A DNA stretch of 29,454 bases from a virus, in the IMG/VR virus record IMGVR_UViG_3300032083_001699, positions 1-29,454 of that record; one strand, written 5' to 3'. Positions 1 to 29,454 of this stretch are shown here, in pieces. The notes under the pieces are model-generated. The model saw nothing but the letters and a program-made list of their open reading frames with translations. It was not told the DNA's origin and made no database searches. How positions within the stretch are numbered: the stretch's first letter is position 1; the number at the start of each line of letters is the position of its first letter. A program made the position numbers and the translations under genes.

Positions 1-1
1 G

Positions 2-1486
2 GGTGGGTTAAACAGCCGTGACAGCATTGATGCGATGCCGCCAACAGATGCGCTAATTATGAGCAACTTCTTTCCGACAACAGGAAAGATAACCCTGCGG
101 GACGGTTACACGCAATTCTGCACAGGCATTGGTACTGGCGATGTTGAAACGCTTATTGAGCATAGTGCAGGCGCGAATAGGCAACTGCTAGCGATTGGCT
201 CTAATGGCACGTTTTACCAGATAGATACAGGGTCAGCCGTTAGCAAAAAGACTGGTTTGGCTAATGGCAGAGCAGAGCATATTGAGTTTAATAATGTAAC
301 TGTTGTTGTGCCTGATGGCGCTGACGTTCCTTTTAGCTGGGATGGCTCAAGCGCCAGCAATCTGTCAATCACGCTCTCAGACAGCGTAAATGCAAACACT
401 TTAACAGGCGTTCATAGTTTCAAGAACCGCGTATATTATTGGACAGGCACCAGCCAGAACTTTTATTACAGCGCCACAGTGGACACATTCACAGGCAATT
501 TTACTAAGTTTCCTGTCGGTTTAGTTGGCACATTTGGCGGTAACATCCTGTCTATCGGCTCTATCAGCTTAGATGGCGGCGAGGGAGTGGATGACCTTTT
601 TGTTATCGTTATGACATCTGGCGAGGTGCTTATTTATAGCGGGTCTAATCCCGGCAGTGATTTTTCCTTGATTGGTACGTTCCGTCTAGCAGAGCCAGTG
701 CCTGAGAAGCGCGGTATAGCCAAGCTAGGCGGCGATGTCATCATAATGACAAAAGAAGGCTATTTGCCTTTATCACAAGTCATTCGCCAAGATTTAGTTG
801 GCAACAAAGCAGCAGCAATATCTGAGAAAATCAGAGGCACTGTGATTGCACAAGTTGCAGAGACAGGTAGCACAAAAGGCTGGCAGATATTTGTAAGCCC
901 GGATGGCGACAAGGTTTATTTTAATTATCCAACAACAGACGCGGCAACCGACCCTTATAATCAGCACGTTTTCAATCCTATAATACGAGCTTGGTGCATA
1001 TTTGAGAATTTACCAGCAGTTGTTTGGGGCCAGTTTAACGGCGATACCTATTTTGGCGGCGCAGATGGCAAGGTTTTCAAAGTAGGCGGTAACGCTGACC
1101 TTGGCGAAAACATCGTTGGCGATTTAGCAACGAGCTATAATTATTTTGGCGATAGAGGCGGCATAAAGCGCTTTTCGTCTGTCCAGCCAATGCTAGAGGG
1201 CCAGTCTGATATTGCCTTTGATTTCGGCGTAGGCGTTGACCAAGCGCCAGTTTCTGGCATTGCAGTGGCAACAACGACTTTCGCTAGTAACCTTGCTAGC
1301 TGGGATACAGCATCTTGGGATGATGATTTCTGGGCTGACGCTGTAGGCGCAGGCATTACGAAACGCCGCAAGGCAGTTAATCGTCTAGGCTATTCATCAG
1401 CGCTCCGCATCAAAGTAGCAACCGACAGCCAGACAGTTAGCTTTATTTCAGCACATTACACATTCGCACCAGGAGGCCCAATCTAA
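2..1486 (+). CDS. P22 gp10-like DNA-stabilisation / tail hub protein (5' truncated)
   Basis: The frame is open to the left edge of the window, and residues upstream of the first ATG (position 35) read GGLNSRDSIDA before MPPTDALIM. This 'GG-N-RDS-D-M-P-DA' opening followed by NFFP and RDGY is typical of podoviral packaged-DNA stabilisation (gp10-like) proteins, so the ATG at 35 is internal and the gene is cut by the window. The remaining 490 or so residues are beta-rich with short repeated blades, as expected of a beta-propeller-like hub at the portal/tail junction. It ends in a TAATG overlap with the fiber gene. Family assignment is by pattern recognition; the virion position is inferred from P22. 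Confidence 0.7.
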   Translation, partial: GGLNSRDSIDAMPPTDALIMSNFFPTTGKITLRDGYTQFCTGIGTGDVETLIEHSAGANRQLLAIGSNGTFYQIDTGSAVSKKTGLANGRAEHIEFNNVTVVVPDGADVPFSWDGSSASNLSITLSDSVNANTLTGVHSFKNRVYYWTGTSQNFYYSATVDTFTGNFTKFPVGLVGTFGGNILSIGSISLDGGEGVDDLFVIVMTSGEVLIYSGSNPGSDFSLIGTFRLAEPVPEKRGIAKLGGDVIIMTKEGYLPLSQVIRQDLVGNKAAAISEKIRGTVIAQVAETGSTKGWQIFVSPDGDKVYFNYPTTDAATDPYNQHVFNPIIRAWCIFENLPAVVWGQFNGDTYFGGADGKVFKVGGNADLGENIVGDLATSYNYFGDRGGIKRFSSVQPMLEGQSDIAFDFGVGVDQAPVSGIAVATTTFASNLASWDTASWDDDFWADAVGAGITKRRKAVNRLGYSSALRIKVATDSQTVSFISAHYTFAPGGPI

Positions 1487-2709
1487 TGGCATTTTCAGGC
1501 GGTACATTTAGCAGGACATTTGACTGCACAACAGACCGTGACAACGGCGTTAAAATTCTTGCTAGCAAATTCGACACAGAGCTTGATGGCATGGCTGTTG
1601 GCCTGTCTACAGCAATACTAAAGGACGGCACACAGACCTGCACAGCGGCAATACCGTTTGCACAAGGCATAACCATTGCTGATAACAAGACAATCACGCT
1701 TGGCACAAACTCTGACGTTACTATTCAATATGATGAGACAACCAATGACAGCCTAGAGATAGCAGCCAATGTAGAGGGCGCGGCGCTCGGCATTGTCCTA
1801 AAGGCTGACCAAGGCGATGACGCTGGCGATGAGTGGAAGCTAAACATTGCAGATGGCGGGACGCTAACCCTTGGCAACGACATCAATAGTGCTGGCACAT
1901 ATGTCACACATTTGACAATTACGCCAAATAGCACAGTGGCAAGCAGTACAACGGCTGTTGCTGGAAACCTGACTATAGGCGGCGCTTTGACGCTTGGTTC
2001 TGGTGCGGTTATTAGCGAGGCAGAACTAGAGACAATAGACGGTATAACGCCCGGCACTGCCGCTGCATCAAAAGCAATGGTGCTGGATGCCAGCCTTGAT
2101 ATATCTGGTGGGCGCAACCTAACTATCTCAGGCGAGCTAGACGCCGCCACGCTTGATATAAGCGGTAATGCTGACATTGATGGCACACTTGAAGCTGATG
2201 CCATGACACTAAACGGCACGGCAATCACTACTGTCGCAACCCTGTCAACCGGCATTTCTAACGGTAATCTGCCAGTGTTTACAACCGGCGCGGCTGATGA
2301 TGATTTCTTGCGGATTGACGGCACGGCGATTGAGGGCCGATCTGCATCAGAGGTGCTATCAGACATAGGCGCACAAGCCAGCCTGACCTTTGGCATATCA
2401 AATACCAATGCGGTAAAAGTTGATAGTTCCTCAGTTGCAGATGATGAGTATGCGCGGTTTACGGCTAGTGGCCTTGAAAGCAGATCAACCTCTGAGGTGT
2501 TATCTGATATTGGCGCACAAGGCACACTGACATTCGGCATCTCAAACACAAATGCGGTGAAGATTGATAGCGCTTCAGTCGCAGATGACGAATATGCAAG
2601 ATTTACAGCAAATGGTTTAGAAAGTCGCAGCACATCAGAGCTTGCGTCTGACATTGGGGCTGCAACGCAAGATGACATCGTTGCCCTGGCAATAGCGCTT
2701 GGCGGCTAA
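1486..2709 (+). CDS. Tail fiber / appendage protein with three 47-48-residue repeats
   Basis: A 407-aa protein. AGGAGG at 1471-1476 lies 9 nt before the ATG, and the start overlaps the previous stop (TAATG). The N-terminus (GGTFSRTFDCTTDRDNGVKI) resembles the virion-attachment part of marine phage fibers. The middle is rich in Gly, Thr, Ser and Asp with beta-repeat character. Residues about 256-398 hold three tandem repeats carrying GISN..., ADD-(D/E)..R and SEVLSDIGAQ motifs. There is no recognisable receptor-binding or depolymerase domain, so host specificity may depend on the small downstream proteins. Likely a trimeric fiber; function inferred from composition and from the nearby fiber-assembly gene. 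Confidence 0.7.
   Translation: MAFSGGTFSRTFDCTTDRDNGVKILASKFDTELDGMAVGLSTAILKDGTQTCTAAIPFAQGITIADNKTITLGTNSDVTIQYDETTNDSLEIAANVEGAALGIVLKADQGDDAGDEWKLNIADGGTLTLGNDINSAGTYVTHLTITPNSTVASSTTAVAGNLTIGGALTLGSGAVISEAELETIDGITPGTAAASKAMVLDASLDISGGRNLTISGELDAATLDISGNADIDGTLEADAMTLNGTAITTVATLSTGISNGNLPVFTTGAADDDFLRIDGTAIEGRSASEVLSDIGAQASLTFGISNTNAVKVDSSSVADDEYARFTASGLESRSTSEVLSDIGAQGTLTFGISNTNAVKIDSASVADDEYARFTANGLESRSTSELASDIGAATQDDIVALAIALGG
2251..2679 (+). repeat. Three in-frame tandem repeats in the fiber gene
   Basis: Units begin at 2251, 2392 and 2536 (periods 141 and 144 bp). Copies 2 and 3 share GISNTNAVK(V/I)DS and VADDEYARFTA(S/N)GLESRS and differ mostly at synonymous positions; copy 1 is more diverged. 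The unit is a whole number of codons, so copy number can change without a frameshift. Confidence 0.85.
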
Positions 2710-2722
2710 AGGAGAAAAATAG

Positions 2723-3079
2723 ATGACTAATACTTTTAAAGTCGTATCGCATGATGTGATGCCTGCGAGCAGTGGAACTCCAGAGGCGCTTTATACAACG
2801 CCTGGCAGTACAACAACTGTTATTCTTGGGTTGACCGTTGCAAATATCCATACAGCACAGGTTACAGCTTCAGTTAAGCTAGTTTCTGACACTTCCGGGG
2901 GAGGTCGAACAGCAACAAACACAACCACGTTTTTAGCTAAAGATATCCCCATTCCCGTGGGGTCTTCTGTCACGCCGATTGTCGGAAAAGTAGTGTTAGA
3001 AACAACTGATGTTATTCAGATTGATTGCTCTGTAACGGATAAAGTTTCCATAACAATGAGCATAATGGAGATTACATAA
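2723..3079 (+). CDS. Small beta-rich structural protein
   Basis: 118 aa, preceded by AAGGAGAAA. The sequence alternates hydrophobic and Thr/Ser/Val-rich strands (TTTVILGLTVANI, VTASVKLVSD, VVLETTDVIQIDCS, KVSITMSIMEIT), which suggests a single beta-sandwich domain. No enzyme motif is visible. Similar short proteins sit beside fibers in marine phages, so a virion decoration or fiber-accessory role is plausible. It ends in a TAATG overlap with the next gene, which implies coupled translation. Confidence 0.6.
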   Translation: MTNTFKVVSHDVMPASSGTPEALYTTPGSTTTVILGLTVANIHTAQVTASVKLVSDTSGGGRTATNTTTFLAKDIPIPVGSSVTPIVGKVVLETTDVIQIDCSVTDKVSITMSIMEIT

Positions 3080-3606
3080 TGTTAACGACCCCTAATTTTA
3101 TAGGTAGGCCTGCGCCGCGTTCTGCTATTATAAATTCGCCTGGTTCTGTCTTACAAGTAATTACAGTTAATAAATTAGATACATTTAGCAGCACTTCAAG
3201 AACTTTTGTAGATGTAACAGGATTGACGGTTGACATAACTCCAGTCTCTACTAGCAGTAAAATTTACGTCACTGGTGTTTTAGTTTGTAGCGCGAGTGAC
3301 CATTGGGTTTTTGCAAGGCTTATGAGAGATAGCACTCAAGTTCTAACGCCATCAGGCACTCTTGGCGACCGGACAACCGCAAACTTTGGTTTTGGAACTT
3401 TAAACACTGGTGAATATATGCCATCTTCTTTGCCAATTCATGCACTCGACAGTCCTTCAAGTACAAGTGAATTAACTTATAAAATTCAAATAGAGACATT
3501 TGCTGGAACAGGCTTTGTCAATATAACAGAACGTGATAGCAACGATTCTAGAGGTTTTGATATGCGTGGCGTTTCTACTATTACGGTTATGGAGATCGCA
3601 GGATGA
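3079..3606 (+). CDS. Fiber-tip-like beta-sandwich protein
   Basis: 175 aa. The pattern GSVLQVITVNK-D-FS-TSRTFVDVTGLTVDITPVSTSSKI...ITVMEIAG is a module often found at the C-terminus of phage tail fibers. Here it is a separate small protein. The immediately following tail-fiber-assembly-type protein supports an adhesin or tip role. Translationally coupled on both sides (TAATG before, ATGA after). Receptor is unknown. Confidence 0.6.
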   Translation: MLTTPNFIGRPAPRSAIINSPGSVLQVITVNKLDTFSSTSRTFVDVTGLTVDITPVSTSSKIYVTGVLVCSASDHWVFARLMRDSTQVLTPSGTLGDRTTANFGFGTLNTGEYMPSSLPIHALDSPSSTSELTYKIQIETFAGTGFVNITERDSNDSRGFDMRGVSTITVMEIAG

Positions 3607-3929
3607 AACACGAAGCAATTAGAAATCTTTATGCAAATGTGGTTTCGATTAACGGTAATGATGCTGACGCAGTAGCAACAGACGTAGATGGAAACGTGGT
3701 GTCTTGGGATGCTTCTGCCGTAGCTACAAAAGAGGCTGAACTTAATACTGCTTCTAAACTTAGTGAACTACGCACAGAACGTAATAGACGGTTAGCTGAA
3801 ACAGACCATTGGGTTTTGTCTGACACGGCTGATGCTACATCTGCACAAACAACATATCGCCAAGCGCTACGAGACATTACATCCAGTGCCACATCACTAG
3901 ACAATGTGAGTTGGCCGGATAAAGCATAA
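3603..3929 (+). CDS. Tail fiber assembly-type protein
   Basis: 108 aa. The C-terminal half contains the signature ELRTERNRRLAETDHWVLSD ... YRQALRDI ... VSWPDKA, shared by tail-fiber assembly/XkdW-type proteins (an R-N-LLAE-D-W helix, then YRQALRD and a final WP). The ATGA overlap with the fiber-tip gene is the usual arrangement for a fiber and its dedicated chaperone. The N-terminal third (VSINGNDADAVATDVDGNVVSWD) looks like a small variable beta domain. Function is inferred from the motif and position. Confidence 0.7.
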   Translation: MKHEAIRNLYANVVSINGNDADAVATDVDGNVVSWDASAVATKEAELNTASKLSELRTERNRRLAETDHWVLSDTADATSAQTTYRQALRDITSSATSLDNVSWPDKA

Positions 3930-3960
3930 ATGACGAAATGCAGTAGATAGCGTAGATCAA

Positions 3961-4116
3961 ATGAAAGATGCTCATACAGATATAGCCATTGTTGCTGGCG
4001 GCTTGACAGCACCTTTGTGGGTTAATGCGCTTACAGGCTGGTTTGCTCTGGGCAGTGCCGGAATCGCGTTTGGCATAGGGTGCTATCGCGTTTATCAAAT
4101 TTATCGGGGCAGATAA
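3961..4116 (+). CDS. Small membrane protein, holin candidate
   Basis: 51 aa: a short polar N-terminus, two hydrophobic stretches (IAIVAGGLTAPLWVNAL and GWFALGSAGIAFGIGCY) and a basic tail YRVYQIYRGR. Size, topology and basic C-terminus fit a class II-like holin, but there is no family-specific motif. It ends in a TAATG overlap with the next gene. The 31 bp before it contain only stops and no strong ribosome binding site. Confidence 0.5.
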   Translation: MKDAHTDIAIVAGGLTAPLWVNALTGWFALGSAGIAFGIGCYRVYQIYRGR

Positions 4117-4580
4117 TGATTGCTGAAACCCTAGCTGGCATTGCGCTTGTAAAAAGCGCCGTGGATAGCATTAAATCTGCGATTGGCACAGCCAATGATA
4201 TTGGCGAGATAGCCGGGCATATAGATAATCTTTTTTTAGGTGAGCAGCAGGCTCAAAAAGCCCGGAACAAAAAATCTGGGGTAAACCAGTTTGACGTTAG
4301 CTCTGTAGCTAAAGAAACCATTGATGCGCGAATTGCGGCAGAGCATTTATATACTGTTTCTGTGATGATAGACCAGCGTTTTGGTCACGGCACTTGGCAG
4401 GGCATTGTCAATGAACGTGCCCGGCGAATACAAGAAGCCAAAGAGCAGGCGAAACAGGCGCAGATAAAGAAAAACAGACAACAGCATGAAATGATGCAAA
4501 CCCTTAAACAAGTCATGCTTGCCGTGATGCTTATCGTTTTTGCACTCGGATGCTTTGTTGTTCTGTTTATGTTTGCATGA
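4116..4580 (+). CDS. Unknown protein with amphipathic N-terminus and C-terminal TM
   Basis: 154 aa from the ATG that overlaps the previous stop; an upstream in-frame start at 4080 would extend into the preceding gene and is less likely. The N-terminal helix MIAETLAGIALVKSAVDSIK is amphipathic. A polar middle is followed by a charged helix (QEAKEQAKQAQIKKNRQQHE) and a C-terminal membrane segment MLAVMLIVFALGCFVVLFM. Proteins with this organisation are common in marine podoviruses without an assigned function. Its place between two other membrane or secreted proteins makes a lysis or entry role possible but unproven. Confidence 0.55.
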   Translation: MIAETLAGIALVKSAVDSIKSAIGTANDIGEIAGHIDNLFLGEQQAQKARNKKSGVNQFDVSSVAKETIDARIAAEHLYTVSVMIDQRFGHGTWQGIVNERARRIQEAKEQAKQAQIKKNRQQHEMMQTLKQVMLAVMLIVFALGCFVVLFMFA

Positions 4581-4777
4581 TGTTTATTGCAGTACTTACA
4601 ATTTGTGCGCCAGTTCTGGCTAATGAATGTGTCAGAATTGTAGATGTAAACGTCTATGACACGCACTCAGAATGTGTTGAACGAGCCGTTCAGATGTTTC
4701 ACTCAACCCAGCTTATTTTGCCGCCACCTTACTCGAAGGTTTTTTACGAGTGCGACAGCAAGTTTAAAAAAGCATAG
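4580..4777 (+). CDS. Small secreted cysteine-containing protein
   Basis: 65 aa. ATGATG at 4577-4582 gives two possible starts overlapping the previous stop; 4580 is used here. The N-terminus FIAVLTICAPVLA followed by NE is a short signal peptide with a plausible cleavage after VLA. The mature part has three cysteines (NEC, SEC, YEC), suggesting an oxidised periplasmic fold. A lipobox reading of LTIC is poor because Ile precedes the Cys. Could be a spanin-like or superinfection-exclusion protein; no family is recognised. Confidence 0.5.
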   Translation: MFIAVLTICAPVLANECVRIVDVNVYDTHSECVERAVQMFHSTQLILPPPYSKVFYECDSKFKKA

Positions 4778-4779
4778 CC

Positions 4780-5238
4780 GTGATAAGCACTGTTTTTGGC
4801 GCTGATGAATACCTCAAAAGCTGGGCGGCAAAGCTCATAGGCATTAAGGAATTTGGCCCATCTGTTGCGATAGGCGTGCACGCTGGTGATGAAATCATAG
4901 CCGCCGCAGTTTATCACGACTTCAGAGATGGGCAGATTGAGGCGTCAATAGCTGCTTCCTCCCGGCGCTGGGCAACTCGGTCTGTCCTGCATACACTGTT
5001 TGCCTATCCGTTTTTGCAAGTAGGCGCGAACAGGTTGTTAGTGACCTGTAATGAAGCAAATGAAAAAGCAATGAAAATGAATAGCCAGCTTGGATTTATC
5101 CAAGAGGGCAGACTGCGCCAGATGTATGCGCCGCACGATGCAATCATCTGGGGAATGTTAAAGGACGAATGTAAATGGATAAAGGGTCAAGATAATGGGC
5201 AAATCCTCGCCATCACTGCCGCCAACACCGAATCCTAA
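4780..5238 (+). CDS. GNAT-family N-acetyltransferase
   Basis: 152 aa with a GTG start 2 nt after the previous stop. The order of a beta strand with AAAVYHDF, an I-E-ASIAASS strand, RWATRSVLHTLFAYPF (the acetyl-CoA binding helix region), NRLLVTCNEANEKAMKMNSQ and LGF-EG-LR is the GNAT fold. Such acetyltransferases occur among tail and ejection genes of alphaproteobacterial phages. The substrate is unknown: a host or virion protein. Its last 44 bp overlap the next gene in another frame. Confidence 0.75.
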   Translation: MISTVFGADEYLKSWAAKLIGIKEFGPSVAIGVHAGDEIIAAAVYHDFRDGQIEASIAASSRRWATRSVLHTLFAYPFLQVGANRLLVTCNEANEKAMKMNSQLGFIQEGRLRQMYAPHDAIIWGMLKDECKWIKGQDNGQILAITAANTES

Positions 5239-6367
5239 CGAGCTTATCAACGCTCAATCGGATGCAAACCGTATCTCGCAATTCACGCCATATGGCAATT
5301 TGCGCTTCGGCTCGGTAGGCGACGGAGGCCAATTTGTTGAGGGCTCAGTTCCTACTGATGGCAGAGCAGCGGCGTTTACACAAGAAACACCGTTTCAGAC
5401 CCAGATGCGTGCAGCGCAGGAAGGCACTGGCTTGGGGCTAGGCAACCTTGCCTTTAACCGTGTGTCGGGCCAGCAAGTGACGGGCATGAACCCTGATGGC
5501 ACGCCGATTTATGCTGATGACCCAGATTTTCAAAATCCGTTCAGAACAGCGCCAACCTTGTCAGGCGTTACAGCAGCCCAAGATATTGACCCAACAACAG
5601 GTCTGCCAGCATTTCAAAGCACTATCACAAGTCCAACAGCCATGCCGACTAGCCTAGATACTAGCGGCCTGACAGCACTCCAGAGCGACCCAGAGGCTTT
5701 CAGAAGCAACATTGAGCAAACGCTTTATAATCGCCAGCTAGGGCTATTACAGCCCGGCTTTACACAAGAGCGTGAAGCATTAGAGCAAAATCTTGCTGAC
5801 CGTGGGATTCCTGTTACATCACAAGCATATGATGCGGCTATCAATCGCTTTGAGAGCCAGCAAGGCGAACAGCTTGGAAGGCTTGCACAGCAGGCCACAT
5901 TGGCGGCAGGTCAGGAAAGCGACAGGCTGGTTAATCAATCGCGTGCAGCCCGGCAACAGCAGTTTGGTGAACGTGCGGCGGCTGGTGAGTTTGGTCTTGC
6001 CGCGCAAGGTCAGGGCTTCAGCCAAGCGGCGGCAAACACGCAACTGGCTAATGCGGCGCGTCAAGACACTGTTGCAAATCAACTTCTGTCCAATCAAATT
6101 GCAGGCCAGCAGCGCAACCGCGAGATTGCAGAGCGCAATGCCCTGCGCGGTCAAAACTTCAACGAGCTAGCAGCTTTGCTTGGTGGGCCTCAAATACAGC
6201 AACCATCATTCTTTGCTCCGGGCGGCATTGATACGCAAGGCGCTTTCGGCGCTCAAATGGCTGCACAGCAAAATGCGTACAATCAAGCAATGCAAAATCA
6301 ATCAGCAAATATGGGCGGATTATTCGGGTTAGCTGGCAATCTCGGCGCAGCTTACATGCTTTCATAA
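5195..6367 (+). CDS. Ejection/internal virion protein 1 (gp7-like position)
   Basis: 390 aa. The N-terminus (MGKSSPSLPPTPNP...ITPYGNLRFG pattern, here QFTPYGNLRFGSVGDGGQF) is characteristic of a podoviral structural protein encoded just upstream of the other ejection genes. Residues about 180-330 form a long Gln/Ala/Arg-rich coiled coil (REALEQNLADRGIPVTSQAY ... RFESQQGEQLGRLAQQATLA). The C-terminus is Gly/Ala/Leu-rich and hydrophobic (GGLFGLAGNLGAAYML), suited to membrane insertion. The three-gene set 5195-9504 parallels P22 gp7-gp20-gp16, but no sequence homology to P22 is claimed. Confidence 0.65.
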   Translation: MGKSSPSLPPTPNPNELINAQSDANRISQFTPYGNLRFGSVGDGGQFVEGSVPTDGRAAAFTQETPFQTQMRAAQEGTGLGLGNLAFNRVSGQQVTGMNPDGTPIYADDPDFQNPFRTAPTLSGVTAAQDIDPTTGLPAFQSTITSPTAMPTSLDTSGLTALQSDPEAFRSNIEQTLYNRQLGLLQPGFTQEREALEQNLADRGIPVTSQAYDAAINRFESQQGEQLGRLAQQATLAAGQESDRLVNQSRAARQQQFGERAAAGEFGLAAQGQGFSQAAANTQLANAARQDTVANQLLSNQIAGQQRNREIAERNALRGQNFNELAALLGGPQIQQPSFFAPGGIDTQGAFGAQMAAQQNAYNQAMQNQSANMGGLFGLAGNLGAAYMLS

Positions 6368-6379
6368 TAGGGGTAGATA

Positions 6380-7525
6380 ATGGCACTAAATCCAAGGCAA
6401 ATGCTGGGGCTAGCTAACACGCGCCCATCAATGCAGTATCAGCAACTAAACAACGCCTATCAGTCTGACCCACGCCGCATGTTGGGCCAGACGCTGATGG
6501 GGCAGGGTGCAAGCGCTGCGCCTGTTAGAACGCCCTTACAAGGGCTTGGCAGGCTGTCTAGCGCGTTAGTAGGCGCATATCTACAGCGCAAAGCTGGTGA
6601 TGCTCAGGTTGCGCGTGAAGACGATTATAGATCGAAATTAGGTGACGCTTTATCTGGTTTAGATTTGACGGGCACACCGGGGTTAAATGCCCTTTCTCAA
6701 GTTAATCCAGAGCTTGCATTGCAAACTGGTGTCAGCTTAGAAGGACAAATTAAAGTAGCAAATGCAAGCCGTAAACTAACAGACGAAAGAACTTCAGCCA
6801 TGAAAAATGCAGAGGCGCAAGGCTTAGTGCCAGGAACGCCTGAATATAACGCATTTATCGACAAATCAAGCAGCGGAATTACAGTAAATACAGGTAATAA
6901 AAAAGCTGGGGATGCGATTGTTACTACACTCACAGGGTTAGCAGACAGCGCTACGTCTGCAAGACAAACCATGAGCCGCGTTGAACAAATGTCAGGGCTT
7001 TTAGATGCTGGTTTGGTAACTGGGTTTGGGGCTGAAACAGTCAATAGTTTGAGAAGAGTAGGGCAGTTTTTTAATCCTGATTACAAATTGCAAGAAGTTG
7101 CTGGCGCTGAAGCGTTTATTGGTAACGCAAATGCCATGATTGGCCCATTAGTCAAACAGCTAGGCTCTAACCCAACTGACAAAGATTTGAAGTTTTTTGA
7201 AACTGCTTCACCAACTGTCACTAAAACTGTTGAAGGTAACAAATTATTATTGAAGGGTTTGAAATTAAAAAGCGCTCGACAAGCGGCCCTGTCAGAAGCA
7301 GCACAAGATTTTATGTTGCTCCCAGAAAATGAAGACATTGATGGATTTACTGGTCTGGTCAGATTGCAAAGGCATTTATCAAACTTTGTAAAAACAAGCC
7401 CACTGTTCCAGCAAGGTGGAAAACTGTTACTTGATGAATATACTAAACTGAATGGTTCTCCCCCGCCATCTACAAGCGGTAGCGCACTCGATGATTTGAT
7501 TGACCTAGGATTGGTGGCAAACTAA
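6380..7525 (+). CDS. Ejection/internal virion protein 2 (gp20-like position)
   Basis: 381 aa, preceded by GGGGTAG. Residues 25-85 (RTPLQGLGRLSSALVGAYLQ then RKAGDAQVAREDDYRSKL) are a pattern seen in podoviral DNA-ejection proteins. The rest is largely helical. The TAATG overlap with the next gene and the shared late cluster suggest stoichiometric co-expression. Inferred to help form the trans-envelope channel. Confidence 0.6.
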   Translation: MALNPRQMLGLANTRPSMQYQQLNNAYQSDPRRMLGQTLMGQGASAAPVRTPLQGLGRLSSALVGAYLQRKAGDAQVAREDDYRSKLGDALSGLDLTGTPGLNALSQVNPELALQTGVSLEGQIKVANASRKLTDERTSAMKNAEAQGLVPGTPEYNAFIDKSSSGITVNTGNKKAGDAIVTTLTGLADSATSARQTMSRVEQMSGLLDAGLVTGFGAETVNSLRRVGQFFNPDYKLQEVAGAEAFIGNANAMIGPLVKQLGSNPTDKDLKFFETASPTVTKTVEGNKLLLKGLKLKSARQAALSEAAQDFMLLPENEDIDGFTGLVRLQRHLSNFVKTSPLFQQGGKLLLDEYTKLNGSPPPSTSGSALDDLIDLGLVAN

Positions 7526-9504
7526 TGGCTGATTCAAAAAAAAATGCACTTGATAGATTGACCGAATATCGTGACGCATTGAAAGATGCTCAGTTTGATG
7601 GAAAATTAACGGAAAATGGACAGGCCACACTAAAAGCAATAGAGGATGGTTCTCTGACAAGTCCTTTAGTAGGTAATCTGCTACAAGGGGCTTCTTTTAA
7701 TTTAAGTGATGAGGTGATGGGCTGGATAAGAGCAAACATGACCCCCGGATTATCTGTTAATAATGCAATAGATATAGAGCGTGCGGCTTTGCAGGAATCC
7801 TCTACTGAGTCTCCGGTTGGGTCCACTGTGGAACAGCTTATCGGTGCTGCTTTGCCTGTTGCCCTCACCAGAGGCCGCGCTGGTATGCCTACAGTTGCGG
7901 GTGAAATACTGCCAAATGCAGCTATGGGCGGTGCGTTTGCTTTCGGAGCCAGTGAGGGAAGCGTTGATGAACGTATGGCAGATACGGGCGTTGGAGTAGG
8001 AATAGGGGCTGTCACAGGCCCAGCAATCCAAGCAATCTCAAAGCCTATTTCATCTATAAGCCAGAATGTTGGTAAAATTATGCGCGGGCCTAAATCTATT
8101 GCGACCCAACAAGCGCGTCAACTTGTTCAAGAGGCTATAGAAAATGATGCTTCAAGCGTTGAAGAAGCCGTTTTATACGTTCTCAATAAAAACACAACTG
8201 GTAAGCCTTATACTTTAAGCGACCTTGGGCCAAACAGCCAAGCTCTGCTTGATGCGGTTAATGTTTTGCCCGGTTCTGGCAAAAAGACAGCGCAACAGTT
8301 TTTAAAAGCGCGTGACAGTGGCATTTTAACGAGGCTTTCAACCGACTTGCAAGAAGCGTTTGGCAGCAGGGCTGGGTTTTTTAGTGAGTTTAAAGCATTG
8401 CAAAACGCTCGTTCTGCCACTGGAAATAAACTATATGAGCGTGCTTATCGCAATAACGTGCGGATCACAGGCAATTTGCAGAAATTATTTAAAAGACCAT
8501 CTATGCAGGCTGCTTTGCAAAGGGCAATGAAGATCGCAGAAGAAGAAGGCGTGAATCTACCAAAAATAACATTCGCGGCGAATGGCCGTATTTTAGGGCC
8601 AAAAGGTACAACCGTTAGGGCGCTGCCAACGCGGTTGTTACATTATGTAAAGCGCGGGTTAGATGACGAGGTTTTTGTTGGCAAATCACCTGCTAGCGGT
8701 GCTGGTAAAGATTTGGTTAATGCGGCGAAAGGCACTAGAACAGCATTTCTTGAAATCCTAGATGACCAAAATCCTAGTTATAAAATAGCGAGAAATTATT
8801 GGTCGGGAAAATCTGCGGTCATGGATTCAATGCAAGCAGGCCGTGAATTTTTGCGTGCTGATGTAGATGAGTTAGCAGATTTACTTGGGGCTATGTCTGG
8901 GTCTGAAATGGAAGGTTTCAGGCTTGGGGCAATGCAAGGAATTTTAAACGAAATGGAGCGTGGCTCTGAGCGCACAGCCGTGCAACGGTTAGTAAGGTCG
9001 CCTCAAAGAGAGAAACTTTTGCGGCTAACTTTCCCGCAAACGGCGGCTGGTGCAAAATCTGCTGACAAGTTTATGAGCAATTTAGCGGATGAAATTGTAA
9101 TGCGTGAAACTTCCAAAAGCGTTTTGTCTGGAAGCCAGACAGCTATGCGCGGTGAGTTTGTAAGCACCATAAAAGATGCTGCTGCGCCGAACCCTGTAAC
9201 TGGCTTAACAGACCTTGTAACTCGCGCAATAAGCAAAGACTTTAAGACTATTGCTACAAATCAGGAGACGCAAGTTGCCAGTGAAATTGCTCGCATATTG
9301 ACGGAAAATAATCCGACAAAATTAGCAGCAATTCAAAAAGATTTGACAGGTAAAGGCATTAAGCAAGTCTTGCAAAAATACGCCCCAAGTTTATTGCCGA
9401 AATTGACTAGCATGATAGTGAACCCAAGGACAATGACATCACAGGCCACTACTAAAGCAACTGAAATGGGCGCTGGACAGCAAATTTCTGACTTGATGCG
9501 TTAA
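7525..9504 (+). CDS. Ejection/internal virion protein 3 (gp16-like position)
   Basis: 659 aa, the largest late protein of the set. After a helical N-terminus comes QGASFNLSDEVMGWIRANM, a motif of phage ejection-type proteins. Residues about 105-175 are Gly/Ala/Val-rich with almost no charge (AALPVALTRG, AAMGGAFAFGASEG, VGVGIGAVTGPAIQAI), a likely membrane-active segment. The remainder is helical and polar. I see no lytic transglycosylase motif. Role inferred: ejected with DNA to cross the envelope. Confidence 0.6.
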   Translation: MADSKKNALDRLTEYRDALKDAQFDGKLTENGQATLKAIEDGSLTSPLVGNLLQGASFNLSDEVMGWIRANMTPGLSVNNAIDIERAALQESSTESPVGSTVEQLIGAALPVALTRGRAGMPTVAGEILPNAAMGGAFAFGASEGSVDERMADTGVGVGIGAVTGPAIQAISKPISSISQNVGKIMRGPKSIATQQARQLVQEAIENDASSVEEAVLYVLNKNTTGKPYTLSDLGPNSQALLDAVNVLPGSGKKTAQQFLKARDSGILTRLSTDLQEAFGSRAGFFSEFKALQNARSATGNKLYERAYRNNVRITGNLQKLFKRPSMQAALQRAMKIAEEEGVNLPKITFAANGRILGPKGTTVRALPTRLLHYVKRGLDDEVFVGKSPASGAGKDLVNAAKGTRTAFLEILDDQNPSYKIARNYWSGKSAVMDSMQAGREFLRADVDELADLLGAMSGSEMEGFRLGAMQGILNEMERGSERTAVQRLVRSPQREKLLRLTFPQTAAGAKSADKFMSNLADEIVMRETSKSVLSGSQTAMRGEFVSTIKDAAAPNPVTGLTDLVTRAISKDFKTIATNQETQVASEIARILTENNPTKLAAIQKDLTGKGIKQVLQKYAPSLLPKLTSMIVNPRTMTSQATTKATEMGAGQQISDLMR

Positions 9505-9508
9505 AACC

Positions 9509-9859
9509 GTGGCCCAGAAAAAACTGCAAGAAGATAGCTCGTTTTCTAAGTATGACAAAAACGGCGATGATGTCCTGTGTGATGCAGAGCTAACGACTGC
9601 ACTAGACTTAGAGTTTAGGCGCAGAGAGTTAGAGGACGCAGACGCACGCCGGGATTCCATGCGATACATGACATGGTTTGCCCTGTTTGGAACCCTCAAT
9701 TATCCAGCCGCAATTTTGATAACCGCAATGCTTGGCTATGACACAGCCGCGACAATCATAGGTGATATTGCGCCAACGTACTTTGTAGCAAACTCAGCGC
9801 TGGTTGCAGCCTATTTTGGGGCTAATGCATACGCTGAAAAAAAGATGGATAGAAAATGA
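9509..9859 (+). CDS. EF-hand-bearing two-TM protein, holin-like
   Basis: 116 aa with a GTG start 4 nt after the previous stop. Residues 16-27 (DKNGDDVLCDAE) match an EF-hand loop: D at position 1, N at 3, D at 5, a hydrophobic residue at 8, E at 12; the usual Gly at 6 is Asp. A charged helix follows, then two membrane segments (YMTWFALFGTLNYPAAILI and YFVANSALVAAYFGANAYA) and a basic tail. It is followed directly by a holin and an endolysin, so it belongs to the lysis cassette. Calcium-responsive lysis timing is an inference; the motif itself is visible. Confidence 0.6.
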   Translation: MAQKKLQEDSSFSKYDKNGDDVLCDAELTTALDLEFRRRELEDADARRDSMRYMTWFALFGTLNYPAAILITAMLGYDTAATIIGDIAPTYFVANSALVAAYFGANAYAEKKMDRK

Positions 9860-10251
9860 TACAGGCATTGATAGGCCCGGTAACAGGGTTGCTAGACAAG
9901 TTTATTGAAGACAAAGACCAGAAAAACAAGCTAGCGCATGACTTAGCCACAATGGCAGACCAGCACGCGCAAGAGCTTGCTAAAGGTCAATTAGAAATCA
10001 ACAAAGCAGAGGCGCAACACAGGTCTATATTTGTAGCAGGTTGGCGGCCTTTTGTCGGTTGGACTTGCGGAGTGGCACTTGCTTGGCATTTTGTTTTAGC
10101 GCCATTTACCATGTTTGCTTGCGCTTATTTTGGCGTGGCTATACCTGAATTGCCTGCCTTCGATATGTCATCTTTGCTTACAGTTTTGATGGGTATGTTG
10201 GGCCTTGGTGGCCTGCGTACATTCGAAAAGACAAAGGGGTTGAGCAAGTGA
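9856..10251 (+). CDS. Holin of the GTA three-TM type
   Basis: 131 aa, ATGA overlap with the gene before. A charged amphipathic N-terminal half (LLDKFIEDKDQKNKLAHDLA ... EINKAEAQHRS) leads to WRPFVGWTCGVALAWHF, then two more hydrophobic segments ending in SLLTVLMGMLGLGGLRTFEK. WRPF-GW and the final LG-LGGLRT-EK are hallmarks of the GTA_holin_3TM family. It would permeabilise the inner membrane for the endolysin encoded next. Confidence 0.85.
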   Translation: MIQALIGPVTGLLDKFIEDKDQKNKLAHDLATMADQHAQELAKGQLEINKAEAQHRSIFVAGWRPFVGWTCGVALAWHFVLAPFTMFACAYFGVAIPELPAFDMSSLLTVLMGMLGLGGLRTFEKTKGLSK

Positions 10252-10709
10252 AACTCTCTGCAAATTTCACGCTCGATGAGCTATTAAAAAGCCAGACAGC
10301 CCAGCGCCGGGGCATCCCTAATAATCCAGACCCCGACCAGATAGAAGCGTTAGAAAAGCTGTGTGAAAATATACTGCAACCTGTCAGGGATGTGCATGGG
10401 CCATTTATGGTTTCATCAGGTTTCAGAAGCCCAGAATTATGCGTTGCCATCGGCTCTAAAATTACCTCACAGCATTGTTGCACGGGCGGCAAACACGCTG
10501 CCGCAGATTTTGAAGTGCCGGGCATAGACAATTATGATTTGTGTTTATGGATCGAAAAGAACCTGCCTTTCGACCAGCTAATTTTAGAGTGCTATCAGGG
10601 CAACAATACAGGCTGGGTGCATTGCTCCTATGCTGATGCGGGCCGCAAAGAAACGCTGACCTATAGCAAGGCTAAAGGCTACCGCAAGGGGCTGTTGAAA
10701 GATGGCTAG
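10248..10709 (+). CDS. Endolysin, peptidase M15-type
   Basis: 153 aa, ATGA overlap with the holin. VSSGFRSPELC (residues 55-65) and the metal-site region SQH (74-76) ... KHAAADFEV (82-90) and GWVHCSY (122-128) identify an M15A zinc peptidase that cleaves peptidoglycan stem peptides. Compared with the usual S-x-H-x6-D spacing, H76 and D87 are 11 residues apart, with an inserted CCTGGK and an extra His at 83, so the zinc ligand could be H76 or H83. It has no signal peptide and is therefore holin-dependent. Confidence 0.8.
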   Translation: MKLSANFTLDELLKSQTAQRRGIPNNPDPDQIEALEKLCENILQPVRDVHGPFMVSSGFRSPELCVAIGSKITSQHCCTGGKHAAADFEVPGIDNYDLCLWIEKNLPFDQLILECYQGNNTGWVHCSYADAGRKETLTYSKAKGYRKGLLKDG

Positions 10710-10965
10710 AGCTAAGCCCGCGAAGGGCAAAGCAAAGGTCAAAATCACAGCGACTGGAAAGCGGGTTAGCTATGGTCAAGCTGGCAAGGCCAAGGGTGGC
10801 GGCGCAAGGGTGCGACCCGGCACATCAAAGGGTGATAGCTACTGCGCTAGAAGCGCCGGGCAGATGAAGAAGAACCCTAAAGCAGCAAAGAATCCAAACA
10901 GCCCATTACGGCTATCGCGCAAGCGGTGGAAGTGCAGCGGCGCTAAATCAAGGCGAACAGCATGA
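10702..10965 (+). CDS. Small highly basic protein 1
   Basis: 87 aa. The N-terminus is Lys/Ala-rich, followed by a conserved-looking core SYGQAGKAKGGGARVRPGTS, GDSYCARSAGQMKKNP and NSPLRLSRKRWKCSGAKS. The core pattern occurs in small proteins of many marine phages without known function. Its charge suggests nucleic-acid binding. Overlaps the endolysin end by 8 bp and the next gene by ATGA. Confidence 0.65.
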   Translation: MARAKPAKGKAKVKITATGKRVSYGQAGKAKGGGARVRPGTSKGDSYCARSAGQMKKNPKAAKNPNSPLRLSRKRWKCSGAKSRRTA

Positions 10966-11123
10966 AGAAACCTAAAGCCCTCACCAAGCGCCAGCAGGCA
11001 GCGTTGAAGCGTCATGGCGTGCATCACACAGCAAAGCATATGACATCAATGCGCTCGCTGATGCGAGGCGGCAAGACATTCACAGAAGCGCATAGGATGG
11101 CTATGCGTAAAATTGGCAAGTAG
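10962..11123 (+). CDS. Small highly basic protein 2
   Basis: 53 aa: MKKPKALTKRQQAALKRHGV then HHTAKHMTSMRSLMRGGKTF and TEAHRMAMRKIGK. Starts at the ATG overlapping the preceding stop. Rich in Lys, Arg, His and Met. A helix-turn-helix-like layout (MTSMRSLMRGGKTFTEAHRM) is possible. Nothing else is recognised; it belongs to the late basic cluster. Confidence 0.6.
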   Translation: MKKPKALTKRQQAALKRHGVHHTAKHMTSMRSLMRGGKTFTEAHRMAMRKIGK

Positions 11124-11134
11124 GAAAAAATATA

Positions 11135-11197
11135 ATGCCCGGAATGAAATATAAAACGCCTATGAAAAAAAATAAGCCTGTAAAAGTTTCGGCTTAA
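11135..11197 (+). CDS. Tiny basic ORF, possibly the front half of an interrupted gene
   Basis: 20 codons (MPGMKYKTPMKKNKPVKVSA) ending in TAA at 11195-11197. The same frame continues as KKPRGRMGGRSLRRV to a second stop at 11243-11245, with the same basic composition. Either a short peptide or a 36-codon gene interrupted by a nonsense codon. GGAAAAAATATA upstream is a weak ribosome binding site. Confidence 0.35.
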   Translation: MPGMKYKTPMKKNKPVKVSA

Positions 11198-11247
11198 AAG
11201 AAGCCAAGAGGCCGGATGGGTGGACGTAGTTTGAGAAGAGTGTAATT

Positions 11248-11421
11248 ATGAAGCGACCCGGATTATATGCTAATATTGCAAAGAAACGCGCTCGTATTAA
11301 GGCGCAAAAAGCGGCTGGTAAGAAGCCTGAACGGATGAGAAAACCCGGCACAAAAGGCGCTCCGACAGCCGCATCATTTAGAGCCGCAGCTAAAACTGCG
11401 CGTAAGCCCAGACGGGCCTAG
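11248..11421 (+). CDS. Small highly basic protein 3 (MKRPGLYANI type)
   Basis: 57 aa: MKRPGLYANIAKKRARIKAQ ... ERMRKPGTKGAPTAASFRAA ... RKPRRA. 'MKKPGLYANI-KR-RI--G---KMRKPG-KGAPT' is a recurrent small protein in marine phages with no established function. Last gene before attP, so the late operon probably ends here. Confidence 0.6.
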   Translation: MKRPGLYANIAKKRARIKAQKAAGKKPERMRKPGTKGAPTAASFRAAAKTARKPRRA

Positions 11422-11422
11422 A

Positions 11423-11444
11423 CTGTTTCTATTTTAGAAACAAT
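11423..11444 (+). other. Weak hairpin after the late operon
   Basis: TGTTTCT (11424-11430), loop ATTTT, AGAAACA (11436-11442). It is AT-rich and followed by ATAAAAAA rather than a T-run, so it is not a good intrinsic terminator for the late genes despite its position. Confidence 0.3.
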
Positions 11445-11455
11445 AAAAAATGAAA

Positions 11456-11477
11456 AACCACTACAAAATCACTACAG
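11456..11477 (+). repeat. Integrase arm-type site pair, left arm
   Basis: Two tandem 11-bp units, AACCACTACAA and AATCACTACAG, about 80 bp left of the tRNA core. They match the pair at 11687-11708 in sequence and orientation, as expected for N-domain binding sites of a tyrosine integrase. Confidence 0.65.
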
Positions 11478-11557
11478 CTTCTGGCTACCATGCCTTCCCA
11501 CTGATAACCAAGATGCACCATAAACTGCGGAAAAGTACCCTCTAAAACCGCTTAAAT

Positions 11558-11606
11558 CCGCCCTTTCACGGCGGCAACACCGGTTCAAATCCGGTACGGG
11601 ATGCCA
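11558..11606 (+). other. attP core: 3' end of tRNA-Glu(UUC)
   Basis: The stretch folds as the 3' two-thirds of tRNA-Glu: anticodon stem CCGCC/GGCGG around CTTTCAC (anticodon TTC at 11565-11567), T arm ACCGG-TTCAAAT-CCGGT, acceptor strand ACGGGAT, discriminator G and encoded CCA (11604-11606). No matching 5' acceptor strand (ATCCCGT) or D arm lies upstream, so it is not a complete tRNA gene. Beside an integrase this is an attP core whose integration would restore the host tRNA-Glu. Exact crossover ends cannot be set without attB. Confidence 0.8.
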
Positions 11607-11639
11607 CCCAATTTAGTTAATATATTCATACACTTAACA

Positions 11640-11672
11640 AGCCCTCAGCCTCTGGTTGGGGGCTGTTTTTTT
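11640..11672 (+). terminator. Intrinsic terminator downstream of the attP core
   Basis: AGCCCTCA pairs with TGGGGGCT (one G-T pair) and is followed by seven T residues at 11666-11672. It lies 34 bp after the tRNA CCA, so in an integrated prophage it would terminate the reconstituted host tRNA-Glu transcript before int. Confidence 0.8.
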
Positions 11673-11686
11673 GTGCCTTTTTCCAA

Positions 11687-11708
11687 AATCACTACAAAAT
11701 CACTACAA
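11687..11708 (+). repeat. Integrase arm-type site pair, right arm
   Basis: Two tandem copies of AATCACTACAA at 11687-11697 and 11698-11708, about 80 bp right of the tRNA core and in the same orientation as the left pair. The symmetry about the core supports arm sites. Confidence 0.65.
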
Positions 11709-11714
11709 GTTTTT

Positions 11715-11743
11715 GTGGCATAAATGACATTTTATGTTATAAT
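11715..11743 (+). promoter_or_regulatory. Putative int promoter
   Basis: Perfect -10 TATAAT at 11738-11743, with GTGGCA (4/6) 17 bp upstream as -35. The only good promoter in the 126 bp between the terminator and int. Operator 1 (11725-11739) lies between the boxes and overlaps the -10. Confidence 0.55.
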
Positions 11744-11761
11744 GGGTTACATAAGATGACA
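11725..11761 (+). promoter_or_regulatory. Two operator-like inverted repeats at the int promoter
   Basis: Site 1, TGACATTTTATGTTA (11725-11739), and site 2, TTACATAAGATGACA (11747-11761), both fit TGACA-N5-TGTCA with one or two mismatches and match the immunity-region sites. Site 1 overlaps the -10 and site 2 the likely start of transcription. Confidence 0.5.
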
Positions 11762-11798
11762 TTTTAATTCTGTTATGGAATGAATAGGGAGCAAAAAA

Positions 11799-13079
11799 AT
11801 GGCTGCAAAGAAAATAATCTTACCGATTTCGCGTATCAAAAAGCATCAAATGAAAGCAGGTGTTTTCTATAAAGTAGATATGCGCCCAATTATCAACAAC
11901 CCGGCATATGGTAAATTCAAAACATTCGATGATGCACTGGTTGCAATGCAAAAATTAAATGAAAGTTTTAACGGCGAAAAATTGATTGCTGAGGATGTTA
12001 AAGAAGGCAAGATTTTTACAGTGTCAGATGCCATCGATGATTATTTAGCAAATCAAAAACTGCTAATGACAACCGCATATCATAACGAGCAGACATTTAA
12101 TTTAAAGTTAATGAAGGCAATAACCTATGATGAAATGCAAATACAAAAACACCAGATTGAAAATCTAGGCGCAAAGTCTCACCGCGCAAAATTGCGAACT
12201 TGCCTTCAGCTAGAAATACAAAACGAAGGTAAAAGCAATGACACTATGCAAAAGCGCCGCAAGCATTGGCAGAAGTTTTTTAGCTATGCAGCAAATGTTG
12301 GTTGGGTAGATGCAAACCCAATTACAGATTTAAAACTTCCGCAGAAAAATGCAGTCGATAGTCGAGCGCGAAAAGTGCAAAAAGATTTCATTGAATGGCT
12401 TCAGACCGATGGCATAAGTGCATATAGGTCAGCACATATAAAAGCCTGTGAAATTAAATTATGTGGAAGGGGTAGAAACGAACTTCTTTACAAGCCTGAT
12501 TTTGTAGAGTTGATGATGTTGTTAGCAATGACAACAGGCATCCGTCAAGGTGAGCTAAGAGGACTTAGGCGCTGTGACTATTCAGCTAACAGGCAAATTA
12601 TTACAACGCGCAAAGCAGTGAAACATTCCACACAAAATCTTGGTCAAATAAAAACAAACCAAGGCCAAGACCGACAAATAGAAGTGCCAGCCGAAGTTTG
12701 TGCTATGCTTGATAAACATCTTACAACAAGCAAATTTCAAGAACCGACTGATTTGATTTTTTCGTCATCGGCTGGAACGCCATTGCGGAAAAATGATTTC
12801 AGTAATATCTGCAAGCCCATCCGAAAGGCTTGTCCATTTGTTAATGAAGACACCGGAGAAATATTGCATTTTGTCTGGGGTGATTTGCGCCATGCTTTTG
12901 CTAGTTTGATGATTGAACTTCTCGGAGCAAATTGGGCGGCGATTGCTGAATCTATGGGTCATACAAACGCTAATTTTACTCGTAAGCAATATGGACATAT
13001 TATTGTTGATGAAGAAAAGAGCCGTATTAAACGCGAGGCCGCTAGTGCCATACTTATTAAAAAAGAGAGGCGCTTATAG
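11799..13079 (+). CDS. int: Tyrosine-recombinase phage integrase
   Basis: 426 aa; AGGGAG at 11786-11791 lies 7 nt before the ATG. An N-terminal arm-binding region is followed by a SAM-like core-binding domain (about residues 80-190, DTMQKRRKHWQKFFSYAANV) and the catalytic domain. Catalytic residues visible: R249 in TTGIRQGELRGLRR, K285 in IKTNQG, R364 in WGDLRHAFAS, H388 in SMGHTN and nucleophile Y398 in RKQYGHI. The usual His three residues before the second Arg is Gly361. It directs integration at tRNA-Glu through the adjacent attP. Its 3' end overlaps a convergent small gene and that operon's terminator. Confidence 0.93.
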   Translation: MAAKKIILPISRIKKHQMKAGVFYKVDMRPIINNPAYGKFKTFDDALVAMQKLNESFNGEKLIAEDVKEGKIFTVSDAIDDYLANQKLLMTTAYHNEQTFNLKLMKAITYDEMQIQKHQIENLGAKSHRAKLRTCLQLEIQNEGKSNDTMQKRRKHWQKFFSYAANVGWVDANPITDLKLPQKNAVDSRARKVQKDFIEWLQTDGISAYRSAHIKACEIKLCGRGRNELLYKPDFVELMMLLAMTTGIRQGELRGLRRCDYSANRQIITTRKAVKHSTQNLGQIKTNQGQDRQIEVPAEVCAMLDKHLTTSKFQEPTDLIFSSSAGTPLRKNDFSNICKPIRKACPFVNEDTGEILHFVWGDLRHAFASLMIELLGANWAAIAESMGHTNANFTRKQYGHIIVDEEKSRIKREAASAILIKKERRL

Positions 13080-13088
13080 CGCCCCTCT
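13059..13088 (-). terminator. Intrinsic terminator of the leftward recombination operon
   Basis: On the - strand a GC-rich hairpin (AGAGGGGCGCT / AGCGCCTCT around ATA, with a two-base bulge) is followed by six U residues (A-run 13059-13064 on +). It overlaps the last codons of int and the 3' end of the 45-aa gene, ending leftward transcription without separate spacer DNA. Confidence 0.75.
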
Positions 13089-13211
13089 AATCCTCTCTAA
13101 AAGTTTCTGCCAAAATGATTTCGGAGCCTTCCGATTATCCCAGTAAGCTCTCAGCCGTTTTGAGTGCGCGGCCTTTTGCTCATCTGTCCAAGGCTTTCTT
13201 GGTTTTCGCAT
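13074..13211 (-). CDS. 45-aa basic Trp-rich protein
   Basis: MRKPRKPWTDEQKAAHSKRL then RAYWDNRKAPKSFWQKLLER and IRGAL. AGGAG about 8 nt before the ATG is the best ribosome binding site in the neighbourhood. It overlaps the 3' end of the excisionase-like gene by 61 bp and of int by 6 bp. The W-T-EQ...R-AYW--RK pattern is common in tiny phage proteins of unknown function. Confidence 0.6.
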   Translation of the reverse strand: MRKPRKPWTDEQKAAHSKRLRAYWDNRKAPKSFWQKLLERIRGAL

Positions 13212-13396
13212 TTTGTTTCTCCTAATTTATCAATTTCAGATTTCGGAATGTAGTAGCGTGATCCATCCATCACGGCATTAAACACGCCTGACTTTATCCA
13301 GCGTCTAACCCTCTTGCGGCTGGCCTCATTATAGCCTTCAGCAAACAGAGCATCACAAGCCTCTTTCAGCGTGTATAGAAGCTGATTAGAACTCAT
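13151..13396 (-). CDS. Excisionase/MerR-like HTH protein
   Basis: 81 aa from the ATG at 13396; a GTG at 13408 would add four residues. YTLKEACDALFAEGYNEAS, then RVRRWIKSGVFNAVMDGSRY and YIPKSEIDKL, is a winged-helix excisionase-family DNA-binding domain (recognition helix, then wing with R-Y-IPKSEID). Close to int and in the operon expected to be on during induction, it is the best candidate for the recombination directionality factor. Overlaps the gene before by 11 bp. Confidence 0.65.
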   Translation of the reverse strand: MSSNQLLYTLKEACDALFAEGYNEASRKRVRRWIKSGVFNAVMDGSRYYIPKSEIDKLGETKCENQESLGQMSKRPRTQNG

Positions 13397-13727
13397 ATGG
13401 CGGCTCACTTATTGGCGCTGGCGCAATGGGTGCAGGTGCAGCAGGCGCGGCAGGTGGCGGGCTAACAGAGGCTGGCCCAGCGCCATCATTGATAAACAAC
13501 GTAGAGCTACAGACCTTATGATATGTATCACCGATTTTTACCTGCAATTCCAGCGAGGGCTGCTTTTTCCAATCGTCTTTATTGGTGTTGTAATAATTAT
13601 CAAGCTGTGCTTTTAGCTCTGGGTCTTGCACATTAAACCAAAGCGAAATGCTTAAATTTTCGTCAACGCGGATTTCACGTTGTAGCCGTTCAGCTTTTAC
13701 AGTTGCCTTATATTCAGGTCTTGCCAT
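13386..13727 (-). CDS. Unknown protein of the recombination operon, SSB-like candidate
   Basis: 113 aa. The first 80 residues are a compact charged domain with several strands (NLSISLWFNV, SLELQVKIGD, YHKVCSSTLFIND). A Pro/Ala-rich linker (about residues 84-105) and a short tip SEPPYEF follow. A globular domain plus Pro-rich linker plus acidic-aromatic tip is the architecture of ssDNA-binding proteins (E. coli SSB ends DDDIPF). It directly follows the ERF annealase. No OB-fold motif can be confirmed by eye, so the role stays tentative. GAGGA precedes the ATG. Confidence 0.5.
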   Translation of the reverse strand: MARPEYKATVKAERLQREIRVDENLSISLWFNVQDPELKAQLDNYYNTNKDDWKKQPSLELQVKIGDTYHKVCSSTLFINDGAGPASVSPPPAAPAAPAPIAPAPISEPPYEF

Positions 13728-14313
13728 TTCTTATATCCTCTTCGTGTTGCTTCCAAATCGCGTAAAATCGGTTGTATTGTGCAGGCTGTTCTTTATGCAT
13801 CTGCATAAGCTCCGGGTTTATTTCACTGACCCAGGCATTGAGGCTGACCAGTGATTTGAACGTCCTGCATTTTGCCTCTAACTCTGACGTATCGACTGGC
13901 TTTGTGTTGCTATTGTCCTGCAACAAGCCATTGATTTGTCCGTCATCATCATCATCAAAATCTATTTCTTGGATGCCAGCGGCAAGCCCAAGCGCTGCCA
14001 TGAGTGCATAACGCCGGGCATAGCTAATAGCTGACCCAAGTTTCTGGTTGTTGGTCATATCATCTACAGCAATCGGATACCGCCCAACCTTCTCATCGCC
14101 GCTTACATGCATGATATAGGTCTTCAGGTGCATCCCTATGCCCTCTTCATAATCAACCAACTGGCTGAATGAGAGGCCGTGCTGGGCCGCTTCTTTCACT
14201 TTGGTCATTACTGACCCAACGCTTGCATACTGGCTTCTGTTGCCCGTCTTATCTAATTCTAGCCCGGTCTGCGAGGCTTGGAATGTAGCAAGAGCTTTTG
14301 CTAATTCATTCAT
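13714..14313 (-). CDS. erf: ERF-family single-strand annealing protein
   Basis: 199 aa from the ATG at 14313, which has AAGG 5 nt upstream; a GTG at 14319 is the alternative. YASVGSVMTKVKEAAQHGLS, THIMH-like TYIMHVSGDEK, and NQKLGSAISYARRYALMAAL followed by an Asp-rich DFDDDDDG are the ERF superfamily signature. It anneals complementary single strands made by the exonuclease of the same operon, for recombination or genome circularisation. The C-terminal 60 residues are variable. Confidence 0.85.
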   Translation of the reverse strand: MNELAKALATFQASQTGLELDKTGNRSQYASVGSVMTKVKEAAQHGLSFSQLVDYEEGIGMHLKTYIMHVSGDEKVGRYPIAVDDMTNNQKLGSAISYARRYALMAALGLAAGIQEIDFDDDDDGQINGLLQDNSNTKPVDTSELEAKCRTFKSLVSLNAWVSEINPELMQMHKEQPAQYNRFYAIWKQHEEDIRNGKT

Positions 14314-14647
14314 TGTCACCTTCCACTTTTTTCGTGTTAAATATGCCCTTGTGGGCTGGGTTATTCTTCATCCAAAGCCTTGCGTAATAGGGCTTGTGAT
14401 GGTCGTTTAATTTGACAGCTTCCCCGTCCGGTCGCGCATCAATGATTGCAACTGATGTTTCCCACCGGATGCGTTCCATAATCATTTGGCTACCAATGCG
14501 CTCATAGCCTCGCTCTATGGCTTGCTTTGTGAAGCGATCCCAAAGCTGATAGACGATTGGGTTTTGCTTATGAAACGCCATAAACTTAGCTTCACGCTCG
14601 TTGCGAGGCACCTCTAGCGCATCAAATAGGTTGCGTTGCTGTTCCAT
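14306..14647 (-). CDS. Conserved phage protein of unknown function
   Basis: 113 aa, TAATG overlap with the gene before. The pattern FMAFHKQNPIVYQLWDRFTK, RGYERIGSQMIMERIRWETS and NDHHKPYYARLWMKNNP is familiar from phage recombination and early regions, but no function is assigned. Rich in aromatic and basic residues. Likely co-translated with ERF. Confidence 0.6.
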   Translation of the reverse strand: MEQQRNLFDALEVPRNEREAKFMAFHKQNPIVYQLWDRFTKQAIERGYERIGSQMIMERIRWETSVAIIDARPDGEAVKLNDHHKPYYARLWMKNNPAHKGIFNTKKVEGDNE

Positions 14648-14826
14648 TAGAAATGCCCCGGCACAGCGGCATAGAGCAGGCTAATCATAGCCCAGAGCCA
14701 AAGGGTCGTGAACAATGCGCCACAGCTATATTTCAGCACCTGCATTGCAGTCATGTATCTGCGCCGACTGCGATGAATATCGTTGACCTGATGGAAATGT
14801 AAGTTGATATATTTGTCTTTTATCAT
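14647..14826 (-). CDS. Small single-TM protein
   Basis: 59 aa from the ATG that overlaps the exonuclease stop (ATGA). A basic N-terminal part (HRSRRRYMTAMQVLKYSCG) precedes one membrane segment (ALFTTLWLWAMISLLYAAV) and a short end. A membrane protein inside a recombination operon is unusual; it may act in exclusion or membrane anchoring, with no evidence for either. Confidence 0.55.
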   Translation of the reverse strand: MIKDKYINLHFHQVNDIHRSRRRYMTAMQVLKYSCGALFTTLWLWAMISLLYAAVPGHF

Positions 14827-15740
14827 TTGAACCCCCATAGCGTTTTGGCTTCATCAACAAGGCTGGGTTTCATATCCCAAGCCCACATATGTTTGAAATC
14901 TGGCTCAACGAGGCGAAGCATATCCTCAACTGAATCAGTGCTTTTAAGTAGATTTTCGCGGATGGCGCATTTTGCAATGATGTGCTTCAGCGCTGACTGC
15001 AAACCTTGCTCAGTCAGCCTCTCGCAGTTATCAGCGTTGAAAATGCGGTAATCTTTTGCTGTTGCGTAAACGATTGTTTGCAATAGCCCGGTGCCAGCCC
15101 AATAGCCTGCAACTTGGCAGATGTGGCTCCAATCAGGCTGTGAGGGCAGGGCAGCGCTACGCTTGCCGGACTTGGTGTTAGCCGCAACACCCGACCATTT
15201 TGTTTTAAGCTCGATGCGGCGTGAGAAGTCAGGAAACCCAGAGTAAGGCAAATCAAGCCCGTCTAATTGGGTGAGAATCTCTGTCTCGCCCGAAATTTGA
15301 TTGATGCCTGCAATGCTGTGAGCCTCGCGGATGCCATCGACAGCGTTCTTAATAACAAGGTCGTATTCATCACGATTGACAGACAGCTTGCGCTCATCCT
15401 TTCCATCATCCCAGCCTCTTGGCTCATATTCATCAAACAGGGCCATGCCATAGCGCACAACGGCATCAAAGCTATGACCGTCAAGCAAGTGCTGATTAAC
15501 GCAATCCTGCACAATACGGCCTGCAAGCATGTTTGCATTATCATTGTCTAAAAATTGAATTGTTTGCTTGGCAATAATTTTATCGCCATCAGCCTCGCCC
15601 TTTGAAACTTTCCAAGCCGCATTTTTGCGGGGGCGCAAAACACACTTATCAAAGAGCGTGGCGCATAAAGGGCGCGAAGGGTTGCTGTGATGCAAATAAT
15701 GTTTTTTGGTTGCCCAAGAAATATCTTTTGGCGCTAGCAT
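14823..15740 (-). CDS. PD-(D/E)XK exonuclease of the recombination module
   Basis: 305 aa. The catalytic core shows GFPDF with D171, IELKTK with E177 and K179, and QVAGY (Q209...Y213), the RecB/YqaJ-like PD-(D/E)XK arrangement. With ERF two genes downstream it forms an exonuclease-annealase pair comparable to Red or RecET. The ATG at 15740 has no separate leader: the U-run of a hairpin abuts it, and the hairpin's GAGAGG, 7 nt upstream, is the only ribosome binding site. Confidence 0.8.
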   Translation of the reverse strand: MLAPKDISWATKKHYLHHSNPSRPLCATLFDKCVLRPRKNAAWKVSKGEADGDKIIAKQTIQFLDNDNANMLAGRIVQDCVNQHLLDGHSFDAVVRYGMALFDEYEPRGWDDGKDERKLSVNRDEYDLVIKNAVDGIREAHSIAGINQISGETEILTQLDGLDLPYSGFPDFSRRIELKTKWSGVAANTKSGKRSAALPSQPDWSHICQVAGYWAGTGLLQTIVYATAKDYRIFNADNCERLTEQGLQSALKHIIAKCAIRENLLKSTDSVEDMLRLVEPDFKHMWAWDMKPSLVDEAKTLWGFK

Positions 15741-15772
15741 AAAAAAACCTCTCAGTAAGAATCACTGAGAGG
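15741..15772 (-). terminator. Terminator hairpin whose 3' arm is the exonuclease RBS
   Basis: On the - strand CCTCTCAGT (15772-15764), loop GATTCTT, ACTGAGAGG (15756-15748) makes a perfect 9-bp stem followed by seven U (15747-15741) and then the ATG. It would terminate transcripts coming from the repressor gene, and in any read-through RNA it would bury the GAGAGG ribosome binding site. Confidence 0.75.
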
Positions 15773-15801
15773 AGATTAAGAAGGTAGACTTTAAATGTCA
15801 A
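15773..15801 (-). promoter_or_regulatory. Putative exonuclease-operon promoter with operator-like half site
   Basis: - strand TTGACA (15801-15796), 17-bp spacer, TAATCT (15778-15773; T, A and final T conserved). Transcription would start near 15766, inside the 5' arm of the hairpin. AGACTTTAAATGTCA at 15786-15800 matches the phage operator at 11 of 15 positions and overlaps the -35. Confidence 0.55.
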
Positions 15802-15812
15802 GCGGGTATGTT

Positions 15813-16514
15813 TTAAAAGTCTCCAATACCATCAACAAAAGCGACATCACGCAGGTCTGGACGAAGTATAACTGCCAAGATAGGCGTAGCCCATTCGAGT
15901 TCTAAGCCTCTATAGATGCTATTACCATCGTAAAAAACTTGTTTCGCAAGTGTATAAAGACCGCCGGGTTCTGGAAATAAAACGCCTTGAGTAAAGGTTT
16001 TCATCACACCGCCTATAACTTGAGGCTCTTTTAACTTTACCCAAGAGGAATTTTGATAACATTCTTTATCAACATATTTTCCCTCAATCGGCGCTAATCT
16101 AATTGTCTCTAAGGCTTGATGAAAATTTGAATAGGGCCCAATAAAATCTGCATCAGTTGTCCATGTTACAGCGCCAGTGCCAGCTTGGTGGAATGAACTT
16201 AAATAAGCATAACCTAGTTTATTTGTTTCTGACGATTCTTCAAAAGTATTTATGCTAACTATGTTTTTGTTTGCATCATTTGTTAAATGAGTCTTACCTA
16301 CAATTTTCACAGGGTCTGATTTGTATGATATCTGGTGCGGTATACAACCAAGAATTTCTGCATACTCTTCTGCATCTCGCAGGGTGAAAGGCACCTTTTC
16401 ATGAATATGCCGTGACAGGGTTTCAGGCGTCACGCCTTTGCGCTCGGCAACTACTTTCTTTTGTAAGCCAGAAGCGCGGATCATTTTTTCGAGATTATTG
16501 TTCATAATAACCAT
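15813..16514 (-). CDS. CI-like repressor with XRE-type HTH
   Basis: 233 aa from the ATG at 16514, which has AGGGT 8 nt upstream; a GTG at 16541 would place the operators inside the gene, and an ATG at 16505 is also possible. The N-terminus (LEKMIRASGLQKKVVAERKG, then VTPETLSRHIHEKVPFTLRD) is a helix-turn-helix domain. The C-terminal 160 residues are a distinct domain (WTTDADFIGPYSNFHQALE ... VLFPEPGGLYTLAKQVFYDG) with no recognisable S24 LexA/CI peptidase signature. It presumably maintains lysogeny by binding the repeated operators. Confidence 0.75.
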   Translation of the reverse strand: MVIMNNNLEKMIRASGLQKKVVAERKGVTPETLSRHIHEKVPFTLRDAEEYAEILGCIPHQISYKSDPVKIVGKTHLTNDANKNIVSINTFEESSETNKLGYAYLSSFHQAGTGAVTWTTDADFIGPYSNFHQALETIRLAPIEGKYVDKECYQNSSWVKLKEPQVIGGVMKTFTQGVLFPEPGGLYTLAKQVFYDGNSIYRGLELEWATPILAVILRPDLRDVAFVDGIGDF

Positions 16515-16515
16515 G

Positions 16516-16540
16516 TTACATACCCTGTCATTTTGTGTCA
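16516..16540. promoter_or_regulatory. Operator pair beside the repressor start
   Basis: TTACATACCCTGTCA (16516-16530) and TGTCATTTTGTGTCA (16526-16540) share the middle half site, so three half sites are spaced by 5 bp. They match the operator consensus at 11 and 12 of 15 positions, and lie immediately upstream of the repressor ATG. Confidence 0.5.
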
Positions 16541-16550
16541 CTTAAAAATA

Positions 16551-16579
16551 TAAGTAAGTGGGTTGCCATAAGATGTCAA
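16551..16579 (-). promoter_or_regulatory. Putative repressor promoter with operator
   Basis: - strand TTGACA (16579-16574), 17 bp, TACTTA (weak -10). The operator TGCCATAAGATGTCA (16564-16578, 14/15 to consensus) covers the -35. The 20-bp block from 16567 recurs almost exactly at 20174, showing the site is conserved for DNA binding and not coding. Confidence 0.55.
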
Positions 16580-16598
16580 CTATATTAATTAAAATAGC

Positions 16599-16817
16599 AT
16601 GACACTTGATGACTTTAGAAAAAATCAGGGCTGGTCGTACAGCAAACTAGCTGACGCTGTAGGAGCGAGCCACGCAACAATAGCCCGGCGCTGGTGTCTA
16701 CCCGCTGGGAATGTGCAGCGCAAAATTCCTCATCCAACATATATGAGCCGCATTGTCGCTCTAACTGACGGGCTGGTTCAGCCCAACAGCTTTTATGATG
16801 TGTCGCCGGATGACTGA
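16599..16817 (+). CDS. Cro-like HTH protein
   Basis: 72 aa, divergent from the repressor. WSYSKLADAVGASHATIARR is a helix-turn-helix of the XRE/Cro type. There is no Shine-Dalgarno before the ATG (AATTAAAATAGC), so the transcript may be leaderless or poorly translated. First gene of the rightward early operon, where Cro sits in lambdoid phages. Its end overlaps the VRR-NUC gene. Confidence 0.7.
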   Translation: MTLDDFRKNQGWSYSKLADAVGASHATIARRWCLPAGNVQRKIPHPTYMSRIVALTDGLVQPNSFYDVSPDD

Positions 16818-17226
16818 GGACGAGCTACAAGCGCATGTTGTAAAATGGCTTGATGCGGCGCTGCCTATGGGGTCGGTGGTTCATCACAGCCCGAATGAGG
16901 GTAAACGCCATGTTGCTTATAAGGTAAGGCTTAAAAAGCTCGGCATGGCGGCTGGCTGGCCTGATTTAGAAATATTTGTGCCTGACACGGGCTGGCTAGA
17001 TATTGAGGCTAAAGGCCCAATAATGTTTGAGCTAAAGCGCCCAAAGGGCGGCAGCTTATCGCCAAATCAAAAAGATATACAAGAACGGTTGCGCTGTTGC
17101 GGCGTGTACTGCGTCACAGCAAAGCGTCTAGCGCAGGTTGAGGCGTATTTAAGGCCGTTGCTGGCCTTGCGCGATACAGGCAGAGCTAACCTAGTGCGCC
17201 AGCTATGTGAGGCGCAAGGTGGTTGA
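16810..17226 (+). CDS. VRR-NUC domain nuclease
   Basis: 138 aa from the ATG at 16810; an ATG at 16795 would overlap Cro more. HHSPNEGKR, AGWPDLEIF (D52), FELKRPKGG (E74, K76) and SPNQ (Q87) are the PD-(D/E)XK core of VRR-NUC proteins, which in phages are stand-alone nucleases acting on branched or damaged DNA. Probably used in recombination or replication-intermediate processing. Confidence 0.85.
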   Translation: MTEDELQAHVVKWLDAALPMGSVVHHSPNEGKRHVAYKVRLKKLGMAAGWPDLEIFVPDTGWLDIEAKGPIMFELKRPKGGSLSPNQKDIQERLRCCGVYCVTAKRLAQVEAYLRPLLALRDTGRANLVRQLCEAQGG

Positions 17227-17230
17227 TTAC

Positions 17231-17452
17231 ATGAAAATCAGCCGCGAATGTGGCATCTGGGAGACGGTTGCTGAATGTGAGGGCTGTAATGGCTCTGGAA
17301 GCCGCGACCAAGACTATCATGTTATAGACCACGATTTCGGCGGCTATATCGGCACCCGGTTTGCTGATTGCTCAGACTGCGAGGGCAATGGCTGGCGGCA
17401 CCTGACAGAAGCAGAAGAGGAGCAGCTACATGCTTTGCCCTGCCTGCAATAA
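17231..17452 (+). CDS. Small DnaJ-type zinc-finger protein
   Basis: 73 aa from ATG 17231, 4 nt after the nuclease stop. Two CxxCxGxG motifs (CEGCNGSG and CSDCEGNG) about 35 residues apart match one zinc site of the DnaJ cysteine-rich domain. No J domain is present. Likely a small zinc-binding protein; the partner is unknown. Confidence 0.6.
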   Translation: MKISRECGIWETVAECEGCNGSGSRDQDYHVIDHDFGGYIGTRFADCSDCEGNGWRHLTEAEEEQLHALPCLQ

Positions 17453-17717
17453 CCGCACAATCGTGAAAGACAGCCGCCCTTATAAGAAGTCCATAAGGCG
17501 CAGGCGTTTTTGTGAACGCTGTGAAACATCATTTAGCACTGTTGAGCAATTAGCCCGGCTATCCCGTGGCAAGACCATTACCAAGAAAGCAGCGCCTGCT
17601 AAAGCGCCGCAGAAAACCCCGCCTAAGAAGTCAGACCAAGATTTAATCTGGGATGACCTAACTGATGACGAGCTAGAGATTGCGATATTCGAGGGCAGGG
17701 TGTCGCTCGATGACTGA
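17430..17717 (+). CDS. NrdR-like zinc-ribbon protein
   Basis: 95 aa. MLCPACNNRTIVKDSRPYKK then RRRRFCERCETSFSTVEQL is nearly the N-terminal zinc ribbon of NrdR (CP-C ... VKDSR ... RRRR-C--C--RFTT-E), but the ATP-cone domain is absent and a Lys/Pro/Ala linker plus acidic tail (DDLTDDELEIAIFEGRVSLD) replaces it. May bind DNA at NrdR-like boxes or the host regulator; inferred only. Confidence 0.65.
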   Translation: MLCPACNNRTIVKDSRPYKKSIRRRRFCERCETSFSTVEQLARLSRGKTITKKAAPAKAPQKTPPKKSDQDLIWDDLTDDELEIAIFEGRVSLDD

Positions 17718-18243
17718 GAAAACAAGACATAAGGATGATTGGTATCCCACGCCGCCAGACGCTACAGAAGCGCTTTTATCTGTCGAGCAGTTTGATAGCA
17801 CGATTTGGGAGCCTGCCTGCGGTGACGGGGCTATTACAACTGTTTTACAGCAACTTGGATATGCTGTGCATAGCTCTGACTTAAATGATTATGGCTTTGG
17901 TCATACAGGTGTTGATTTCTTGATGGAGCAGAAGGCTAGCGCTGCAACCATCATAACCAACCCGCCTTATAAATTAGCAAATGAATTTGTGCTGAAGGCT
18001 GTTGAGCTAGGCATTGAGAAACATGCTTGGCTGCTACGGTTGCCCTTTTTAGAAGGGCAGGCACGGTATGAAAAGATTTTTAGCAAATATCCGCCAGCCA
18101 GAGTGCATGTGTTTAGCAAGCGCCTGACTATCTGGCGAGGTGATCAGGATCAGGCTTGGTACGGCACAACAGGCAAAACAGCCTATGCTTGGTTTGTTTG
18201 GGACAGAGACTACACCGGGCCGACAACGGTGGACTGGCTATGA
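17710..18243 (+). CDS. DNA N6-adenine methyltransferase-like protein
   Basis: 177 aa from the ATG at 17710, overlapping the previous stop. DWYPTPPDATEALL, WEPACGDGAI (SAM-binding, residues 33-42) and TNPPY (84-87, catalytic) identify an amino-methyltransferase common in alphaproteobacterial phages. It probably methylates phage DNA against host restriction or for regulation. No target-recognition domain is visible, so specificity is unknown. Confidence 0.8.
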   Translation: MTEKTRHKDDWYPTPPDATEALLSVEQFDSTIWEPACGDGAITTVLQQLGYAVHSSDLNDYGFGHTGVDFLMEQKASAATIITNPPYKLANEFVLKAVELGIEKHAWLLRLPFLEGQARYEKIFSKYPPARVHVFSKRLTIWRGDQDQAWYGTTGKTAYAWFVWDRDYTGPTTVDWL

Positions 18244-18566
18244 CAGAGCAGCAAGCCATGCAGATAGCCCAGCAAGAATATGCCCGGCTGATAGCTGATG
18301 GCATGGGCATCTTTCGCATTGCAGAGGCGTGGGACATTGAGCGCCAATATACAGGCTCTGTGAGGGCTCTCAGCCTTGACCTTGTATGGATAGACACGCC
18401 AGAGCCACTAAAGCAGAGGGGCTATCTAAGTGAGCCTTATTTGCTTGCAGAGATGGCAAAGCAGATAATGGAGATGGGCGTTGAGAAAGAAGAGCAGCAA
18501 CCCGTGGGTCGGGGTGAGTCAGGGCTCGGACAGGTGTGCTATCTGCAACAAGTTACACCGTCATAG
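18240..18566 (+). CDS. Unknown early protein
   Basis: 108 aa, ATGA overlap with the methyltransferase. The first half is helical with MTEQQAMQIAQQEYARLIAD, then GIFRIAEAWDIERQYTGSVR, and an acidic central part. The last 28 residues overlap the zinc-protein gene in another frame and are probably not conserved. No family recognised. Confidence 0.5.
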   Translation: MTEQQAMQIAQQEYARLIADGMGIFRIAEAWDIERQYTGSVRALSLDLVWIDTPEPLKQRGYLSEPYLLAEMAKQIMEMGVEKEEQQPVGRGESGLGQVCYLQQVTPS

Positions 18567-18699
18567 GGAGTTCAGCTGGGTCATTCTGGGGGATGGCACG
18601 TTTATTTGCGACGAGCCAGCGAAGTGTATTAAAATAAATAAAGGGAGGAATGGACACAATGAAATTCACAGAAGAAATAGAGGCGGCCTTGCGGATTAA
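18481..18699 (+). CDS. Small zinc-binding protein with TTG start
   Basis: 72 aa. TTG at 18481 has GGAG 7 nt upstream and is the only start after an in-frame stop at 18466. SDRCAICNKLHRHREFSWVI followed by GDGTFICDEPAKC gives a CxxC...Cx5C zinc site of convincing protein-like spacing. It overlaps both neighbours in other frames. Unknown function; one of three cysteine-rich genes in this early operon. Confidence 0.5.
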   Translation: MRKKSSNPWVGVSQGSDRCAICNKLHRHREFSWVILGDGTFICDEPAKCIKINKGRNGHNEIHRRNRGGLAD

Positions 18700-19096
18700 A
18701 GATAAAAGCAAGCAGTTTAATCAGCTTTGGAGCATCAGACAGAGATTAGCCGCCGCTGGGCAGATGTTATCGCTTGGCGACGTGGACGACTGGCAAAAAG
18801 AGTTACTTATGCTTGACCAAGCACTTGTAAGCGAACACGCCATGCCTTTTTACTTGGCTAGAGGCAACCCAAAGCAAGGCTATGCAGAGAGATTCAAGGG
18901 CTTTGAGCACGAGGTTCACGTTACTTGCAATAAGTCTGGCGTGTCGTCTGCGGTAACTAATGCTCAGTTAGGTGCGTTTTGCGTGTTCGTTCAGAACATG
19001 ATCAACGACATTCACTGGGCTGATTATTATGACGGTAATTTAGATGCCATCGAAAAAGCTTGGTCAAATGCAATAGCAAAGACGAATTTGGCGTGA
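18659..19096 (+). CDS. Unknown early protein
   Basis: 145 aa. GGGAGG at 18643-18648 is 10 nt from the ATG at 18659; the ATG at 18650 is too close to it. Mostly helical (FNQLWSIRQRLAAAGQML, DDWQKELLMLDQALVS) with a more aromatic C-terminal half (FCVFVQNMINDIHWADYYDG). No family recognised. Confidence 0.55.
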   Translation: MKFTEEIEAALRIKDKSKQFNQLWSIRQRLAAAGQMLSLGDVDDWQKELLMLDQALVSEHAMPFYLARGNPKQGYAERFKGFEHEVHVTCNKSGVSSAVTNAQLGAFCVFVQNMINDIHWADYYDGNLDAIEKAWSNAIAKTNLA

Positions 19097-19250
19097 GTTT
19101 GCGGCGCGAAATGCAACACGATCTATGTAGAGTTATCTTAGCACAGATATCTTTACAAAGACGAAGCGAGCGAATGATTATTTATCTATATAAAAGATTT
19201 AAAATCTTAGCTTTCAATCTTTGTTAAGATAGACAACGGAGTTGATTTTA
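19097..19250. other. Intergenic gap with a short palindrome
   Basis: AT-rich spacer. The 15-bp palindrome AAGATTTAAAATCTT at 19194-19208 and nearby TATCTT / AAGATA repeats could be a protein-binding site or mRNA hairpin. CGGAG at 19237-19241 serves the next gene. No convincing promoter boxes were identified. Confidence 0.35.
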
Positions 19251-19529
19251 ATGATGCCCGAAAATCCGTCAAGCCCTAAAATAGAAAATTATATGGTTCA
19301 GCAACTTATTAGCAAAACAGCTAAGAGCATGAACTTCAATTATCGCTCTAAAGTTGCAAAAAGAAAGGTCAATAATTGGGCCATCAGACAGGATAAAGTG
19401 TGGGCGCGGTTACGCAAGGAATACTCTGTAGACCGTTTCAAGCAGGCCAGACGAGCTTATTGGCAGGGCAACCAGTTTCAACAGCGTTATTTTATAGAAC
19501 AAATGGAGAAGGCTTTTGATGGACGTTAA
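19251..19529 (+). CDS. Unknown basic early protein
   Basis: 92 aa from the ATG at 19251, with CGGAG 9 nt upstream. Basic and helical, with KVWARLRKEYSVDRFKQARR then AYWQGNQFQQRYFIEQMEKA. Might bind nucleic acid; no family recognised. Overlaps the next start. Confidence 0.5.
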   Translation: MMPENPSSPKIENYMVQQLISKTAKSMNFNYRSKVAKRKVNNWAIRQDKVWARLRKEYSVDRFKQARRAYWQGNQFQQRYFIEQMEKAFDGR

Positions 19530-19902
19530 TCAGATTCATAGCTTATTTTTAGAAGCTGCTGAGACAGACAGGCGTTTGCCGCCAGCCACGCGCAAGGCAA
19601 AGCTAGCCTCATGGCCTGATTATCCGCTTGATTGGCACGGCTATGGCTGGACACAGCAGGGTGAGACAATCATCAGGCCTGATGCAAAGCAGATAAGCGA
19701 CTATGATGAGGCGTTGCGGCTTACAGTTATTATGCCAGAAGAAGACAGAAAGCTAGTCTGGGCTGTAGCTCACGGGGCGGCGTTTAAGGCCAGAGGAGCG
19801 CCGTGGACGCGCCTTGCCCGGATGTTGGGGCTAGGAAGTGACGGAAAGGCCGTAAAGCGCAGGTATCGAGATGCGCTTATACGGTTGCATTATAGGCTTT
19901 AA
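19519..19902 (+). CDS. DUF6362-like early/late regulator candidate
   Basis: 127 aa from ATG 19519 (AGAAGG 6 nt upstream). The layout TDRRLPPATRKAKLASWPDY, GYGW near residues 42-45, a helical middle and LVWAVAHG ... WTRLARMLGLGSDGKAVKRR YRDALIRL resembles DUF6362-type proteins, whose C-terminus looks like an HTH. Last gene of the rightward early operon, where a late-gene activator would be expected; that role is inferred from position. Converges with the next gene with stop codons overlapping. Confidence 0.5.
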   Translation: MDVNQIHSLFLEAAETDRRLPPATRKAKLASWPDYPLDWHGYGWTQQGETIIRPDAKQISDYDEALRLTVIMPEEDRKLVWAVAHGAAFKARGAPWTRLARMLGLGSDGKAVKRRYRDALIRLHYRL

Positions 19903-20123
19903 GGCTTTCTGGACTTAACAGCACGATCCATTTTTTTTTGCGATTTGATATAAGATTCAGGTCTGTGGATTATGTAAGCTAACTCATCGTCTTCTGTGTA
20001 AACTTCCACACTTGATTTAGCATAAAACGCCATGTGACAAGCCAACGTCATTTTTTTTAAATCGTAAGCCGCCGCTGCATTAAACTCATCAGGACTTAAA
20101 TTTATTCTGATATTATCCTGCAT
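19899..20123 (-). CDS. Lone 74-aa leftward gene under operator control
   Basis: MQDNIRINLSPDEFNAAAAY then DLKKMTLACHMAFYAKSS and a charged tail. AGGGAG precedes the ATG, and a strong promoter lies 35 bp upstream. No family recognised. Isolated on the - strand between two + operons, with the repressor's operator on its promoter, it behaves like a lysogeny- or induction-controlled accessory gene. Confidence 0.55.
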   Translation of the reverse strand: MQDNIRINLSPDEFNAAAAYDLKKMTLACHMAFYAKSSVEVYTEDDELAYIIHRPESYIKSQKKMDRAVKSRKP

Positions 20124-20157
20124 AATCGTCTCCCTTGTTGAATAACTCTATACCATG

Positions 20158-20186
20158 AATGTAGTATATGTGACATAAGGTGTCAA
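20158..20186 (-). promoter_or_regulatory. Promoter with operator for the lone leftward gene
   Basis: - strand TTGACA (20186-20181), exactly 17 bp, TACATT (20163-20158, 4/6). The perfect inverted repeat TGACATAAGGTGTCA (20171-20185) overlaps the -35 and most of the spacer. Best operator copy in the window. Confidence 0.65.
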
Positions 20187-20338
20187 CTATATACGCATAG
20201 TATTATAAAAAAGATGCACCTTATATCATTAGAGGGGTTGCGAAGTGCGCGAAATCGGTTATCATTTTCTTACAATAACACAAGATGTGGTTGCGCTACA
20301 GTAACAGGCGGCAACCAAAAGCAACCACCGGGAAATCT
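20187..20338. other. Spacer before the small terminase gene
   Basis: AT-rich segment with two inverted GGTTGC copies (20236-20241, 20289-20294) and two direct GCAACCA copies (20311, 20321) that belong to the iteron set continuing inside the terminase gene. TATTATAAA at 20201-20209 may be a -10 for the packaging operon, but no matching -35 is clear. Confidence 0.4.
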
Positions 20339-20599
20339 ATGAGAAAGTTTCAGCCAGCCCAAGTCGATTGGGATGAGATAAGATTGCGCGTGCAAGAAGG
20401 CGAGGGCTTTTCTAGCGTAGCCAAAGACTACGAGGTTAGCAGGCAAGCGATACAGAAGCGCTGCAAGAAAGAAGAGTGGGTATCAGATAAGCCTCTCACG
20501 CTTGCAGTAAAGAAGGCTCTGCGTAAGCGCAACCAAGTATCGCAACCAGATGCAACCATGCAACCAGCGCAACCAGTTGCAGTGGTGCAACCGCAACCA
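20311..20599 (+). repeat. GCAACCA iterons at and within the small terminase gene
   Basis: GCAACCA starts at 20311, 20321, 20529, 20542, 20552, 20560, 20569 and 20593, with a variant GCAACCG at 20587. Within the gene the motif falls in all three codon phases (as N-Q, Q-P and A-T), so selection acts on DNA. Candidate pac/terminase-binding site or replication iterons. Confidence 0.6.
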
Positions 20600-21001
20600 A
20601 GAAGAGATCACAGTGATTTAGCCGCAGCAAAGTCTAGCAGCTCAGTGCTTGTCAGAGATGACAAGAAGGACGCAGTGCTTGCTCTGCTTAAAGATGGCGT
20701 GCCGAAGATACATGCAGCGCAGGCGGTTGGAGTGCATGAGAACACTCTAGCGCGATGGCTACAGGAAGACAGTGAGTTCGGTGTCGAGGTACGCTCAGCA
20801 GAGAGCGAGGCTGTGGCTCTCAGGGTGCAGCGCATTGGAAAAGCTGGAGAAAAAGACTGGCGAGCCGATAGCTGGTACCTAGAGCGCACTCAGAAGGCCA
20901 CGTTTGGCGCAGAGGCTGGCAAAGGTAGCGGTGTAGCAGTGCAGATAAACATTATGCGCGGTGACGATGCAGAGGTCATAGACGTAACGCCAGCAGGATA
21001 A
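20339..21001 (+). CDS. terS: Putative terminase small subunit
   Basis: 220 aa from the ATG at 20339 (MRKFQPAQVDWDEIRLRVQE); an ATG at 20285 would add 18 residues through a repeat-bearing leader. The N-terminal HTH (GFSSVAKDYEVSRQAIQKRC) binds DNA, a Gln/Pro linker coincides with the iterons, and a second HTH-like unit (VPKIHAAQAVGVHENTLARW) precedes a helical C-terminus. Position just before the terminase large subunit supports the call; DNA packaging initiation inferred. Confidence 0.65.
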   Translation: MRKFQPAQVDWDEIRLRVQEGEGFSSVAKDYEVSRQAIQKRCKKEEWVSDKPLTLAVKKALRKRNQVSQPDATMQPAQPVAVVQPQPRRDHSDLAAAKSSSSVLVRDDKKDAVLALLKDGVPKIHAAQAVGVHENTLARWLQEDSEFGVEVRSAESEAVALRVQRIGKAGEKDWRADSWYLERTQKATFGAEAGKGSGVAVQINIMRGDDAEVIDVTPAG

Positions 21002-21203
21002 GTTGTAGTGGTTTTGTAGTGATTACGTAATTCTCTACGCACTATTCTATATGTATCAATGAGTTACGGGACTTAAGTTACCGCCCTCGAAAGGCGGTAA
21101 AGGATTTTGACCCGCCCCCGGTCATGCCCCCAGGCCCGGCTGTCGGCGGCGGCGAAGGCGATATACGAACACGCCCGTCTCTGCAAAATATTGGAGTTTC
21201 AGG
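21002..21203. other. Noncoding block: arm-like repeat, hairpin, GC-rich stretch
   Basis: Contains an inverted pair of the integrase-arm 11-mers (21003-21024), a hairpin TTACCGCC-CTCGAAA-GGCGGTAA (21078-21100), and an unusually GC-rich run (about 21108-21165, with GGCGGCGGCG near 21144). No gene is supported, although an open frame at 21124-21339 crosses it. Candidate cos/pac region. Confidence 0.45.
21003..21024 (-). repeat. Third, inverted copy of the attP arm-type pair
   Basis: Reads AATCACTACAA followed by AACCACTACAA on the - strand, two units matching those at attP but 9.3 kb away and in the opposite orientation. Confidence 0.6.
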
Positions 21204-21208
21204 TTGCA
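21187..21208 (+). repeat. Translation-leader repeat, copy 1
   Basis: A 22-bp element (GGAGTTTCAGG core) ending in the TTG start at 21204. It is 21/22 identical to the element at 21628-21649, which also ends in a TTG start. Confidence 0.75.
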
Positions 21209-21611
21209 CGCAGGACCGCGCATCATTGACCTTGCGCCTTTTGATGGCAGCAACAGGCGTGAGTTCTTGGATGGTATTGGCGCGTCTATGCTATCCAGAG
21301 ACAAGCGTTTCTGTACGCAACAGAACATTGATGAGATAGTTTCGATGTGCGGTGAGATGCGCTTGCAGAGCGTCTGGATTAACCATTTGAACCGTTTTAA
21401 GCATCTTGGCTTTACTTGTGAGCATTACTGCTTGATGCGTGCTGTTGGCTGGGTCTGGCGTGCGAGCAACATAGCTGAGTATAGGAAGATGCAGAAATAC
21501 CGTCCTTCTTGGGATGATTGGTCGCCGCCACTGGTTGTTCCTGAACCATCTTTTAAGAATAGCGATACTGCTTTGCGTTTTATGGAGCAGCATTTCGGCA
21601 AAGCTGTTTGA
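21204..21611 (+). CDS. Unknown protein with TTG start
   Basis: 135 aa. TTG at 21204 has GGAG 7 nt upstream within the repeated leader. The sequence (IIDLAPFDGSNRREFLDGIG, then SVWINHLNRFKHLGF, CEHYCLMRAVGWVWR) has evenly spaced Cys and Trp and reads as a folded domain of no recognised family. Located between small and large terminase genes. Later ATGs would remove conserved-looking sequence, so TTG is preferred. Confidence 0.5.
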   Translation: MHAGPRIIDLAPFDGSNRREFLDGIGASMLSRDKRFCTQQNIDEIVSMCGEMRLQSVWINHLNRFKHLGFTCEHYCLMRAVGWVWRASNIAEYRKMQKYRPSWDDWSPPLVVPEPSFKNSDTALRFMEQHFGKAV

Positions 21612-21627
21612 CAGCGCCTTTAATTAC

Positions 21628-21649
21628 AATATCGGAGTTTCAGGTTGCA
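21628..21649 (+). repeat. Translation-leader repeat, copy 2
   Basis: Second copy of the 22-bp leader, one mismatch to 21187-21208, giving GGAG 7 nt before the TTG at 21645. Confidence 0.75.
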
Positions 21650-21830
21650 GGTACGCTATGCCCTCGCTGAAGACCCTGTGCCTGATGGTTGGGCTTGTGT
21701 GCCGCTTACTGGCTGGCATGGCTCGCAGGGGCGCGTGTTGCATGTCAGGCGTGCGCTAGAGGATTATTTTGATGGCAGAACGTCCACAGGGATTTGCACG
21801 GCGCATGATGGCGCAGCAGCTAGCGAGTGA
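21645..21830 (+). CDS. 61-aa protein with TTG start and duplicated leader
   Basis: LAEDPVPDGWACVPLTGWHG then SQGRVLHVRRALEDYFDG; the C-terminal 20 residues overlap the next gene. Size and aromatic content suggest a small beta domain. No family recognised. The identical leader suggests expression matched to the 135-aa protein upstream. Confidence 0.45.
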   Translation: MQVRYALAEDPVPDGWACVPLTGWHGSQGRVLHVRRALEDYFDGRTSTGICTAHDGAAASE

Positions 21831-22839
21831 TGCTAGGGCTGATCCGTTTAGTGATAGCCGTTTTTTTAGTGGAAAGATTAGGCCGTCCTTAGCTGATATG
21901 GAAAACCCTACGCGGTTTGAAGATATTAAGATGCCTGCTTATCAGGCTGGTGCAACTGGCTCGTTATTTCTGCCCGGTGCTGGCATAGCTGATTATTTCG
22001 GCAAGGCACCTGACCCAGCTAATCCGGGGCAGTTATTGCCCGGCTTTAGCGATAATGTGCAGCAGGGTAATTATATTGATGCTGTTATGCAGACTGGCGG
22101 CGCTGCTGGTGATGTAGCTATGGCGGCTGGGGCGTTGTTTCCGCCTGCATTTCCTGCGGCTGCTGCGCTTGGTACGTTATTGAAGGGGCCACGGGCTGCT
22201 AGGCTTGCGTTATCGCCTGAAATAACACGCGCCATTTCGCGCAATACAGACAGAAATGCAAAGAAGGTTGCAAAGGATTTGCGGCAAGAGGGTTTGCTTG
22301 ATGTCAATGATAGGGATCAAAGCGAAGCCTTTTATGCAGAATTTGAACGCATAAGAGGTCTTCAAGGTGAGCGCAAGGCGGCAAAGCCTGACCGCATTGA
22401 TGATTTAGAGCGAAACAAAAACGTCAGAACATCAAAAGCAACGGTGTTAAAGGCGCAAAAGCCTATAAAAGAATCGCCTATGTTTGATGCTTGGACAAAG
22501 CCAAATCGTGAGCGTGTGTTAAATTCTACATATGACAGCCAGACCATAGACGCAGAGGCAAGGCTAGCAACCGTTGAAGCGATTGCAAGAGAAGCTAAAA
22601 AACGCGGTTTAGAGGTGTATTATACGTCTAAGGGCCAAAAGGGGCGGGCTGGCAGCAGATATATTGAACTACCTGACGGCGGCAAGGTGCGTATTTCTGA
22701 CCATGAACTGCCTGACACGGCGCAACGGCAGTACACCAGAAGCCAAGGTATAGGCAATTTTGCTGATGAGATTATTGTTGATGACTGGAAAACCAGTTCT
22801 GTTGACGATTACTTGCAGCGCATTTTGGGTGAAGAGTAG
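21772..22839 (+). CDS. Polyvalent/ejected-type protein between terminase genes
   Basis: 355 aa from ATG 21772 (AGAGG 9 nt upstream). Residues 60-150 hold hydrophobic Gly/Ala patches (GSLFLPGAGIADYFGKAPD; AAGDVAMAAGALFPPAFPAA) typical of membrane-active ejected proteins. After a helical charged middle, the C-terminal 90 residues carry SRYIELPDGGKVRISDHELP and ADEIIVDDWKTSSVDDYLQR, a conserved small domain seen in phage polyvalent proteins. Possibly packaged and injected; catalytic function unknown. Confidence 0.5.
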   Translation: MAERPQGFARRMMAQQLASDARADPFSDSRFFSGKIRPSLADMENPTRFEDIKMPAYQAGATGSLFLPGAGIADYFGKAPDPANPGQLLPGFSDNVQQGNYIDAVMQTGGAAGDVAMAAGALFPPAFPAAAALGTLLKGPRAARLALSPEITRAISRNTDRNAKKVAKDLRQEGLLDVNDRDQSEAFYAEFERIRGLQGERKAAKPDRIDDLERNKNVRTSKATVLKAQKPIKESPMFDAWTKPNRERVLNSTYDSQTIDAEARLATVEAIAREAKKRGLEVYYTSKGQKGRAGSRYIELPDGGKVRISDHELPDTAQRQYTRSQGIGNFADEIIVDDWKTSSVDDYLQRILGEE

Positions 22840-22980
22840 CGGCTGGAGCAGTGCTTGCTCGACTTACTAAGGTTAATTAGCAGGCCCAGTGTAGCGCCTG
22901 ACGGCACTCTGGTGAAAGAATTTATCAGACTTATCTAACCCCAGCCACAACCAAAGATAACAGAAACAATTTATTTGTAA
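22840..22980. other. Spacer before the large terminase gene
   Basis: 141 bp without a gene. A short imperfect hairpin surrounds GCGCCTGACGGC (about 22895-22906). The terminase ATG lacks a good ribosome binding site (TTTATTTGTAA upstream). No clear promoter. Confidence 0.35.
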
Positions 22981-24417
22981 ATGGCCCAGAAAACCATAAA
23001 GCTGGATTACCAGCCACAGCCCAAGCAGGCGCTCTTGCACAAATGCAAGGCCAAGCAGATATTATTCGGCGGTGCAGCAGGCGGTGGCAAGTCTCATTCT
23101 GGTAGATGGGACGTTATTGGCTTTTGTTTGGAAAATCCGGGCTTACAGGCGTTTATCTTTCGCCGTTCATTGCCAGAGCTTGATAGCAACCACATTCAGC
23201 CGCTGAAGAAAGAAATGCCTTCAGAGCTTGGCAACTTTAACGAAACGCGCAAACGATATGAATTTTTCAATGGCAGTTCTATTCAGTTTCAGTATCTGGA
23301 GAGGGACAGCGACTGCGACCGTATTCAAGGAACGGAAATACACATAGCGCTAGTAGATGAGGCCGGTCAGATGACCCCTTATCAGCTTGGCTATATTAAA
23401 TCTCGTATGAGGCTTGGTAATTTCCAGCCGAAACAAGAAGGATTTCTGCCACGTTTGGTGATGACAGCTAACCCCGGCGGTCAGAGCCATAACTTCTTAA
23501 AGGCGCTTTATATCGACCCGGCCCCGGCTGAGAGTTATTTTTACGACCATACGATGCGCGACCCGAACAATGCCGCTGATAAGGGCTGGCTAAGTATGTA
23601 TATCCCTGCAAAAATGCAGGATAACAAATACATCGACCCATCATACGCCTCTAGCTTTAGTGCATTGCCTGAAGAATTAGGCCGTGCATTGCGTGAAGGC
23701 GATTGGGATTTAGTTGTTGGCAGCTTCTTTGGCGATGTCTGGAAGCGTGATTTGCACGTTATTAGGCCGTTTGAGATACCGCGCAACTGGACTAAATTTA
23801 GGTCTTTTGATTGGGGCAGCGCATCGCCTTTCTCCGTGGGCTGGTGGGCTGTTTCCCAAGACCATGACGAATACCCGGATGGCGCGTTAATACGCTACCG
23901 CGAGTGGTATGGCTCGTCAGGCAGGCCAAATGTGGGCTTGCGGATGACAGCAGAAGAAGTTGGCGCAGGCATTAGGGCTAGAGAGCGCAGCGAGCGCATA
24001 GATTTTAGCGTAGGCGACCCAAGCATTTGGAAATTTGATGGCGGCCCGTCTATTGGTGAGCGTTTAAGCAAAATGGGCGTGAAGTTTCGCCGGGCAGATA
24101 ATTCTAGGGTGTCAGGCTGGGATCAGGTTAGGCAAAGGCTAATAGGTGATGATGGTATCCCAATGCTTTATGTATTTACGGAATGTGTGGATACGATCCG
24201 CACGCTCCCTGTCCTTACTCATGATAAACATCGAGTTGAGGACATTGATACCACGCAAGAGGATCATGCAGCGGATGAAATCCGTTATGCGGCAATGGCT
24301 AGGCCATATCAGCGCCGCGCCCCAGAAATTGATGAAGACCCTTGGCGGCCTCCTACGATTGACGAAATGATGTCCGGCCTAGATAACGCAACCAAGCCTT
24401 CGGGCTGGAGACTTTAA
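22981..24417 (+). CDS. terL: Terminase large subunit
   Basis: 478 aa. Walker A GAAGGGKS (31-38), Walker B IALVDEA with D126/E127, coupling motif MTANPGG (161-167), and RNase H-like nuclease acidic residues D277 (SFDWGS), D346 (VGDPS) and D428/D432 (DHAADEIRYA). Full length for the family. It packages DNA into procapsids with the small subunit and the portal encoded next; the portal ATG follows its stop directly. Confidence 0.95.
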   Translation: MAQKTIKLDYQPQPKQALLHKCKAKQILFGGAAGGGKSHSGRWDVIGFCLENPGLQAFIFRRSLPELDSNHIQPLKKEMPSELGNFNETRKRYEFFNGSSIQFQYLERDSDCDRIQGTEIHIALVDEAGQMTPYQLGYIKSRMRLGNFQPKQEGFLPRLVMTANPGGQSHNFLKALYIDPAPAESYFYDHTMRDPNNAADKGWLSMYIPAKMQDNKYIDPSYASSFSALPEELGRALREGDWDLVVGSFFGDVWKRDLHVIRPFEIPRNWTKFRSFDWGSASPFSVGWWAVSQDHDEYPDGALIRYREWYGSSGRPNVGLRMTAEEVGAGIRARERSERIDFSVGDPSIWKFDGGPSIGERLSKMGVKFRRADNSRVSGWDQVRQRLIGDDGIPMLYVFTECVDTIRTLPVLTHDKHRVEDIDTTQEDHAADEIRYAAMARPYQRRAPEIDEDPWRPPTIDEMMSGLDNATKPSGWRL

Positions 24418-26397
24418 ATGGTAGATTCCTACACATTTGACCGCGAGCCTTCTAAGAAGGGCGACCGTGCGGCTTATTGGAATTATGAAGTTACAAAAGC
24501 GCGTAAATTTGAGGAAAGCTGGCGCAATCGCTGCCATGACATTGTTGCAAGATATAGAGATGACAGCCCTGACAGGGTAATGCGTGAAACGCGCATGAAC
24601 ATCTTTTATAGCAATGTTGATACGCTAAAAGCCTCTTTATACTTCAAAACGCCTAAACCTCGCGTATCCAGACGTTTCAAAGACAGTGACCCGGTAGGTC
24701 GGCAGCTTGCAACCGTCATTGAGCGCGGATTGCAGTATCAGCTAGACGTATATAACTTTGATGCCGCTGTGAGGCGCGTTATTGAAGACCAGCTTATTGT
24801 TGGGCGCGGTGTTATGCGGATGGTCTATGAGCCTTTGCTTGTTGAGGGCGACCCAGAGCAAATCCCGTTGCAGGTTAATAATGTAATGGGCATTGGCGAG
24901 GTTGCGCCGGGCCAAATGGGCGAAGTGCCTGTTGGTCAGTCATTTCTTGACCCTGATGGCAACCCGGTTGATGAGGCGGCAGTAAAGATGGGGCCACAAG
25001 GCCCGTTCATGGAAGGCGACCCGGTTGAGTATATCGGCGAGCAGTCTATTCGCTGTGAGTATGTCCATTGGGGCGATTTTGTGATGTCACCGGCAAGAAG
25101 CTGGGAAGATGTTACCTGGATTGGCTTTAGGCACCTAATGACCCGCCAAGAGCTAGTTGATTATTACGGCGCAAAAGGTGAGGCCATACCCCTGACCTAT
25201 AAGCGTGATGATGCGCTCTATGATGACAGCGAAATGCCTGATATGGGCGAAATCTATGAAATATGGGATAAGCGCAGCGGCAAGCAGATATTTATCGCAT
25301 CTGACTATAATGAGTTGTTAGAAGAGTTTGACGATCCGTATAATTTAGATGGTTTCTGGCCTATTCCAGAGCCGTTATATGCGGTCAGCACCACAGACAC
25401 GACCTTGCCCGTGCCAGAGCTATTTACATATGAAGACCAGATATTTGAACTAGACCTTATCACACAACGCATTGGTAACCTTACAGAAGCGCTTAAACGG
25501 CGCGGTGTTTATGATGCGTCATTCCAAGAGTTGCAGCGCCTTGCAACCGCAGAAGATAACGAGTTCGTGCCTGTAGATAATATGGCTATGTTGCAGGCTG
25601 GCGGCGGGTTAGCCAATGTCATGCAAGAAGCGCCACTTGATAATATCATTAAGGCATTAGCCCAGCTTTATCAGTCCCGGCAAATTGTTGTGCAAACGAT
25701 TTATGAAATTACGGGCATTTCCGATATTATGCGCGGTCAGTCAGCAAGCCGTGAGACAGCTACAGCGCAACGCATAAAGGGCCAGTTTGGCGCTATGCGG
25801 CTGGTAAACCGCCAGCGGCGCATAGAGCAGTTTCTTGATAGCATTATGGAAATGAAAGCCGAAATGCTGGTTGAAAACCTAGAGCCATCCTTGCTTTCAC
25901 GCATTACTGGCATCCAAATCACGCCAGAGATGGTTGCTGTGATGCAAGATGAGCGCTTGCGGCAATACCGGGTTTCTATTGATACAGAAGAAAGCGCGGC
26001 AGTCGATAGCGCTACAGAGCAGAAAAGCCGCACAGACTTCTTAATTGCTATGACGCAATTTATGCAAGCCATTGGCCCAATGGTGTCATCTGGCACTGTC
26101 GGATTTGACCAAGCAAAGCAAATGCTCCTGTTTGCGGCAAAAGCCTTCCCTGGCGCACGCGACCTAGAAGAAACGCTAGAAAGCATCGAAGCGCCGCAGC
26201 CAGCAGGGCCAACACCGCAAGATAAATTGATTGAGGTTGAGGCGGCAAAGGTCAGAGCGCAGACAGACCAAGCATCAGCAGATGCACAAGTTAAAGTTGC
26301 CCGGTTAGAGCTAGACCAGCAAAAAGCAGCGGCTGACGCTCAGTTTAAGCAACAAAAGCTAGAAATTGATGCAGCCAAGATTGTCACAACCGGATGA
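24418..26397 (+). CDS. Portal protein, P22-like
   Basis: 659 aa. MVDSYTFDREPSKKGDRAAY..., RMNIFYSNVDTLKASLYFKT P, then a central part with IDQL-like YEITGISDIMRGQSASRETATAQ and NRQRRIEQFLDSIMEMK is the podoviral portal pattern with stem and crown helices. The C-terminus is a long Gln/Ala/Lys helix (VEAAKVRAQTDQASADAQVK), like the P22 barrel. Overlaps the acyltransferase by ATGA. Confidence 0.9.
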   Translation: MVDSYTFDREPSKKGDRAAYWNYEVTKARKFEESWRNRCHDIVARYRDDSPDRVMRETRMNIFYSNVDTLKASLYFKTPKPRVSRRFKDSDPVGRQLATVIERGLQYQLDVYNFDAAVRRVIEDQLIVGRGVMRMVYEPLLVEGDPEQIPLQVNNVMGIGEVAPGQMGEVPVGQSFLDPDGNPVDEAAVKMGPQGPFMEGDPVEYIGEQSIRCEYVHWGDFVMSPARSWEDVTWIGFRHLMTRQELVDYYGAKGEAIPLTYKRDDALYDDSEMPDMGEIYEIWDKRSGKQIFIASDYNELLEEFDDPYNLDGFWPIPEPLYAVSTTDTTLPVPELFTYEDQIFELDLITQRIGNLTEALKRRGVYDASFQELQRLATAEDNEFVPVDNMAMLQAGGGLANVMQEAPLDNIIKALAQLYQSRQIVVQTIYEITGISDIMRGQSASRETATAQRIKGQFGAMRLVNRQRRIEQFLDSIMEMKAEMLVENLEPSLLSRITGIQITPEMVAVMQDERLRQYRVSIDTEESAAVDSATEQKSRTDFLIAMTQFMQAIGPMVSSGTVGFDQAKQMLLFAAKAFPGARDLEETLESIEAPQPAGPTPQDKLIEVEAAKVRAQTDQASADAQVKVARLELDQQKAAADAQFKQQKLEIDAAKIVTTG

Positions 26398-26795
26398 AGA
26401 ATATCGAGGCTATTGGCAAAATTGTCTGGCTGATGGGTCAAAGCAAAGCGCATCAGGCCCATGACGTTGCAGATTTGCATAGGGTGGTTTTGCCGCCAGT
26501 TGCTTTTCAGCAATACCGCATATGGGAAACTGATGACTATCCAGTTGGTTATATGTCCTATGCCTTATTCAATGAAGAGGCAGAGGCTGCTTTCATCAGC
26601 AATTCACGCTTTATGGAACCAGAGGATTGGAAATCTGGTGACAGGCTGTGGCTTGTTGATTTCATTGCGCCGTTTGGCGGCGTTAGAGAAATAGTGCGTG
26701 AAGGGCGCTCGCATTTACGCGAGATTTTCGGCACGGGTGTTGTTGGAAACGCACGCAGATTACATAAGGGGAAGACATGGTTTGCCGTTACCTAG
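26394..26795 (+). CDS. HlyC/RTX-type lysine acyltransferase
   Basis: 133 aa. IGKIVWLMGQSKAH (H20), LPPVAFQQYRIWETDDYPVG and WKSGDRLWLVDFIAPFGGV (D89) reproduce the toxin-activating lysine-acyltransferase family. HlyC uses H23 and D92, the same 69-residue spacing. HlyC moves fatty acyl groups from acyl-ACP to toxin lysines. Here the protein is shorter at its C-terminus and sits between portal and scaffold, translationally coupled to both neighbours, with no RTX toxin in sight. The substrate is probably a virion protein; inferred. Confidence 0.85.
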   Translation: MKNIEAIGKIVWLMGQSKAHQAHDVADLHRVVLPPVAFQQYRIWETDDYPVGYMSYALFNEEAEAAFISNSRFMEPEDWKSGDRLWLVDFIAPFGGVREIVREGRSHLREIFGTGVVGNARRLHKGKTWFAVT

Positions 26796-27805
26796 AAAAC
26801 CGTATTTGTTACGATAGTTCAAGTGGCTCCGGCGGCGGTGGCACCTCTGATGAGGATTTTGACCAAGGGCTACAGCAAGACATAGCAGCAGCCGCTGCTG
26901 GCAGAACACGCGATAATTTCGGCTTTTCTGAGGATTTTGAACCTGAAAATGAGGACACAAGCGCTCTTATAAGTGCAACCCGCGATGTTTTGGACTCAGA
27001 CAATGCAGCGCGTGCTTTGGGTGTAAACAGAAATAGCTCAATAAGAGAAGCAGAACGGGTTGCCGCATCAAGGCCAAATGTGCAAACAGCCGTTAGCAAC
27101 CTTATGAACCCTAATATAACTCAGCCTGATTTGAGTGATTACGGCAGGCAGGATTTCTTCAACAACCCCATGAACCAAACCATGCAGGGTTATTTCTCGC
27201 CGAACTATATGGGCGAAGAAAACTATGATGCAACAGAAACTTCTCTAATGGGCTTGTTTGGCGAAAACCCAGCAACAAGACCTATTTATGATAACTTGAT
27301 GAGCAGAACCAATAGGACAGCGCCAACAATAAACGCTTTTGGCATTGATTTTCCCACAAACCCATCTGCTGCCGTAGGAACAGCAATCGGCAATGCAAAT
27401 ATGCAAAATGTGGTCAATAAAATCGACCAAGGCGGTGTGCCTGTTATGGGTAATGGCTTTGTGCAGGGCGTTAATTTAAATGGCAGATATTCTGGAAGGC
27501 CCGATTTTGACCCTAACAGGCAAGAACCGCAGGGCGATTCAGAACAAGCCTATCCTTTTGCTAATCAGCAAGGCCAACAAGTAGCCCAGATGGCCCCCGG
27601 CGAAGTAGCGCCAGAGGCGATTGACGATTTGGCAATCAATTATCTGCGAAACCCTTATTACGGATATTCAGGGTTCGGCAACCAATACAACCCTTATGGC
27701 TTTGCATCTGGCACCCTTGTTGACCTGTTGCAGACCAGAGGCATGACGCAACCAGAACAAGCTGACACTCTTGGCCTGTTCGGAAACCCTACGGATTTTA
27801 GCTAA
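26777..27805 (+). CDS. Unknown low-complexity head-operon protein with one lysine
   Basis: 342 aa overlapping the acyltransferase end by 19 bp. Begins MVCRYLENRICYDSSSGSGG, then acidic, Asn/Pro/Gly/Met-rich sequence, and ends with aromatic repeats (NPYYGYSGFGNQYNPYGF). It contains only one lysine, K215 (NVVNKIDQGG), against many Arg. No family recognised; likely virion or assembly protein, and a candidate acylation substrate. Confidence 0.55.
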   Translation: MVCRYLENRICYDSSSGSGGGGTSDEDFDQGLQQDIAAAAAGRTRDNFGFSEDFEPENEDTSALISATRDVLDSDNAARALGVNRNSSIREAERVAASRPNVQTAVSNLMNPNITQPDLSDYGRQDFFNNPMNQTMQGYFSPNYMGEENYDATETSLMGLFGENPATRPIYDNLMSRTNRTAPTINAFGIDFPTNPSAAVGTAIGNANMQNVVNKIDQGGVPVMGNGFVQGVNLNGRYSGRPDFDPNRQEPQGDSEQAYPFANQQGQQVAQMAPGEVAPEAIDDLAINYLRNPYYGYSGFGNQYNPYGFASGTLVDLLQTRGMTQPEQADTLGLFGNPTDFS

Positions 27806-28017
27806 TGCAAATAGATATGGAACAAGCACAGGCGGCTTATCAAAGCCTGTCTGAGCAAGAGCGTGAGCTTATCAGGGAAGCAATGGACAGCCCGTTAGCA
27901 GCGGTTCTGTCAAAAGTGTTTCCTAACTTGATGGGCGCACTAGGCGGCTTTAACAGGCCGAAACGCAAGATGGACGCGCAAATGCAGCAGATCGCAGCGC
28001 AAATGTTACAGCGATGA
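27805..28017 (+). CDS. Small helical head-operon protein
   Basis: 70 aa, TAATG overlap. MEQAQAAYQSLSEQERELIR, then LAAVLSKVFPNLMGALGGF and a basic helix KRKMDAQMQQIAAQMLQR: amphipathic, probably a helical assembly factor. No family recognised. Confidence 0.5.
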   Translation: MQIDMEQAQAAYQSLSEQERELIREAMDSPLAAVLSKVFPNLMGALGGFNRPKRKMDAQMQQIAAQMLQR

Positions 28018-28226
28018 CAGTTTATATTTATGACGCCGATACAGGCAAACTTATCGAAAAGCCCAAGGCCAGCCGCGAAGCTGGCCTTTCTGTTATGCGG
28101 GACATCGAGCCGTATCAAAACATGAAGGATCGCGGTTGGATTACCAGCCGTTCACAGCACCGCGATTTCTTGCGGCGCAATAACTTTGTTGAGGTCGGAA
28201 ACGAATACAACAAACAATTCAGTTAA
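28014..28226 (+). CDS. Small conserved head-operon protein
   Basis: 70 aa, ATGA overlap. The ITSRSQHRDFLRRNNFVEVG motif is frequent in short proteins encoded just before scaffolds in podoviral genomes, sometimes as the tail of FmdB-like zinc proteins; no zinc site is present here. Function unknown. Confidence 0.6.
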   Translation: MTVYIYDADTGKLIEKPKASREAGLSVMRDIEPYQNMKDRGWITSRSQHRDFLRRNNFVEVGNEYNKQFS

Positions 28227-28238
28227 AGGAAAAACCAA

Positions 28239-29330
28239 ATGCAGCTTGATAGCACTCCTGAAGCCCCGGCAGAAGCCCCGGCAGCGGAATCAGCAAGGCC
28301 CGAAACAGTATCTGAAACACTAGCTCGCACATTACAGTCATTTGATGGCGAGGCAGAAGCAGAAGCGCCGGAAGCAGAAGAAACTGCGGAACCGCTACCA
28401 GATGCGCCAGAATATCAGCCAGAGACAGACGATAATGCTGATGATGACGCAGATGATGAGACTGATACTGAAGAAGATGAGCCAGCCGAAGCGGCAGAGC
28501 TTGAAGCATTACCAGCGCCAAATCACTGGCCTAAAGATTTTGCCTCTAAATTTGAAGCATTAGACGCACCTGCACAGCATATGTTTATGGAGCGCTATAA
28601 AGATTTAGAAGGCGATTACACTAAAAAAACGCAAGCCATTTCTCAATATAAGAAGCGGCAAGAAGCGTTTGATGAAATTATGCAACCCCACAAGGCTGAC
28701 TTTGAGCGTGCGGGGATGGATGATGTTGGAGCTGTCAGGCAACTGCTTGCAGCCCATGACTATCTGCGAAAAGACCCTCAAAGCGCTATTAACTGGCTTG
28801 CAAACCAGTATGGCGTGGATATCGGCGCAATCGGTAACGATTCAGCGGCAGAGGACGATTTTGCAGACCCTCAAATTAAAGCCCTACAGCAGCAAGTTGC
28901 CCAGCTAACAGGCTTTATACAAAATCAACAGACGCAAGCGCAGAGTCAATCGCAGGCCAGCACACAGTCTTTCATTGACCAATTCTCGGCAGAAACTGAT
29001 GCAAATGGCAACCCGGCGCATCCGCACTTTGAAAAAGTGCGGAATGTCATGGGGTCTTTAATCAGTTCTAACAATGCAACCGACCTTCAATCAGCTTATG
29101 AAATGGCGGTCTACGCCGACCCTGAGTTGAGACAAGCAGAGGTTAAACGGTTAGCAGCACAGCAATCACAGGAAACTGTGAAAACTGATGCTGTCAAAAA
29201 AGCTAAGAAAGCTCAACGGTCAAAGGTCAGAGGCAGTGCAACACCAGCCGCACAAGCGCTCCCGGCTAATGCGTCTATTCGTGATGCTATCAACGCATCT
29301 ATTAGACAACTTGAAAATGGAAGGAATTAG
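28239..29330 (+). CDS. Scaffolding protein
   Basis: 363 aa, AAAGGA upstream. Residues 1-90 are extremely acidic and Ala/Glu/Pro/Asp-rich; the middle (HWPKDFASKFEALDAPAQHM) and Gln-rich coiled-coil (PQIKALQQQVAQLTGFIQNQ) follow, then a basic C-terminal helix (KKAKKAQRSKVRG). An acidic, helical protein with a basic end directly before the capsid gene is typical of P22-like scaffolds, whose basic C-terminus binds coat protein. Confidence 0.8.
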   Translation: MQLDSTPEAPAEAPAAESARPETVSETLARTLQSFDGEAEAEAPEAEETAEPLPDAPEYQPETDDNADDDADDETDTEEDEPAEAAELEALPAPNHWPKDFASKFEALDAPAQHMFMERYKDLEGDYTKKTQAISQYKKRQEAFDEIMQPHKADFERAGMDDVGAVRQLLAAHDYLRKDPQSAINWLANQYGVDIGAIGNDSAAEDDFADPQIKALQQQVAQLTGFIQNQQTQAQSQSQASTQSFIDQFSAETDANGNPAHPHFEKVRNVMGSLISSNNATDLQSAYEMAVYADPELRQAEVKRLAAQQSQETVKTDAVKKAKKAQRSKVRGSATPAAQALPANASIRDAINASIRQLENGRN

Positions 29331-29332
29331 CG

Positions 29333-29454
29333 ATGGCTAGTCCAAACCTTTCAGAAATCGTCACCACAACCCTGAGAAACAGGTCTAAGACGCTTTCTGA
29401 CAACGTAAGCAACCATAACGCACTGTTGCGGCGCTTGCGCGAAAATGGCAATCA
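29333..29454 (+). CDS. Major capsid protein, N-terminal 40 codons (3' cut by window)
   Basis: MASPNLSEIVTTTLRNRSKT then LSDNVSNHNALLRRLRENGN, open to the window end; AAGGA 5-10 nt upstream. The opening (LSEIVTTTLRNRS-KL-DNV--NNALL-RL) is a recurrent start of podoviral major capsid proteins, and position after the scaffold agrees. Confidence 0.7.
   Translation, partial: MASPNLSEIVTTTLRNRSKTLSDNVSNHNALLRRLRENGN

What the first reader, a model, noticed from the sequence alone, without database searches (positions are those of the whole stretch)
15741..15801. Promoter nested in a terminator that hides a ribosome binding site
A perfect 9-bp terminator hairpin before the exonuclease ATG carries the only RBS in its 3' arm. 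The promoter just upstream would start transcription inside the 5' arm, so its RNA lacks the hairpin and exposes the RBS, while read-through from the repressor gene is both terminated and untranslatable. The layout would insulate recombination genes from lysogenic transcription.
Basis: partly seen in the sequence, partly recalled or inferred. Interest (0 to 1): 0.75.

Follow-up and report, generated by a model that had tools for sequence, protein, structure and literature searches.

The report
Read-through-proof promoter for phage recombination genes
In a family of uncultured, mostly marine-type temperate phages, the DNA-recombination genes sit behind the repressor gene and start with one RNA hairpin that looks able to stop stray repressor transcripts and to hide the ribosome site on any that slip through, while the genes' own promoter starts inside the hairpin and so escapes both locks.

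Summary
On the minus strand TTGACA (15801-15796), a 17-nt spacer and TAATCT (15778-15773) abut an 11-pair hairpin (15772-15748) whose 3' arm holds the only Shine-Dalgarno sequence (GAGAGG), followed by T7 and the ATG (15740). It is not chance: about 80 homologous phage loci keep the layout while the stem sequence changes in compensation (swap test 0 of 20,000), and only 3 of 168 other gene starts look alike. The stem starts 22-29 nt after the -35 box in 46 of 48 sequences, so a sigma70-type start (about +36) falls deep in the 5' arm. Freeing the SD costs about 12 kcal/mol in read-through RNA and about 3 in the promoter's own RNA. Natural variants support insulation: the hairpin is present in 58 of 64 phages with a co-directional repressor upstream and in 0 of 9 without it. 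In L046/L050 promoter, operator and 3' arm survive and only the 5' arm has decayed. Several lineages keep the RBS-hiding stem without a T-tract. The logic is known from T4 gene e, I-TevI and IS10/IS200; new here are the single-hairpin double lock and its place in a lysogeny module. TSS, termination and translation effects are inferred, not measured.

The parts
15796..15801 (-). -35 element TTGACA, also the left half of a dyad
   Evidence: Sequence; TTGAC nearly invariant in 48 aligned relatives
15785..15801 (-). Dyad operator-like site TTGACATTTAAAGTCTA over the -35 and spacer (family form TTGACA-N5-TGTCAA)
   Evidence: Family alignments; similar sites in the cro-repressor intergenic region
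15773..15778 (-). -10 element TAATCT at 17-nt spacing
   Evidence: Sequence; T at this position in 47 of 48 relatives, next base A in 32 of 48
15764..15766 (-). Predicted transcription start, inside the 5' arm (35-37 nt after the first base of the -35)
   Evidence: Inference from sigma70 geometry; positions 37-38 are purine-rich in relatives
15762..15772 (-). 5' arm of hairpin CCTCTCAGTGA
   Evidence: compensatory change across relatives
15748..15758 (-). 3' arm of hairpin TTACTGAGAGG, containing the Shine-Dalgarno GAGAGG (15753-15748)
   Evidence: SD paired in the ensemble
15741..15747 (-). T7 tract: terminator tail, also SD-to-ATG spacer
14823..15740 (-). First gene of the recombination operon, 305 aa, probable nuclease
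   Evidence: No Pfam or PHROG hit in the window protein; 25-34% identity to pelagiphage proteins, several annotated putative nuclease; ERF gene downstream
13714..14319 (-). ERF-type ssDNA annealing protein, same operon
   Evidence: PF04404 E 5.4e-16, phrog_2324
15813..16541 (-). Co-directional phage repressor gene (HTH plus C-terminal domain); source of the read-through
   Evidence: PF13443, phrog_3; model pLDDT 80, best Foldseek hit a lambda-186 hybrid repressor with E 2e-7 but TM 0.3, so mainly the HTH is reliable
16599..16817 (+). Divergent Cro-like HTH gene
   Evidence: Conserved next to the repressor, or directly next to the nuclease gene when the repressor is absent

Best explanation
The element is a promoter built so that only its own transcripts express the recombination operon. 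(1) The repressor gene points into the operon; its transcript meets the hairpin plus T7 and is terminated (inferred). (2) Any transcript that reads through still carries the whole hairpin, which buries the only Shine-Dalgarno sequence, so the nuclease is not translated (occlusion computed, effect inferred). (3) The operon's own promoter has its -10 at the edge of the stem and should start about 15764-15766, inside the 5' arm; that RNA lacks most of the arm and exposes the SD (geometry shown, start site inferred). (4) A dyad over the -35, resembling sites in the cro-repressor control region, probably lets the phage regulator keep this promoter off in the lysogen (inferred). The lock would keep a nuclease and an annealing protein silent while the repressor is transcribed.
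For: The layout is conserved in about 80 loci. Swapping arms between phages destroys pairing: own -12.7 kcal/mol against permuted -6.9, sd 0.7, 0 of 20,000. Sense-strand RNA is more stable than antisense in 44 of 48, with 98 of 641 pairs G-U. First paired base is 22-29 nt after the -35 start in 46 of 48 sequences (the other two, L071 and L073, have a doubtful -35 choice). SD opening costs 12.2 kcal/mol on average in read-through RNA against 3.2-3.4 in promoter-start RNA; in the window 12 against 1-4 depending on coding length. Hairpin in 58 of 64 repressor-bearing and 0 of 9 repressor-less distinct proteins, the latter needing 5-6 changes on the tree; Fisher p = 9e-5 on distinct upstream sequences. 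L046/L050 keep promoter, operator, SD, T6 and ATG but the 5' arm has decayed. T-tract-free relatives keep the occluding stem. The mechanism is experimentally established for T4 e and I-TevI (PMC3014915, PMC2988022).
Against: No transcript end, termination or translation was measured. The -10 is weak by E. coli standards. Six repressor-bearing relatives (L077, L081, L083, L085, L087, L089) lack a clear occluding stem. The phylogenetically independent contrast is small: 5 pairs, 4 agree, 0 oppose, p about 0.125. In the window's own short RNA the SD can pair with early codons. Own operator similarity (12.9 of 17) only modestly exceeds cross-phage similarity (12.0) and shuffled sequence (10.4), so which protein binds is open.
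Confidence: 0.8

Rival explanations
1. It is only the repressor's intrinsic terminator; the overlap with the RBS and promoter is a by-product of genome compaction.
For: Good terminator shape with T7; the repressor stop is only 72 nt before the ATG; the hairpin is absent where the repressor is absent.
Against: Relatives L080/L082/L086/L094, L076 and L098/L100-L102 keep a strong stem over the SD without a run of T. A terminator placed downstream of the promoter would stop the operon's own mRNA unless transcription starts inside the stem, and the stem position relative to the -35 is tightly kept.
Confidence: 0.12
2. It is a regulated attenuator or switch: the operon mRNA starts upstream, carries the whole hairpin, and a protein or an antiterminator opens it during induction.
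For: Terminator-type stems before the first gene of an operon are common attenuators (PMC2965389).
Against: The conserved -35/-10 pair gives a start inside the stem. No conserved alternative pairing or protein site was seen; loop sequence and length vary. No Rfam family matches.
Confidence: 0.06
3. The inverted repeat is a DNA operator bound by a regulator, not an RNA structure.
For: It is a palindrome at the promoter start region; a second, conserved dyad lies over the -35.
Against: Arm sequence differs between clades while pairing is kept. About 15% of pairs are G-U and the antisense strand folds much worse. One arm always contains the SD.
Confidence: 0.02

Closest known systems
Phage T4 gene e, soc, 49 and I-TevI late-promoter/hairpin arrangement
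   Same: Long upstream transcripts form a hairpin over the RBS; a promoter next to it makes RNA lacking the 5' part of the hairpin, which is translated (PMC3014915, PMC2988022).
   Different: T4 separates early from late expression with a phage sigma factor. Here the hairpin also carries a terminator tail, the promoter is sigma70-like with a dyad operator, and the source to be silenced is a repressor gene.
IS10 (Tn10) and IS200 protection from external promoters
   Same: A mobile element blocks read-through transcription and translation of its recombination enzyme by RNA structure (cited in PMC2965389; detail from own knowledge of Davis 1985 and Beuzon 1999, which were not read here).
   Different: To my knowledge IS200 uses separate structures for termination and RBS occlusion. 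Here one hairpin does both, in a temperate phage control region.
Conventional terminator between neighbouring phage transcription units
   Same: Insulates neighbouring transcription units.
   Different: Here it is placed downstream of the next promoter and fused with the next gene's RBS.

Membership tests
Start-site-dependent RBS occlusion (T4 e / I-TevI type) | Hairpin in long transcripts covers the SD | tested here: met
   SD paired probability about 1 in read-through RNA
Start-site-dependent RBS occlusion (T4 e / I-TevI type) | A promoter whose transcript lacks the 5' arm | tested here: inconclusive
   Promoter geometry fits in 46 of 48 relatives; start site not mapped
Start-site-dependent RBS occlusion (T4 e / I-TevI type) | Long transcripts poorly translated, short ones well | not testable with these tools
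   Needs reporters
Intrinsic (Rho-independent) terminator | Stable stem followed directly by a T-run | tested here: met
   11-pair stem, T7
Intrinsic (Rho-independent) terminator | Terminates transcription | not testable with these tools
   Needs in vitro transcription or 3'-end mapping
Sigma70-type promoter | TTGACA, about 17 nt, TATAAT-like -10 | tested here: inconclusive
   -35 perfect, spacing 17, -10 only 3 of 6 but its first T conserved in 47 of 48
Structured RNA kept by covariation | Compensatory change maintains pairing | tested here: met
   Swap test

The most novel reading that the evidence does not exclude
A single hairpin acts as terminator, ribosome-site lock and start-site boundary at once, and its retention depends on having a repressor gene pointing into the operon. 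It would be a dedicated, evolvable insulator between lysogenic transcription and recombination genes across a large uncultured phage group, decaying by 5'-arm mutation when the repressor is lost.
Probability: 0.6. Interest if true: 0.65.

Novelty: new variant of a known kind. Interest (0 to 1): 0.55.

Why it matters
It shows how a compact temperate phage can put a nuclease operon directly behind its repressor gene without leak. The natural losses give a rare comparative test of what such a hairpin is for. The design (start inside the 5' arm of a terminator that also holds the RBS) is a compact insulated promoter that could be tested at once in laboratory E. coli reporters.

Tried and rejected
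No similar DNA in the phage collection and no host or prophage genome found in two genome scans, so the host is unknown. Rfam and tRNA scans of the window were empty. AlphaFold of the nuclease failed (pLDDT 39) and was not used. Pfam, PHROG and PDB sequence searches do not name the nuclease; weak hits, including a Cas-associated family at E 0.002, are not relied on. A MAFFT alignment of the stems was not in structural register across clades, so an alignment-free arm-swap test was used for covariation. The idea that the hairpin-less, repressor-bearing L089 uses a separate upstream terminator was looked at and not shown. The idea that repressor-less relatives have simply become non-integrating is not supported: several still carry an integrase.

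Full report
What is there. On the minus strand, between the repressor gene (stop near 15813) and a 305-codon gene (ATG 15740), lie TTGACA, 17 nt, TAATCT, then directly CCTCTCAGTGA-TTC-TTACTGAGAGG, T7 and ATG. The 3' arm contains the gene's only Shine-Dalgarno sequence. The terminator scan finds the hairpin; the promoter scan misses the promoter because the -10 matches only 3 of 6. No other start codon in the window combines a -35 match, an occluding stem and an SD.

The neighbourhood. The window is a 29-kb virus record with integrase, terminase, portal and structural genes. The repressor (16541 to 15813) has a Cro/CI-type HTH; its model resembles CI-like repressors at the HTH level. A divergent Cro-like gene starts at 16599. 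Downstream of the hairpin, in the repressor's direction, lie the 305-aa protein, two small genes, an ERF annealing protein, and two more small genes, one of which looks excisionase-like by eye. The 305-aa protein has no family hit. Its only named relatives are cultured pelagiphage proteins at 25-34% identity, some annotated as putative nucleases and some next to single-strand annealing proteins. 'Nuclease' is therefore probable, not proven.

Conservation. Scans of viral contigs gave about 80 homologous loci, protein identity roughly 45 to 99%. In nearly all, the same string of features precedes the gene. Aligned on the -35, TTGAC is almost invariant, the other dyad half follows at 13-17, the first T of the -10 is at 24 in 47 of 48, and purines dominate at 37-38 where a start is expected. 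The first paired base lies 22-29 nt after the -35 start in 46 of 48 sequences. Thus the start should fall roughly 7-13 nt into the stem.

Is the stem under selection? I took 5' and 3' halves of distinct upstream sequences and compared own pairing with pairing across phages. For 16 dissimilar representatives the own mean was -12.7 kcal/mol, against -6.9 (sd 0.7) for permuted partners, with 0 of 20,000 permutations as good. The sense strand folds better than the antisense in 44 of 48, and 98 of 641 pairs are G-U, which points to RNA of this strand rather than a DNA palindrome. At other gene starts of the same contigs only 3 of 168 have such an occluding stem.

Effect on the ribosome site. Opening the SD costs 12.2 kcal/mol on average in read-through RNA and 3.2-3.4 in RNA starting at +35 to +37 from the -35. 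For the window the numbers are 12 and 1-4, the latter depending on how much coding sequence is included, because the SD can pair with early codons.

A natural experiment. A profile search located repressor and Cro-like genes in every locus. Among 73 distinct nuclease proteins with known upstream context, 64 have the repressor directly upstream in the same direction. Of these, 58 have a strong occluding hairpin and 6 do not. The other 9 lack the repressor, with the Cro-like gene divergent upstream of the nuclease gene, and none has the hairpin. No relative of the repressor was found anywhere in those nine contigs, some of which are short fragments. The repressor-less state needs 5-6 changes on the tree. 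Of 5 independent pairs, the hairpin goes the same way in 4 and never the other way; with so few pairs this is p about 0.125. Ignoring kinship, Fisher's test on distinct upstream sequences gives 9e-5. The clearest case is L046/L050 beside L035/L040: the -35, dyad, SD, T6 and ATG are kept, while the 5' arm has changed at about ten positions and pairing is gone. In L084/L088/L090 the whole stem segment has been replaced.

Termination or occlusion? Clades around L080/L082/L094, L076 and L098/L100-L102 keep a stem over the SD but have no T-run, or only a poor one. Occlusion is therefore at least as general as termination; the window's clade has both.

The operator. The dyad over the -35 (family form TTGACA-N5-TGTCAA) recurs in the cro-repressor intergenic region of most loci. 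A phage's own two sites match at 12.9 of 17 positions on average, against 12.0 across phages and 10.4 for shuffled sequence. This suggests a shared regulator but does not identify it.

Exceptions. L077, L081, L083, L085, L087 and L089 have the repressor but no clear occluding stem. They lie in an AT-rich part of the tree. They show that the lock is not indispensable everywhere.

Comparison. T4 gene e and I-TevI have the same start-site-dependent RBS lock, demonstrated by experiment (PMC3014915, PMC2988022). IS elements carry 5' terminators against external transcription (PMC2965389), and Tn10 and IS200 are cited there for protection at transcription and translation; those two papers were not held and not read. 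The present element combines the two logics in one hairpin and places it in a lysogeny module. I found no description of this arrangement in the literature searched, but that library is limited to open-licence papers.

Verdict. What is shown: sequence, conservation, compensatory pairing, geometry, association with the repressor. What is inferred: start site, termination, translational block, and regulation by the repressor or Cro.

Noticed in passing
15785-15801 and about 16541-16599: A dyad TTGACA-N5-TGTCAA lies over the -35 of the nuclease promoter and again between the cro-like and repressor genes in most relatives; likely a shared operator.
   Followed up: partly
L078, L079, L088 (contigs of): Contigs without the repressor still carry a tyrosine integrase, so losing this repressor does not mean losing the integration gene.
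   Followed up: partly
13064-13088 (-): Strong terminator-like hairpin at the end of the leftward recombination operon, overlapping the 3' end of the convergent integrase gene.
   Followed up: no
13151-13408 (-): Small protein with a helix-turn-helix look at the end of the recombination operon, excisionase-like by eye; no family search was run on it.
   Followed up: no
L077, L081, L087 upstream of the nuclease gene: A different AT-rich hairpin over the -10 that leaves the SD free, in place of the occluding stem; role unknown.
   Followed up: partly
L076 contig, repressor gene: The repressor match in this record is reported with one in-frame TAG; not examined.
   Followed up: no
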